60,000 nt of DNA from Bolinopsis microptera (taxonomy: Eukaryota > Ctenophora > Tentaculata > Lobata > Bolinopsidae). Positions 1 to 60,000 of this stretch are shown here, piece by piece. The first letter of the stretch is position 1, and every line of letters starts with the position of its first letter. The DNA lies in NCBI RefSeq assembly GCF_026151205.1, contig NC_087077.1, forward strand, positions 13,926,983-13,986,982. Direction: 5' to 3'. The notes below the pieces were generated by a model. That model saw only the letters and a list, made by a program, of their open reading frames with translations, made no database searches and was not told the origin of the DNA. The position numbers and the translations under genes were made by a program.

Positions 1-9
1 GATAAGATG

Positions 10-1580
<1,571 letters not shown>

Positions 1581-2477
1581 CTACCACAAACTTAGATCAC
1601 AGCTATTAATGCGAATACTATTGTTTTGATAAAATGGAGAACGAACAGGGCTACAAGTTCCACAACTAAATGAACTATAAGTTGAAAAAAATCCTACATT
1701 TTTAGAACCGAGAATCACGCTATCTGAATCTGGAGAATTCACGGCCTCCCCATCGAACTCAATATTCCGGATATCACTGCGCAACTTGCGTTGAGTACGC
1801 TTTGTACTAAGTCGATTTTTAAAGGACTTTAAAGTTCCTGAGAATGATTTCTTCCTGTACACTCCCTTCAAATTCACGGGATCAAGGTTGTTTGAACATT
1901 TCGATATACGAAGTCGAACAGTGCTCTCCTCTTCTATAGAATTTTTCTTGGCAAGAAAAGTCCTTGAAGATTCAGCTGGGTCAATACTTTCTTCGTCTAT
2001 AGAGTTTTTCTTGGCAAGGAGATTCCTTGAAGATTCAGCTGGGTCAGTACTTTCTTCGTCTATAGAGTTTTTCTTGGCAAGGAGATTTCTTGGTCCATCA
2101 ATTTCCACTGTTAGACCTGATCCATTCTTAGACGACCTAAGATTGACTTTCTTAAAACTAAGCGTTTTAGAACGGGTCACTTTGTTTCTCACATTTTTCT
2201 TCGTTCTAGAAGGTCCGATAGTGTTGGATTTTGCTCCACTTTGATGCACAACCTCCAATCTTTTCATAGTATTCCCATGTTTTCCAATGATACTCTGATT
2301 ACAGCTTCCACTCCTACTTCTCTGTACCATCTCCACTTCTACCTTATTCATCACATCACCAATACTGTTCTTTCTGATGAACTCAGGATGAACATCAGGA
2401 TGGATTGACTCAACAACGCTGGCTGCAAACTCAAACTTTCTAACCAAATCTTTTACCCTGTCCTCAGTATCTGTCAT
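1581..2477 (-). CDS. Unrecognised Ser/Lys-rich protein with three 21-residue repeats (298 aa)
   Basis: I do not recognise this protein and assign no function. It reads as one open exon of 298 residues from an ATG at 2477 to a TAG at 1581. It is rich in Ser, Lys and Arg, with no hydrophobic membrane segment and no obvious signal peptide, so it is probably intrinsically disordered and intracellular. Residues about 130-190 hold three tandem copies of a 21-residue unit with the core LLAKKNSIDEES followed by DPAESS. The DNA unit is 63 bp and the third copy has diverged at its end. The same core, basic-basic-Asn-Ser-Ile, also occurs outside the repeats as RKNSI near residue 36, and related RKKSF and RSKTLSF sites follow. 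This pattern resembles consensus sites for basophilic protein kinases, which is an inference. Upstream or downstream exons cannot be excluded. The neighbourhood is non-coding. Confidence 0.7.
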   Translation of the reverse strand: MTDTEDRVKDLVRKFEFAASVVESIHPDVHPEFIRKNSIGDVMNKVEVEMVQRSRSGSCNQSIIGKHGNTMKRLEVVHQSGAKSNTIGPSRTKKNVRNKVTRSKTLSFKKVNLRSSKNGSGLTVEIDGPRNLLAKKNSIDEESTDPAESSRNLLAKKNSIDEESIDPAESSRTFLAKKNSIEEESTVRLRISKCSNNLDPVNLKGVYRKKSFSGTLKSFKNRLSTKRTQRKLRSDIRNIEFDGEAVNSPDSDSVILGSKNVGFFSTYSSFSCGTCSPVRSPFYQNNSIRINSCDLSLW

Positions 2478-4144
2478 TACACAATAAGCAAATCACGACA
2501 CTGACAGCAATACAGACGAAAGGTAAGAAAACAACGAATACTGAGTGCCCGTACACTGTCTGTATCCAACTAGTACAATACAGCCCGTGTATACTCAGCT
2601 CAACAAGTACTCACAGGCAACATTCAGTTACTGTATCTGACAAGAATGTGACTGTATTGCGGAAACTTAATCTATGGGCGAGAAATTTGTTGCTTTTCAC
2701 GATCATTTGCATATAATATGTAAATCGTAATTGTAGCATTAATTATCACATATATAATATATTGTGCACTATTTCTATTGGTTAACCCATACTTGGGATT
2801 AATTATTTAAAATATTCTTAGACTGATTTTTAACTTTACGGTAGGGAGTGCTTTTTAAAAGTATAGTGAATTGAATATTGAATATAAATATAAAATCATA
2901 CGTAAAAACATTATATAAATTATGATAATTGGTATTGATTTTTTGTTTTGTTTTTGTTGCCCGGACAGTGCCAGTAGTTCTAATGACCAATTTACAAAAA
3001 GTTATATCCATAACAATATTATATTTAAAGAACTGCATCCCAATTTAAGTGTTAGAAACTTCAGCTCTTGACTCAACTTATGAAACGAATTAAGAATATC
3101 AATCTTAGATTCTGAAATCTATTCAGTTTTTTTTGTAGAAATAATACTGCGAAGAAAGCACATGTTTCAGCATGTTACGTGACGTAAATTTTTATTTTTT
3201 CTGTTAAAATCAATCATAATATACTATTGTTCGGATATGGAAAGAGTCACTGCTAGCAGTACCAAAAGAAGGAGAAACCATTGGGTTGTTTATTTCACTG
3301 AATACATAATAGTATAGATTGGAAAATGCATCTAAGCAGTATGAAAACTTGTTGAAAATCCTTACTTGATTCCAGTATCTAATCTTTTGCAGGATCAATG
3401 ACATTGTCCTATGAACCTGGTAAATGTTTAGTCAGTGTTGTTGAGTCGAATTTGTATTTTTAAAGTTCAGAAAAACGTTTCTAGTGCTAAAAATAAATGT
3501 ACTCAAATCATTCTTTGAAGGAGTTTTCTGCCTTTTAAATTGCAAAACGCTTTCCATCATTTTTATAAATGTGAGGTGACTGGGGTTTTTGGTAATGATT
3601 TGAAACATTCCATGACTGTTATTCAAATAAACGGTTGCAAAGGTCAGAGAACTAAAAGAGTCAAAGCGTATCTCCCCTTTGTTGACGTTTTAAGATCAGA
3701 TTGCCAAAATTTGCTCTTGTGGAGAAAATGATCACATAAAATGAGATGAACTTAAAAATAAGGTCTTTGACTTCAAGCAGGGTTGTAACAAGTTATGGGA
3801 GTAGTGAATTCCACAACACAATAAATTTGTGTTTAAAGGCCATTGTTGATGTCGATTAGGTGATACAAGAGTCAAAACTCATAATCAGGATTAAGATTTT
3901 AAGGATTCTGATGTCAGTACAGGTTTTAAAAAGTAATTGTAGATGAAAAGATGAACTGACTGATCAGAAGCTGCAAACATGATGAACACAGTGATAATTT
4001 TGGTCATGTGGTGGATTCAAAAATATTAATGATAAGTGGTGAATGCCCAATTGATTTAATAGAACATGAAGTTGTTGGGCCTGAATTTTTTGTGAAACTC
4101 GTTCCCGGGATAGTAGTGGACCAACATAATAGAACCCTTGACCA
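2478..4144. other. Non-coding, AT-rich
   Basis: The first 160 bases lie directly upstream of the 298-aa gene and may hold its 5' UTR and promoter, but I see no clear TATA or initiator. The rest contains only short chance reading frames without family resemblance. Confidence 0.5.
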
Positions 4145-5019
4145 AACAGCCTAACAAATTTAAAAATCAGGTTTATAAAAATCAAGGCTACTCGATTTGA
4201 AAGTGGGTGTTGAGAATCCTCAACTAAACTAAAAATAATAACAAGCAGATATCCAAGAAGGGTTAGCAGGTTTTCTAACAGAGGACTAGAGGAAAGGATA
4301 ATGACTACAAGAAATCGCAGTATGAAACTCAACAGCCTAACAAATTTAAAAATCAGGTTTATAAAAATCAAGGCTACTCGATTTGAAAGTGGGTGTTGAG
4401 AATCCTCAACTAAACTAAAAATAATGACGTCCAGAAGATGAGGCAGTAATGAGTAGTAGAGGCTGAAGGGGAAAGTAATGTCACAAGGAGATGGGTAGGG
4501 AGAGCACTATAATAATCATCTTTATGATACTTCACCAATGGTAATTTGTGCTAGAGAGCGGAAGGCAGTAATGCTGTTATCACTATCATCTCTCAAAATA
4601 GATCAGCATGGTTGGTCACTAGAGGAATGCTCTGTAGTAACAGTTGTACAGTGGACAGGAGAAGATTCTGTGGTAGTTAATAATAATAATAATAAATTAA
4701 TGTTATTTTTATACAGCACCAAAAGGTTAAATAATTTAAATTTAACCCTTGTGCACAGCTGTAAATGATACTTAAATTAACGAGAGTGTGCATCTTTGCC
4801 TTTAAAGACGGAGGTGGAACAAGAAACTGTTCAGAAAACAGGCGATAAAAACTGTAAAATATAACGTGACTAAATAAGGCAGATGCACCTAACAAGCAGA
4901 TATCCAAGAAGGGTTAGCAGGTTTTCTAACAGAGGACTAGAGGAAAGGATAATGACTACAAGAAATCGCAGTATGAAACTCAACAGCCTAACAAATTTAA
5001 AAATCAGGTTTATAAAAAT
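4145..5019. repeat. 186-bp direct repeat, about 2.3 copies plus intervening sequence
   Basis: A unit starting AACAGCCTAACAAATTT at 4145 recurs at 4331 (period 186 bp), truncated near 4430. The segment from AACAAGCAGATATCCAAG (about 4238-4370) returns at about 4890-5019 after roughly 450 bp of other sequence. The copies are almost identical, so the duplications are recent. No coding capacity is seen in the unit. Confidence 0.85.
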
Positions 5020-5540
5020 GAAATTCCCTAATTCTATAAAAACTCAATAAAAATTCCTTAAAAAATCCATAGAAATTCTATAGACTCCAAATATACAAAC
5101 AATCTGAAGTTTCCAATATATACCTACAATAAAAATTGATTGAAGAAGTTTACTGCAGAACAGTAACTGATGATAAAGATTATATCTGAAAATCCAATAC
5201 AGTCATACCAAACAATATGGGTAACATAAAAGTAGAGACAGTAAAAAAGAGAAGAAAAAGATGCTCTAGTACTTGAGACAAAATACAAAGAATAAGGTAG
5301 CTTTCTCCCGGGTGCCAACCCAAAAAATGTTGGTGTCCCAGGATAGACCCTCCTTTTCCGACCTACACTACAATTTTGTTGGCAGACACAGTGAAACGCA
5401 AAAAAAAGATTATTATCTTAAATGTTGCCCAAAAATCCTTGAAAACTAATAGCCTAAAATAATTTAATTTATAGCGTGAAATTGACCTGCTATAAGATAA
5501 ACATTTTAATTAAATTTTAACCTTCAATAAAGGATTAGTT
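5020..5540. other. Non-coding stretch
   Basis: AT-rich sequence. It begins with short AATTCCTA/AAATTCCTTA/AAATTCTATA-type degenerate repeats (about 5020-5090), followed by unremarkable sequence. Confidence 0.5.
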
Positions 5541-5542
5541 AC

Positions 5543-5925
5543 TCAGTACAAATCAAAGGACTTTCTAAACAGGTGAGCTTTAAGTTTTCCCTTAAAGTCC
5601 TTGATGTTTACACATTTCGTGATTTCTTGAGGAAGATTGTTCCATAATCTTGGAGCAGATGAAGAGAAGGCTCTGGGTGGACTGTTTATGGGGCAATGAA
5701 GAGACACATCTCTTCCACCACTGGAATTGTACTTAACAAGGTTTGACAGGTAAGAAGGTGCTAGCCCATGGAGCAGAGTATTTTAAATTCAATACGTTCT
5801 TTTACCTTGAGCGAATGAAGTTCTTTTATGTAGGGATCAACTTCTTCTCTCTTCTTTAGACCTTTGACTAAGGCGCGCTAGCATTTTACCGCCATTCCAG
5901 GTTTCACTGATTTCTGGGCCACAAT
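5543..5925 (-). pseudogene. LINE ORF2 C-terminal fragment
   Basis: Read on the minus strand, this stretch gives the C-terminal tail of a non-LTR retrotransposon polymerase: KERIEFKIL, then GLAPSYLSNLV, RAFSSSAPRLWNNLPQEI, FKGKLKAHLFRKSF and a TGA at 5543-5545. The order and spacing (LAPxYL, RxxAPxLWNxLP, FKxxLKxxLF) are typical of the region after the RT domain in many LINEs. RT and endonuclease are missing, so this is a 5'-truncated dead copy. There are small reading-frame breaks upstream of about 5800. Confidence 0.8.
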
Positions 5926-5929
5926 ATGT

Positions 5930-6728
5930 CAAATTAGATTCTAATTGTTGCTCCTAATCTGATAATTCTAATGACAGTGACTGCTCCCTATTAAGAAAAC
6001 TAACCGACCAACATTTTCGGTCGAACCCTAAAATTACTAATACCAAATTTAAACCCCACATATGCGTGTATAGTCTCCAAATCTTCTCTCTGCTCTCGGA
6101 CTTTGTTCTTTTGAATGGAACTGTTCGTATACTTTAACAAATAGTGATTTTAACTTAGAGATAAACTGCAATATTATAATATTTTTGTACCAATGTTCAC
6201 CTAACTTAACGTCTTTCACTGACACCATCGCCCGGCAATCAATTTTAAATTAAAATTTATTAACGATCTGACTACAGACTGGCGATCAACGTTCCCCGTA
6301 GCTCAACGGAGGGGGTAATCAGGGCACGTGTTAATGAAAAATGTACGTGTCCTTCCACAATCCCTTCTGTTGGGTCACATAACACGTTTATTGGGGACTG
6401 AGATCGCTAGCGTGTAACTAGAAGCAGTATATAGTAACATAGGTGATAGGTGATAGGCAATATGAAATTACAAATCTTACTTTATCCCATGGACTTATCA
6501 ATTAAGGGCTGGTGGTGGTGTCATCGTTTGTCGTACTCAAAATGTTTCGCGGTTGCGAATGCCGGCCCATCGAGGAAAATCTTTTTACTTTTTTTAAAAA
6601 CCATTATAAAGTATGATTAGTTGGATATAATGCTGAGTTCAAACAGTTCCCGAAACGAAAAAGCAAACATTTGATTTTTGTTTCGGCGACTGAATCGATG
6701 GGCCGGCAAATATTTGTTGTTGAATAGT
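5930..6728. other. Non-coding spacer
   Basis: No coding capacity. There is a short tandem AGGTGATAGGTGATAGG near 6440. The sequence directly left of 6729 supplies the TAGT copy flanking the next element. Confidence 0.5.
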
Positions 6729-7885
6729 CTGCCGTTTTCTCAGAAAAGGCAGTAAGTCCATATTTGCCATTTCAAGATATTGCGACTTTTGCGTTTATGG
6801 TTTTTTCTCCGCTTACTTTTTGCGTAAGATCAAAAGTAAACACGTTGAGTTATCAATAATTAGTCAAATTTTAATTTGTCAAAAAAATTAAAGCTTTGAG
6901 CCGTCCATAAGCTTAGATATAACCATATTTATGCCAAATAATCGAGCTTATTTTTCATACTGGATGGACTTACTGCCTTTTCTGAGAAAACTTGGACTTA
7001 CTTCCTTTTCTGAGAAAAATCTCTGTTCAATATTTTTCTGAGAAGGAAGTAAGTCCAAGCTTTTTACTAAATTTTTTAGGTTTGGATCTATGTATTTTGG
7101 ATTATATTGTAAAATATAAACAGTTAGGTAAATCTAAATTGCTCCATATAATATCATATAATAAATGTTTTTGAATAATAGTATGCCCTTATTTAGGCAA
7201 ACTCGCCAATTTTGAATGATTTCAGTGAATTAAATGATATCTTATCGATATTTTGATGAAAATGAACTTGATCTAAAAGATATACCTAAACTAAACATTC
7301 TCTGCGATAATAACAGCTCAATAACTGCTCCAATGTTTATGTTTTGCGAATAAAATACATCTGGCGTTTTTGAAAATCGGCCACCAAATTTTTTTTGAGG
7401 CCTAAATGAAAATTTTGATCACTTAAGTAAAGTTGAAATGTAATTATACATCGATTCTGAAAATTTCAAGCGAAAATATCAATCGGCAGTAAAGTTATGT
7501 TCTTTTTGGGAAATCGCTTTCTAAAATTCCGCTTTTAGCATGCTTTTATAGGAAGTAAGTCCAGCTACTTCTTCCTTTCACAGATAATTTATCTCAGAAA
7601 AGGCAGTAAGTCCACAAAATTACTTCCTTATCTCAGAAGATTTTCAAGATTTTCTCAGAAAAGGCAGTAAGTCCGGACTTACGTCCTTCTCTCAGAAAAT
7701 AATTGGCCAAAACCGAACATAATGTTTCTCAACTGGAACTTACATCCTTAGAAATTGCACACAACAATGTTTCTATACATTAATATGTAGCTCATGTTGT
7801 AGAGAATTTTCTACTGAAAATTTTGATACCAATATTGTCATATTTCGAAAAATTGGACTTACTGCCTTTTCTGAGAAAACGGCAG
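6729..7885. mobile_element. 1,157-bp TIR element with multiple internal copies of its terminal motif
   Basis: The left end CTGCCGTTTTCTCAGAAAAG, continuing GCAGTAAGTCCA, is matched in inverted orientation at the right end (TGGACTTACTGCC, then TTTTCTGAGAAAACGGCAG). TAGT is present on both sides (6725-6728 and 7886-7889), consistent with a 4-bp target duplication, although a shorter TA duplication cannot be excluded. The sub-terminal motif recurs inside at about 6965, 6995, 7035, 7550, 7595, 7625, 7655 and 7680 in both orientations, with GGCAG varying to GGAAG. There is no transposase, so the element is non-autonomous. I cannot assign a superfamily with confidence. Confidence 0.75.
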
Positions 7886-7889
7886 TAGT

Positions 7890-8153
7890 GTTGAATAATC
7901 ATATTAACATGATAATTGATTTAATTTAGGAATTGTATATAAATATCTTTGACCAAGTTTAATTGTCGATGAGAATCCACCCCAGCACCTGGCGCGCGCG
8001 GCGGCTTTGATGTTAGCGGCTACAAGTTAGGCAGCTGCCGAAAAGACGCCGCGCGCGTTCAGCGTGCGGCTTTTTGTTTTTGATTTTACAAAGCAACTTT
8101 TAATGATTATTAATGGAATTATCGGATATTTATAATTCAATATGTATTGCCCA
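7890..8153. other. Spacer with CG-rich block
   Basis: Mostly AT-rich. It contains a CGCGCG-rich block around 7990-8075 in which GCGCGCGCGGCGGC and GCCGCGCGCG could pair. No gene seen. Confidence 0.5.
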
Positions 8154-8350
8154 GCAAACCCTACCGGCTGGGGTATATTTCCAAGAGTAAAATAAATAGA
8201 ACCTTCCGGTTTTCAACAAAATGTCCGTCTCGTAAATTTAAAGTTAGCTCCCCAGGAGCCAAATTTGGGACAACTTAAATTTTGAATTAAACCGAAAAGT
8301 TTGATTTTCGGCTAAATAAAAGATCACAGCTTTTAAACTTTGCAAAGTAA
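8154..8350 (+). repeat. Dispersed repeat, copy 1 (second copy about 55510-55730)
   Basis: The order CCGGCTGGGG, then TTCCGGTTTTCAACAAAATG, CGTCTCG, CTCCCCAG, TTTGGGACAAC, AAATAAAAG and CTTTGC is shared with about 55510-55730 in the same orientation. Identity is high in blocks with small indels. It is non-coding. This may be a SINE or the body of a MITE, but the ends could not be placed. Confidence 0.75.
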
Positions 8351-9140
8351 TGCCGTTGTCATGACTACTAGGCTATAATGCAGCGTGCGAAAGCTGGTGA
8401 ACTTGAGGAAAGAAAAATTTTTTAGGAAAGAAAAATTTTTATTTACCACAAAACAATCAATACACAATACATAATGTTATATTCATAAATAAATTCAAAT
8501 TTCAATTTCAAACACATATACAGTACGCCGCGCACACAGCCACAATTTAAAAATGTTCAGAAATTCTTAGGTCAGCTGTAGGCGCCGCGCACATAATCTA
8601 TTTAATTCAAGAAAACAACAATTTCAAGAAAACAACAATTTTATTTAGTATCAATTAAAGCAGACAAAAATATATTTCATATATATATAACTAGCACGAA
8701 CTTTAGATCAGATATCTTAGGGGACTTGGAGTAGCAAGAGATTGACTAAAAGGTATATAACTTTTACAAAGATACGTCAAGAAGAATCCAGGGTGATACA
8801 GGATCGGAGAGTGCAGACCAAAAGTTTACGCACCCATCTTTGCCTCCTGAGTTCTAGGTTGGGTAGAAATTTATGCAAACTTGGTCGTTTATACTCCAAG
8901 TCCCTTTCTTAAAAGAAGTAGTATTAACTATGTCTAGAGTTAGCTTCGTTCAATAATAAAAATATCAATATAATCAATATCAATACCAGATAAACCTACC
9001 GAATAAATTATTAAATATCAATTAATTCATTCCGATAAAAATTTTTATAAATTTAGATATTTAACTTATCTAAAAACATTACAACAAATGTTTAAAAAGC
9101 GCCCAAAATCGATTTGAAAGATTTTCTGTCTATAGTTTCT
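8351..9140. other. Non-coding, with two perfect short tandem duplications
   Basis: About 8405-8445 carries GAAAGAAAAATTTTTTAG twice in tandem, and about 8608-8642 carries TTCAAGAAAACAACAATTT twice. The rest is AT-rich with no coding signal. Confidence 0.55.
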
Positions 9141-9144
9141 TTCT

Positions 9145-10233
9145 GGAAGTGATATTGACTTTGTGCCCTCTCAGTCAGATTTAGGAGTTGCAATAAACTC
9201 CAGGTTTAATTGGGGTGCACAATGTAAAGCGCTTGTTTACAAAGCTACATCTAGACTTGGACTACTTAAGAGAACATGTCATTTCACTACTGATAAAAGG
9301 CAGAAAAGATCGTTCTATTTAGCGTTAATTAGGTATTTGAACATTGTTCTGTCATATGGTCCCCTCAATCTGCAACTCATCTTCAACAGTTTGTTGCTAT
9401 CCAAAAGAGGGCTATTAAATGGATCAATGGTGAACCTTACTCCAGTTATAATGACGATAAACTTGCTACAGAGCAAAAGAAACTAAATATTCTCCCTGTT
9501 AAACAGAAGTTTATTTATAACGATCTTATGACCTTCTATAAAATAGTGAATAGCATAATTCCAGTTTCGCTCCCTACATATATAGTCCTATGCCGTCCAG
9601 AGGGCACCCGATACACTAGGCACAATGCTCAAATAATTGATATGTCGGATACTTCAACTTACATGAGTACCACTGTGCCCTGCTCGGATGCCTTCCGAAA
9701 TAGCTTTTTTCATAGATCTATGCTGAAATGGAATAGTCTACCAGTATGTATCCGGCAGTCAGAGCGGATTTCTACTTTTAAGGCCAAACTGATCAAGTAC
9801 CTCTGGGCTGCCGATACAGTCTGGCCAGATTAGCTCATCAATTTTTGTTGGTTACAATTCTGTCCGTCCAATTTCCTATCTGCTTGTCCTTTTCTTTTTT
9901 CTTTATCAGTTCTGACGGAATTGTAATGAACAAAATCCTTATAATTATTTATGATATGTTTGATTTCTTGTTAATGTTTGTCATTCAAATTTGGTAGACG
10001 GCCCCAACGTTAATGTGGCTCTTGCTATGTGTTGGTTCAGCCGAATTAATTATTATATAATCAAGTTTATTCTTCTCGTTAGTTGTCATCCGGCCAAACA
10101 TTAAGCAACTTATATTGCAGTACCATTTATCATTTAGTAATCAAAATATGTCATTGTAATTTTGCATGGCTGAAATGTAACGCTTGATTTATATATATAA
10201 TGATTAATTGAATTTTCAAATAAAAAAAAATAG
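9145..10233 (+). pseudogene. CR1-like LINE 3' end: RT C-terminal region plus 3' UTR
   Basis: The plus-strand reading SQSDLGVAINSRFNW, then LVYKATSRLGLLKRTC, QKRAIKWINGE, RQKFIYNDLMTFYKIV-like sequence, RNSFFHRSMLKWNSLP and FKAKLIKYL is the thumb/C-terminal part of a LINE RT, ending with a TAG near 9831. At least two frameshifts (about 9340-9380 and 9480-9530) break it. About 400 bp of non-coding 3' tail follows, ending in an A-rich stretch near 10216-10230. The RT core and endonuclease are missing, so it is 5' truncated. Confidence 0.8.
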
Positions 10234-10239
10234 TAATAG

Positions 10240-10698
10240 TAAGTGTGTGCCGCTGCAATTAGGTTTGATTACTGCAATTTAAAATTGTTTGGAGTCCAAG
10301 TATCTTTTAAGTCAGCTGCCTGTGCTTGTATTAATAGTGCTTTGGTTCTCAGTTTTATCAAGCTAATGGACGTTTCTAAGCAATTGCTTGAAGTTAAAAT
10401 TTTTTATGAACAGCGTTCCAAAGCTTGGCTGCATTAAACAAAAAGGTATTTGATTTATTTAGGAGAATAACCATTAGACTCGTTGCACGGTTTGAAATGT
10501 TGATAGCCTCATAAAGGGAGTATGGGCAGTGGTACTTGATAATCTTAGAGAATTCTAAAATACAGTGATATTTGTACAAGTTTTGAGCTGTAAGAATTTT
10601 TAATCTATTAAAAATGGGTTTTGTATGCTCCTTTTCAAAGTGTTTATGGTCTAGTTTTTGCAGACTGTATGGTCTAGTACGTGCACATGTTGATTGTT
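10240..10698 (-). pseudogene. LINE ORF2 C-terminus, separated from its upstream part by a 2-kb insertion
   Basis: On the minus strand the segment reads STCARTRPYSLQKLDHK, then FEKEHTKPIFNRLKIL, LYKYHCILEFSKIIKYHCPY and NAAKLWNAV. This is the C-terminal tail of the LINE whose RT half lies at 12703-13310. The two halves join in frame across the TA that flanks the intervening element (about YLDK|QSTCARTRP). Related copies at 13331 and 17954 show the same FGDKEAYL..K..ARTR order uninterrupted, which supports the join. Confidence 0.85.
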
Positions 10699-11000
10699 TA
10701 CCTTACTCGGGAATATTATAGCGGGTTAATTTATGACTGGGAAAATTAATAACCGGGAAAAATATGGCGGAATTTCCCAAAACCCGCCAAATTATCCCGG
10801 TCATGTATTTACCGGTGGCCGACCTTTCAAGATTTTTTCAGAGGTCAACAAATTTTCAACCGAAATTTCTGTTTTTGTTACTTGTTAAAGAAGTTATTTC
10901 AATTTACAGTTACTGATATTACTCAGAAATAGAAAAAAAGACACGTCTAGTATTTAAAGGAAAATAAATCTAAAGCAATAATAAGTCAAATCTTCATTAA

Positions 11001-11727
11001 GGGGGCCGGGGGGGGTCTTCATCAAAATTCTCTCGAAATTGATTTTATAGTTGTTTCTGATAGAGGGGAGTGATATCTATCAGCTGCTTTTGGTCCCATG
11101 GAAAAATATTGTTCCTAGCCAAAATTATCGCCAGTCAAAGGTCAGCGCTCATGTGTAATTGTATTGCGCGAGCGATTTTCAATCGCGCGCCCTGAAAATC
11201 GAGTCTAAAAATCTATCTTCTCCTACATTTTTTGAGCAATCACCCTGAAACTTTCAGGATATGTTCTAGGGATCATTTAGAAGATATCTGTCGAGCCGAA
11301 TTTTGAGATAGGCCTTAGAAGATTTTTTATTCAATTTTGAAAATCTTGGACCTGGAAAAATCGTAAAAAAATGAGGTCCAAGATTTTCAAAATTGAATAA
11401 AAAATCTTCTAAGGCCTATCTCAAAATTCGGCTCGACAGATATCTTCTAAATGATCCCTAGAACATATCCTGAAAGTTTCAGGGTGATTGCTCAAAAAAT
11501 GTAGGAGAAGATAGATTTTTAGACTCGATTTTCAGGGCGCGCGATTGAAAATCGCTCGCGCAATACAATTACACATGAGCGCTGACCTTTGACTGGCGAT
11601 AATTTTGGCTAGGAACAATATTTTTCCATGGGACCAAAAGCAGCTGATATATATCACTCCCCTCTATCAGAAACAACTATAAAATCAATTTCGAGAGAAT
11701 TTTGATGAAGACCCCCCCCCGGCCCCC
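11001..11727. mobile_element. 727-bp near-perfect foldback MITE, TTAA target site
   Basis: Two arms of about 353 bp (11001-11353 and 11374-11727) are almost perfect reverse complements around a loop of about 20 nt (GGAAAAATCGTAAAAAAATG). The ends are GGGGGCCGGGG..CCCCGGCCCCC. TTAA flanks both sides (10997-11000 and 11728-11731), the target site of piggyBac-like and some other DNA transposons. It has no ORF. A short diverged relative lies at 39417-39538. Confidence 0.9.
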
Positions 11728-11731
11728 TTAA

Positions 11732-12418
11732 AGCGTATTCTCATTCTCATTATCGCTAATGTCCCCTCCATTATCATTATTGATATCCCCCTGCTGCTGA
11801 CCGTCAAATTCGAAGTTGTATTGTTGGGGGGGGGGAGCCAAGTAGATTTTTGTAGATATTTGGATAATGTCATCCACTTTTTTCGTGAATTATCCATTAC
11901 AATAATCTACAAATATCTACATTTATCTACAAAAAATGTATATCTAAATTATGTGCCCAGAAATTCTACTGAATTTTTGGAGATAAATGTATAAATTTGT
12001 AGAATTTTCGTGAATTATCCATTGACAATAATCTACAAATATCTACATTTATCTACAAAAAATGTATATCTCAATTATGTGCCCAGAAATTCTACTGAAT
12101 TTTTGGAGATAAATGTATAAATTTGTAGAATGTCATCCACTTTTTTCGTGGATTATCCATTCTACATTAATCTACAAATATCTACAAATATCTACTTGGC
12201 TCCCCCCCCCCCTATTGTTGTCTTAACAAGACTTTCATTTTGTCCGCTAATGGGGCTACTGCTCTGAAGGTCAGGCGGAGCTTAATTTCCTGCCCACCGC
12301 TTGGTATTGGGGAACGTCTTGGCTTTGCATCTTCAACTGCTCCAGTAATCAATCCACCGTGGACCATGAAATAGTGGCACAGTTTACTCACTTCATGGGC
12401 AAGAAAAGTGAGAATCAC
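11732..12418 (-). pseudogene. Coding remnant (about 100 aa) inside the TIR element, split by a MITE
   Basis: On the minus strand a reading frame runs from an ATG at 12418 through HEVSKLCHYFMVHGG and LADKMKVLLRQQ to about 12219, where it meets the 386-bp MITE. Skipping the MITE and one 8-bp duplication, it continues YNFEFDGQQQGDINNDN to an acidic Asp/Asn/Glu-rich end and a TAA at the TTAA site of the neighbouring foldback. I recognise no domain. It may be the C-terminus of the element's lost transposase or a captured host fragment. Confidence 0.5.
11827..12212. mobile_element. 386-bp MITE with 8-bp target duplication
   Basis: TATTGTTG is duplicated at 11819-11826 and 12213-12220. The ends are inverted: a G run followed by AGCCAAGTAGAT, and ATCTACTTGGCT followed by a C run. 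Inside, a unit of about 127 bp (TTTTCGTGAATTATCCATT to AAATTTGTAGAA) is repeated about 2.3 times. An 8-bp duplication is typical of hAT elements, but the G-run end is not the usual hAT end, so assignment is tentative. It interrupts the coding remnant described separately. Confidence 0.85.
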
Positions 12419-12702
12419 GGTCCACCCTGAAATCTGATTTCTATAACCAAATTGTGATTTTTATAACGAAATTATGGTAGCAACCGCCAATAAAGTTACA
12501 GCCCTCCATCCACTGCTTCAAAAGTCTTCTCTAGCACATATGAGACTTCAGGTAAAATATGATGATCACCACCCCCTTGGAACCCCATAATCTGAGTCGG
12601 CGGGTTTTTTTATGACTGGTAAAATTTTTGACCGGGAAAAATATGGCGGAATCTTCCAAAACCCACCACTTTATCCCGGTTATAATAATCCCGAGTAAGG
12701 TA

Positions 12703-13310
12703 TCTAAATATGAGTCAAGGTCGCCAAAAAGGATCCTTATACAGTGCTTCTGTGTGATGAAAAGACTATCATTGGACCGTTCTTTGAGGACAACACCCCA
12801 AACACTTATACCATAACTGAGATGTGATTCAAAAAGAGCATTATATATTTTCAAATATAGTTCAGAAGGTATCGAGTGCCGAATTCTGCAGATTGCACCA
12901 GTCATAGATCGCAGTTTTTTACGGATGTAGTGCATGTGGGCAATCCAGTTTAGCTTACTATCTATAACAACACCTAAGAATTTGGTATCCTTGACTTTAG
13001 TAATAACCTTACCATTGATGAATATTGATCTAGATTCATCTAGCAGGATAGCAAATGGTCTGGTCCGTGCACAGGTGTCATCATATTCAGAGGCAGGTTT
13101 AAAATGTATGTAGCAGCATTTGGACATGTTGATATGAAGTAGATTACATTTCATGTAAATCGAGACATGTTTAAGTACTAAGTTGGCTTTTTTGTATGTT
13201 GCTTCTCTAGATGGTCCTGATATGAAGATATTAGTGTCATCAGCATAAAGTACAAATTTCACCTCACTGTCTGAAAAGCAGTTTACTATATCGTTCATAA
13301 TTAGCAAAAA
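12703..13310 (-). pseudogene. LINE ORF2 fragment: RT catalytic region to thumb
   Basis: The minus strand encodes KFVLYADDTNIFISG (RT motif with YADD), then CNLLHINMSKCCYIHF, KDTKFLGVVIDSKLNW, HIRYIRKKL-like sequence, LFESHLSYGISVWG and QKHCIRILFGDLDSYLD, stopping at the TA of the 2-kb element. The tail continues at 10698-10240. The 5' part is missing. The fragment ends near 13310, where it meets a plus-strand fragment of the same family head to head (13313-13909). Confidence 0.85.
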
Positions 13311-13312
13311 AA

Positions 13313-14600
13313 CTAGCCAGCTGCTGTGGCATGCTAAATAGAATTAAAGATAACATTCCCACATCACTCCATAAAGATCTATATCACACTCTGTTTGAAA
13401 GCTATCTTGCATATGGTATAACTGTCTGGGGAGGGGCATCTAACAAAAAACTTGAACCTCTGTTCAAAGCACAGAAAATGTGTGCCCGCATAATGTTTGG
13501 AGATAAAGAAGCATACTTGGATAAATTTAAAACTAGTGCACGATGCAGACCCTACGGGGAGCAAATCTTGGGCAAGGAATTCTACAGAAAGGAGCATACA
13601 AAACCCCTCTTCAACACTCATGAAATCATGAATGTGCATAATCTGTACTTCTACCATTGTATTAATGACATCTTCAAGATCTTGAAATATAGAACCCCTA
13701 TATCACTATACTCCCTCTTTGAAACATCTGGCAGACTTGGCAAAGAGACCCTCATTCTCACACCTAAACCATCAGACAGCTACATATACAGAGCAGGGAC
13801 AATATGGAATACAGTACGACAAAATCTCATGCTAACTACATTCACCTGTTATAAGCCCAATCACCTCAAATCATCCATAAGAATCACCATCACTCACACT
13901 CAAAATTAAAAGGAAGGAGAACCAAATGACTGGAACTTAGCCTTAAACAGCGTTCGACAAAATTCAAAAACTTTAAAATTGACCTTGCCTAGATTACTTA
14001 AGCTTGAAAAAGCGGTAATATCTTAGCAAAATATAACTTGCAGCAGCCCCATACCTTGTCATGAACATAATATCGAAACTACCTCTGTGATCACATCTTT
14101 CTCTGGGTGCAAAATGAATATATATATAGGTTTATTAGTTTTATAGAAATTTAAAAGTTCTATAGAAATTTATTATATAAGGATTATAAACATTTTGTTT
14201 GTGTGTTTTGTGTTATGCATTTTTATACCTATTTTAGAAGAGATTTTTATAGAATGTTACAAGTGCAGTAGGGTCAGTTTCAGACGAATTAAGCATAAAT
14301 GACATCATTGCCATGTCTGAAGTGGTTTGTAAATGGGCCATTGTTAGCCCCAAGCGTTTTGGTCCCTCATTCCTGCCACTCAGCATTGCCTACTGTAAAG
14401 TAGAAATTTTTCTAAGATAATAGAGAAACTGACCTTGTCTCACTAAATTCAACCACTTACCATAATTAAAATACTAACAACCAAATAAAGTTTTTTTAAA
14501 TAATTATATACAATCACCAAAAATATTTCCTCAAGTTTACTTCTAGCTAACTAATTCGTGGTTTAAGCTCTTATTTTATTTATGATTAAAGGAATGTAAA
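13313..14600 (+). pseudogene. LINE ORF2 C-terminal fragment and 3' UTR
   Basis: The plus strand reads LNRIKDNIPTSLHKDLYHTL, FESYLAYGITVWGGAS, KMCARIMFGDKEAYLDKF, HCINDIFKILKYRTPISLY and YRAGTIWNTVRQNL. It is homologous to the minus-strand fragments at 10240-10698 and 17954-18496. The reading frame is open from 13331 to 13909, with a frame break at the extreme C-terminus. About 690 bp of AT-rich non-coding sequence follows and is probably the LINE 3' UTR plus flank. The two family members meet head to head at 13310. Confidence 0.8.
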
Positions 14601-14639
14601 ATAAAACTTTTCGTTTCATTGAAAACTTTTCGTTTCATT

Positions 14640-15920
14640 GGATAAAAGAATATCGTGATCAAGGGTGTCGAAGGCTTTGCTCAAGTCAATGAATATCCCT
14701 AGGACATGTTTATTGCTTGCCAGAGACTTAGTAACGGAGTCTATAGATTTGTGTAGAGCATGGGTGGTAGAATGGCCTTTTCTAAATCCAAACTGTGAGT
14801 CTGTTAGTACACCTTTAGATGTGAAGAAATTATAGAGGCGTTTATAAATTACCTTCTTGAAGATCTTTCCAAATAAAGGTAATATTGATACAGGCCGATA
14901 GTTTTCAATGCATTCCTTATTGTCTTTCTTGTAAATAGGAATAACTTTACCAGTTTTAAAAATACTTGGGAATGTACCATTTTGTATACATGTGTTGTAA
15001 AGCCTAGCCAAGGTACCAGCAATGAGCTTGGCCGGTTTTTTTACAACAACTATAGGTATGTCACTCGCCTTACCATTTTGAAAATCTCTGATCACCTCTA
15101 TAATTTCTTCTTCATTAGTTTCTTCCAGGTATATGGAGTCAGATACCGAATTAGACATAAACTGAGCAAATGATTCTACTGGTTCCAGGGAAATACTATT
15201 GTTTGACAGTACATTTTTATTGAGATTACTTGCAAGAGATGTAAAATATTCACAGAATTTGTTAGCAATTATTCGTCTGCAAGTAACTCTCTGGCCATCT
15301 ATAACAAAATCGTCCTTACATCTAGACAAATTTTTGCCACGGAGTTCATTTATAATTTCCCAAGTCTTTTTTGAGTTCATGCTGTACTTCTCGAATTTTT
15401 GAGTATAGCACATAGCCTTTGCCATCTTTATTGAGCTCTTGAGAAACTTGTCGAATTCCTTGTAGTAGATGTGCTTGTTTGGATCCCCATCAGGTAGTTT
15501 TAATGTACAAGTCTTCTTCCATTCGAAATACAACCTAGCTTTCTTGTCGATGGAGTTAATGAGGCCCTGGGTGATCCAAGGGTTGGTTATGCTGTTACGT
15601 TTAGTGGTTCTAGGAGTTAGAAGTTTGCAAGACAAATCTATCTTTTCTTGAAATAACTGCACGAAAGAGTCAAATGTGTTACAGCTGTGGTGGAACCTAT
15701 CTATATCGTTTTCTATTTCAAGACAGAGCTTCTCTAAGTTAGCATTACTATAGTCGTAGTGTATAGTAATTTTGTCTGATGAATCAGATGTTGGCACAGA
15801 GTCAGGGGAAAGTTCAATAAGAGTGAATATAGGGTGATGGTGGGAGATCTTGTCAGATATCACACCAGAAATAAGGGATTGATCTACGACATTGGTATGG
15901 ATATTGTCAATACAGGTCCT
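14640..15920 (-). pseudogene. LINE ORF2, endonuclease end and RT N-terminal half
   Basis: This continues the endonuclease of the 15884-16822 frame after a one-base shift near 15915 (CIDNIHTN, then ISDKISHHHPIF, where the SDH-like HHHP is the last APE motif). The connecting region follows, then RT: IPIYKKDNKECIENYRPVSI, FGFRKGHSTTHAL and GIFIDLSKAFDTLDHDILL. This covers RT motifs 1 to A (FIDLSKAFDT, with the first catalytic Asp). The copy stops at about 14640 in a perfect short tandem duplication (AAAACTTTTCGTTTCATTG repeated), so motif C (YADD) and the tail are lost. It could not supply polymerase activity. Confidence 0.85.
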
Positions 15921-16822
15921 GGAACAGCCATGGTTGGTATGAAGCCGTTGTTGAATATTATTTCTTGGAATTTGTCCTCTGATGGAGATGGGTCGTTCAA
16001 AATGTTAACATTGAAATCACCAAGAATATATACTTTTTTGCCATTCAGTTTTGAGAGAATACATTCATACGCTTTGTTGAACATCTCAAGTGATGCGTTT
16101 GGGGGACGGTATATAACCCCTACGACAGTTGGATCTTGCAAGCTAGTGATAGATACAAACAGTGATTCTATGTGTTCATTACAGAGAGATAAGTCAGTGA
16201 TTTTGTTTAAGTTAAGGGAATCGTGTAGGTAAAGACACACTCCTGACCCTTTACCCTTGAACTGGTTTTTCTCTTGGCAAAAGTAGCGTGATTGGTAACT
16301 GGAGGAGTATCCGTTAAGCTGATACAGAGTTCCATTTTCGGGATTAGTGTTTGTTTCTGCAAGGCCGATAACAGAGAATTTGTGGTCGATACAAGACAAT
16401 TCAACTGCAAAGTTGTCAAAGTTTGATGCATTTCCATCAATATTTAGAAATAATTTTGACAAATATTTAGCTGAATTTTTAGGTAGGATGGTGGCATTCA
16501 ACTCTGTTATTGAGAATGTTTTGCAATTTTCAAGAATCTTTGAGCTATTGTAGATAGATTCAATATAATTAACTGGCTCATCATCAATGAGGCCATTGTT
16601 TGCAAAGTGGGGAGCTTGGTGGAAAGGGTTATACCGAACGATATCATTGGCATCAGTGCATATTTTGCAGTATGTTGCATCTCGAAATTTGACTATGTTA
16701 TCATCAGTTTTGCATTTTTTGTGCATTATTTTGTCACACATCTGACAAGTTATGAATGGATGTCCAGCACGCACAGGTCTATTGCAGCAGCAGCAAATTT
16801 CGCATATTAGTTTGGCTATCAT
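15884..16822 (-). pseudogene. LINE ORF2 N-terminus: Cys-rich zinc finger and APE endonuclease
   Basis: The ATG at 16822 overlaps the ORF1 stop as ATGA. Residues about 8-55 carry CEICCCCNRPV, CQMCDKIMHKKC and YCKIC, a PHD/RING-like zinc-binding pattern. Residues about 120-300 are an AP-endonuclease-like domain: FLNIDGNASNFDNF, VIGLAETNTNPENG (catalytic Glu), VGVIYRPPNAS and VYILGDFNVNIL. PHD-like fingers before the endonuclease are known in some CR1 elements. The frame ends at 15884 because of a one-base frameshift near 15915. The following frame continues the endonuclease. Confidence 0.85.
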
Positions 16823-17237
16823 GACATAACTACGGATCTACGAGAACGTGGGGAAAATCTTTTTTGGGCCTTGGTAACATCACTGAACAACCTCCCATCA
16901 ACAGGGCTACCTAGGATCTTATGTGCAATTGCCCGGGAGAGTTTAAAGATACCGCTTGACCCCAGGTGGATTGGGTCATCCGGCTTCTTGTATCTACAAA
17001 ACTGCTTGTCCAGTAGACCCTCCTCATCAACAAAACTATCAAAATCTAAAGTGCCTATTCTAGTATTAGTATTACAGTACCCAAATAATAAACTATTAAA
17101 CTCCATGGCTCTGTCATTCAGCCAGGAGGACCTAGTTGGAAGGATGGGTGAGACAATAACTTTAGAATATGGACACATATAATCACAAATATTCTTGAGC
17201 TTCTTCGTCAGCTCATTAGCCCAATGTTTAACATCAG
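16819..17237 (-). pseudogene. LINE ORF1 C-terminus: second half of SGNH hydrolase
   Basis: The minus strand reads DVKHWANELTKKLKNICDY, MCPYSKVIVSPILPTR, MEFNSLLFGYC and KPDDPIHLGSSGIFKLSRAI, ending VVMS and a TGA. DDPIHL supplies the Asp-x-x-His of block V of SGNH/GDSL hydrolases. The first half (GDSN and GINN blocks) lies at 18490-18700 across the inserted LINE. Such esterase-like domains are known in ORF1 of CR1-type elements. The stop codon overlaps the ORF2 start as ATGA at 16819-16822. Confidence 0.85.
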
Positions 17238-17239
17238 TT

Positions 17240-18478
17240 AAACAAAAATTTCAGTTAAACAAAAATTTCAATTTTATGCCATTTATTACAGATTAAACAA
17301 GTTTACAATAAATCAATTTGATATTTAACGGAATCCTAATTCAATGTGCAGTATGGTTGTCACTCTTTAAATAGATTAGATATAGGTTGACGGGGCAAAG
17401 GAGTGTGCGTGCTGTTCGCTATTGCTCACACCAAACGGCAACCTAGTAAATGTTTTGTATGAACACCGGTCTCCATCACGACACAAAATTAGGATTGTAG
17501 AATTTATTGTATAACTATTAGTGCAGTGGAGGTAGCGGTGTGGTGCATTAATAGAGTGACAGCCTACTGATTTAGAGTTGTTTTTAAGTGAGCATAATGG
17601 GTGTATTTTTGGATCTAATGGCAACTTTAAAATTTGTTCTTTTAATCATTTATTAAATATCAGTTTAAAAATATATAAATCTGGAATCTGTTCACTCTGT
17701 GAACCAGTCCTAAAAAAATTCCAAAAACCCTCCTAAATTAAATATTAAAAACGTCTCAGTAATGGAAATAGTCATATAATTAAGAAATTATCCAAATTCT
17801 TAATATCTACCTAAGAGAAAAATACCTACCTAAGTCAATTTCTACCTGTAATACACTAAATATTAGGTTAAATACAAAGGTGGTGGAGTCAGCACACATT
17901 TACCAAAATCAAAATTGTTTAATAGGAGGAGCCTGTGGGCCGAGATCACTGGATTAAATTTGATGAAGGGGATTGTTTTCAAATGACAGCTGCATTATGT
18001 CATAATCGCTTGTGGTCCATGCCGAATCAATATAAGCATGTTGCAGCTTTAGAAGTGCCTTTTTCAGGCGACTTTTAGCAAGGCTAATCTTGTAGGAGTA
18101 GTCAAAGAGCTTAAGTTTAGGTGCAATTGTGTTCCAAATTTTGGTGGATCTTGATATAAAGTCATTAGATGGGAGTTGTGAAATGATAGTGGTTTCCTTT
18201 CTAGAAGATGACTGATAATGCTGTTGCAGTGATGCTGGGCACCTTAGTTTTAGTATTTTAAAAACTTCCATAAATGTGTGATATGTATATAAATTTTTGA
18301 AAGCCAGGATGTTTTGTTGCTTGAAAAGTGGTTTACAGTGCTCTAGTTGGAAGAATGTATGGTCAAGTGCCTGGCTGTCAAACTCTCTTGTTCTTGCACA
18401 TGTAAGAAACTTGTTTAGGTATGCCTCTTTATCACCAAAGAGGACCCGTACACAGTGCTTCTGAGACAGCCAGATACT
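17240..18478 (-). mobile_element. 3' fragment of a related LINE inserted inside ORF1
   Basis: On the minus strand 18470-17954 reads WLSQKHCVRVLFGDKEAYLN, LTCARTREFDSQALDH, FKNLYTYHTFMEVFKILKL and STKIWNTIAPKLKL. This is the open C-terminal tail of a LINE ORF2 of the same family as the fragments at 10240 and 13331. About 700 bp of 3' UTR follows to 17240. It splits the SGNH domain of the host ORF1. Both junctions are marked by perfect short tandem duplications: CAGTTAAACAAAAATTT twice at about 17237-17270, and CAGATACTTG twice at about 18470-18492. No matching long target duplication was found. The 3' UTR block around 17390-17560 resembles about 38470-38640. Confidence 0.8.
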
Positions 18479-19604
18479 TGCAGATACTTGCATCACCCCC
18501 TCCCCTCTTGATATTATTTATACCACAGTGTACTACAACGTTCTTGTATCCAACACAAAGAACAGGGTCTAACTGATCTATTGTGAAACATTCGATTCTT
18601 TTCCCAGGCAGCTTGTGTCCAAATGTTCCTTTTCCAGCCCCAAATTTGAGGAACCGGGTGTTTGAATCACCGACAATCAAGGTCGCATTGATGCTCCTGC
18701 TTACGTAGCGGAAGGTAATACTGTATCTTAAGTCCCTCTTTTCTGTGCTTTTATCAATTCGGTGGTCCCAAAGAAACTGGGACTGTTTGCTCATGACATA
18801 GAGACTACGTCCCTCTATTGTCTCTATGACCTCTCCTTCAAGCTGATCCTTTTTTGTGAATTTTACAGAGCAATCACCACCTAAGGATACTGTAAATATG
18901 GAACTATCATGGACCAGTGATTGCTCGTTATCAGAGTGCTTAGGAAGAAAACTGTTCCCATCAGTGTACCGATTTATCAAGCACTGATTGATTGTTGAGC
19001 TAGGACATTCTTCCTTTATCTTGGAGACAAGCTCATTCAGAACATCAGGGAAGTCTGTCGATTATGGTTTTTCAGCTTTAGCCCCGGGGTATTGATAAGG
19101 TTCGCCAAAGCTCAGAACCCCATGCCCATTTTCGGAGTTACTATCAAAGGCTTCCTTATGTTGGTCTAAGAAAACTAAAAGCTCAGAGTTCAATTTTTCA
19201 TCTACAAATTCTGGGACATACGACAGAATATGCTTGGACTTAGGGTCGTCTACAGTTGCATGCTTCTGTGCATCTAGGAGAAGCTGTTCTTGGTCCATTT
19301 CACATGGTGCAGGTGACCCTATATTAAAAGGAGGCATGGGCAGATCAGGGGTGGCAACATTTGATGACCTACTGTTTTTAAAACAGTTTATGTCAAGTTT
19401 GAGCTCAGCAAGCTTGCTGTTGATGGAGTCGAGAGTTCTGAGATGGCTATCGTTGTCTTTAAGGTTCTTGATGGACTTCTGAATGGCTTCTAGAGAATCT
19501 TGTAGAGAGCTACCATCCGAGGTAGTGTGACCCATTGGCATGCTCAAGCTGCAAGGCTGACAAGTAGGAAGAGGACTTGACTTCGTTTTCACATCTCTGT
19601 CCAC
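18478..19604 (-). pseudogene. LINE ORF1: AlkB-type 2OG-Fe(II) dioxygenase followed by SGNH hydrolase N-half
   Basis: This part starts in an upstream helical region (about 19480-19380) and enters an AlkB-like domain: LSFGEPYQYPGAKA, an in-frame TAA at 19062-19064, then FPDVLNELVSKIKEEC, INRYTDGNSFLPKHSDNEQ (iron ligands His-x-Asp at 18938-18930), FTVSLGGDCSVKF, FLWDHRI (third ligand His at 18764-18762) and LRYSITFRYV (the RxxxxxR pair, 18728 and 18710, for 2-oxoglutarate and substrate loop). The HxD..H..R..R order and the 12- and 6-residue spacings at the end fit the AlkB/ALKBH2-3 group, which repairs alkylated DNA or RNA. SGNH follows directly: TLIVGDSNTRFLKFG (block I Ser) and VVVHCGINNIKRG (block III). 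Apart from the TAA and the upstream frameshift all catalytic residues are present. Confidence 0.85.
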
Positions 19605-20061
19605 TTACTACAGCACAAACACTTTCAGCAAGACCTAGCAGGGATAGGAGACCTTCGGCTAAAGTTAGTTTGTTCAGGGATGAACAACTCTTGATCATGG
19701 CTGGTGTAATGATCGCAAACTTGTTTACTTCAAGTTTCAGGATACTGCAAATGTTAATCTTGATTAAGTCTACCTCTGAGCGTAGGTTCTGTGCGTGGGT
19801 TAACAGATAGGTGTCGAGGGGAGCAGATCTATTTGAGAAGAAACTAAGGAGACTGCTGACATTTTTGTCTCCTTCTGAGTCCTGATTTTCTGAATGAATT
19901 AGTTTATCGACATCTCTAAGCATTTCGTCAATATTGTCAATGACTGAAGCTGAGGAAGTGGTGGGTGTATCCTGATCGGGAACCGTAGTGGATGAAGTCT
20001 GGTCTGCAACAGGTTGAGGTTTCTCACACTTTTCTTGAGTGTCAGTGGGGGTTTCCATCAT
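19580..20061 (-). pseudogene. LINE ORF1 N-terminal region
   Basis: The minus-strand reading from a pair of ATGs at 20061/20058 begins METPTDTQEKCEKPQP, passes a Ser/Thr/Asp-rich leader (TSSASVIDNIDEMLRDVDKL) and enters a helical, Leu-rich stretch (TYLLTHAQNLRSEVDLIKIN to LAEGLLSLLGLAESVCAVVSG). Near 19595 a frameshift moves the coding into the 19604-19062 frame. I recognise no domain here. By position it is the oligomerisation or RNA-binding part of a LINE ORF1, which is an inference. Sequence upstream to about 20290 is the likely 5' UTR. Confidence 0.65.
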
Positions 20062-20290
20062 GGCGAAGAGGCAATGGGGGTACCAGGCAGACCAGGGGGC
20101 ACCTTCACGTCCAACTAGCACACTCACTGAAAAGAAGGAAGAGCAGAAAGCAGTTTGAAATGTTCTGTTGTGGAAAACAATGAAAGTGTTAACTGGATTA
20201 TAGTCAAAATGATTCAAAAGATTGAAAAATTGAACAGACTGACGGACTACGACACATGGGACAAGAGAGTGAGTGAGTATGAAAAATATG

Positions 20291-21190
20291 AGGTGGTTGG
20301 ACTGGCAAGCCCTATCATTTAATCAGAATACATTACATATAATCCATAAGCCATATATATATGTCAGCCTGTTCTTGGAGCACAGCCCCAAAAGTTATCA
20401 GAAGTGAAGTTCAAGTTTTAAGTTTAAAATTCTTTCAACACTATCTACACATTAATCAGGGTTGTCCAATTGTCCAATTGTGGATTGTGGTGTGAATGGA
20501 GTTATACATTGCCAAACAGAAACATTATTCACTACAACTACTTAACTTCTTAACAGGTTAAGAGTGCCAGTCTTCTGTTTCAGCACCCCCTGGACCATCA
20601 TAGTTCCCCCGATGCAGTTGACTTTAGCAAGCCATGGACATATTGGACATCCTCAAATTATTTGTTATATAGTAGTGTTGAAAGTATTAAATCTTACAAT
20701 TACATGTCACATTTCTTAATTTCTAGAGCCAAAATTTCAGAAGCAAAATAATTTAAAAGATATTTCTGTTGTTCACGCAGTACAGGCCGTGAACACTGCA
20801 ACCTAATTAATATAATAATGGAGAGATTCCAAAAAACCGCGCGCTCGTTATTTGTGATTAAATTGAGTGTGCGCCACTGTCAACCGCAGTACCGCTCAAG
20901 CATGAAGTACTAAGCGGTACGCAGTTTTGCGTGAGGCGTAGACATTTGTAGCACACGTTTCATTCAACTAATCCATTATGTGACATGTAATTATATTAAA
21001 GCAAAAAGAATATTAATTTTAGTAATAATTGACGTAAACATATAATGTGTTTAAATAACATCTATAATCTAGCGAGTTACTAATACCATTTGTTTGTATT
21101 ATTGATTATATATGTTTACACTAGCCTATATTATGATGGAGATATACATTGTATTATATAATTGCTCCAATATTCAACACTGCTAAACAA
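20291..21190. other. Non-coding spacer
   Basis: AT-rich with no coding signal. There is a short tandem TTGTCCAATTGTCCAATTG near 20462, and a GC-rich patch at 20835-20950 (CCGCGCGCTCG, and AGTACCGCTCAAGC facing AGTACTAAGCGGTAC) that might be an old TIR element. Its ends were not resolved. Confidence 0.5.
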
Positions 21191-21194
21191 CAAA

Positions 21195-21830
21195 TACCTA
21201 CTCGCCCATCGATGTTAGTTTCTTGTTGAGGGATGATATATGTGGTTTCCAGCTCAATTTATCGTCCATGATTACTCCGAGAAATTTTGTCTGACTTACA
21301 CGTTTAATTATTTTGTTATTAATGGACAAGTTTTGGCTATCTATATCGGCATCTAATTCGTTATTATTACGTTTAGAGGGAGAAAAATACATATAACAAC
21401 ACTTCTTTACATTAATGTGCAGTAGGTTAACTCCCATATACTTGTTTACGGCCTGTAGTACTTCATTAGCCAATTCGTATGCTTTATTTCTCGAATCGGC
21501 AGCGACAAATATATTAGTATCGTCTGCAAATAAGACAAATTTACCCTTTTTAGTTATATTGCATATGTCATTGATGTACAGTAGGAAAAGTAGAGGTCCT
21601 AATACACTACCCTGAGGGACCCCGAATTCAACCGGTAATTCATCAGATTTGGTATCCAAAACGTTTACAAATTGTTTCCTATTAGACAAATAACTAGAGA
21701 TAAGATTCAGAGCATTTCCTCTTATGCCATAGTTGTTTAACTTTGTAGTTAGTTTACAGTGGTCTAGAGTGTCAAAGGCTTTTGAGAGATCGATAAAGAC
21801 CCCTAGGACATGTTGCTTTTGATGTGACGT
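21195..21830 (-). pseudogene. LINE RT domain fragment (CR1/L2-like)
   Basis: The minus strand reads HVLGVFIDLSKAFDTLDHCK (motif A), GNALNLISSYLSNRKQFVNV, FGVPQGSVLGPLLFLLYIND (motif B), FVLFADDTNIFVAADS (motif C, FADD), VNLLHINVKKCCYMYF, and TKFLGVIMDDKLSWKPHI. It stops near 21200, before the thumb tail. The fragment is open with no internal stop over about 210 residues, but both ends are missing. It belongs to the same superfamily as the LINE at 14.6-20 kb and covers exactly the RT part which that copy lacks, so it may derive from a sister copy. Confidence 0.85.
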
Positions 21831-21860
21831 GGGAGGACACAGGGGGACTAAAGTGCAACG

Positions 21861-21990
21861 AAACTGCTGCTAACTGCTGCTAACTGCTGATATACTAACT
21901 GCTGCTAACTGCTGATGGCTGCTGCTAACTGCTGCTAACTGCTGCAAATGGCACACGCGCGTTAGCAGCAGTGAGCAGCAGTTAGCAGAA
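21861..21990. repeat. Degenerate AACTGCTGCT tandem array with a short inverted end
   Basis: AACTGCTGCT or AACTGCTG occurs about nine times between 21861 and 21945. It is followed by GTTAGCAGCAGTGAGCAGCAG, the same motif in inverted orientation, so the array can fold into a hairpin. Confidence 0.85.
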
Positions 21991-22390
21991 CTATGCAGAA
22001 CACAATTTCCTAAAAAGAAGGAACATGAACATTAGTGTCACAGTACGAGACATCATCATTCCTCTGCAGCCCCTTCATTATTTACTTACTAACTTACACA
22101 CGATATGCTATTCACCTTTACGCAACGACATCATGACTTTCTTTTGGTTTAAACACCTTAATGGTAACGGATTTTTTACTTGGATTTCGGACTATGACTT
22201 TTTAGCAACGCTGATCTGACATTATTTCACTGTATTATAGATTTTTTTAAAAAATTTTTTTAAAAAAAAGTTTAAAAAGAAATGTCAAACAGTATATATA
22301 CAATAAATTAAATCAAGTGATGCAATTGGCAGAGCACAATCGTAAATTCTGAGCAATAGATATCATCTATCCCTCGTAGCTCTTCTCCTC
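21991..22390. other. Short non-coding spacer
   Basis: AT-rich. There is a T/A-rich palindrome near 22240-22275 (TTTTTTTAAAAAATTTTTTTAA). No gene seen. Confidence 0.5.
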
Positions 22391-22395
22391 AGGTA

Positions 22396-23330
22396 TCAGG
22401 TTGAAGGAGACATTGGATATAGGGGCAGTCTAACTGCTACTAGCACACTCCTCATTATATCCATGCTCAGGCGTGTCCTGATGTTACACATCACCTGGCT
22501 GTAGTCCTCCTTTGTCTTGGTGGCTATCAACACAGCAAGTCTCCTTATGAAACGCTTGGCCTCCGGTGCCATTCCTCTTGTAGTGGTAAATACAAGGGGG
22601 ACGAATGATACTTTCTCCAATTGTAGCACTCGGTTCATGTACTGGTTCTTTTTCTCATTCTCATGCAGAGTGTAGAGCTGTGGCATGGTCTTTCCTTGAT
22701 ATGTAGGCGATTTAGGATTAAAAATGCGCACATCAAAGAAAGTCCTCTCAAATGTGCTCCACACTCCTCTTGCTGATATATCAAGCCTAGCCTTATCAGC
22801 ATTGTTGCCCTTTTGTTGGAAGTTGGCCGATTCTATAGGTGTTAAAAGTGGCTCAATCCTTAAATCCTTGGTCACCAGCCTAAGGTATTCAGCAACGGAG
22901 TCTCTCACGTTGTTATGACGGTAGTTCACATATCGCAGAATCTTGGGGTGTTAGGGATGTCCCAACCATACCGGAGATGAACAGCATCTCTGAAGTCTTG
23001 CTTGCTGTAAGCATACCCTAGCTGTTGAATGGGGAGACATGTTAGCCAAGCTCCTGACCCATGCTCTTGTACCAGCTGCAATGACTCCCTGGTATTCTCA
23101 TCCACTTCACTCATTATCTCAGCAAGCTCCTTCTTCAAGCGTAATTCTTTAACTAACTGGAGGCAATCTACTCTGCCCTTTATCTTAATTTATCCAACTT
23201 CATCAGGGATGTCTCCTGGTGATAGATAAGGTCAACCAGCTCCTCTGTTATCTTGAGTAACGTCTGGTATTCCTTCTCCGCGATCTCTACTGGATTAACA
23301 ATACTGTCAAGTTGCCATGGAGTACAACTT
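22396..23330 (-). pseudogene. C-terminal part of a cnidarian-type LINE with a putative PD-(D/E)XK endonuclease region
   Basis: The minus strand reads INPVEIAEKEYQTLLKITEE (about 23300), an in-frame stop near 23190, then LQLVKELRLKKELAEIMSE, SGAWLTCLPIQQLGYAYSKQ and FRDAVHLRYGW. After a deletion and frame change near 22925 it continues RHNNVRDSVAEYL, DKARLDISARGVW, RTFFDVRIFNP, EKVSFVPLVFTTTRGM and IRTRLSMDIM. The order fits a retroelement tail I recall from cnidarian genomes. The paired LDI..FFDVR acidic residues look like a restriction-like nuclease core, an inference. A Cys/His-rich segment normally expected before RHNNVRD is missing. The fragment at 34846-35280 is the preceding part of the same family. 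Confidence 0.7.
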
Positions 23331-23367
23331 CACTTAAGAGAATGAGGAAGAATAAGGACAAAGCATG

Positions 23368-23396
23368 GGCTTTTTTTTTTTTTTTTTTTTTTTTTA
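23368..23396. repeat. Poly(T) tract
   Basis: An uninterrupted run of about 26 T after AAAGCATGGGC. It could be the reverse-oriented A tail of a retroposed sequence on the minus strand. No SINE head was recognised next to it. Confidence 0.8.
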
Positions 23397-23609
23397 AGAG
23401 AGGCTGGGCAAAGATAGCCCACGAGAGGATAGCATTGAGATGCTCTGCCTACCTCTGGGGTGTGGCAACCTTGGGGAAGGTTGCCGGTGAAATCAGAGTG
23501 ATTGGTGGAGGATGGTGTAAGATGTTATAATATGAGTCAAAATGATACGCTTAATGCCAGCTGGGTTTGGAAAAGTACAACGAGACGAGACAGCATATGA
23601 AATAATACT

Positions 23610-26600
23610 TTAAGTCACCCCGGTCTGATCCAGCTCCTCCGGCACAATTAAGCGTTTGGTGCGGTTTGCGAAATTGACAATTGTGGTGATGTGTTGGTTG
23701 TCGAATATGTCATTGACAGAGAGGTAGTAGTCCTGGAAATATTGACCTCTAATTTGGGCAATAGCCGGACACTGTCCAAGAAAGTGTGAGACAGTTTCCT
23801 CTCCGTCGCCGCACATAGGACAAGCACTGGTGTTTGATTTGCAAATGGTGTGAAGGTGTTTGTTTAAGCCGCAGTGACCCGTGATGAGGTGAACTGCAGT
23901 TCTGTAATCTTGTCTGTTTTTGCTGAGTGTAGTGTTGAGGTTTTTGATGATTTTGGCATGCTTGTGGCCGAGTGTCAGTTTGGTGTGTCTGGGACCGTCA
24001 GTTAACCAAGTTTCCTGATTCAGTCTGTTGACTTTGTTGTCGATTTGACGCTTGATGTAGGATTGAGGAATTGGACACTTCAAAGTGGATTCACTGATTG
24101 TACCAAGCTTGGCCAGCTCATCTGCTTTTTCGTTCCCCCACAATCCGATGTGTGCTGCAATCCATCGTATCTCTAGCGTGTTGTTGGATCCGAGTGCATT
24201 AAGAGAGTCGTAACAGTCTCTTGTAGTTCTACTCCGCGTTGAAAGCGCAGAGATAGCTTGTATAGATGAGAGACTGTCAGACCATATGATGATGTGTGTG
24301 TTGGTATAGGTAGAGAGATATTTGCAAGCTTCAATGATGGCGGTGAGCTCTGTTTGGTAAACAGTGCAATAATCAGGGAGCTTGAATGATCTTTCTTCAA
24401 GGGTGGTGTTATTGTTGTCAGTTGTGATGATATAGCCAGCCCCGCATCCTGAGTCAGTGAGTGACCCGTCAGTGTAGCAGGTGATCGTTTCACTGGTAAT
24501 GTTGTCAATGGTGTTTTGAAGTGAATTTCTATATTCAGTGTTGTCGGCTCCAGGAGTTGTGACGGTGAAGTGCCGTCCCAGCATCATGGTTGGTGTTGTT
24601 AGGTCTCTCGTTGCTCTAGGTGGGATAATGAGGTCTGCCATGAATTGTTTGTTGATAGTGGTATGATTTTTGATAGTTCCCTTCCTGAAGGCGATAGTTT
24701 CAAGAGTGAGGCTGCCATAAGCTTGTAGCCTGGCCGCACCCTTTGCTGCTTCGCCTTGCAGGAACAGTATGATGTCAGAAGTGTCGGTGAGGTGATTCAA
24801 TGCGATAAAAGGTGTGCTTGGCATGGCACCAGACATCATTCTGAGTGCCAATGCCTGCACACGTTTGAGTTTCTTTGCGTTATAGTCCGTTTGAGTGGCC
24901 CTGATCCATATACTACAGCAGTAGGATAGGATTGGACGGATGACAGCCGTGTACATCCATTTGCATGTTTTAGGGCTCATACCCCATGTGGGGCCGACAG
25001 CTCTTCGACATTGCATGAGGGATGCCGTGGCTTTTTTGGTGGTGTTGATGATATGTTCATTGAAATTGAGTTTGCTGTCCAAGGTGACTCCTAGAAATTT
25101 AGCAGACTTGGAAAGACCTATAATGTTGTTGCCAACTGTTATAGGTCTTAGAGTCCACTTACTATTCCAGGTAAACATGACTATCTGAGTTTTAAGGGCG
25201 CTAATAGATAGCTCTTTGGTTCTGCACCAATTTTCTATCGTTTTAATAGTTTTGCATGTTCGGTCCCAGATGATGTCTAAATCATCCCCTTCCGCTAGAG
25301 ACAACAGATCATCCGCAAAGGCTTGCAGGTAACCCGGGATGTCTTTTGCGGTAAAGGAAAGGAGATCGTCGACTACCAGATTCCAGAGAAAAGGAGAGAG
25401 AATGCCTCCTTGGGGGCAACCTCGCCTGATCCGTACCCTTCTCGACTTATCCTTATGATTTAGTGTGATGAATCGATTGGTTACCATGTTGATGATCCAC
25501 TGTGCAGTAGCCAAGTCCACTTTCGTAGCCTTGACTGCTTCAGAGATAGCCTTGAACGAGACATTGTCGAAGGCGCCCTCTATATCTAGAAAGACACCTA
25601 GGACATATCCTTTCTTGGCTATTCTGCGCTCAATGGTGTGAGTAACTTTATGAAGTGCCGCTTCTGTGGAGCAGCCCTTCTTAAAGCCGAATTGTCGTTT
25701 GTTGATATCATTAGCTATGTTGAGGTCATGTTGCATATGCCATAAGATCACTTTCTCCTGCAACTTTAACATCACGGGCGAAAGAGTGATCGTTCGAAAT
25801 GACTTAGCTTTGTTGTAGTCGGTTTTTCCAGGCTTAGGGAGAAAGATTCCAAGAGAGTCCCTCCACAAAGTTGGGATGTGTTGCGTTTCATGGTTTTTTG
25901 TCATAATGTTTTTTGTTATGTCTTTGATATGAGCCCAGGCTTTCTGGAATATGATAGGTTTTAGAGTGTCAGGTCCTGCAGCCTTCAAGGGATCGAAGGA
26001 TAGGAGAGCCTTTTCGATTCTTTCAGGGCTGTAGATTTTGTCTAGTAAGTCTGTGGAGATCGGTAAGGGGCAGAGAGGCGGAACTGGCGGATCAGTAACA
26101 CTCTCCTTGAAGTGGGTTTGTGTCATGACCTCCAGTGTCTCCTCTGCGTTTTTGGTGAGTTCGCCATTTGGTTTATAAACGGCTTCAAGTTTGTTATTGG
26201 TGTCAGTACAGGTTTTCAGAATCTTGTTCATCCTTCCAGATTCCTTAACCGATTCTGTGTCTGCGCAGAATTTCCGCCACGCATTGCGCTGGGAGTTGGA
26301 CAGGATCTTGTTGTATTGCTTGTTGCTTTCTCTAAGAGCGAGCCACGAAGCATCAGTTTTGATTCGACGAGCTGTGATGAGTTTGCGTCTTATACCCCTC
26401 TGTGCTTCCTCAACTTCTCGAGTTAGCCAGGGTGGTTTTCTGACAGCGCTGGAGATGTAAGTAATGGGACATGCCTCCTCGAAGGCAGCTCGGAGAGTAG
26501 TATTAATGGTGTTAACTTTGTGATCAATGTCGTGTGGTGTGTTAACGCAGGTGTTGTGGAGATCATTGTTGTTGTAAAGAATCTCGTCAAATTTCGCCCA

Positions 26601-27455
26601 GTCAGTGTTCTTGACTAGGCGTATTTGTCTTGGTTCTTTTTTGGGACCAGAAGTAATGTCGAACATGATATATCTGTGATCGGAGTTTGAGTAAAGATCA
26701 CTAACGTGCCAGTTACTGATCAGTTCAGCCCCCAGTTGGTTGGTAATAGTGAGGTCAATGATGGAATTATGACCTCGTGAGTTGAGGAATGTTGGAGTTG
26801 AACCTTTGTTGGAACAGGAGAGCCCTAGCGACGAGAGGAAATCAAGTAGTTCCTCTCCTCTTCTATTGCACAACTTGTTACCCCAAAGAGTGTGTTGGGA
26901 GTTGGTGTCAGAGCCTATTATGAGTGGTATTTTGTTGTCTATAGCGTATTTGGCTAGAGGTGTGGTTTCGTGGGATGGAGCTGGTCCATTAATATCCATG
27001 TACGAAGCTGCCAGAATTACTTCTGTCGAGCTAAGTTGAATCTTAATAGCAACTTGATCCGGGGTTGTGAATTGCGATAGTTCCCAACTTTTTTCAGCTA
27101 GGTTTTTGTGTATTACTATGGCGGCACGGGGCCTAATGTCCCCAACTTTGTAGTAATACTCGGTTAGTTCTTTGCTTATCGGTGGAATTAGGTGTTTGTT
27201 ATTAGTGTATGGTTCAGTCGCTAGTACAATAGGATTTTTCCTGCCATGAGTGTTCACCAGCAGGGTTTTCCAAGCGTTGTACTTGCGTTTAAGGTTGATT
27301 TGAGTAACAGAGTAATATTCATGATGAGTTTTACCTGTTTTTTTGGTATTGGGGACGTGGCGTGCAGCACCTGCAGTTACCCTCACCGGACGGGTACTAG
27401 GACCTTTTGGATTGGGCACTGTGTCGGGGGGCTGGTCGAAGTCGAATAGCAGCAA
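23610..27455 (-). CDS. Non-LTR retrotransposon ORF2: APE endonuclease, reverse transcriptase, RNase H, zinc knuckle (1281 aa)
   Basis: The endonuclease (about residues 50-280) shows VTQINLKRKYNAW, VLATEPYTNN, LIIGSDTNSQHTLWG and YSNSDHRYIMF, as in R1-clade elements. RT (about 460-760) shows LDIEGAFDNVSF (motif A), RRGCPQGGILSPFLWNLVVD (motif B) and YLQAFADDLLSLAEG (motif C). RNase H (about 985-1115) shows ITCYTDGSLTDSGCGAGYI, YQTELTAIIEACK, IIWSDSLSSIQAI and IRWIAAHIGLWGNEKADELA, giving the D, E, D and late D residues. A CPMCGDGEETVSHFLGQC knuckle follows near 1210. EN-RT-RNase H order is known in the R1, I, LOA and Ingi groups. The EN motifs favour R1-like, but the clade is an inference. The 45-residue leader before the endonuclease may belong to an ORF1/ORF2 overlap. 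The protein would nick target DNA and prime cDNA synthesis there. Confidence 0.93.
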   Translation of the reverse strand: MLLFDFDQPPDTVPNPKGPSTRPVRVTAGAARHVPNTKKTGKTHHEYYSVTQINLKRKYNAWKTLLVNTHGRKNPIVLATEPYTNNKHLIPPISKELTEYYYKVGDIRPRAAIVIHKNLAEKSWELSQFTTPDQVAIKIQLSSTEVILAASYMDINGPAPSHETTPLAKYAIDNKIPLIIGSDTNSQHTLWGNKLCNRRGEELLDFLSSLGLSCSNKGSTPTFLNSRGHNSIIDLTITNQLGAELISNWHVSDLYSNSDHRYIMFDITSGPKKEPRQIRLVKNTDWAKFDEILYNNNDLHNTCVNTPHDIDHKVNTINTTLRAAFEEACPITYISSAVRKPPWLTREVEEAQRGIRRKLITARRIKTDASWLALRESNKQYNKILSNSQRNAWRKFCADTESVKESGRMNKILKTCTDTNNKLEAVYKPNGELTKNAEETLEVMTQTHFKESVTDPPVPPLCPLPISTDLLDKIYSPERIEKALLSFDPLKAAGPDTLKPIIFQKAWAHIKDITKNIMTKNHETQHIPTLWRDSLGIFLPKPGKTDYNKAKSFRTITLSPVMLKLQEKVILWHMQHDLNIANDINKRQFGFKKGCSTEAALHKVTHTIERRIAKKGYVLGVFLDIEGAFDNVSFKAISEAVKATKVDLATAQWIINMVTNRFITLNHKDKSRRVRIRRGCPQGGILSPFLWNLVVDDLLSFTAKDIPGYLQAFADDLLSLAEGDDLDIIWDRTCKTIKTIENWCRTKELSISALKTQIVMFTWNSKWTLRPITVGNNIIGLSKSAKFLGVTLDSKLNFNEHIINTTKKATASLMQCRRAVGPTWGMSPKTCKWMYTAVIRPILSYCCSIWIRATQTDYNAKKLKRVQALALRMMSGAMPSTPFIALNHLTDTSDIILFLQGEAAKGAARLQAYGSLTLETIAFRKGTIKNHTTINKQFMADLIIPPRATRDLTTPTMMLGRHFTVTTPGADNTEYRNSLQNTIDNITSETITCYTDGSLTDSGCGAGYIITTDNNNTTLEERSFKLPDYCTVYQTELTAIIEACKYLSTYTNTHIIIWSDSLSSIQAISALSTRSRTTRDCYDSLNALGSNNTLEIRWIAAHIGLWGNEKADELAKLGTISESTLKCPIPQSYIKRQIDNKVNRLNQETWLTDGPRHTKLTLGHKHAKIIKNLNTTLSKNRQDYRTAVHLITGHCGLNKHLHTICKSNTSACPMCGDGEETVSHFLGQCPAIAQIRGQYFQDYYLSVNDIFDNQHITTIVNFANRTKRLIVPEELDQTGVT

Positions 27456-27491
27456 CCAGCGTCTCCGGGAGAAAACTGTGTTTCTCTAAGA

Positions 27492-27515
27492 ATGTCTCAC
27501 CCGAAGGTGAGACAT
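27492..27515 (-). other. 10-bp stem with UUCG loop just upstream of ORF2
   Basis: On the element's sense (minus) strand ATGTCTCACC and GGTGAGACAT flank a TTCG loop. C(UUCG)G is an exceptionally stable RNA tetraloop. The hairpin lies 37 bp upstream of the ORF2 ATG. A role in translation of ORF2 or in RNP recognition is possible but unproven. Confidence 0.6.
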
Positions 27516-27603
27516 CCACCCAGATCCGCTGCCTCTGTTTAAACTCCGTCGACGGGCCCCCACCTTCATGTAGCTGCACAGCCACTGCCTCCCAGATGTT
27601 GGT

Positions 27604-28491
27604 TCAGATCTGTATCCTATTCCACGGTGGGGTAGGATTGATAGATAATGTTGTTATCAGTATATGGGAGATTATATGCGCGTTCCCGCGCAATGTTGTT
27701 GAAATAGGTCCTTTAATCACAATAATGTCTGATGTTAAGCGTAAATCAGGAAACCTGATCCGCTCTGCGAAAATCAATGTCTCATCTGTGTTACGCAGTT
27801 GATACATCTCATTACCGCTATCAGTCATGATTGTTTTGTAAATCCGGAGTTGTAGTATAGGGGTAATAGAGGTGGATTCCTTGGTGGTTGCTGAACGAGC
27901 ACAGCCCCGATTGAAACCAGCACCCTCGCAACAAGGCTGTGAAGCCTGTGCAAGTGTGCCAATCCCACACGAGGCCGGCTCAGTCCCGCCTCCTCCACTG
28001 GTAATCCGGTGTTGTAGTGTAGGTGTAGTAGTGGTGGATTCCTTGGTGGTTGCTGAACGAGCACAGCCCCGATAGGAACCAGCACCATCGCAGCAAGGCT
28101 GTGAAGCCTGCGCAAGTGTGCCAATCCCACACGAGGCCGGCTCAGTCCCGCCTCCTCCACTGGTAATCCGGTGTTGTAGTGTAGGTGTAGTAGTGGTGGA
28201 TTCCTTGGTGGTTGCTGAACGAGCACAGCCCCGATAGGAACCAGCACCATCGCAGCAAGGCTGTGAAGCCTGCGCAAGTGTGCCAATCCCACACGAGGCC
28301 AGCTCAGTCCAGCCTCCTCCACTGGTAATCCGGTGTTGTAGTCCAAGTGTATTAGTGAGAGTTTTAACACTTTCTGCGTATCGTAGAAAGATGTTTGTTT
28401 TACTACCGCGACAGTAATGATATGCCGCTAATAAGGTAAAGGTAAAACGGGTGCTAATGATCGGTATTAAGGGCCCGACCTTGAAGTACAC
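27604..28491 (-). CDS. Possible ORF1 or tandem-repeat leader of the R1-like element
   Basis: An open frame of 295 codons on the minus strand. Its central part is three nearly identical 54-residue units (core TSGGGxTExASCGIGTLAQ, then CARSATTKES). I see no zinc knuckles or RRM, the usual marks of an R1-type ORF1, so I do not claim it is translated. Because the 162-bp unit is divisible by three, the repeat keeps the frame open automatically. It may instead be 5' UTR. Confidence 0.35.
   Translation of the reverse strand: MYFKVGPLIPIISTRFTFTLLAAYHYCRGSKTNIFLRYAESVKTLTNTLGLQHRITSGGGWTELASCGIGTLAQASQPCCDGAGSYRGCARSATTKESTTTTPTLQHRITSGGGGTEPASCGIGTLAQASQPCCDGAGSYRGCARSATTKESTTTTPTLQHRITSGGGGTEPASCGIGTLAQASQPCCEGAGFNRGCARSATTKESTSITPILQLRIYKTIMTDSGNEMYQLRNTDETLIFAERIRFPDLRLTSDIIVIKGPISTTLRGNAHIISHILITTLSINPTPPWNRIQI
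27840..28335. repeat. Three 162-bp tandem repeats upstream of ORF2
   Basis: The landmark GGTAATCCGGTGTTGTAG starts at about 28000, 28162 and 28324, and a diverged AAATCCGGAGTTGTAG starts at about 27839, giving an exact 162-bp period over three units. The middle and right units are nearly identical, the left one slightly diverged. Tandem monomers at the 5' side of a LINE can act as promoters, as in mouse L1. Here that is only a possibility. Confidence 0.9.
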
Positions 28492-29204
28492 ACCCTGAAC
28501 TTCTAAAACCCTATATGCTCAGGTGTGAGTGAAGGCTGTGAGAGCTCCAAAAGAAAAAGGGATCAAATGAGGTAAAGGAAGAAGGTTGGCACGTGCGACC
28601 TACGTTCAGTTTTGCTCAGCTGAACAGTACAGCTTAGTCTCGGCTGGTCTGTGATACCGATTAAGCCCCCTTACCACGGCAAGGTCATTTGCTTTGGATA
28701 AAGCACCATTACCAATCACTATAGGTGAGAGAAACAGGATAGGATTGGGTCCTGGGCAGTAACTCCAGAGCAAATGGGCAGAGTCATAGGTGGTGCTCTA
28801 GTGCTCAGGATTGACTCTGCCGCTGTACTTTAAATCAATAAGTACCTACACGTGTGACAGACGCCCCAGCCGACAAGCCCCCTGACGCGATGCATGCGAG
28901 CCCAGAACAGAGTGCCTACACCCAGTGGCACGCCATGCTAAGACAACGCCGCCAGCTATCGACCCGGATGCTATCCCCACGAGCTACCTAGCGACTTTCG
29001 TCGCTTGGGTGCTCAATGTGGACTGCCTCCGTTACGACCACCAGCTTCGCCACCCAGCCCAGCGGTCCCCTGGTTTCAGCCATCCACCCCAGTCTCAGCA
29101 CACACCACACCGGGAACCGCCAACCAGCACATCCAGACCCACATGCCAGGCCTCATCGAAGCTACCTGGTCTTTTGCCCGGAACCAGACAAAAGGGGGAA
29201 AGCA
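28492..29204. other. Unassigned, relatively GC-rich stretch between two LINEs
   Basis: Short open frames occur on the plus strand (Pro/His/Ser-rich, about 28925-29212) but without recognisable domains. The stretch may include the 5' end of the R1-like element and unrelated retroelement leader sequence. The boundary with the CR1-like LINE is about 29205. Confidence 0.4.
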
Positions 29205-29219
29205 TGGGCTGAGTTTGAT

Positions 29220-30658
29220 AGAAATCCATCTGTAATCAATTTTAGTTATGCTAATAGCAAGCAACATATTTTTGAAGTGGCTGAAGTTAAAGCTAAAGTT
29301 AACTATGAAAAGAAGATTACATCTAATTTAAAGCAGAATAGTAAGTCTTTTTACTCATATTTACGTAACAAAAGGCAAGTAAAATCAAGTGTGGTTTCCT
29401 TGGATAGAGGAGATGGTACACGCACAGATAGTTCTGCTGAGTCTGCTGAAGTACTTGCAAGTGCCTTCAGCTCAGTGTTTGTGTGTGAGCCACCTGGCCC
29501 TCTTCCTAAAAATGACACTTTGGATTATGATAAAGATGTTATTAGTGATTTGCAAGTTAACAGTGCTGATATTAAGAAGCAACTTTTAAAGCTTAATATT
29601 TTTAAGAGTTCAGGTCCGGATGGTGTTCATCCAAAGTTATTAAAATTGTTAGCTTATGATGACAACTTTGTAGAAGCAGTCACTAAATTATTTAAAATGT
29701 GTTCAGAAACGGGATCTCTTCCTGAAGTGTGGAAGTCAGCATCCGTTGTAGCATTGTTTAAAAAGGGTGTTAAATCAGATCCCTTAACCCATTAGGGACG
29801 ATAGGGTCGTTTTTATGACTCACCTTTTCTAGACGTAAAACCAAATTACTAAACGCTATAACGAATCTATAGCATATATGCTCAAAATTTATTGGGCTAC
29901 GTATAATGAAGCCCAATAAATTTTGAGTATATATGCTATAGATTCGTTATAGCGTTTAGTAATTTGGTTTTTCGTCTAGAAAAGGTGGGTCATAAAAACG
30001 ACCCTATCGTCCCTAATGGGTTAAACTATAGACCAGTTTCATTAACTTGTATTTTGTGCAAAGTGTACGAAAAGTTGGTGAGGGCACATTTATTGGATTT
30101 TTTAGAAGAACGAATATCAAAGCATCAGCATGGATTTGTTAAGGGCAAATCTTGCTTATCTAATCTTTTAGAGACATTTGATAATATTCTTGATATTTTA
30201 GATGAAGGTGATCCTGTTGATCTACTGTATTTTGATTTTAGTAATGCCTTTGACACTGTCCCCCACTTTAGACTTTTATCTAAATTGGAGGGGTTTGGGG
30301 TCAAAGGAAAAGTTTTAGATGTTATTAAAGATTTTCTTACAGACAGAACCACGAGGGTTTGTGTAGAAGGACAATGGTCTGAGGTGAAACATGTGTTATC
30401 TGGTGTTCCCCAGGGGTGGTCAGTATTGGGTCCTTTGCTATTTATTCTTTATATTAATGATTTACCTGATATAGTCAAGAATAAGATTAAATTATTTGCA
30501 GATGACCTCAAGTTGATTGGTAATGCAGCTAACCACAGTGTTGCTGAAGATATTGTAGAACTGGAAGTCTGGGAGAGTATTTGGCTTTTGAAGTTTAATC
30601 CTGCTAAATGTAAAGTTGTTCATATTAATCTTAATAGCAACCCTAACTTAAATTATTT
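29220..30658 (+). pseudogene. CR1-like ORF2: linker and RT, interrupted by a MITE
   Basis: Before the MITE: FSYANSKQHIFEVAEVKAKV, SFYSYLRNKRQVKSSV, FKSSGPDGVHPKLLKLLA and SLPEVWKSASVVALFKKG. After it: NYRPVSLTCILCKVYEKLV, HGFVKGKSCLSNLLETF, LLYFDFSNAFDTVPHFRLL (motif A), GVPQGWSVLGPLLFILYIND (motif B) and KLFADDLKLIG (motif C). Removing the MITE and one TTAA joins the halves in frame (about KSDPL|NYRPV). Motif B has one extra residue, Trp, between PQG and SVLGP compared with the usual PQGSVLGP, a possible defect. The frame stays open up to the RTE insertion at 30668. Confidence 0.88.
29788..30020. mobile_element. 233-bp foldback MITE at a TTAA site, inside LINE RT
   Basis: TTAA at 29784-29787 and 30021-30024. 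The ends are CCCATTAGGGACGATAGGGT and its reverse complement, and the inverted arms extend almost to the centre, leaving a loop of about 11 nt (ACGTATAATGA). It has no ORF. CCC next to TTAA is typical of piggyBac-derived MITEs, so that superfamily is likely. Arm identity is very high with only a few mismatches. Confidence 0.9.
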
Positions 30659-30667
30659 AGTAAATGG

Positions 30668-33600
30668 GATGGTGTGTGACAGTAACGAGTCCGCATGGCA
30701 GTGAAAGCAGCCAGTAAGTTTATCGCCTCGACAAAGATCGCTGGATACCTTCTTTGTGCAACTTTTTCCATCATTGCTAGTACGATACTCAATTTTGGGA
30801 CATGGAATGTTTGTGGTCTCTCCACCACTCACAGGCAACATCTTGTTGCAGAGGACATCGACAGATACGATTTAGATATTTTGGCCTTACAAGAAACCAA
30901 AACTCGTGAATTCTTGGAAACAACACTTCCCGGTCATCATAGACTGTTTCTGTTTGACCAGAAGCAGGGTAGACATGGAGGTCTTGGTTTTGTTGTTAAC
31001 AAGCGTTTTATGGACAGTGTTTTATCGCATCATCAGATCAGTGACAGAGTCGTTTACATGGACGTTAAACTAAAGCCCAATTGGGTAAACAAACCACCTT
31101 GTTATATCAGAATTATTAATTGTTACAGTCCTACTAATCCAAAATCAGTCCAGAACCCTCAACTAGCTGATAAATTTTATGGTGAGCTTCTTGAGGCTAT
31201 CAGTGTTCCTGCTCGATTTGAAGTATGGATGTTAGGTGACTTCAATGCCAAGTTAGGCAAGCGTTCACTTGTTGATGAAGAAAATGGTTTACAGCAGCAC
31301 ATAGGTAGGCATGGTGTTGGTAGAAGGAACGAGAATGGAGAGAGATTGTTACATTTTCTGGCAGCAAATGGCTTATTTGCTACCAATACTTCATTCTCCC
31401 ACAGCAGCAGGCATATAACTACACGCACTGGATGGATAAGAGACCAATCCACACGAAAAAGTAAACCATACTTCTCACAGATAGACTATATACTTTGCAA
31501 GTCCAGGAGCAAAGCACTACTGACTGATGCAAGGTCATATGCGGGAACTAAGCACCGCAGTGACCACAAGCTTGTAGTTGCGAAAGCAGATTTTTCCCTG
31601 CGTTATAGTTTCTACAGGAAGAAGAGGACTACTCAGAAGGCATTCAACACAACCACTCTTGTAGGTAGCATTGCAGCGCAACAACAGTTTAAATCTGCAC
31701 TTACTGATAATATCAACCGACTAGTATCTGAACCTGACTATTCTTCTAATGATACTTGTCAACAGTTCGGTAAACTATTTAAAAGTGTTGAGACTGCTGC
31801 TATCTCCACTGTGGGTCTACGCGAGCCACAGCGAAAGAGACACCACTCTTCTGATAGTGAAGTTGTTGAAATGTCAGAGGAAAGAAAACGATTGCTACAA
31901 CTTCTGAATAATAATGAATACAGAGACAGAAAGGACTTGAGATCAAAAATTAACAAACTCTCAAATGACATTAAGAAGCGACTGAATACTCTCAGAATAG
32001 AAGTTGCAAACAGTCTTGCAGACTCTATCAATAATACAGACGATGGCCGTAAAATGTTTGAAGCTGTCCGGCAACTATCAGGTAACAAGAAATCAGACTC
32101 CATCTCTGTTTTTAACGACAACAATCAACTGGTAGATAATGAGAGTGACAAAGCTGACATTATACGCAACTATTTTGAGCAACACTACACAGGACCAGAC
32201 AGTGAACCTCCACTTGAGCCGTTTGTTGGCAGTTCTCAGCCACTAAACAACCCCATCACATCCTTTGAAGTGGAACAAGCTGCCAAAAAGCTAAGAAATG
32301 GTAAGGCTGTTGGTCCTGATGGTATTCCTAACGAATTCCTTAAACACTCCCCACCTATTTTCTATTCTACATTTGCACAGCTGACCAATCAATCATTTGA
32401 ACGTCATGAACATGTACCTTCATTCACTGAAGGATTCCTTACCCCACTGCAAAAACCTGGTAAGCCACGTGGACCTTTAAAAAGTCTGCGCCCTCTTTGT
32501 CTTTTAAACGGCACCAGGAAGATATTGTCCATGATAGTCCTTAGACGCATTTAAAGACAAGTTTCTCAGTACACAGGACCTTGGCAAAATGCCTACAAGC
32601 CTGGCCATAGCTGTGCAAATATTGTTTGGACACAACGGATCCTAGTTTCAGTTGTGAAGGAGAAACGCTGGTCTCTACACAAAATGGGTATTGATATGTC
32701 ATCTGCATTCGACACCATTAAGAGATCAGTTTTGCTAGAACTTCTTGCTGATGCTGGTTGTAGTGAAGACGACATCCGGCTGGTAAGGTGCCTACTCTCA
32801 TGTACCAAACTGAAGATTAAAGTGAGGTCTGCCGTATCAGGGGAGTTCATTGTCACGATAGGTGCGTTCCAAGGTGATAGTTTGTCTGGAAACCTTTTCA
32901 CCCTGTATTTGGCTGGCGCACTTTATCACCTTCGTGCCTTTATGTCTTATCTAAGACCCAACCCTCCGTTTGCTGAAAACCTGATACCTCTTGAGTGGGA
33001 GTACGCAGACTTCACAGACGAGGATAAAAAGAATTTGGAGTCCATGTTACCAATATGCAAGGAGATATTGGAGGAGTGGAATCTTTTTGTCAACGAATCA
33101 AAAACAGAGTTCACACATATCTATCTGGCCGAGAAGAACGAAGTTGATGAAAAAGGAGAGCCACTTCGAGGAAGAGAGCCCTGGAGATCATCTATCTCAC
33201 TTGGTTCCAAATTGTGCAGCAACGAGGACATAAAAAGACGATGTATTCTGGCAAATCTTGCTTTCCAAACCTACAAGAAAGTTTGGGAACAAGGTAAACG
33301 CATACCTCTTAAGACCAGACTTAAGATCTACGAAGCCCAGGTGGTCTCCGTCTTAATGTATAATTGTAGCTGCTGGGCTGCTTCAAAGCAGCTACTGAGT
33401 AAACTGGATATTTGCCACAGAAAGCATCTGAGGCAAATCATCAGAATGACTTACCCTAATATAATCAAAAACGACACCCTTTACAAGAGATGTGAAGTGG
33501 TTCCACTCAGTGAGCGTGTTGCATGTGCACGATGGAGGATGCTCGGACATGTCCTTCGCAGTGATAACAACTCACCTGCACAGCTTGCATTACACTTTGC

Positions 33601-33868
33601 AGTAGAGAGTCAGAGTACCAAAAAGGGTAGAGTAGGCAGACACCAGTCGAACTTGCTTAAGACTATTAAATTTGATTTAGGTAGTAGGAACATTCCATTT
33701 GTAAATACAGACGATTTGTACAATTTAAGACTTTTAGCCTCTGATAGAGCGGGATGGAAGAAGTTGTTATAGCTTGTGTATCAGTATTTCTTTTTTTCTG
33801 GCTACTTATCAGATCTTTAAGATGTTCATTTATGTTCTATTTTTGATTTGAATAAAGTTATATAATAA
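30668..33868 (+). mobile_element. RTE-clade LINE, about 3.2 kb, with 9-bp target duplication
   Basis: AGTAAATGG occurs at 30659-30667 and 33869-33877, and the flanking CR1-like ORF2 is continuous across it. The length of 3.2 kb and the single EN-RT frame with a very short 3' UTR and no RNase H are RTE hallmarks. The copy appears full length or nearly so, and was inserted in the same orientation as its host LINE. Confidence 0.9.
30695..33772 (+). pseudogene. RTE ORF: APE endonuclease and reverse transcriptase (one nonsense codon, YADD damaged)
   Basis: One frame of about 1025 codons, interrupted only by a TAA at 32552-32554 (VLRRI, stop, RQVSQY). Endonuclease: LNFGTWNVCGLS, LDILALQETKTREF, EVWMLGDFNAKLG, RNENGERLLHFLAANGLF, SQIDYILCKSRS and KHRSDHKLVVAKADF, all typical of RTE. 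RT: NGKAVGPDGIPNEFL, LKSLRPLCLLNGTRKILS, MGIDMSSAFDTIKR (motif A) and IGAFQGDSLSGNLFTLYL (motif B). Motif C reads EYADFTDEDKK: the usual YADDxxF has lost its second Asp and the next residues, best explained by a 9-bp in-frame deletion. The tail has ERVACARWRMLGHVLR and SDRAGWKKLL. EN is intact but RT should be inactive. Confidence 0.9.
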
Positions 33869-33877
33869 AGTAAATGG

Positions 33878-34685
33878 CGTAGAACTTGAAGTATCTGATC
33901 AGGAAAAAGATTTGGGGGTTATTACCCATAGTTCCCTGCTTTGGAATGAACAGATAAAAGCATGTATTTCCAAGGCAAATCGTATGATTTGCTGGATTGT
34001 AAGGAATTTGATAATTAGAGAAAAATGTGTAATGATAGCCATCTATAAAGCTTTGATAAGACCTCATTTAGAGTATTGTGTCCAATTGTGGAATCCAGTT
34101 GCGGCTCATGGAAGTTGGGGGACTGTTTTGGAGCTGGAGAGCGTCCAGAGGCGGTTTACCCGTCTGATTGATGAGGTGGGTACTCTTCCTTACAGCCGTA
34201 GACTGGAAATCCTTAATTTGACAACGCTGGCAGAGCGGCGAATACGTGGGGACCTTATTGAAGCTTTTAAGGTTATTAATGGCTTGACTGATTATGGTTC
34301 AGACTTGTTCAGACCAAGCAGATCAGGTCTTAATCAGGTTTCATCCAATAGATGTAGTAAGAGTGTGACAAAGGTCAAGAATCTTCAGTGTTCTTTTCTT
34401 CCAGAGCGGGTTGTTCCTTATTGGAACAAACTCCCTTCGGAGGTGAAGAACTGCTTGACAGTTTTGAGTTTTAAAATTGGATTGGAAAGTTTTAAAAAGA
34501 ATATGATTTCTAAATGTATTGTAAATGACTTTCATTTTTGGAATGTTTCGAAAGAAGTTTTAACAAGAATTGAAGGTACCAGTTATATCAGTAATAAGGA
34601 AAAACACAATGATTATCTGTGGTTCCATCCTTATGTAGCAAAGAAACGTTTTATAAATCTTTACTCCACTGGGAAGTATGAATAA
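33878..34685 (+). pseudogene. CR1-like ORF2 C-terminal region
   Basis: This resumes the host LINE after the RTE insertion: VELEVSDQEKDLGVITHSS, CISKANRMICWIVRNLI, IYKALIRPHLEYCVQLWNP, SVQRRFTRLIDEV, ERRIRGDLIEAFKVINGL, ERVVPYWNKLPSEVKNCLTV and FKIGLESFKKN. The frame is open to the TAA at 34685, with a normal CR1 C-terminus. About 140 bp of 3' UTR and a (TTTAC)n tail follow. Confidence 0.88.
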
Positions 34686-34849
34686 ATTAAATTTTGTAAT
34701 GTTGTTTTTATTCATGATTAATATTTGATAAATTATTACCTTTAAATTTGATGGAGAAATAGTTATTTTTCCATGTAGTTTGATGATACTTTGTAGACAT
34801 TAGTGATGATGTTATGTCATAATTTTTACTTTACTTTACTTTACTTTAA

Positions 34850-35280
34850 GCCCCCCCCCCCCCCCCTAATCTTACAGGTAGCGCAAACATTCTCCTGTGC
34901 AGATCAGACACATTCCTACCAATAATTGCAGGGATGAACTTTTCTCTTATACACTTCTCCAATGGGATGAAGAGGTCTTTAGTGTCTTGGATGGTACGCA
35001 CAAAGGTCCACCGATGACATAGGGCTTTGGTATACCCTGATAGGGCTGCCTGAGGTTCATCGAGGGCAATATCTGACAACTCTTCTACATCCTTCACCCA
35101 TTTCTCTACTTTCTTTTTTACATGTGTCTCTCTAGCCTCCTCTCCACCTATCACTGCTCCCAGATGACGCTCCCCATCACATGTGATCTCTATACCAGTC
35201 TCTCCAAATAAAAAATATAGATCTATTTTTTGTAAACCTGTAAACCTTGTAAACCTACTAGTCAAGACAAACTGTTTTGT
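34850..35280 (-). pseudogene. LINE fragment preceding the putative restriction-like endonuclease region
   Basis: The minus strand reads YFLFGETGIEITCDGERHLG, AVIGGEEARETHVKKKVEKW, HRWTFVRTIQDTKDLFIPLE, KCIREKFIPAIIGRNV and MFALPVRLGGGGG, ending in a G run (34851-34866 on the plus strand is a C run). This is the post-RT region of the same retroelement family as 22396-23330. The plus-strand neighbour at 34849 is the end of the CR1-like LINE, so two LINE tails abut at the homopolymer. Confidence 0.7.
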
Positions 35281-35579
35281 AAGTGTTTTGTATAGTAAAG
35301 GTGTATAGTAAAGGTGAGGTCCTTATCATGCTCCTGCCTTCTCTGTTGTAACTTTGAATGTAGTCCGTTTCAAGTTGTGTTCTTCCTTTTTCTATTATCT
35401 TACCTTATATTTGATCGTGTCTTATTTTGAGTGTTTGAAATATTGTAAGTTGTTCAGTATTATAGTGCAAGTAACGAGTTGTAAATCAAAAATAAATTAC
35501 GAAACAATTAAGGATTTGAGATAATTCATGATTATACTGACTGTTTGTGAAACTGGAATTTAACAATATTTCTAACAGG
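35281..35579. other. Spacer or intron upstream of the BTB gene
   Basis: AT-rich, with several short tandem duplications (GTAAACCTGTAAACCTTGTAAACC near 35230 and TATAGTAAAGGTG twice near 35290). It ends in a good 3' splice site, TATTTCTAACAG at 35579, directly before the ATG of the next gene. An upstream non-coding exon is therefore likely. Confidence 0.55.
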
Positions 35580-35584
35580 CGACC

Positions 35585-37189
35585 ATGGAAGAACAAGATA
35601 TTGTTATCAAGATAAGAGACGGAGATCCTTTGCTGGTCTCAAAAGAACGACTCACAGCTGAGAGTCGTATGTTTCGTTACCTAATAGAAGAGCTTAAGTA
35701 TGATGAGCTTGAATTCGACGACTTTACACCAGAAGCTGTGGGCTTGTTTCTAACCTTACTAGAGGACAAGCAGTTTGTAGAGATTGAAGATCATATGTAC
35801 AAAGAGATACATTAACTTTCTAGAGTATTCGAAGTTGATTGGTTAAAGGGAAGATGCATTAGTTGGTTGAGGAGCAGAATCAACTCGGCTACAGGAACTG
35901 CAGACAAGACATTCACATTGAATGAGAGCTGGTATATCTTTATAAAGTGGGAGGATAAAGATATGTTGAACGAGTTAAAGTCATGTCTAGTAGTCCAGGA
36001 CAATTCAGCATTCATCTCCGAGTATATGTCGGATGTTAACAGCCTGGAGGAAGGGCAAATAGATCTGATGTTGACATTGGGAGGAAGCAACTCTGATATG
36101 TTTCTTCAAACTGTAATGCAGAATTTGATCGGGCAAAGAAAACTTCAAGGCAAGATTAAGTCTCTCCTTCAAGAAACGAACCTTGCGTTCTGTAGTGAAC
36201 GAAATGAAGAACTTTATCATCATGTTTTTGAGGATATATCGAATTTACCTGAAATATCAGTAGCTGATATGCAATTTTCTTTAAAATTGATGTCGGATAC
36301 TTCAAGATTGGTCACTAGTCGTAGAGAGCTCAGAAAGAAAACGAAATCGTTGGAGGTTTATGATAACAAGAAATATTCCGATCAAATTCGTAGCTGTACA
36401 AAAACGAATGAGATTAAAAAAGGAATTTCTGAAGATCGCGTTACAACAATGTTCCTGGTGGTCGAGCAATTGCTTTGGGCTTTCTACAAAAACACACCCA
36501 ATAAAGAAGAGGCTATGACATTTTCAACTTCACTTCAGGACCTCTGCAGCGACAAAAAGCTCCAAAAAATATCAGGCGAATACTTAGATACCATTATTGC
36601 TGCCTTAATCTATTCCAATCTTGCACAGTCTGATGATATTATCAATATGCTCAATGAGATTAGGAGTAATGATAAGCTCACCACAAGTCATCAGAACGTT
36701 ATCATAAAACTTGATAAGCACATTACAGTAACAGAAGATAAGGAGTACAAACACCTGTATACCTTTAAACACCCTGGTACAGGAACCTGCACAGAGACAG
36801 GTAAATGTGGTTTTATCTTGAGAGATACAGCTATAGGAGACGGTAACTTCACATTTATAGAACTGTGTACAGACAGTGAGTATTATACAGACACTGGAGT
36901 ACACTACCATGATATTATCTCCGCACATGAAATGTTCATGTATAATACTGTGTCAGGACACACAGCTGCTGGTAACAAAGTAACTGTAGTGGGTATGTGG
37001 GGTTGGGAGAAGAAATGGTTACCTTACATTACAGACTGGGAGGTTGTAGAGTGGAATATAGCTTATAATGTTACTGATTATATGGTCGCTAAATTAGGAC
37101 TAAATAATACTTATTGTTTATTGTTTAAAGTGTTCATTAAGTTTGTTAAGTTTTTGTACACTGTACATTATCATTATGATTTTGAGTGA
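35585..37189 (+). pseudogene. BTB/BACK-domain protein with an in-frame TAA between the domains (about 533 aa plus stop)
   Basis: The ATG at 35585 has a good Kozak context (GCGACCATGG). Residues 1-76 are a short BTB/POZ domain: DIVIKIRDGDPLLVSKERL, ESRMFRYLIEEL, FTPEAVGLFLTLL and HMYKEIH. A TAA at 35813-35815 follows. The same frame then continues LSRVFEVDWLKGRCISWLRS, matching the start of a BACK domain at the spacing expected for BTB-BACK proteins. It stays open for another 450 codons to the TGA at 37189. The rest is helical to about residue 370. A Cys/Gly/Thr-rich C-terminal domain follows (FKHPGTGTCTETGKCGF, FTFIELCTDSEYYTDTG, KVTVVGMWGWEKKWLPYI) that I do not recognise. Kelch repeats are absent. 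BTB/BACK proteins usually act as substrate adaptors of cullin-3 ubiquitin ligases. The single defect leaves recent nonsense mutation, readthrough (next base C) and sequence error all possible. Confidence 0.75.
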
Positions 37190-38145
37190 GTACAGGACAG
37201 GTATTTCACTAGTGTTAACTGTTATTATAATTATGCCGGCTGAAATTTTGTCAGTGTAAACAATCGTTGCGCTCATAGTTTTAGCCACTCACATTTTTTA
37301 TCTATCAGCACTTCTGCCATGCCATTTTACCCGATAATAAGTTTTACCGATCAAATATTTTTCAGTTATCATTTTTCAAATTAAAGTTAATTATCGTCAA
37401 AATGTAATTATTATGTGTTAAAATGTTTGTATAATGTAGTTTTTTTCAGACTCAGTTCGCTGAAACCCTGCGCCCCCCCCCCCCCCCCCCCCCCCTACGC
37501 AATCTTAGGGGGGGCGCCAAATCGTCGTTTGAATGTGGGACAGTTTGGGAAAACTTAACTACGGTACTAGCAAAACTGCACGTTTTGCTCTAGAAACACA
37601 CTTTATTAGAGATTTGACCGGCGTATCCTCTAAAATCATCTAATTTGTTCAATCTTAGGGAGGAGCGCCAAAAGAGGAGGGGGTGCCAACACTCTTATGG
37701 TACTGCATGGGCCGTCATCTAACTATGTAGGTATTTCAATGCAGTATTTGGGCCAATTTTTCGTTTTAACTAATATTTACTAATTTGATTCCTTGTTGTA
37801 GTATGTCCTTGGAAAGAATCTTGAGAACCTCTGTTGTTGGCTGGAGGTCATGAAAGTGGTAATAACAGACTCAACTGAGACTAGGTATGCCTATTTCTGA
37901 TTCCCTCCACCTTTTCATCCCACCATATCCAACTGATTCTTTTATTTAGTTACACAATTTTTTGTTACTAGGCAGATTGCTTGTAGTAGCAACGATGATT
38001 ATGATAACGATAGAAATTTGAATAAACTGCAATACTTTACAGTGGACATTTAATTATTATCGTGCACCTTGTTAATCTCCAAAAAGTAATAAAAACTTTA
38101 AATAATTTTCAATTGTCGAAAATTATCTCAATAAATGTTTTTCAG
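37190..38145. other. Non-coding, with a C run and a hAT-like repeat copy
   Basis: A run of about 24 C lies at about 37472-37495. From about 37500 to 37660 the sequence GGGGGCGCCAAATCGTCG, GAATGTGGGACAGTTT and ACACACTTTATTAGAGATTT to AATTTGTTCAA matches both halves of the element at 48813-49268. Here the middle is continuous, showing that the 48.8-kb copy carries an insertion. No gene seen. Confidence 0.6.
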
Positions 38146-38237
38146 AGATCCTTAGTTTACGTGAGGGAAAACATTGACAATGTCCTATAAAGGTAAACAG
38201 AAAAGAAAACAGTCATCTTTGGATCATTTGGACTCTG
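38146..38237 (+). CDS. Possible small first coding exon (19 codons)
   Basis: A 3' splice site (TGTTTTTCAG at 38145) is followed by an ATG at 38180 and a frame MSYKGKQKRKQSSLDHLDS, then a strong donor G|GTGAGT at 38237/38238 (phase 1). The KRKQSSLD motif at the N-terminus resembles the start of many hAT-transposase-derived or ZMYM-like proteins, which is only a hint. No downstream exon was found nearby. It may be the start of a gene beyond recognition or a chance signal. Confidence 0.3.
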
Positions 38238-38449
38238 GTGAGTTCGCATTCTTTTGGGTACAAAGAATACCGCAAGATCATAAAATTGAGCATATAGTAC
38301 TATCCATCTTGAACACTCAATGAAACAAGAAATTTCAATGAAACAAGAAATTTAATTTTAGCACATTTTACAGAATAAAAAGATGTTAAACAATTCATAA
38401 AATATAATGCCCATTTGGTGTATGACTTTTTGTCCTTGACTGCTAGTTT

Positions 38450-40165
38450 GGTTTAGAAGGACAGGTAACTAACGGGGCAAGGAATGCGCGTGCCTGAAAG
38501 CTTTTGCACACACAGAAACGCTAGTTCAGTTAGGTTTTTAGAGACAAGGCTCATATTAGGACTAGAAGAAATGTGTTAGTAGATATTAGGGGTTCTGTTT
38601 ATAGTTGTTACTATAGGTTGCAGTCTTGTTGTGAAAAAAAGTCTACACTAAAACATACTTTAGTTTATATTGTATAGTTCAAGGATATAAAATGCAGCTT
38701 CAAGGTGGATATTGGAGAGCTTGCGAAAGATTATGGCCTTTGTATCAATGGTTATAACTTGATCTCTACGTCTTCCATCACTATCCTGGGTCAACGCCTG
38801 GGATTGGTGTCTCTATGTGGAGATAGGCCTAGATGGGTCTAGATTGGGTTTTAGTGTAGTTCCTGATGTGAAATCCTAGGAGGTTACCCAAAAAGATTTT
38901 CCCTTTCTAGTCTTTCTGACTGTTCCACAAATTTGATGATGTGGTTGAGTTTACTGTTGATCATTTCCTCCATTGTAAGAAGGGGTTTACCAAATATCCT
39001 CATTCTGAGTGTCATCAGCTGGATATATATTCACAGAGGAAGTGCTGGGAAGTTTCTGTTTCCCCTGGGCAGTGTTTGCAGTCTTGCGTCTCACATTATT
39101 TGCCACAATCTGGAAGTAAGCTAGTGGGCTTTGACCTGACAGAAGCCATGTTAGCCATCTGATGTGAGTTCCTGAAATATTAAGATTCCTGTATTTGTAT
39201 TTGTTGAAAAACAATTATCACTGACTGCAACCTGTTTGTATTTTTTGAGGTGGAATTTGAAGAGATACTCCCTGATGGTATTGTTGATGATGCCTTCCGG
39301 TAGTGGGAGGAACGGTTCCGGTCCTATGGGGATACTGCTGGATCCATCCCTTGCGAGTTCGTCAGCCAGTTCATTACCATATACTCCGTGTACCTGAGAG
39401 GTACCTAGTGTGTTAAGGGGGCAATAATTTCGGCTACGAACGATATTTTTCCACGGGATCAAAAGCATCTGATAGATTATTACTCCCCTCTATTAGAAAC
39501 AACTAAAAAGTCGATTTTGAGAAAATCCCCCCTACCCCTTAAGTTGGTCAGCGATGTCCAGCACTAGTCTGGAGCTAATGCTAGTGCTGTTAAAGTGTTA
39601 AGCGTTTTGAGTGAGGCCTGGGAATCTGAGAATAGGTTAATGGTTGATGGTGTTCCTATGTTATCATTGATCCAGGTACTCTGACTCTGGTGTTCCTGTG
39701 TTCCTTTAATGACACAGAATCCCGCTCCTGTGATACCACCAGCTTTCGAGCTGTCTGTGAAGATCTGCCAGGTGTTGGGTATGATACCCGTATGATAGCT
39801 TCAATTATATAGCTAATGGCATATATTTGTCCTGAATAATTACCTTGAAACGTCAGTCCAGGATGGTAGCCTTGGGGATACTGTCCCAAAGGACGCAACC
39901 TGTTTAAGTTATGTTAGCTAGCATTTTCTCAGCGTTATGGGCGTGAGATTTGCAATTTCCTCGCTGGTTGTAATTGTACTGTTTATTCCATATTCCTTGT
40001 AGTTTAAGTCTCAGAGCAGACTTAATTGCTATTGATTTGAGTTTAAAGCTGATAGGATGGATTCTCGCTAGAATTTCCAGGTTAGGAGTGGGAGTACTTT
40101 TCAGTCCTCTAGTGATCATAAGACCCGCAGAACCTATTACAGTGTCAGTCGTCAGGGAGGGCACT
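38450..40165 (-). pseudogene. Decayed LINE: RNase H domain, C-terminus and 3' UTR
   Basis: The minus strand from about 40165 gives TRGLKSTPTPNLEILARIHP and KSALRLKLQGIWNKQYNYNQ, then in shifted frames TDSSKAGGITGAGFCVI (first RNase H Asp) and INLFSDSQASLKTLNTL (third). After the MITE at 39417-39538 follows VHGVYGNELADELARDG (late Asp/His region), then a tail to about 38990. Several frameshifts are present. The 3' UTR block at 38470-38640 resembles that at 17390-17560. RNase H in this position indicates an I/R1/Jockey-type LINE. RT was not recovered upstream of 40165. Confidence 0.75.
39417..39538. mobile_element. 122-bp TTAA-flanked relative of the 727-bp foldback
   Basis: TTAA at 39413-39416 and 39539-39542. 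The sequence GGGGGCAATAATTTCGGCTA, then CGATATTTTTCCACGGGA, AAAAGCATCTGATAG, ACTCCCCTCTATTAGAAAC and GATTTTGAGAAAATCCCCCC corresponds to most of one arm of 11001-11727 at lower identity. Removing it with one TTAA joins the RNase H frame of the surrounding LINE in register (ADQLN|TLGTS). Confidence 0.85.
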
Positions 40166-41320
40166 GTCTGAGTAGTGACATAATAACAGGGAAATCATTC
40201 GTTCACTACTTTAGACTATTGAGTACACAGAATTGCTTGAGAATAAACACATACATGTGTGATGAGTCAGTACACAGTGTCTGATCGAGTCCTTGGCCTT
40301 GGCCTCCGTTTGGGCCGAGGATCGACGTTTTGCCTCGGTTAAAGGGTAGCTAAATAATAGCCCAATAACAGTTTTAAGTGCGTTGTTAAGAGATTAAACG
40401 CATTGTTACAGCTTCAACTCACTAAGGCGGTTATTCTCGTAACAATGTGTTCATTTGCAGTGATTTAATAGCCTTACTTACACTATGATGTACTCGTCCT
40501 TTTCCGGTAGAGAAATAAACGCTCTTGAAATCAGTTTAAAGAGTCTGGCAAATGCTGACGTAATTTGGGGGGTCGCTTAATGCTGACAGTTCCTGATGAA
40601 GGGGGTAAAATTTGCTAAAAACTTGCTGACGTAATATAATGCGAACACTCCCTTATTGGAAGAGACTTATCGTGTTACAAATCTTAAACAATAATCTCAG
40701 AATGTGTGACGTGTGTTTTCTGTCTGTAAATCTGTCTGTGTGTGTGTAATATCCAAGCGGCTTAATCAAGAAAACGGAAACAGTTACGGGGCTGGTTTTT
40801 TCGGTATAGTGCCGACAAAACTATGAGGGAGCCAAATGGTAAAGGGTTTCTAAATCTAATCGGTGGTAAGTGGTTTAATTGATGGCTTTGTACCACAAAT
40901 GTTACGTAAAATGGCTTGAGCAGCTTAATCAAGAAAATGGTAAGAGTTACGGGGCTTGCTCTCTCTCCCATTACTGCATATTATGTAGCGTCTATATATA
41001 TTATATCATAATCACTTTCATACGAATATATACGTAATGCATGTTTTCAAATATGCGGGTGTGGTGCAGAGTAAATAAGGGTTAATTTATATTGGTTATT
41101 GTTTAAGATACTATTTTTTAAGGATACTATTGGATAGTGAGGGCACTCCGAATAGAATTGCTCGCCTAATCCGGGTTTTGACTCAGCGGGTAATTACTCC
41201 TACCCTTTTTAACTGCGGCAGTGAAATCCCGTGTTACACTAGTTAATTCTATAATATGTACGATCTTCATTGAAGTAGTCAGTAAAACAAGGACATGATA
41301 CTATGTGTGGGGACTACGGA
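40166..41320. other. Non-coding, with a short direct repeat
   Basis: Direct repeats at about 40753-40798 and 40918-40963 (GGCTTAATCAAGAAAACGG / CAGCTTAATCAAGAAAATGG, both followed by AGTTACGGGGCT), about 165 bp apart. There is a CTTGGCCTTGGCCTCC patch near 40295. No gene seen. Confidence 0.55.
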
Positions 41321-41385
41321 CATATCATAATATATAACTAGTTTAGATTGCATCATCCCATCGCATCAGAAAACTGTTACATAAA
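41321..41385. repeat. Inverted copy of the 42230-42380 repeat
   Basis: CATAATATATAACTAGTTTA, GATTGCATCATCCCAT and AAAACTGTTACAT form the reverse complement of the unit at 42231-42295. The tRNA pair at 41438-41821 is therefore flanked by an inverted repeat of about 60 bp, with the right arm duplicated. Confidence 0.85.
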
Positions 41386-41437
41386 ATAAAACGGTATATA
41401 TTTTTATTATTTAATGCTAATATTTCATTAACGATAT

Positions 41438-41560
41438 GCCAGGATGGCCGAGTGGTCTAAGGCGTCAGGCTAGGCTATGATAGGCTCATAAACCTTAGCT
41501 AACCCTGACTCAACGCATGTTGTCAGCTGTTGTGCGTGGGTTCAAATCCCACTCCTGGCT
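41438..41560 (+). tRNA. Class II (Leu-like) tRNA gene with intron, copy 1; anticodon uncertain
   Basis: Acceptor GCCAGGA pairs perfectly with TCCTGGC. The A box is TGGCCGAGTGGTCTAAGG and the B box GGGTTCAAATCCC. The anticodon stem TCAGG/CCTGA is perfect. The strict reading of the loop gives CT-AGG (formally Pro) before a presumed intron containing GGCTCATAAACC. The variable arm CAACGCATGTTG is followed by an extra near-copy of itself, making it longer than normal. The body is Leu/Ser type, but anticodon identity is doubtful and this copy may be a pseudogene. Confidence 0.65.
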
Positions 41561-41960
41561 TATCTTTTTTAAATCATGATACTTTATGGACACGTTCATT
41601 GAAGTTTGAGGATATTTGTAAACAAAGAAAATAGCGTTTATATTATAACCGCTCGATCCGTGCCAATGTTGTATCATAATTGTTAGATTTACATAATCTA
41701 TTTCATAGAAGATATGCCAGGATGGCCGAGTGGTTAAGGCGTCAGATTGCGATGGGCTCATAAACCTGAATCCATTTCTGATACACGCATGTGTGCGTGG
41801 GTTCAAATCCCACTCCTGGCTTTCTTTTTTAAATCGTGATACTTTATGGACACGTTCACTGAAGTTTGAGGATATTGGTAAACAAAGAAAATAGCGTTTA
41901 TATTATAACCGCTCGATTCGTGCCACTGTTGTATCGTAATTGTTAGATTTACATAATCTA
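41561..41960. repeat. Tandem duplication carrying tRNA copies 1 and 2
   Basis: The segment after tRNA 1 (ATACTTTATGGACACGTTCA to GTTAGATTTACATAATCTA, 41578-41702) is repeated nearly identically after tRNA 2 (41840-41960). The unit of tRNA plus downstream flank is about 270 bp, so the two tRNA genes arose by tandem duplication. The tRNAs have since diverged more than the flanks. Confidence 0.85.
41716..41821 (+). tRNA. Class II (Leu-like) tRNA gene with intron, copy 2; anticodon uncertain
   Basis: Acceptor GCCAGGA/TCCTGGC, A box GGCCGAGTGGTTAAGG, B box GGGTTCAAATCCC, anticodon stem TCAGA/TCTGA and variable arm ACACGCATGTGT are all well paired. Read canonically the loop is TT-GCG-A, an anticodon that does not fit Leu. 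A hairpin TGGGCTCATAAACC lies in the presumed intron. Confidence 0.7.
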
Positions 41961-42229
41961 CTATATCTTAGACCAAGGAATGCTATAATTGGGCAGCTAT
42001 AGTTAACAAAGTCACAAAAATGTGACATTTTAACCATTATAGTGCCTAACAATAACACATTTTCTTTCTCAGCAGTGCATATGAAAGTATGGCCTATGGG
42101 TCACGTGGCTAATGTACAGAACTTCTGAACATGCTAGATTAATAGATACTAAAATTAAGCCATATCTTCTGGCATATCTTCAATGGCATTTCTTCAATGA
42201 AATATTAGCCGTTATATACCGTTTTCTTT

Positions 42230-42380
42230 GATGTAACAGTTTTCTCATGGGATGATGCAATCTAAACTAGTTATATATTATGATCTCGGCTTCTAAAGGA
42301 CTGTTTGATGTAACAGTTTTCTCATGGGATGATGCAATCTAAACTAGTTATATATTATGATCTCGGCTTCTAAAGGACTT
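42230..42380. repeat. 75-bp tandem duplication
   Basis: TGATGTAACAGTTTTCTCAT through GGCTTCTAAAGGACT occurs twice in perfect tandem (about 42230-42304 and 42305-42379). The same sequence is found inverted at 41321-41385. Confidence 0.9.
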
Positions 42381-43034
42381 AGAGACTTGAATTTTCGCTT
42401 AAAATAACCGCAATAGCCTTATTTATATACAAGTTATGAAGCAATATTTAAGGTATCAAGTGCTTAGTTTTAAAGATATTCACGAAATACTTTTTTTTGG
42501 CTCATTGCAGCCTGAATCACCGAATTATTTTTATATCTCGAGCTAGAAAGGTCGTAGATACTTTTCTGATATCGAAAAATTTTCGCAATGCGCAGATTTA
42601 TATAAGACTTATGGATCATGATATGCTCTAAAAGGATTATTTGTAGAGATATTGGCAATCATCGGTAATTTTGGGTACACGCAATACAAATTTGGTAATT
42701 CGTTTTGACTTTGTCTTTTTGTTGCACATTTTCACGTTACAATTTTCAAGATGCGGTTTGTGGCTATCGATATGGCTTTATATGCTATTTTATGGTTTTG
42801 ATACAATCCTTCAGCACCTGACATAGACAATAGGGGTCACAAACCCTGAAATGTCAGGAATTGGGAAGTGGCCGAAATAAATATTTGATAATTACTTGGA
42901 CTCGTGACTCACATACATCTTTTCGATGGTTAGTGAGACATCTTAAACCAGTATTGAACGTGGAGTAAAACTAGTAACTGAATTTAATGTGAAAATGGGC
43001 CTACCTACTTTACTATAATTTCGTTTTGTTATAA
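42381..43034. other. Non-coding spacer
   Basis: AT-rich sequence between tRNA copies 2 and 3. No gene seen. Confidence 0.5.
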
Positions 43035-43142
43035 TACAGGATGGCCGAGTGGTTTAAGGCGTCAGATTAAGATGGGCTCATAAACCCAATATCTAATCCT
43101 GATACAACGTATGTTGTACGTGGGTTCGAATCCCACTCCTGA
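43035..43142 (+). tRNA. Class II tRNA-Leu-like gene with intron, copy 3 (AAG by canonical reading)
   Basis: A box GGCCGAGTGGTTTAAGG, B box GGGTTCGAATCCC, variable arm TACAACGTATGTTGTA perfect. Anticodon stem TCAGA/CCTGA has one A-C mismatch. The loop TT-AAG-A gives Leu(AAG). The intron contains a TGGGCTCATAAACCCA hairpin. The acceptor is damaged: only CAGGA/TCCTG pairs and the outer two pairs are lost, so this copy may not be processed. Confidence 0.6.
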
Positions 43143-44060
43143 GATACTTTTTTAATTGTGACACTATAAGCTTCTCATTTAGAATTAGTATGTAATGGCT
43201 TTGTAATACTATGACGGCATTGCTTTGAATTTGAATTTCTGATGATATTGATTTTCACTTTCAGTGCTATGTAACCTGGCAGTAACGTTGTAAAGGACTT
43301 TGAGGGGGTCTGTAGTCCCCCCGCTTAGTATGTTTGTGTTTCACTGATTTGTAAACTGAAGACGTAAATACTGTATACCCACATTTTAGTGAAATTAATC
43401 TGAACTTAAGCATAGTAGCTGAACGTTATGTGAACATGAGATTAAAATCATATTTGTATGGTCTTAACCAAGGGAGCAACTTCCGGTGGAGTATACACCC
43501 TAAGTTCAAAGTTGTCGTACTTTTTAGCTTTGAAATTTGTATTGCAGCACTGTTCTGCTACTATGGAGTACACAAAGTTACTCAAAAATATACCTTGAAT
43601 AATATGCTATTTACAATAAGGTGAGCGGACCGAATCCCTACCGGTAATCAAGAAGATATTTATAGTACCCTACAGCGGCCTTAGTTGGGATTCTTTTACA
43701 GCATGGTTGCCGGTTGGATTATGGCTTATGTTAAACAATAAACATGGTTAAACGTAAATGCGAAGACAAATCCGTTTTCGATGAGATGCTAAATTAGCAT
43801 TTTGTAATTTATTGCTGTGTTAAAATCAACAGCCATGAGTTAATTAGGTGTTATTAAAACAAAATTTGTTTTTAAAGTAACCAAACCTGAAGACTTGGTA
43901 ATTCACTAGGTTTGTTTCGCTAAAATGACACATTAATTGGCGATTCCTTTAAAATGATTAATAGCGTATTTCCTCATTATATATCCGAACCCGTATACTT
44001 ATATTCTACTTTCTTGCTGCCTTCAGGAAAGAGTAGGGTAAAATCGGAAAATAAAAATTT
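43143..44060. other. Non-coding spacer
   Basis: AT-rich. It includes a chance 64-codon frame at 43430-43624 with no family resemblance. No other feature seen. Confidence 0.5.
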
Positions 44061-44167
44061 GCCACGGGTGGGATTTGAACCCACGCCCACATACATGGAC
44101 CAGAACAGCGTAGCGGTTTGGCCCGCCGTAAGCCGTCTGGCGCCTTAGACCACTCGGCCACCGTGAC
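44061..44167 (-). tRNA. Class II (Leu-like) tRNA gene with intron, minus strand; anticodon uncertain
   Basis: On the minus strand GTCACGG pairs with CCGTGGC (one G-T). A box TGGCCGAGTGGTCTAAGG, anticodon stem CCAGA/TCTGG, variable arm CCATGTATGTGG and B box GGGTTCAAATCCC. The stem and body match animal tRNA-Leu(CAA), the usual intron-bearing Leu isoacceptor, but the bases after the stem are CG-GCT instead of CT-CAA. A GCGGGCCAAACCGC hairpin sits in the presumed intron. It is divergent from the three plus-strand copies. Confidence 0.65.
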
Positions 44168-44281
44168 TTACAATAAATGACATATATCAGCATAATAAAT
44201 AGCATAAATATAACGTTGACTTAATTTACCTATCTTTCCTCCCTCCACCCTCGCCCCGTATCACATTACAAGCGAGGTTGT

Positions 44282-46435
44282 ATGTTATGTAGAATGTCTT
44301 ATCATGTTACATTAATTACGCTTATAAAATCTTTTGTTTCAGAGATAAAATCATTTTCGGAATACCTTGCCAAAGGAGAAGAAATAAAGTTGCGGTACTG
44401 TGACTCACAAGAAAACCGTCCGATTATGTTACCTCCTGCTCCCAAACAGAGTTATATCGATTGTTATCCAGATTTAGATTCAGATTTCGACATCTTTGCA
44501 AGCGATAAGCATAAACAGTCTTGCTATGAGACGGAGGTTCTCGTTTACAGAGCCTTAGAGCAGTTGGATGATAACATTATTGTTCTACATAATTTCGAGT
44601 ACAGTCACCACCAGTATAGAATATGTGATAAGAGCCATATCAGGAAAGACTGCAGTCAATGTAAAGGTAAGGGAGGTAACGCCAGCAATATAGCAGAATG
44701 CGACTTTATTGTGATGGGGAAGAACTATTTTATTATAATAGAGGTGAAGAGCATGCATCAGGACCACTCTAAAATTCCTGATAATGAAGTTACTCGTACG
44801 TATAAAAGCAATAAGAACACATATAAGGCATGGCGTATAGCACAAAAACAGATACAGCGTACAAAATGCTTGATTGACGGTATCATCGAACAATTTTTCG
44901 AAGGAAAAGATAGAGAAAAAGTTAAAATAGTGGGTATTTCTGCTTTTCCTAGCACACCACGTCTATTTCTTCAGACGGAAGGAATTACTCTGTGCAAAGA
45001 AGATTTTAAAGATTTCGGAGAGTGGTGGCAGACACATATACTTGATTTGATAACCAGCAATTATGTTCATGACGATTATGTTCATGACGATTTTCACAGC
45101 AAAATGGAGAAAGCTAAAGCGATACTACTTGCAATATGGTGTACTGATAAGAACCAGTGTGATGAATTGAAGTGTAGTTTAGGACACAGTATAATGGCCA
45201 TTGACGAGGATCTGAGACGAGGAATGATTACTTATGCCAGTTACAAAAACCGTTCCAGGAATCCTAGTGTTATAGAAGCTCCTGACATTATTAGTAACTT
45301 TGTCGGGATAAAATACTTAACAGCAGAACAATTTAAAGTTTTAAATTCAGACCAGAATCTTCTCTTCATTAACGGACCTGCAGGTTCGGGTAAAACTGTT
45401 ATTATGTTAGGGAAGATCCTTCAGTTGGCCCTAAATGACAAAGAAAACAAAGTTGTGCTAGTAACTAACATTGGATGGAACAGTTACACAACATTGTATG
45501 AAAGTACTTTCAAAAAAGCTGGTTTATTATATAAAGTGGTAGACTGGGATTTCAAGATAGATGAGTTATTGGATAAGACCTCGATTAGCAGGATAGTTAT
45601 ACTGAAAGCAGACTTTATAACCTGTCGTAAACTCCTGCCACGTATTCTGGATTATCTGAAATTGAGTAATGCTCACGTATTTATAGACGATTGTCAAGGA
45701 GTAGTTTATCGCAACATTTACTCGGTTGGTAATCTACTAGAATGCTTTAAACAATTATCTGAGATGAAGCATGTCTGGATAACATGTGATTTAACTCAGA
45801 CGACTCCGTATTCTGGGCAAGATCTAGGAAACAAATTAACTCAATCTTTCATACGAGATGTGGACCCTACAAACATTGTACCTTTAAGCCTTAACTTGAG
45901 GAATACTTGTGATGTAACTAATATTTTATCAATATTACGAGGGCTACATATAGCCTCTGATGAAGATTTAGATATTGTTTTACCTGTGCCGAAACCAGGT
46001 CATTTTATACACGGTACACGGACTGTAATACACGTTATTAGTGAGCTGATAATTGATAGAGAACACTTAGTTGTGACTATATTAAATAAAGAGCTTGATA
46101 AATTAACATTCGGCTCGGATTTTTCACTAGGATTTGAAATAGGGATAATATACAATGGTAGTTCTCGTGCCAGTTCTTCACAATGTATTGAAGAAACTAT
46201 AGATAAACGATTTGATAGTAATTTGCAGCTTTCAGATAGTTCAAATTGTTATTCAGCTGAATGGCCGGCTGTTATTGTGATACACGATTTTGCACGTGAC
46301 ATATCTGCTCTTTACCTAGAAATTTCTAGAGCTAGAGTACACTGTGTTGTAATCTTATTCTCAACATTAATAGATATTTCTGAGCTTGACTTGTTGAGCG
46401 AGCTTAACAATTCAGCTAAAATAATTCGATATTAA
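44282..46435 (+). CDS. NERD-like nuclease fused to SF1-type helicase (up to 717 aa)
   Basis: The N-terminal part (about residues 80-200) resembles a nuclease-related PD-(D/E)XK fold: CYETEVLVYRAL, ECDFIVMGKNYFIIIEVKSM (Asp, then Glu-x-Lys) and RIAQKQIQRTK. A C-x2-C pair (DCSQCKG) precedes the core. The helicase half has LTAEQFKVLN, LLFINGPAGSGKT (Walker A, 365-372), AHVFIDDCQG (Walker B, about 465-473), WITCDLTQTTPY, LSLNLRNTCDV, SAEWPAVIVI and YLEISRARVHCVVI (motif VI with Arg). All core motifs are intact. An acceptor-like TTTGTTTCAG ends at 44341, so the first 20 codons may be intron and the true start in an upstream exon. Residues 261-270 are an in-frame duplication (YVHDD twice). A role in nucleic acid defence or repair is only an inference. 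Confidence 0.85.
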   Translation: MLCRMSYHVTLITLIKSFVSEIKSFSEYLAKGEEIKLRYCDSQENRPIMLPPAPKQSYIDCYPDLDSDFDIFASDKHKQSCYETEVLVYRALEQLDDNIIVLHNFEYSHHQYRICDKSHIRKDCSQCKGKGGNASNIAECDFIVMGKNYFIIIEVKSMHQDHSKIPDNEVTRTYKSNKNTYKAWRIAQKQIQRTKCLIDGIIEQFFEGKDREKVKIVGISAFPSTPRLFLQTEGITLCKEDFKDFGEWWQTHILDLITSNYVHDDYVHDDFHSKMEKAKAILLAIWCTDKNQCDELKCSLGHSIMAIDEDLRRGMITYASYKNRSRNPSVIEAPDIISNFVGIKYLTAEQFKVLNSDQNLLFINGPAGSGKTVIMLGKILQLALNDKENKVVLVTNIGWNSYTTLYESTFKKAGLLYKVVDWDFKIDELLDKTSISRIVILKADFITCRKLLPRILDYLKLSNAHVFIDDCQGVVYRNIYSVGNLLECFKQLSEMKHVWITCDLTQTTPYSGQDLGNKLTQSFIRDVDPTNIVPLSLNLRNTCDVTNILSILRGLHIASDEDLDIVLPVPKPGHFIHGTRTVIHVISELIIDREHLVVTILNKELDKLTFGSDFSLGFEIGIIYNGSSRASSSQCIEETIDKRFDSNLQLSDSSNCYSAEWPAVIVIHDFARDISALYLEISRARVHCVVILFSTLIDISELDLLSELNNSAKIIRY

Positions 46436-47839
46436 CAGCTTACAAGTTTTGAACCGAAGATATTCCTCCTATTTATATTGAACTCTCTCTCTATAAGATG
46501 CAGCAGAAGGCATTAACAAGACGTATGCAGCATGTATAATGCTGTATAATGAATGGAACTAAATTAGGTTTTTTTGTTCTTATTTAAGCTTTTTGACACC
46601 TCAACATTATTTTAAAGTGATTATTTAATCAGTGCAATAACATTGGCCCCTGCTACCCTCGCTACTGGGGGAAAGGGCACCTTAGCTTTGGGGCGGCATT
46701 TTTCCGAATTGTTGGTATTTTTAAAAGAAAAACGTCTGATTTGTGTATTATCCGGCCACTTGAACGTTCAGATACAAAATGCTTCCTGGGGGCGGCAAAA
46801 AAGAAGGGCTGACCTTTTTTCAGCAGGGGCGGCACATACAGTGTAGGTACGTTTCGCCACTGTATTTTAAATGACTTCAATGTAATTCTCATTCTGTCTA
46901 TCATAATTTTAGATTTTCTTATTAAACCAGAATGCCCTTCTAAAATATATCATTTATGATTGTATCATAAGGAATTAGAATTTGAGATAACTTTTATTTT
47001 TCATTTTTAAGGATTTGAATAAAAATTGATGAGGAAATCTGAAAATACCAGATTGATAGCTGAAATCATATTTATTAACGCTTTTCATATACAAAGGTTA
47101 CAACGAATTCCTCATGTTATGCATCCTGGGTTTGGACAGGATAGACCCGTTTAAGTTGTAACATATTTCCATCACTTTACATTACATAATTCTCAATAAA
47201 TGTAATAGATTGGTAGTGTTGTAATTTGTTTGAGACGCGAAGAGTTGATGAATCCGGATTTTTGGAACATTTTTGGATCATGGGACAAAATTGCGACAAA
47301 AAAAGGACATGCATTTATTTGCCCTAACAAGCTCTGAATAGTGCCAAAAATAATTGTAAATGATGGATATAGTTGCAGGGGCCATCGAAAGTAGCATAAC
47401 ATTACCCAGGTTCATGGAATGAACGAAAATGAACAAAAATGAATATTCTCCTAAAAGTGCTCAGAACGGTTCAAAATTGGTCGGAAAGTGTTTATATTGG
47501 TTTTTGGACCACTCAAACCAAGTTTAGGAATCACTGCATGTCTAGAACTGATGAAACCAATGTTCCAATTTTGTCCCAATAAGGCTCCTGAGTATTCAGA
47601 TTTTTAGAACAAGGGGACATCGAAGTATTGGATGTATTTGAGTTACGGATTGATCTACTGGACGCGAACGACTGACGACATTCTAATGGAGTGACATGAC
47701 CCAGCACCGCGCGCGAACCGGCCTACGTACGTACAGCGCATGGTCGGTACAATACCGCGTACGTACGTAGGATACACGGATATAATACAACAAGGATACT
47801 AAAGTGATATCTTGTATTTAATATAAAATGTCTCATTAA
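46436..47839. other. 3' region of the helicase gene and non-coding DNA
   Basis: Around 46640-46860 there is a GC-rich patch (GGGGGAAAGGGCACC, GGGGCGGCATTTTTCC, CAGGGGCGGCACATACAGTG) that looks like a decayed hAT-type non-autonomous element, ends unresolved. GTACGTACGT-rich palindromic bits lie at 47720-47770. No gene seen. Confidence 0.5.
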
Positions 47840-48200
47840 ATACGTTTATAAAATCATCTTACCTTGCCAAGTAAAGGGAGAAGAAATCAAAAAGCAGTAC
47901 TGTGACTCACAAGAAAACCGTCCGATTATGCTACCTCGAGGTAGCATAATCGGACGGTTTGGGAGCATGAGGCCTCATGCTCCCAAACAGAGTTATATCG
48001 ATTGTAATCAAGATCCACAAAACATCTTTTGCGACATCTTTAGCTTTGCAAGCGACAAGCATAAACAGTCTTTCTATGAGACGGAGGTACTCGTTTACAG
48101 AGCCTAAGAGCCTTAGAGCAGTTGGATGATTTAGTTTAGTGATAACATAATAGTGATTGATTGATTGATTGATTGATCAGTTCTACATAATTTCGAGTTC
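47840..48200 (+). pseudogene. Scrambled duplicate of the 5' part of the nuclease-helicase gene
   Basis: CTGTGACTCACAAGAAAACC, GTCCGATTATGCTACCTC, CAAACAGAGTTATATCGATTG, AGCGACAAGCATAAACAGTC, ATGAGACGGAGGTACTCG and ACATAATTTCGAGTTCAGTC match 44397-44610 in order. At 47926-47965 the GTAGCATAATCGGACGG block is present a second time in inverted orientation, forming a palindrome, and GAGCATGAGGCCTCATGCTC forms another. Insertions and a (TGAT)n patch near 48155 break the frame. Confidence 0.85.
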
Positions 48201-48668
48201 AGTCACCACCGGTATAGATATACTATACACCATAGAATATGGATGATGATTAAGCACTCTACACTCGACTGTCACGTGACTTTTTCAACCCGTTCTCTAG
48301 CTGGTCCTAAACGACTATTAGAAACCCTAACCCTATAATCTGATCCTAAGCCAATGTTTAACAAAAGCATATGCTGAAACACTAACCCTAACGAGAAATT
48401 AGACTAACTTCCTTAATATCCTTATACGGTCATACCACGTGATCGAGACAGTTTTCAAATATCTCGTCATTTTATCCATTTTAATCAAATATGTCATTGT
48501 CATGGGGGTGATTCGGAATCAGCGTCCAAAAATACATCGATTGAAGCATGAAGATGGTTTCAACTGTCTGGGGCCCTTATATTAAGAACAATCTCGAAGA
48601 TCGACTGTAGAGAGATTTAGCGCGCTCGATAGGATATGTGATACTTTAGCATTTAGCCAGGTATACAT
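48201..48668. other. Non-coding spacer
   Basis: Contains short CTAACCCTA/AACCCTAACC stretches (48320-48390), too few to be telomeric. No gene seen. Confidence 0.5.
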
Positions 48669-48790
48669 TGTAGCGCGATGCACTACTGGGTCGCGCCGCG
48701 CATCAAATAATTCTTCTCGCAACCACGGTATATCGGCGAGATGCACCACTGTGCCTCACCGAGCTGCGAAGGATTGACATCGTGAATCAA
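48669..48790 (+). repeat. 118-bp repeat, inverted partner at 54347-54465
   Basis: TAGCGCGATGCACTACTGGG, GCATCAAATAAT, GGCGAGATGCACCACTGTGC, CTCACCGAGCTGCGAAGG and ATTGACATCGTGAATCA are matched in reverse complement at 54347-54465 at high identity. A partial relative of the end (GATTGACATCGT) lies at about 55480. Confidence 0.9.
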
Positions 48791-48812
48791 GGTATACAAA
48801 GCTAAAGGTGTG

Positions 48813-49268
48813 CAGTGGCGTAACGAAGGGCCTCGCTGACGTGACCCCGCTGTGCGGGGGGGGGGGCGCCAAATAGTCATTTGAATGTGGGACAATTTCG
48901 AAAACTTAACTAAAGTACTCAACTAGCAAAACTTTGACGGATGTTACTCGTCTAAATTTCTTCGAAGTAGCGCGCGCCGCTTTCTTCTCGAAATGTTATG
49001 GCCCGATGGCAAGTGCTACGCGCGAAGTAGCTCGCGCCGGGCTAGATCATTAACAATGGTCAAGCAAAACTGCGCGCTTTGCTCTTGTAGGTTTACAACC
49101 TTCCAGGACGCGCGCCGAGTTGGACTCGTCGACGGTCCAATATATGGAACAGATATTTTACGAGTATCGCCCGTTAAGTTTTGCTCTAGATACACACTTT
49201 TTTAGAGATTTTACCGGCGTATCCTCTAAAATCACCTAATTTGTTCAACAGGCAACGTTACGCCACTT
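48813..49268. mobile_element. hAT-type non-autonomous element with an internal insertion
   Basis: CAGTGGCGTAACG at the left end and CGTTACGCCACT at the right are the classic hAT terminal sequence. The flanks AAGGTGTG and TAGGTGTG are an 8-bp duplication with one change. Comparison with 37500-37660 shows that the middle (about 48935-49175, CGCGCG-rich) is an addition. That middle segment has an inverted copy at 49310-50148. Confidence 0.85.
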
Positions 49269-49289
49269 TAGGTGTGTAGCTGAAACGTC

Positions 49290-50165
49290 GACAACATTAA
49301 CAATTAACGGGTGCGATACCAGATACGCGTAAAATATCTGTTCCATATATTCAATATTGGACCGTCGCGTCGACGAGTCCAACTCGGCGCGCGTCCTGGT
49401 AGGTTGTAAACCTAGATAGTACCTACAACGACAACATTTCGTTTATTACATTGACTTTGACATTTGAGTGCGGAGACTCTCACTCCACACTCCCAACATG
49501 ATAAAATACACAATGAAATTTAATCAAAGAAACTGATATAATCTATCGGATTTTTAAGTTTATCTTTTACATTATTGAAAAAATGTCTCTAAAATGCTAA
49601 AACATTAAAAGTAAAACAGATATATTGACATTGTATCTTATGGCGTTTCACTTCCAGTTCCAATTGCAATGGGTTGACCCGGGATTTAATTTCAATTTAC
49701 TATGTTAGTCTTTTTTCCCGTCTGAGTTAAGCCGTAGTCTAGTAGTAGTACATACATATTGCAATTGCAATATCAAATATTTATGTACTACGACTTACGT
49801 CTTACAGCCAGCCGCCAACAGCAAACAGGAAACGTTACGCCACTGAACACACACGGCCACGCATCGTGTGTCAAAGTCAGAGTACCTTATCGGACCTTAT
49901 TGATCGGAACTTATTTGACCGGACATTAAATTAAATTATGAACGGACATTAAAATGAACGCTCGAACTTCGAAGGCATTCAAAACCATTAAAAATCCAAA
50001 CCTTTTCATTTTCTGCTTGACCATTGTTAATGGTCTGGCCCGGCGCGCGCTACTTCGTAGCACTTGCCATCGGGCCATTTCGAGAAGAAAGCGGCGCGCG
50101 CTACTTCGAAGAAATGTAGACGAGTAACATCCGTCAAATTTTCTGCCCGTTAATTTAATATTTTA
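49290..50165. repeat. Inverted copy of the 48.9-49.2 kb segment, itself interrupted
   Basis: About 49310-49425 (AAAATATCTGTTCCATATAT, GTCGACGAGTCCAACTCGGC) is the reverse complement of 49080-49170. About 50012-50148 (GACCATTGTTAATGGTC, GTAGCACTTGCCATCGGGCC, AAGCGGCGCGCGCTACTTCG) is the reverse complement of 48935-49060. The roughly 590 bp between them includes a CGTTACGCCACTG end at about 49836, probably the terminus of a second hAT-like copy. Confidence 0.8.
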
Positions 50166-51163
50166 TCAGATAATTTGTAAATTAATTTTTCATACTATGA
50201 TTATGACTATGTTCATGAAAGGCAGTCGTTCAGCAGTAAAAAATGTCAAAATATCTGTAGATCAGTGTCTATGATTATAAAATTTGTGTAATAAACAATA
50301 AAACAACAGATATGAAATATGACCAGATTTGATGATCATATCGCACCGGTCATCTTCGTCAAACTCAAATGGGTTATCGTGCATTAAATTATTTAATAAA
50401 TATGTAATAAATATTCCATGCTTAAAGCATCATATCAGTAATACCTGCTTTTTGAAAACAATTTTTTATTTGACCACCTCGGTCCTGCATTTCAGAATCA
50501 GTGTAAACTTTTAAGAGATGTGGAGGTAAATAATAACTCCGAAGAAGAAAGAAGTGAACGAGGAAGCCGAAGATCAAGAAATTTATCTACACGCCATAAT
50601 GTGATACTTAGAATCTTGCTCTAACCAGAGCCCTCTCGCTTGCAGTAGCGCGCGACCGCGTCACGCAGTACCCGTACACACATGGCTATGTGAACTTAGA
50701 ATCGAATATTTCAATTGTATAATAACTCGTTTTTCATTGATCTAATGATATAGTTTAGTCCGAATCCGATGATAGAATTAATTACAATTGACTGACATTT
50801 AAAAGTTGTAATATCCTAAACATGAGTTCGCAGTGGAATAATTTTGGAAAAAATCTCAACAGACTTAAACTTAGATGGACCTTAAACGGACGGACTTTAT
50901 TTGAACGGACATTAAGATAAAGTTAAACGCTATGACCTCCAGCGTTCAATTAATGTCCGTTCAAATAAGGTCCGATAACTATAAGCTATACTAAATTCTT
51001 GAATTGATCTTTCGCTACGCCATACGCTGAAGAAAAATATTGCTCCTGTAGTTTTATAACCATGAACAACATCTGTAGATTGGAATACAATCTAGGTAGT
51101 AGGTAGTAGTGCAGGCTAAAAATAGAGTCAGGGAGTCAAAATTGAAAATCCCCCAGATTTTGT
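50166..51163. other. Non-coding, 3' side of the GPCAT gene
   Basis: Mostly AT-rich. ACGGACATTAA / TTAATGTCCGTT motifs recur in both orientations at 49920-49950 and 50890-50965, suggesting another decayed inverted repeat. No gene seen. Confidence 0.5.
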
Positions 51164-52500
51164 TCAAGATTTTTTCGTCTTACTTAGGGAAACCCGAAAG
51201 ACATCCACATAAAAGTTGGCAGCGTTCCAAGTAACAACCGCCACAAGGACCAGGATTTGCAGAAGATGCAAATAAAAGTAGGTGTAGGTAAGTACAGTTA
51301 CCCCTGTCATCACCAAAACTATCCCAAATTGTACAATGAGAAATGAGATGAAGCTGGGGTTTGGGCCGAAGATGGCTTTTGTACTTTTCTTTGCCTTCAG
51401 GTACCGAAATGAGGTTATGATATTTTCCTTAGGCTTCAGTATTCCATACACCAACACCGTGTAGAAAATAGCATGAGCAGCCGAAAAAGCGAGGGGTGCG
51501 AGTATATTCCACTTGACATTCCACACAAGGAAGGTCTGGGGGAAGGCTGTGTGCCAGAACGTTGAGGCTTGCTCCGGGAACCATCTGATGCCGAACACCA
51601 ACAACACTGGCGCACTGTGAATGTAGGTGGAGGTCATCTTATCCAGACTGTGGAACACGAGAGAGTTTCTGAAGGAGAAGGCCCCAGTGTAGAGCAGCCC
51701 GTTAGCAATACAGAACTGGAGGATAAACAACTCAGGATCTCCCGGGAAGAAGAGGAGGATGAGGAAGATTGCCAGGTTTCCAAAGTAGCAGTAATCCAGA
51801 CAGAAATACTGCCACTGCTGTTGGGTGTAGGTGTACACCCGCCACGCTATCAGAGGTGGCATCGTTAGTACGTAGTACCAGGGTAGAAAAGCGTGTCCAG
51901 CTGACACGGCCCACACTTTGAAGAACTGGGCGAGGACTGAGGAGGCAAACTGTAGTTTCAGTTGTGTGGTCTCTGACGCAGAGAAAATTTTGGACATGAA
52001 TTCAGACAGTGAGGCTAGTAGTCCCAAACCCTCCAGCTGTGAATCTGTCCACCCTGTAAATAAAACTTTATGTAAACGTCCCCAGCATTTGGAATTGGAA
52101 TTATAAACTGTCAGTGTCAACATAAAACAATTATTCCACCTTTTAAAAGATATTGAACGGGATCCTCTGCTATTGCTAATAGTAATACAGACTTGCGCCA
52201 ACCAAAACTCTAACGCAAATCGTTTAATCTGATTTGAACGTCTGAGCATGGTTAAAAATGACTTTTTAAACCGTTTTCCTCCTAAAAGTAATTTGTCCAC
52301 TAACCGATATCCGAAAAGTGAAGCTCCTCTTCCTGTTCTTCGCAAATAAGATCATATCTCACGTTCTTAACAAATCCTGCCACGTCCTTCAAATACTCGT
52401 CCGTGTCGGAGTCACTGCAGTTGGAAATAAATCGCTGTGGTCTCAAACTTTCATCCTCTGAGATGTCCCCTGTGGGTGAAGTCCCGGGATCTTCGGACAT
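51164..52500 (-). CDS. Glycerophosphocholine acyltransferase (GPC1/DUF2838 family), two exons, 361 aa
   Basis: Exon 1 (52500-52305) encodes an acidic N-terminus from MSEDPGTSPTGD. A 251-bp intron (52304-52054, GT..AG, donor G|GTTAGT, acceptor TTTATTTACAG) joins phase-consistently to exon 2 (52053-51164), giving HFSDIG|WTDSQLEGLG. The protein is a polytopic membrane protein with about eight hydrophobic segments. The family core is clear: FCIANGLLYTGAFSFRNSLV, FHSLDKMTSTYIHSAPVLLV and FGIRWFPE. The family transfers an acyl group from acyl-CoA to glycerophosphocholine, making lysophosphatidylcholine in phosphatidylcholine remodelling, in the ER membrane. The length is near but a little below fungal and plant members, and no break is seen. 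I use the known family name but give no symbol, since animal naming is not settled. Confidence 0.88.
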
Positions 52501-54346
52501 CCTGATAGAAATAGAGGTTATATTCTAGGAAACAAGACCATGTGGCCTAAAAATACATCTATTTTCAGTGCAAAGAAGACCATTGATGATTGAAATAGAG
52601 TTATGAGTTAGCGGCTGCCCAAAACGTAGAGAAACTACAGTTCAATTTTATTTCTTTATTGTGTGGAGACACAGAATCAGCAGACTGAGCCCAAGGCTTG
52701 TGTCAAACAGACCAGTTCTCCACGGATCAGGCATCGGTGGCAAACTTTGGCAAGTTCTGCCGCAGAAACTCAGAAAGATCGATTTGTAATTGCAGACTCA
52801 GAGTGAAATGTCACTCTTGTTAAGGGCCGGGGGGGGGGGGGGGGGTTCAACCCCCTAAAAAGTTCGGTCACAGGCCCTAGTTTGGTGGTCAATTGCTATC
52901 TCCAAATCAAATTTCACAAAAAATCATAATCCCCCCTTAAATATGCTTTCCTCAGCAGGCACAGGTTGATAAGTATAAAGTATGAGGCACACTGTGTCAA
53001 CAAAACAAATCCGTCAAAAACTGTACTTGGCACAGTCTGCCGTCACAAATCTGTGTAAAGTCCATACTCAATACTAATAGTAATAGATTTTACGATATAA
53101 GCTCACTGACGACGGATAATATTCAAACAGAAAGAACACTGGTTACTGGTGCAAACTTTGACTATAATTTTGAACATCTGTTCGTCACAATCTACAACTA
53201 CAAGTACATAATATAGTATACAATCTTGATGAGCGAATTATCTGACGTTGACAGTTGAGTATGAAATATACATCGACAAGTCAGTATTGAAAGTAATTAG
53301 AGCTGCAGTCACCCTAAGATAATCCAAGGTAGAATCTTAAGATTAATGGTTATCATGAAAACGACGTATCTAAAGTCACAGAAGGATCGCCTCGAGATAT
53401 GTTATTTTTATGTCTTCATTATCACCATTAATCTTATTGTACAATTTAGAATACACTAAAAATATAATGAGTGATTGTAACCGTTAAGATTGTCTCTTAT
53501 TATGAGATCAGGTGCTCCTACATAAACATGGCTGGTTGTCATTAGTTTAATTTCAGGAACAAACGCTCAGCGCATCACATGATGATAATTTAACACAATA
53601 TATCCATCATTGTAAGACATACACCTTGTTGCACTTCTGTCGTATACTATTAAAAGTTCATAATTACATTCCAAAGTTACTAAAGTACAAACATTTTAGA
53701 TAAAATAAAGAAGCAACATACTACGGATAGCAGATACAAAACTAGATACAGGCGTCAATACAATCTCAATCTAAGTACACACGTCACACTACAGACTATA
53801 CGACAAAATTTGTATTTGGCACGGTGCCAACACATTACACAATCCTGGCAGGAAAGATGTATCATGTATACAATCTATTTGTAGAGCAACGATATACCAA
53901 CTGAAGGTACTCAACAGTTGGTCGGTTATTGTTATTAGGAGAGGCGGTAGCGGTTTGTGTGTAAGAACTTCCTTCGCAGAAAATATGCTGTGGTGAAAGT
54001 ATATTCACTCCAGTTTCAGTTTTATAATCCATTAGTGCAGTTACTAATTAACACAATATATGGTTTACGGTAACAGCGTGAAATTACACTGTACACTCAA
54101 CACTGCTATATTGAAATATTGAGGAAGTGTTGGTTAAATTTACTTTGTAATGAATATTTAACAAAAGCGCGTTAAGTGAACAACTAACAGTAGTTTTGTG
54201 TGTAGCCACCTAGCTGATAGTGATAATCGAATATTTCATATAAAAAAGGACTAATGAGGTACAGATGAGTGTAATAGAGTGAGTGTAACTGTAATATATA
54301 TTATGGAATTATTATCGAATCATTACACGCTCGATACTGGATACGG
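52501..54346. other. Upstream of GPCAT; non-coding
   Basis: The first few hundred bases probably contain the GPCAT 5' UTR and promoter, but no clear core element was identified. A G run (about 18 G) lies at 52829-52846 next to TTAAGGGCC, similar in appearance to the ends of the TTAA foldback family. The rest is AT-rich without genes. Confidence 0.5.
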
Positions 54347-54465
54347 TTGATTCACGATGTCAATCCTTCGCAGCTCGGTGAGGCACAGTGGTGCATCTCG
54401 CCGATCTACCGAAGCGAGAAGCATTATTTGATGCGCGCGCGACCCAGTAGTGCATCGCGCTACAA
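54347..54465 (-). repeat. 118-bp repeat, inverted partner of 48669-48790
   Basis: TTGATTCACGATGTCAATCC, TTCGCAGCTCGGTGAGGC, ACAGTGGTGCATCTCGCC and CCAGTAGTGCATCGCGCTA form the reverse complement of the copy at 48669. The two copies enclose the hAT pair and the whole GPCAT gene. Confidence 0.9.
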
Positions 54466-54494
54466 TCACTACTCGTACCTAAACAATACACAAA

Positions 54495-54647
54495 CACATA
54501 TTACGTAATCATTTTTGGGCCATTTTTTACCCCCCCTCCCCCCTCGTAATCAGCTTTACACATAGCTATTGTATAAAAATTACACTAGCGTATTGCGTAA
54601 TCATTTCGAAACCCCCCTCCCCCTTCGGCTCATTACGTAATATGTGA
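54495..54647. mobile_element. Small MITE with ATTACGTAAT ends
   Basis: CACATATTACGTAATCA at the left and ATTACGTAATATGTG at the right are inverted, enclosing about 150 bp with two pyrimidine-rich blocks (CCCCCCTCCCCCC and CCCCCCTCCCCC). No target duplication could be settled. No ORF. Confidence 0.65.
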
Positions 54648-55509
54648 TCAACGACCTCTAAAACTAAAAGGAAGCCTGACACACACTATACTATTTGACT
54701 ATAATCTACAGAAAGTCACCAACAGTGAATTCATGCCAGTGTCTGATATGAGGATGCACGCTGGTGAACTATTAGTAAATTATTTAAGGTATTTATGCAA
54801 AATCAAAGATCTTCCGTTCAAAATTCTGGGAAATAAGTTTACAAATTAATAACTTAACATCATGTCATGAATAAATTCAATAACTGAAGAGGATTTGCAC
54901 ATCCTATAATATAATAATAAAGCTCGCCTACATATTTATATGTTCGACATAATTCCAGTGACCTACATGATTTGGGAACGAAAATATCAGAATTTTTTCC
55001 AAAAACTGCCAAATTTCGTACCCCAAATTAAATCATGGTATTTGCGGATTTTTTCATTTCCTTATTTAAATTTTACAAAAATGAAACCCAATATTTGAGA
55101 AAATTAAATGCATAGAGCTTCTCTGATCAGCTGTTTCATCTTGTATGTAAAAAATTTGAAATTTAGCGTCAACCTTACCTGGGGACCTCAGGCTATCATG
55201 TTCATAAAAATAAATAGAGATTATCCGGAATAAATAGAGATTCTATTCGGCGGAATGACAGGCTGAGCGCCGCCCAGTAATATAGGACTAGGGGACCGAC
55301 TAGACGGTGTCTGTTATCTTCCACTATACTACCGAAATTTCACCGCCGTGGCCAATATAGTATACTAGTAGTAAATCATTTTAATTAAAGCAATTCATGG
55401 TCGAACATTGGAGGACTTCGCCGCTTCGACGCGCCGCGCAAACTAGCATTCTGCTTCGCAGAGCAACGATCTCGATATATGGATTGACATCGTCAATCAA
55501 GGTCGAACA
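54648..55509. other. Non-coding spacer
   Basis: AT-rich, with a short duplication near 55207-55250 (AATAAATAGAGATT twice). No gene seen. Confidence 0.5.
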
Positions 55510-55730
55510 CTACCCAGAAAAACCTTATCTGTTCCCGGCTGGGGCCTATCTCAGATAGTAAAACAGATAGACTTCCGGTTTTCAACAAAATGTTCGTCTC
55601 GTTGCTCGTAAATTAAAATTTCACTCCCCAGAAGCACAATTTGGGACAACATAGGATTTGAGGTATTTCAAAAAGTCTTATTTCGAACCAAATAAAAGCT
55701 CGCAACTTTAACTTTGCGGATGCGTGTCCT
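55510..55730 (+). repeat. Dispersed repeat, copy 2 (partner of 8154-8350)
   Basis: Shares TTCCGGTTTTCAACAAAATG, TCGTCTCG, CACTCCCCAG and TTTGGGACAACAT with the copy at 8154-8350. It carries an extra CTCAGATAGTAAAACAGATA segment near the start. Confidence 0.75.
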
Positions 55731-55848
55731 CTGATTGGCCGAATTGTGTCACGTACGCGTACAGCGTGGTCAATGGAATGTGCCGAGCGTGCTTATAGTT
55801 ATATCACAATGCTGGCAAGCATGACCGTGCCTCTTATATTCACAATAC

Positions 55849-55911
55849 TATTTACCCCCTTTACTATTTACCCCCTTTACTATTTACCCCCTTTACTTTT
55901 ATAACCCTTTA
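55849..55911. repeat. 18-bp tandem repeat, three copies
   Basis: TATTTACCCCCTTTAC is repeated three times with an 18-bp period (CTATTTACCCCCTTTA units), followed by a diverged end. Confidence 0.9.
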
Positions 55912-57296
55912 TTATTTTTCGGGCATTAAGACTCATCGAAAGTAGTTCAGCAGGTATATTTAAGTTCAAATCATTCTAATTCAATGTTAAAGATGACAGG
56001 AACAAGAAATAGTTATGTGGAGGTTTTTAAGAAATTTGCGCAAAATACGCGCCAGCATGTTATACGAAATTCGGTAAAAAACCCAAAATTGCCATATTCA
56101 GGTGCCTTAAAAACCATGTTAAAATTGAGTTAGAGATCTGAAACTTTGCAGGGCGTCTAGACGTTGACCAAATCGACTGTAAAATAAATTTCGTGTTTCA
56201 GGAGTATCGGGAAATGGGGTTTCTGGAACCCCTGTTTTACGATAGATTGTCGTGATACATATAATTATATTCAGGGATAGACGCTTTGCCAGTCAAATGT
56301 AGTCAATTGTAGCCTGAATTTAAGTGTCCGGAGATTCAAAAGTATAAAAGATACAGCAATTTCCGACCACAGGTCTTAAAGATAATTGTTTACACTTCAG
56401 TTTCAATTATATCAAAAAATAATTTAACGTCATCATCACCACTTGATGACGTCATCAAATTAAGTGTTTTTAAAACTTGATTTTTGACAAAATAACAACT
56501 TTTCAAACTGATTTTACACCATTAAGGAGTAATTTTATTCAAAATCTGAGGACATTTTCCTATTAGATAATTGTTCAAGCATTCTGAAAATCTACCGGAA
56601 AGTTTCCCTACTTTGCTCCTTCATAAAGATATTTGCCATTGAAGTTAGTGCTTTTTTGAAGAATTATTTTATAAAAACGTCAATTTTGCGATTTAGTATT
56701 CTCTGGTGTTGGGCTATCCCTTGGGTTGTGGAGCTCAGTTCTGCTTCCTATAGGTATAAATTGTGTATTAGTCTAGTTTTAAAGTTAAAAATCTAAAAGT
56801 TGCACACGTGGGGACACGCCCAAATTGATTAAAAATTGCTAAAATCACTGAAAATTGCTGTTTTTACCATTTTCTGTAAACGTTGGTGTGCCGTTGTGAT
56901 TACAGTTCTTCTTGAAATACTTTGAAACTTTGCATGCTTATCAAACTATATATAAAACACCAACACGCAAAAATTTACGGCGATTCAATATTGGATGCGC
57001 ACGCAACGTCCGCTCATAGTTTGCACGTGCGAAAGGTGATAATTTTGCTCATTCGTGATTTCGATTAAATTCTGCTTTACCACGACAGTTCAATGTCATT
57101 ATATATAAATTTAATGCCAACTTGAATGAGTATAAAGTGGCAAATTCAGTCAGTGATCGACCGATATGCTTACCCAAACACAAGGAAATGTTTTCAAAGG
57201 AAAAATTTCGAAATCGTTGAAACTTCCTCCTTATTAATGAAGATATCAGTTTATATTTCGACTTTATAAAGTACCCTGACATTAATCAAAAAGCGA
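55912..57296. other. Non-coding, no gene recognised
   Basis: AT-rich sequence without coding signal or clear repeats. Confidence 0.5.
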
Positions 57297-57814
57297 TGAT
57301 ATTTGACCAAAACCCATAATCATGGGTAGAGTGGACCGCTGCCAGTGTCTCTCTTTCCCAAACAAAAGGAAATGATATTAATTTGATTGACCGTTCTCAA
57401 ATGCAAAATGATACCGAGAATGAAATCGGTCGCTCGCTTTTCCCATTCATTCACGGCTTACGAATTGTAATAAGTTTCGATTGATTACATCAATCAGATG
57501 CTGTAAAAATCTCTTTGGGTTGCGTTCGGGTCGATACCTAGTATTTCGGGGTAAGGGTGGTAGTTATTACTTATTGAATTAGCTGAAGTTTATTGAATCT
57601 TTTTTGCCGAGTACAGCTGCCTTTGGGTAGTTCTTCTTAATCTATTACAATTGTAAATGAATGGGAAAAGCGAGCGACCGATTTCATTCTCGGTATCATT
57701 TTGCATTTGAGAACGGTCAATCAAATTAATATCATTTCCTTTTGTTTGGGAAAGAGAGACACTGGCAGCGGTCCACTCTACCCATGATTATGGGTTTTGG
57801 TCAAATATCAAATT
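57297..57814. mobile_element. Foldback with about 170-bp arms
   Basis: ATATTTGACCAAAACCCATA (57298) through CCCATTCATT (about 57455) is matched in reverse complement at about 57655-57812, ending TTTTGGTCAAATATCA. The loop is about 190 bp and unrelated. The arms are almost identical (for example AGTGGACCGCTGCCAGTGTC and its complement). No ORF and no clear target duplication, so it is either an old foldback transposon or an inverted duplication. Confidence 0.85.
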
Positions 57815-58009
57815 CAATATGTAATAAGCGCCATGAGTTGGCACAAAACTTTTTGTCTCTGATTAATTTTTTGATAAATTTGATACCAAAAATTGCCTCT
57901 AAGTGTGAATAATGCAAATTCACCGTAATTTTGAATTTAATTTCACCAAATTAATCGAAATCTGAGGAAAAAATTCGGTGCCAACTCATGGCGCTTATTA
58001 CATAAGACT
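57815..58009. mobile_element. About 190-bp MITE with 25-bp TIRs
   Basis: TATGTAATAAGCGCCATGAG (followed by TTGGCAC) at the left is matched inverted by GTGCCAACTCATGGCGCTTA (followed by TTACATA) at the right. TA at the outer edges may be the target site. It abuts the foldback on its left. Confidence 0.8.
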
Positions 58010-60000
58010 AATATTGAATATATTCATGTTGCGCGCGAGCTCAAGAAATGCGGCCGCTTTTCTTTTGTGGATGGCCGCTCAATTTCCCGATCCGTGATGG
58101 CGTACTTTATCATATTCCATACAACCTGGGGACCCCAGGCTTTATATTACTGTTTATAAGCATGCAACATTGCTGGACCCCAGAATCCACACAAGGTCAC
58201 CGGTTTGACTGATTTTTTCACTATTGTAAATTTGAAGGAATGAGTAATCGCACGAACATCATCATCCCTCTTACCTCTTATCTCTGGATATGAAGTCATT
58301 TAGGTAAGAACTACGATCTCTTGTAGCATGGGATAACTGCAAAATCAAAAAAATAAAAGACGATTATTCGACGGAATTTAAATTTCAAATAAACTTAGAT
58401 GGTTAAATTTACACATCAGCGACAGAAAACAAACAAAATACACAAATCCTTGTCCGGCCAATTTTTTTGACATAAAGATACCTTGCCAGCAAAAAAAATT
58501 AAATTCGGGAACTGTTATAATATTTTTACACAAATCTATTCCATTAATAAATAAGGTTAACTTATCAATTGTACACATAATATGACGACAAAACGGACTA
58601 AATAATAGATTAAAAATGGCAATGGTCACATAAAGTGACATTAACTTTAATTTTAATATCATTTTAATATTTTTAACTTTCAAGTTCGCAAACAATAAAG
58701 CATCCACTAATGCTGACTTCAGTTTAAATAGCAATCAATCATTATTTAGCTTACAAATACGATACTTTCGCTTACTCTAGTTCTAAATTCTGTCTAGGAA
58801 TGACAGTACAAATAAAATAGGAAAAACTTTAAACATCATAATAAAATGATTGCGTTGTAAACCCAACTTAAACATCTTCTTACCTACTCTAACAATGAAG
58901 GTTGATTATTAATCATTTTTATGACAGATTCTAACTATGTAAACAAGTTAGTAATCGTTAGATCGTAGACAATAAACAAGGACACAATCAAAATGATTGT
59001 TCTGATATTCTCAAATTTGAGTCATATCAAATTACGCTCAGGTGCATATTTTTAAATATTTCTATATTTAATGTCAAAGTGAATCAACGGTGGAAGGGGG
59101 TCAATTTCAATGGCAGCTTAAAACCGTTTTAATGATTAATGGCACCTATAAAATCTGCCATCAATGCGGGGTAAGAATAAATAATAGGTAATCAAATCAG
59201 CAATTTATTAATCATGTCATTAATTTACTGACGAAGTATATTTAATATTATAAGCTTTCAATAAAAATTATGTTTAAACAAGAAGAATAGGAGTCGTGGG
59301 ACTAACCCTAAAAATAATCAGAAACACATTCAATCATTCAAATATAAGTCATCATCCTCATAAACTGCGGCAAAATTTTCGATCACATATTAATAATAAT
59401 AATTTAGATTTAAACTATAAACTAGCTGCAATCATTAGGTGCCTCTTCCAGTGTGGCTTCCTGGTTGATATCACATCTTCTGTACTTCGAAGAGTTTTAT
59501 CGTTGTTTCACACCAGATGGGTGGCGCTGTGTTCCTGTAGATAATGTTGATTATATAACGTTTAGAGGGACTTTAATTTTAGAGGGGGGCCGGGGGGGGG
59601 GGGGGGGGGGGGGGTAAATTAGGTTTAACACTGTACTTACAAGAATTTAAAAATATTTTATAATTCGTTGTTCGTAAAGTGAGGGTAAAAAAAACATCAA
59701 TTTGATAAACTGAAAAACCGAACATAGGAAAAAAGAACGAAACGTAAGAAAAGGGCTTGAAACAAATTAAAAAGCAAGTAATAAGTTTTACCTAAGGAAG
59801 ACCAGTCCCCACATGTATCGTCTAAACCACACTGAGGTAGCAGCGTTCGGCTGAAATAACAATCAGTAAATCTGAATCAGTGTTACCATGGTAACCACCA
59901 GTTTGGGTGGATAGATGAATACCCGACAGTGATTAACCATTTTCTACAGCCAGGACAAAATACCTAACAAAATACCTAACAAAATACCTGACAAAGTACA
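58010..60000. other. AT-rich non-coding, with a long G run
   Basis: No gene recognised. A G-rich tract (AGAGGGGGGCC followed by about 25 G) lies at about 59580-59614. CAAAATACCTAA is repeated about three times at 59955-59990. Chance frames of 80-118 codons (58378-58734 minus, 59296-59544 plus) show no family features. Confidence 0.55.

Follow-up and report, generated by a model that had tools for sequence, protein, structure and literature searches.

Does a LINE retrotransposon of the ctenophore Bolinopsis microptera carry an AlkB-type dioxygenase and an SGNH hydrolase in its first open reading frame (ORF1), and is this a trait of one copy or of many? The question arose from a sequence-only reading of a 60,000-nucleotide stretch of genomic DNA (the window), which placed the motifs HSD (18938-18930), DHR (18767-18759) and RYSITFR (18728-18708) in a single minus-strand frame running on into GDSN and GINN blocks (minus strand of 18478-19604). 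Both the motif coordinates and the continuity of the frame agree with the sequence, and four lines of evidence set out below (profile matches, the predicted structure, further copies and selection) support an AlkB-SGNH ORF1 in a CR1/L2-like LINE.

The LINE in the window is a defective minus-strand copy (all of its parts given here lie on that strand) reaching from about 20.69 kb down to 8607; it had been correctly recognized as a minus-strand LINE, but the extent of 14.6-20.1 kb first given to it was too short. Alignment with another copy, L041 (G000:C4), yielded five collinear pieces of 98.1-99.8% identity (20535-18491, 17236-14638, 13299-12701, 10703-10230 and 9136-8607). The 5' piece (18491-20690; L041 7501-5467, 98.6%) holds the 5' leader and most of ORF1; a further copy, L045, prolongs the match to 20701 at 94.6% identity with a common start near 20685 by eye, which puts the 5' end at about 20685-20701. 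The second piece (14638-17236; L041 5471-2851, 98.2%) completes ORF1 and contains the greater part of ORF2; it is followed by a third piece of ORF2 (12701-13299; L041 2686-2088, 99.8%), a fourth piece (10230-10703; L041 2092-1618, 98.1%) and a last one (8607-9136; L041 1608-1079, 98.7%). The 3' end at 8607 carries short tandem repeats common to both copies, beyond which the flanks diverge; the 3' and the 5' end were each defined from two copies.

Four insertions separate these pieces. Insertion 1 (17237-18490, minus strand, 1254 bases) derives from the 3' part of a different LINE, a member of the L020/L011 family (part of it 99.1% identical to L020 1-738); it cuts the SGNH hydrolase and has (T)GATG duplicates at both flanks. 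The DDPIHL block had been said to lie past an inserted LINE, and it does (in 16819-17250, beyond the LINE fragment), but the insert had been misplaced at 16819-17237: positions 16819-17236 are ORF1 resumed after insertion 1. Insertion 2 (13300-14637) includes 480 bases that match an L024-family LINE in reverse orientation; at this site the host element lacks about 164 bases. The sources represented in insertions 1 and 2, L020/L011 and L024, are AlkB-SGNH families themselves. Insertion 3 (10704-12700) has 27-base terminal inverted repeats (10699-10725 and 12676-12702, 89%), and contains a near-perfect palindrome (11001-11726) whose two 353-base arms are 99% complementary and 20 bases apart. Insertion 4 (9137-10229) was without match among the genome loci compared. 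Just upstream of the element, a reverse transcriptase (RT) fragment (21201-21869, minus strand) is 63% identical to that of the AlkB family L044. Elsewhere in the window, 23613-27485 (minus strand) is an open 1291-aa LINE ORF2 with endonuclease (EN), RT and RNase H, the RT being identical to that in L019:403-2910 and belonging to another, RNase H-bearing clade.

ORF1 of the window copy begins with a helical or coiled-coil-like N-terminal part (19510-20061, first ATG at 20061), for which helices appear in the model of an intact relative and whose frame differs from that of the AlkB part. The AlkB (2OG-Fe(II) dioxygenase) domain (18696-19232) is split by a TAA at 19064-19062 and is followed by the first part of the SGNH hydrolase, with the GDSN and GINN blocks (18491-18692; family profile, 106 bits); the second part, with DDPIHL at 16980-16963, lies beyond insertion 1 (16894-17236; 136 bits). 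The ORF1 stop and ORF2 start overlap in an ATGA (16819-16822), identical in L041, and ORF2 (14616-16822) comprises a zinc-finger-like N terminus, an endonuclease (PF03372, 0.0022, below the cut-off) and the start of the RT (PF00078, 1.8e-14) in a broken frame. Because of the frameshift, the in-frame TAA inside AlkB and the nested insertions cutting SGNH, this copy is dead and cannot make an ORF1 protein; an intact ORF in the window was ruled out on these same grounds.

The AlkB assignment was examined by profile search, in which the frame 18432-19061 matched PF13532 (E 2.5e-16, 60.9 bits against a cut-off of 31.2) and also PF03171 (E 1.9e-6). The PF13532 alignment covers profile positions 71-194 only, the rest of AlkB lying beyond the TAA; a profile built from relatives found AlkB on both sides of this stop. 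The SGNH assignment held with that family profile, which detected the hydrolase on both sides of insertion 1 (in 18432-19061 and 16819-17250), but not with Pfam, which gave no SGNH match on the pieces in the window. The iron ligands HxD...H and the R...R pair for 2-oxoglutarate are kept in the window AlkB. Among the best 60 of 74 matches to solved structures, ALKBH3 and ALKBH2 were the closest by sequence, ALKBH8 also matched (6.1e-17) with a poorer score, and ALKBH5 did not appear. By sequence and predicted fold, the domain is thus assigned to the AlkB family, closest to the ALKBH2/3 group; a chance motif match was ruled out by the PF13532 score, the solved relatives and the predicted fold. 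ORF1p is thus laid out in three regions: a helical N terminus, then an AlkB of the ALKBH2/3 type, then an SGNH hydrolase.

The genome searched comprises 264.65 Mb in 232 contigs, and the match counts are lower bounds. At least 151 PF13532 matches were found (150 of 587 candidates scored); of the 150 listed, 105 sit within an open frame that is 550 aa or longer. The window frame 18480-19061 (194 aa) had at least 150 matches when used as query (150 of 840 candidates scored), 93 of the 150 within frames open over 600 aa or more. Besides the window itself, at least 16 places are 93-99% identical to it; at 11 of these the frame is open over 702-711 aa. Among the 150 matches scored, more diverged groups stand at 80-82%, 59-60% and 43-49% identity. 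AlkB is therefore not confined to a single copy: close copies have it, and so do numerous diverged families, many of which have the same order of AlkB and SGNH followed by an endonuclease-RT ORF2. Open copies with an adjacent ORF2 were also sought in this genome and found: both ORFs are open at several loci, including L044, while L041 has an open ORF1 and a split ORF2. The family is recently active and the window copy is a defective member of it. A search of a protein database, mainly with the AlkB part, gave 82 homologous proteins, which together with the genome matches is far more than chance would yield; among the homologues listed (in one case the best 120 of 136), those with a named organism were all from Mnemiopsis leidyi.

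Pfam scans of eight LINE ORF1s matched PF13532 in all eight; five of them also matched a GDSL profile (E ≤ 0.01) and four a PHD finger, the GDSL and PHD finger matches being below the Pfam cut-off. The seven ORF2 frames of family loci scanned all contained RT, and six an EN profile at E ≤ 0.01 (the exception being L024); RNase H was found in none of the seven. Assignment of the elements to CR1/L2-like LINEs is supported by this architecture; the RT tree was confined to sequences of this genome and met long branches. Two unusual arrangements were observed. In P0059, an ORF1-like protein of Mnemiopsis leidyi, a short segment at the AlkB-SGNH junction, IFRYVSQNSSDAT, is repeated many times, and L027:5259-8267 is a single 1003-aa frame with EN, AlkB and SGNH, perhaps an in-frame nested insertion or a real fusion.

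Conservation was assessed in an alignment (A1) of 74 ORF1s: 13 come from this genome and the remaining 61 were drawn from the 82 database proteins, of which 21, mostly short, had been omitted by hand; A1 is biased towards AlkB carriers because the protein search used mainly the AlkB part. The AlkB ligands (HxD, H, R, R) are complete in 73 of the 74 rows, including 13/13 of this genome, and the six invariant columns include both iron-binding histidines and the second arginine. The SGNH residues S-N-D-H are complete in 64/74 rows, with five of the remaining ten gapped at the D/H block; since this count is partly an alignment matter, we do not claim that AlkB is better kept than SGNH. Block I reads SSS rather than GDS in L009, L022 and L028, and A1 misplaces L009 there. 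The residue after HxD, which we take to correspond to ALKBH3 D194, is N in 36 rows and D in 36, so that substrate choice may differ from that of ALKBH3.

Estimates of dN/dS for AlkB, SGNH and the N-terminal part, respectively, were 0.075, 0.080 and 0.167 (family A versus B), 0.097, 0.075 and 0.194 (A versus A2) and 0.110, 0.084 and 0.164 (A2 versus B), dS being saturated in comparisons with family C. Pooled pairs of 12 family A rows, with one locus counted twice (L030 and L041), gave pN/pS of 0.139, 0.127 and 0.286. The ligand residues of AlkB have thus been retained in many families under purifying selection. Between A and B, dS was far lower in SGNH (0.33) than in AlkB (1.86), which suggests segment exchange.

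AlkB of the same type also occurs in Helitrons, and a distant LINE clade carries AlkB as well; neither had been foreseen in the sequence-only reading. In L010:4303-9999 and L014:3383-10000, SGNH, AlkB, DUF6570 and Helitron_like_N share one frame, which is truncated by the end of each locus and measures up to 3388 aa in the genome-wide PF13532 search; L012:2732-5767 has a PIF1 helicase frame downstream, and L015:1388-3826 and L018:3335-5491 were assigned to Helitrons by similarity of their SGNH-AlkB part. SGNH precedes AlkB in the Helitrons, the reverse of the LINE ORF1 order. In the distant LINE clade (L013:3903-9773, L017:3995-9998 and L019:3791-6121), AlkB stands early in ORF1 and profile search found no SGNH match in the ORF1s; the RTs of L013 and L017 are 23-27% identical to those of the other LINE families.

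A protein database search with the SGNH part returned 80 proteins, 31 of them new: 16 had no AlkB match and 11 had a motif-bearing AlkB, among which P0175 lacks the HxDxE pattern. P0179, P0180, P0186 and P0200 have AlkB-like sequence without RxSxTxR, as does P0078; HxD is absent from P0180, P0186, P0200 and P0078, whereas P0179 keeps HPD. The AlkB-less relatives, taken from the protein database rather than from this genome, nest within the AlkB-bearing SGNH tree at the same unresolved fork as P0179 (surrounding forks 84-85 support, outgroup a long branch; P0080, the fourth row without AlkB, is a fragment of 224 aa), a position that fits loss of AlkB. In most of the lineages seen the domain is strongly conserved, but it can degenerate or be lost.

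Where the mobile-element AlkBs come from was addressed with a careful tree of 29 domains (27 hand-chosen from 101, plus two added), in which a branch with support of 94/87 (not starred) separates 24 mobile-element AlkBs from five cellular ALKBH2/3; when the L013 type is set aside, the 22 mobile-element rows have 99/97. A quick tree of all 101 rows gave 96 for the SGNH-LINE and Helitron rows and 79 for the host rows, and left L013 unplaced. Eleven mobile-element rows have the motif RxSxT(F/L/Y)R and three host genes RxNLTFR. Identities of AlkB and RT covary over 12 LINE families, a set containing close pairs (Mantel r 0.82; 0/5000 permutations as high), as expected under long common descent. 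Between L009 and L022, the RTs are 98% identical but the AlkBs 66%, which shows that ORF1 can also be exchanged between families. Matches in BFVD came from giant viruses, from Picornavirales-like and plant viruses and from a phage; those resembling AlkB were 12-25% identical and no closer than ALKBH2/3, and a viral origin is not supported by these matches. Descent from an ALKBH3-like ancestor is probable. LINEs and rolling-circle Helitrons have a single-stranded nucleic-acid intermediate in common. We tentatively suggest, as a possibility that may well prove wrong, that the mobile elements of this animal share one AlkB lineage of their own (RxSxTxR), which moves among LINE clades and Helitrons, mostly with SGNH, as a transposon-owned, ALKBH3-like repair enzyme that would protect single-stranded transposition intermediates from alkylation or from a host defence that methylates them.

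Among known systems, the type IV ORF1 of CR1/L2 elements, typified by ZfL2-1 (PDB 4c1b; PMC3905857), shares the SGNH in an ORF1 preceding an EN-RT ORF2 and the helical N terminus; the family profile matches structure 4c1b (4.5e-7), and the catalytic SGNH S, N, D and H are present here too. Type IV admits the esterase as its sole enzymatic domain, whereas here AlkB directly precedes SGNH, so that this ORF1 represents a new type and not type IV in the strict sense. A survey of ORF1 types found the esterase ORF1 in vertebrate groups only and contains neither "AlkB" nor "oxygenase" (PMC4120745), and "AlkB" is likewise absent from the ZfL2-1 paper. The nearest published case, judging from the passages available, is in Phalaenopsis orchids, where Ty3/gypsy elements bear an AlkB with demethylation activity in vitro (PMC9289625); these are LTR elements with a separate, ALKBH5-like extra ORF, in contrast to the SGNH-fused, ALKBH2/3-like domain of a LINE ORF1. 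The same passages describe AlkB in plant RNA viruses (Alpha- and Betaflexiviridae, Closteroviridae), for which RNA repair was proposed; these too are replicating RNA elements, but a different replicon, and by fold search no closer than ALKBH2/3. GDSL/SGNH ORFs are common to bdelloid LTR elements and Terminons (PMC5408684, with no occurrence of "AlkB"), a hydrolase module in unrelated element classes, as AlkB with SGNH is here in LINEs and Helitrons. Cellular ALKBH3 and ALKBH2 have RxNLTFR, in contrast to the RxSxTxR of these SGNH-fused, mobile-element-encoded domains. Among the titles and opening lines of abstracts listed from the open full-text literature, none described AlkB in a LINE or Helitron; such an architecture may stand in Repbase reports, preprints or subscription journals outside that literature. 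The AlkB passages in PMC11294593, PMC9246332, PMC4982230 and PMC6991124 that were consulted concern host enzymes or a method, and the main text of three ctenophore genome papers (PMC10232365, PMC11797021, PMC12221973) does not contain the term.

With modest confidence, we favor a recently active CR1/L2-like LINE family in which ORF1p would package the RNA of the element, the esterase may anchor or regulate the RNP at membranes, by analogy with ZfL2-1, and AlkB would act on the packaged RNA or on single-stranded cDNA, oxidatively stripping N-methyl groups of the m1A/m3C type and so keeping reverse transcription unblocked. The ZfL2-1 esterase is proposed to bring the RNP to membranes (PMC3905857, in the part consulted). 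The idea from the sequence-only reading, that the enzyme might clear marks or damage from the RNA or cDNA of the element, fits the findings. We infer catalysis, substrate and role of AlkB, the likeliest role being repair of N-methyl lesions in single-stranded RNA or cDNA within the RNP: the relationship to ALKBH3/2, together with a missing hairpin, favors single-stranded substrates with lesions of the m1A/m3C type. Repair of 3mC is described for ALKB2 and ALKB3 (in a passage of PMC9246332), and viral AlkBs were proposed to keep RNA genomes intact (in passages of PMC9289625).

That AlkB instead erases a host mark (m6A or m1A on RNA, 6mA on DNA) and so blocks silencing is a more doubtful reading, though one with precedents: excerpts of the respective papers report that the orchid Ty3/gypsy AlkB demethylates m6A in vitro (PMC9289625) and that Alkbh1 knock-out raised 6mA on young mouse L1s, with silencing (PMC4982230). 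The N after HxD in half of the A1 rows would also suit an eraser. The closest solved relatives, ALKBH3 and ALKBH2, are nevertheless repair enzymes, which makes repair of damage a somewhat better fit than erasure of m6A. Lineages with a degenerate AlkB (P0078, P0179, P0180, P0186, P0200) retain the SGNH part, as expected if the fold were a nucleic-acid-binding or structural module of ORF1p with dispensable catalysis; the near-universal completeness of the iron and 2-oxoglutarate ligands in A1 makes this unlikely. A target other than the nucleic acid of the element, such as tRNA or protein, is suggested by the match to ALKBH8, a tRNA enzyme (PMC4051686, in the passage available), but is very improbable given the higher ALKBH3/2 scores. 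Chance capture of a host AlkB gene by a single copy was rejected and is scarcely credible, since AlkB is found in near-identical and far-diverged copies alike and the mobile-element AlkBs are separated (94/87) from the ALKBH2/3 genes that the host genome itself encodes.

The proteins encoded by LINE ORF1s are known to bind RNA and, in some clades, to be esterases; we rate AlkB-SGNH as a new type of ORF1 among LINEs. That Helitrons have the pair as well suggests that RNA- and DNA-based elements exchange genes from a common pool, and the AlkB-less and AlkB-degenerate sister ORF1s provide natural comparisons. If the AlkB of ORF1 is indeed a nucleic-acid demethylase, retrotransposons can carry their own answer to RNA or cDNA methylation, and it becomes directly testable whether retrotransposition is held back by alkylation or by methyl marks that the host writes.
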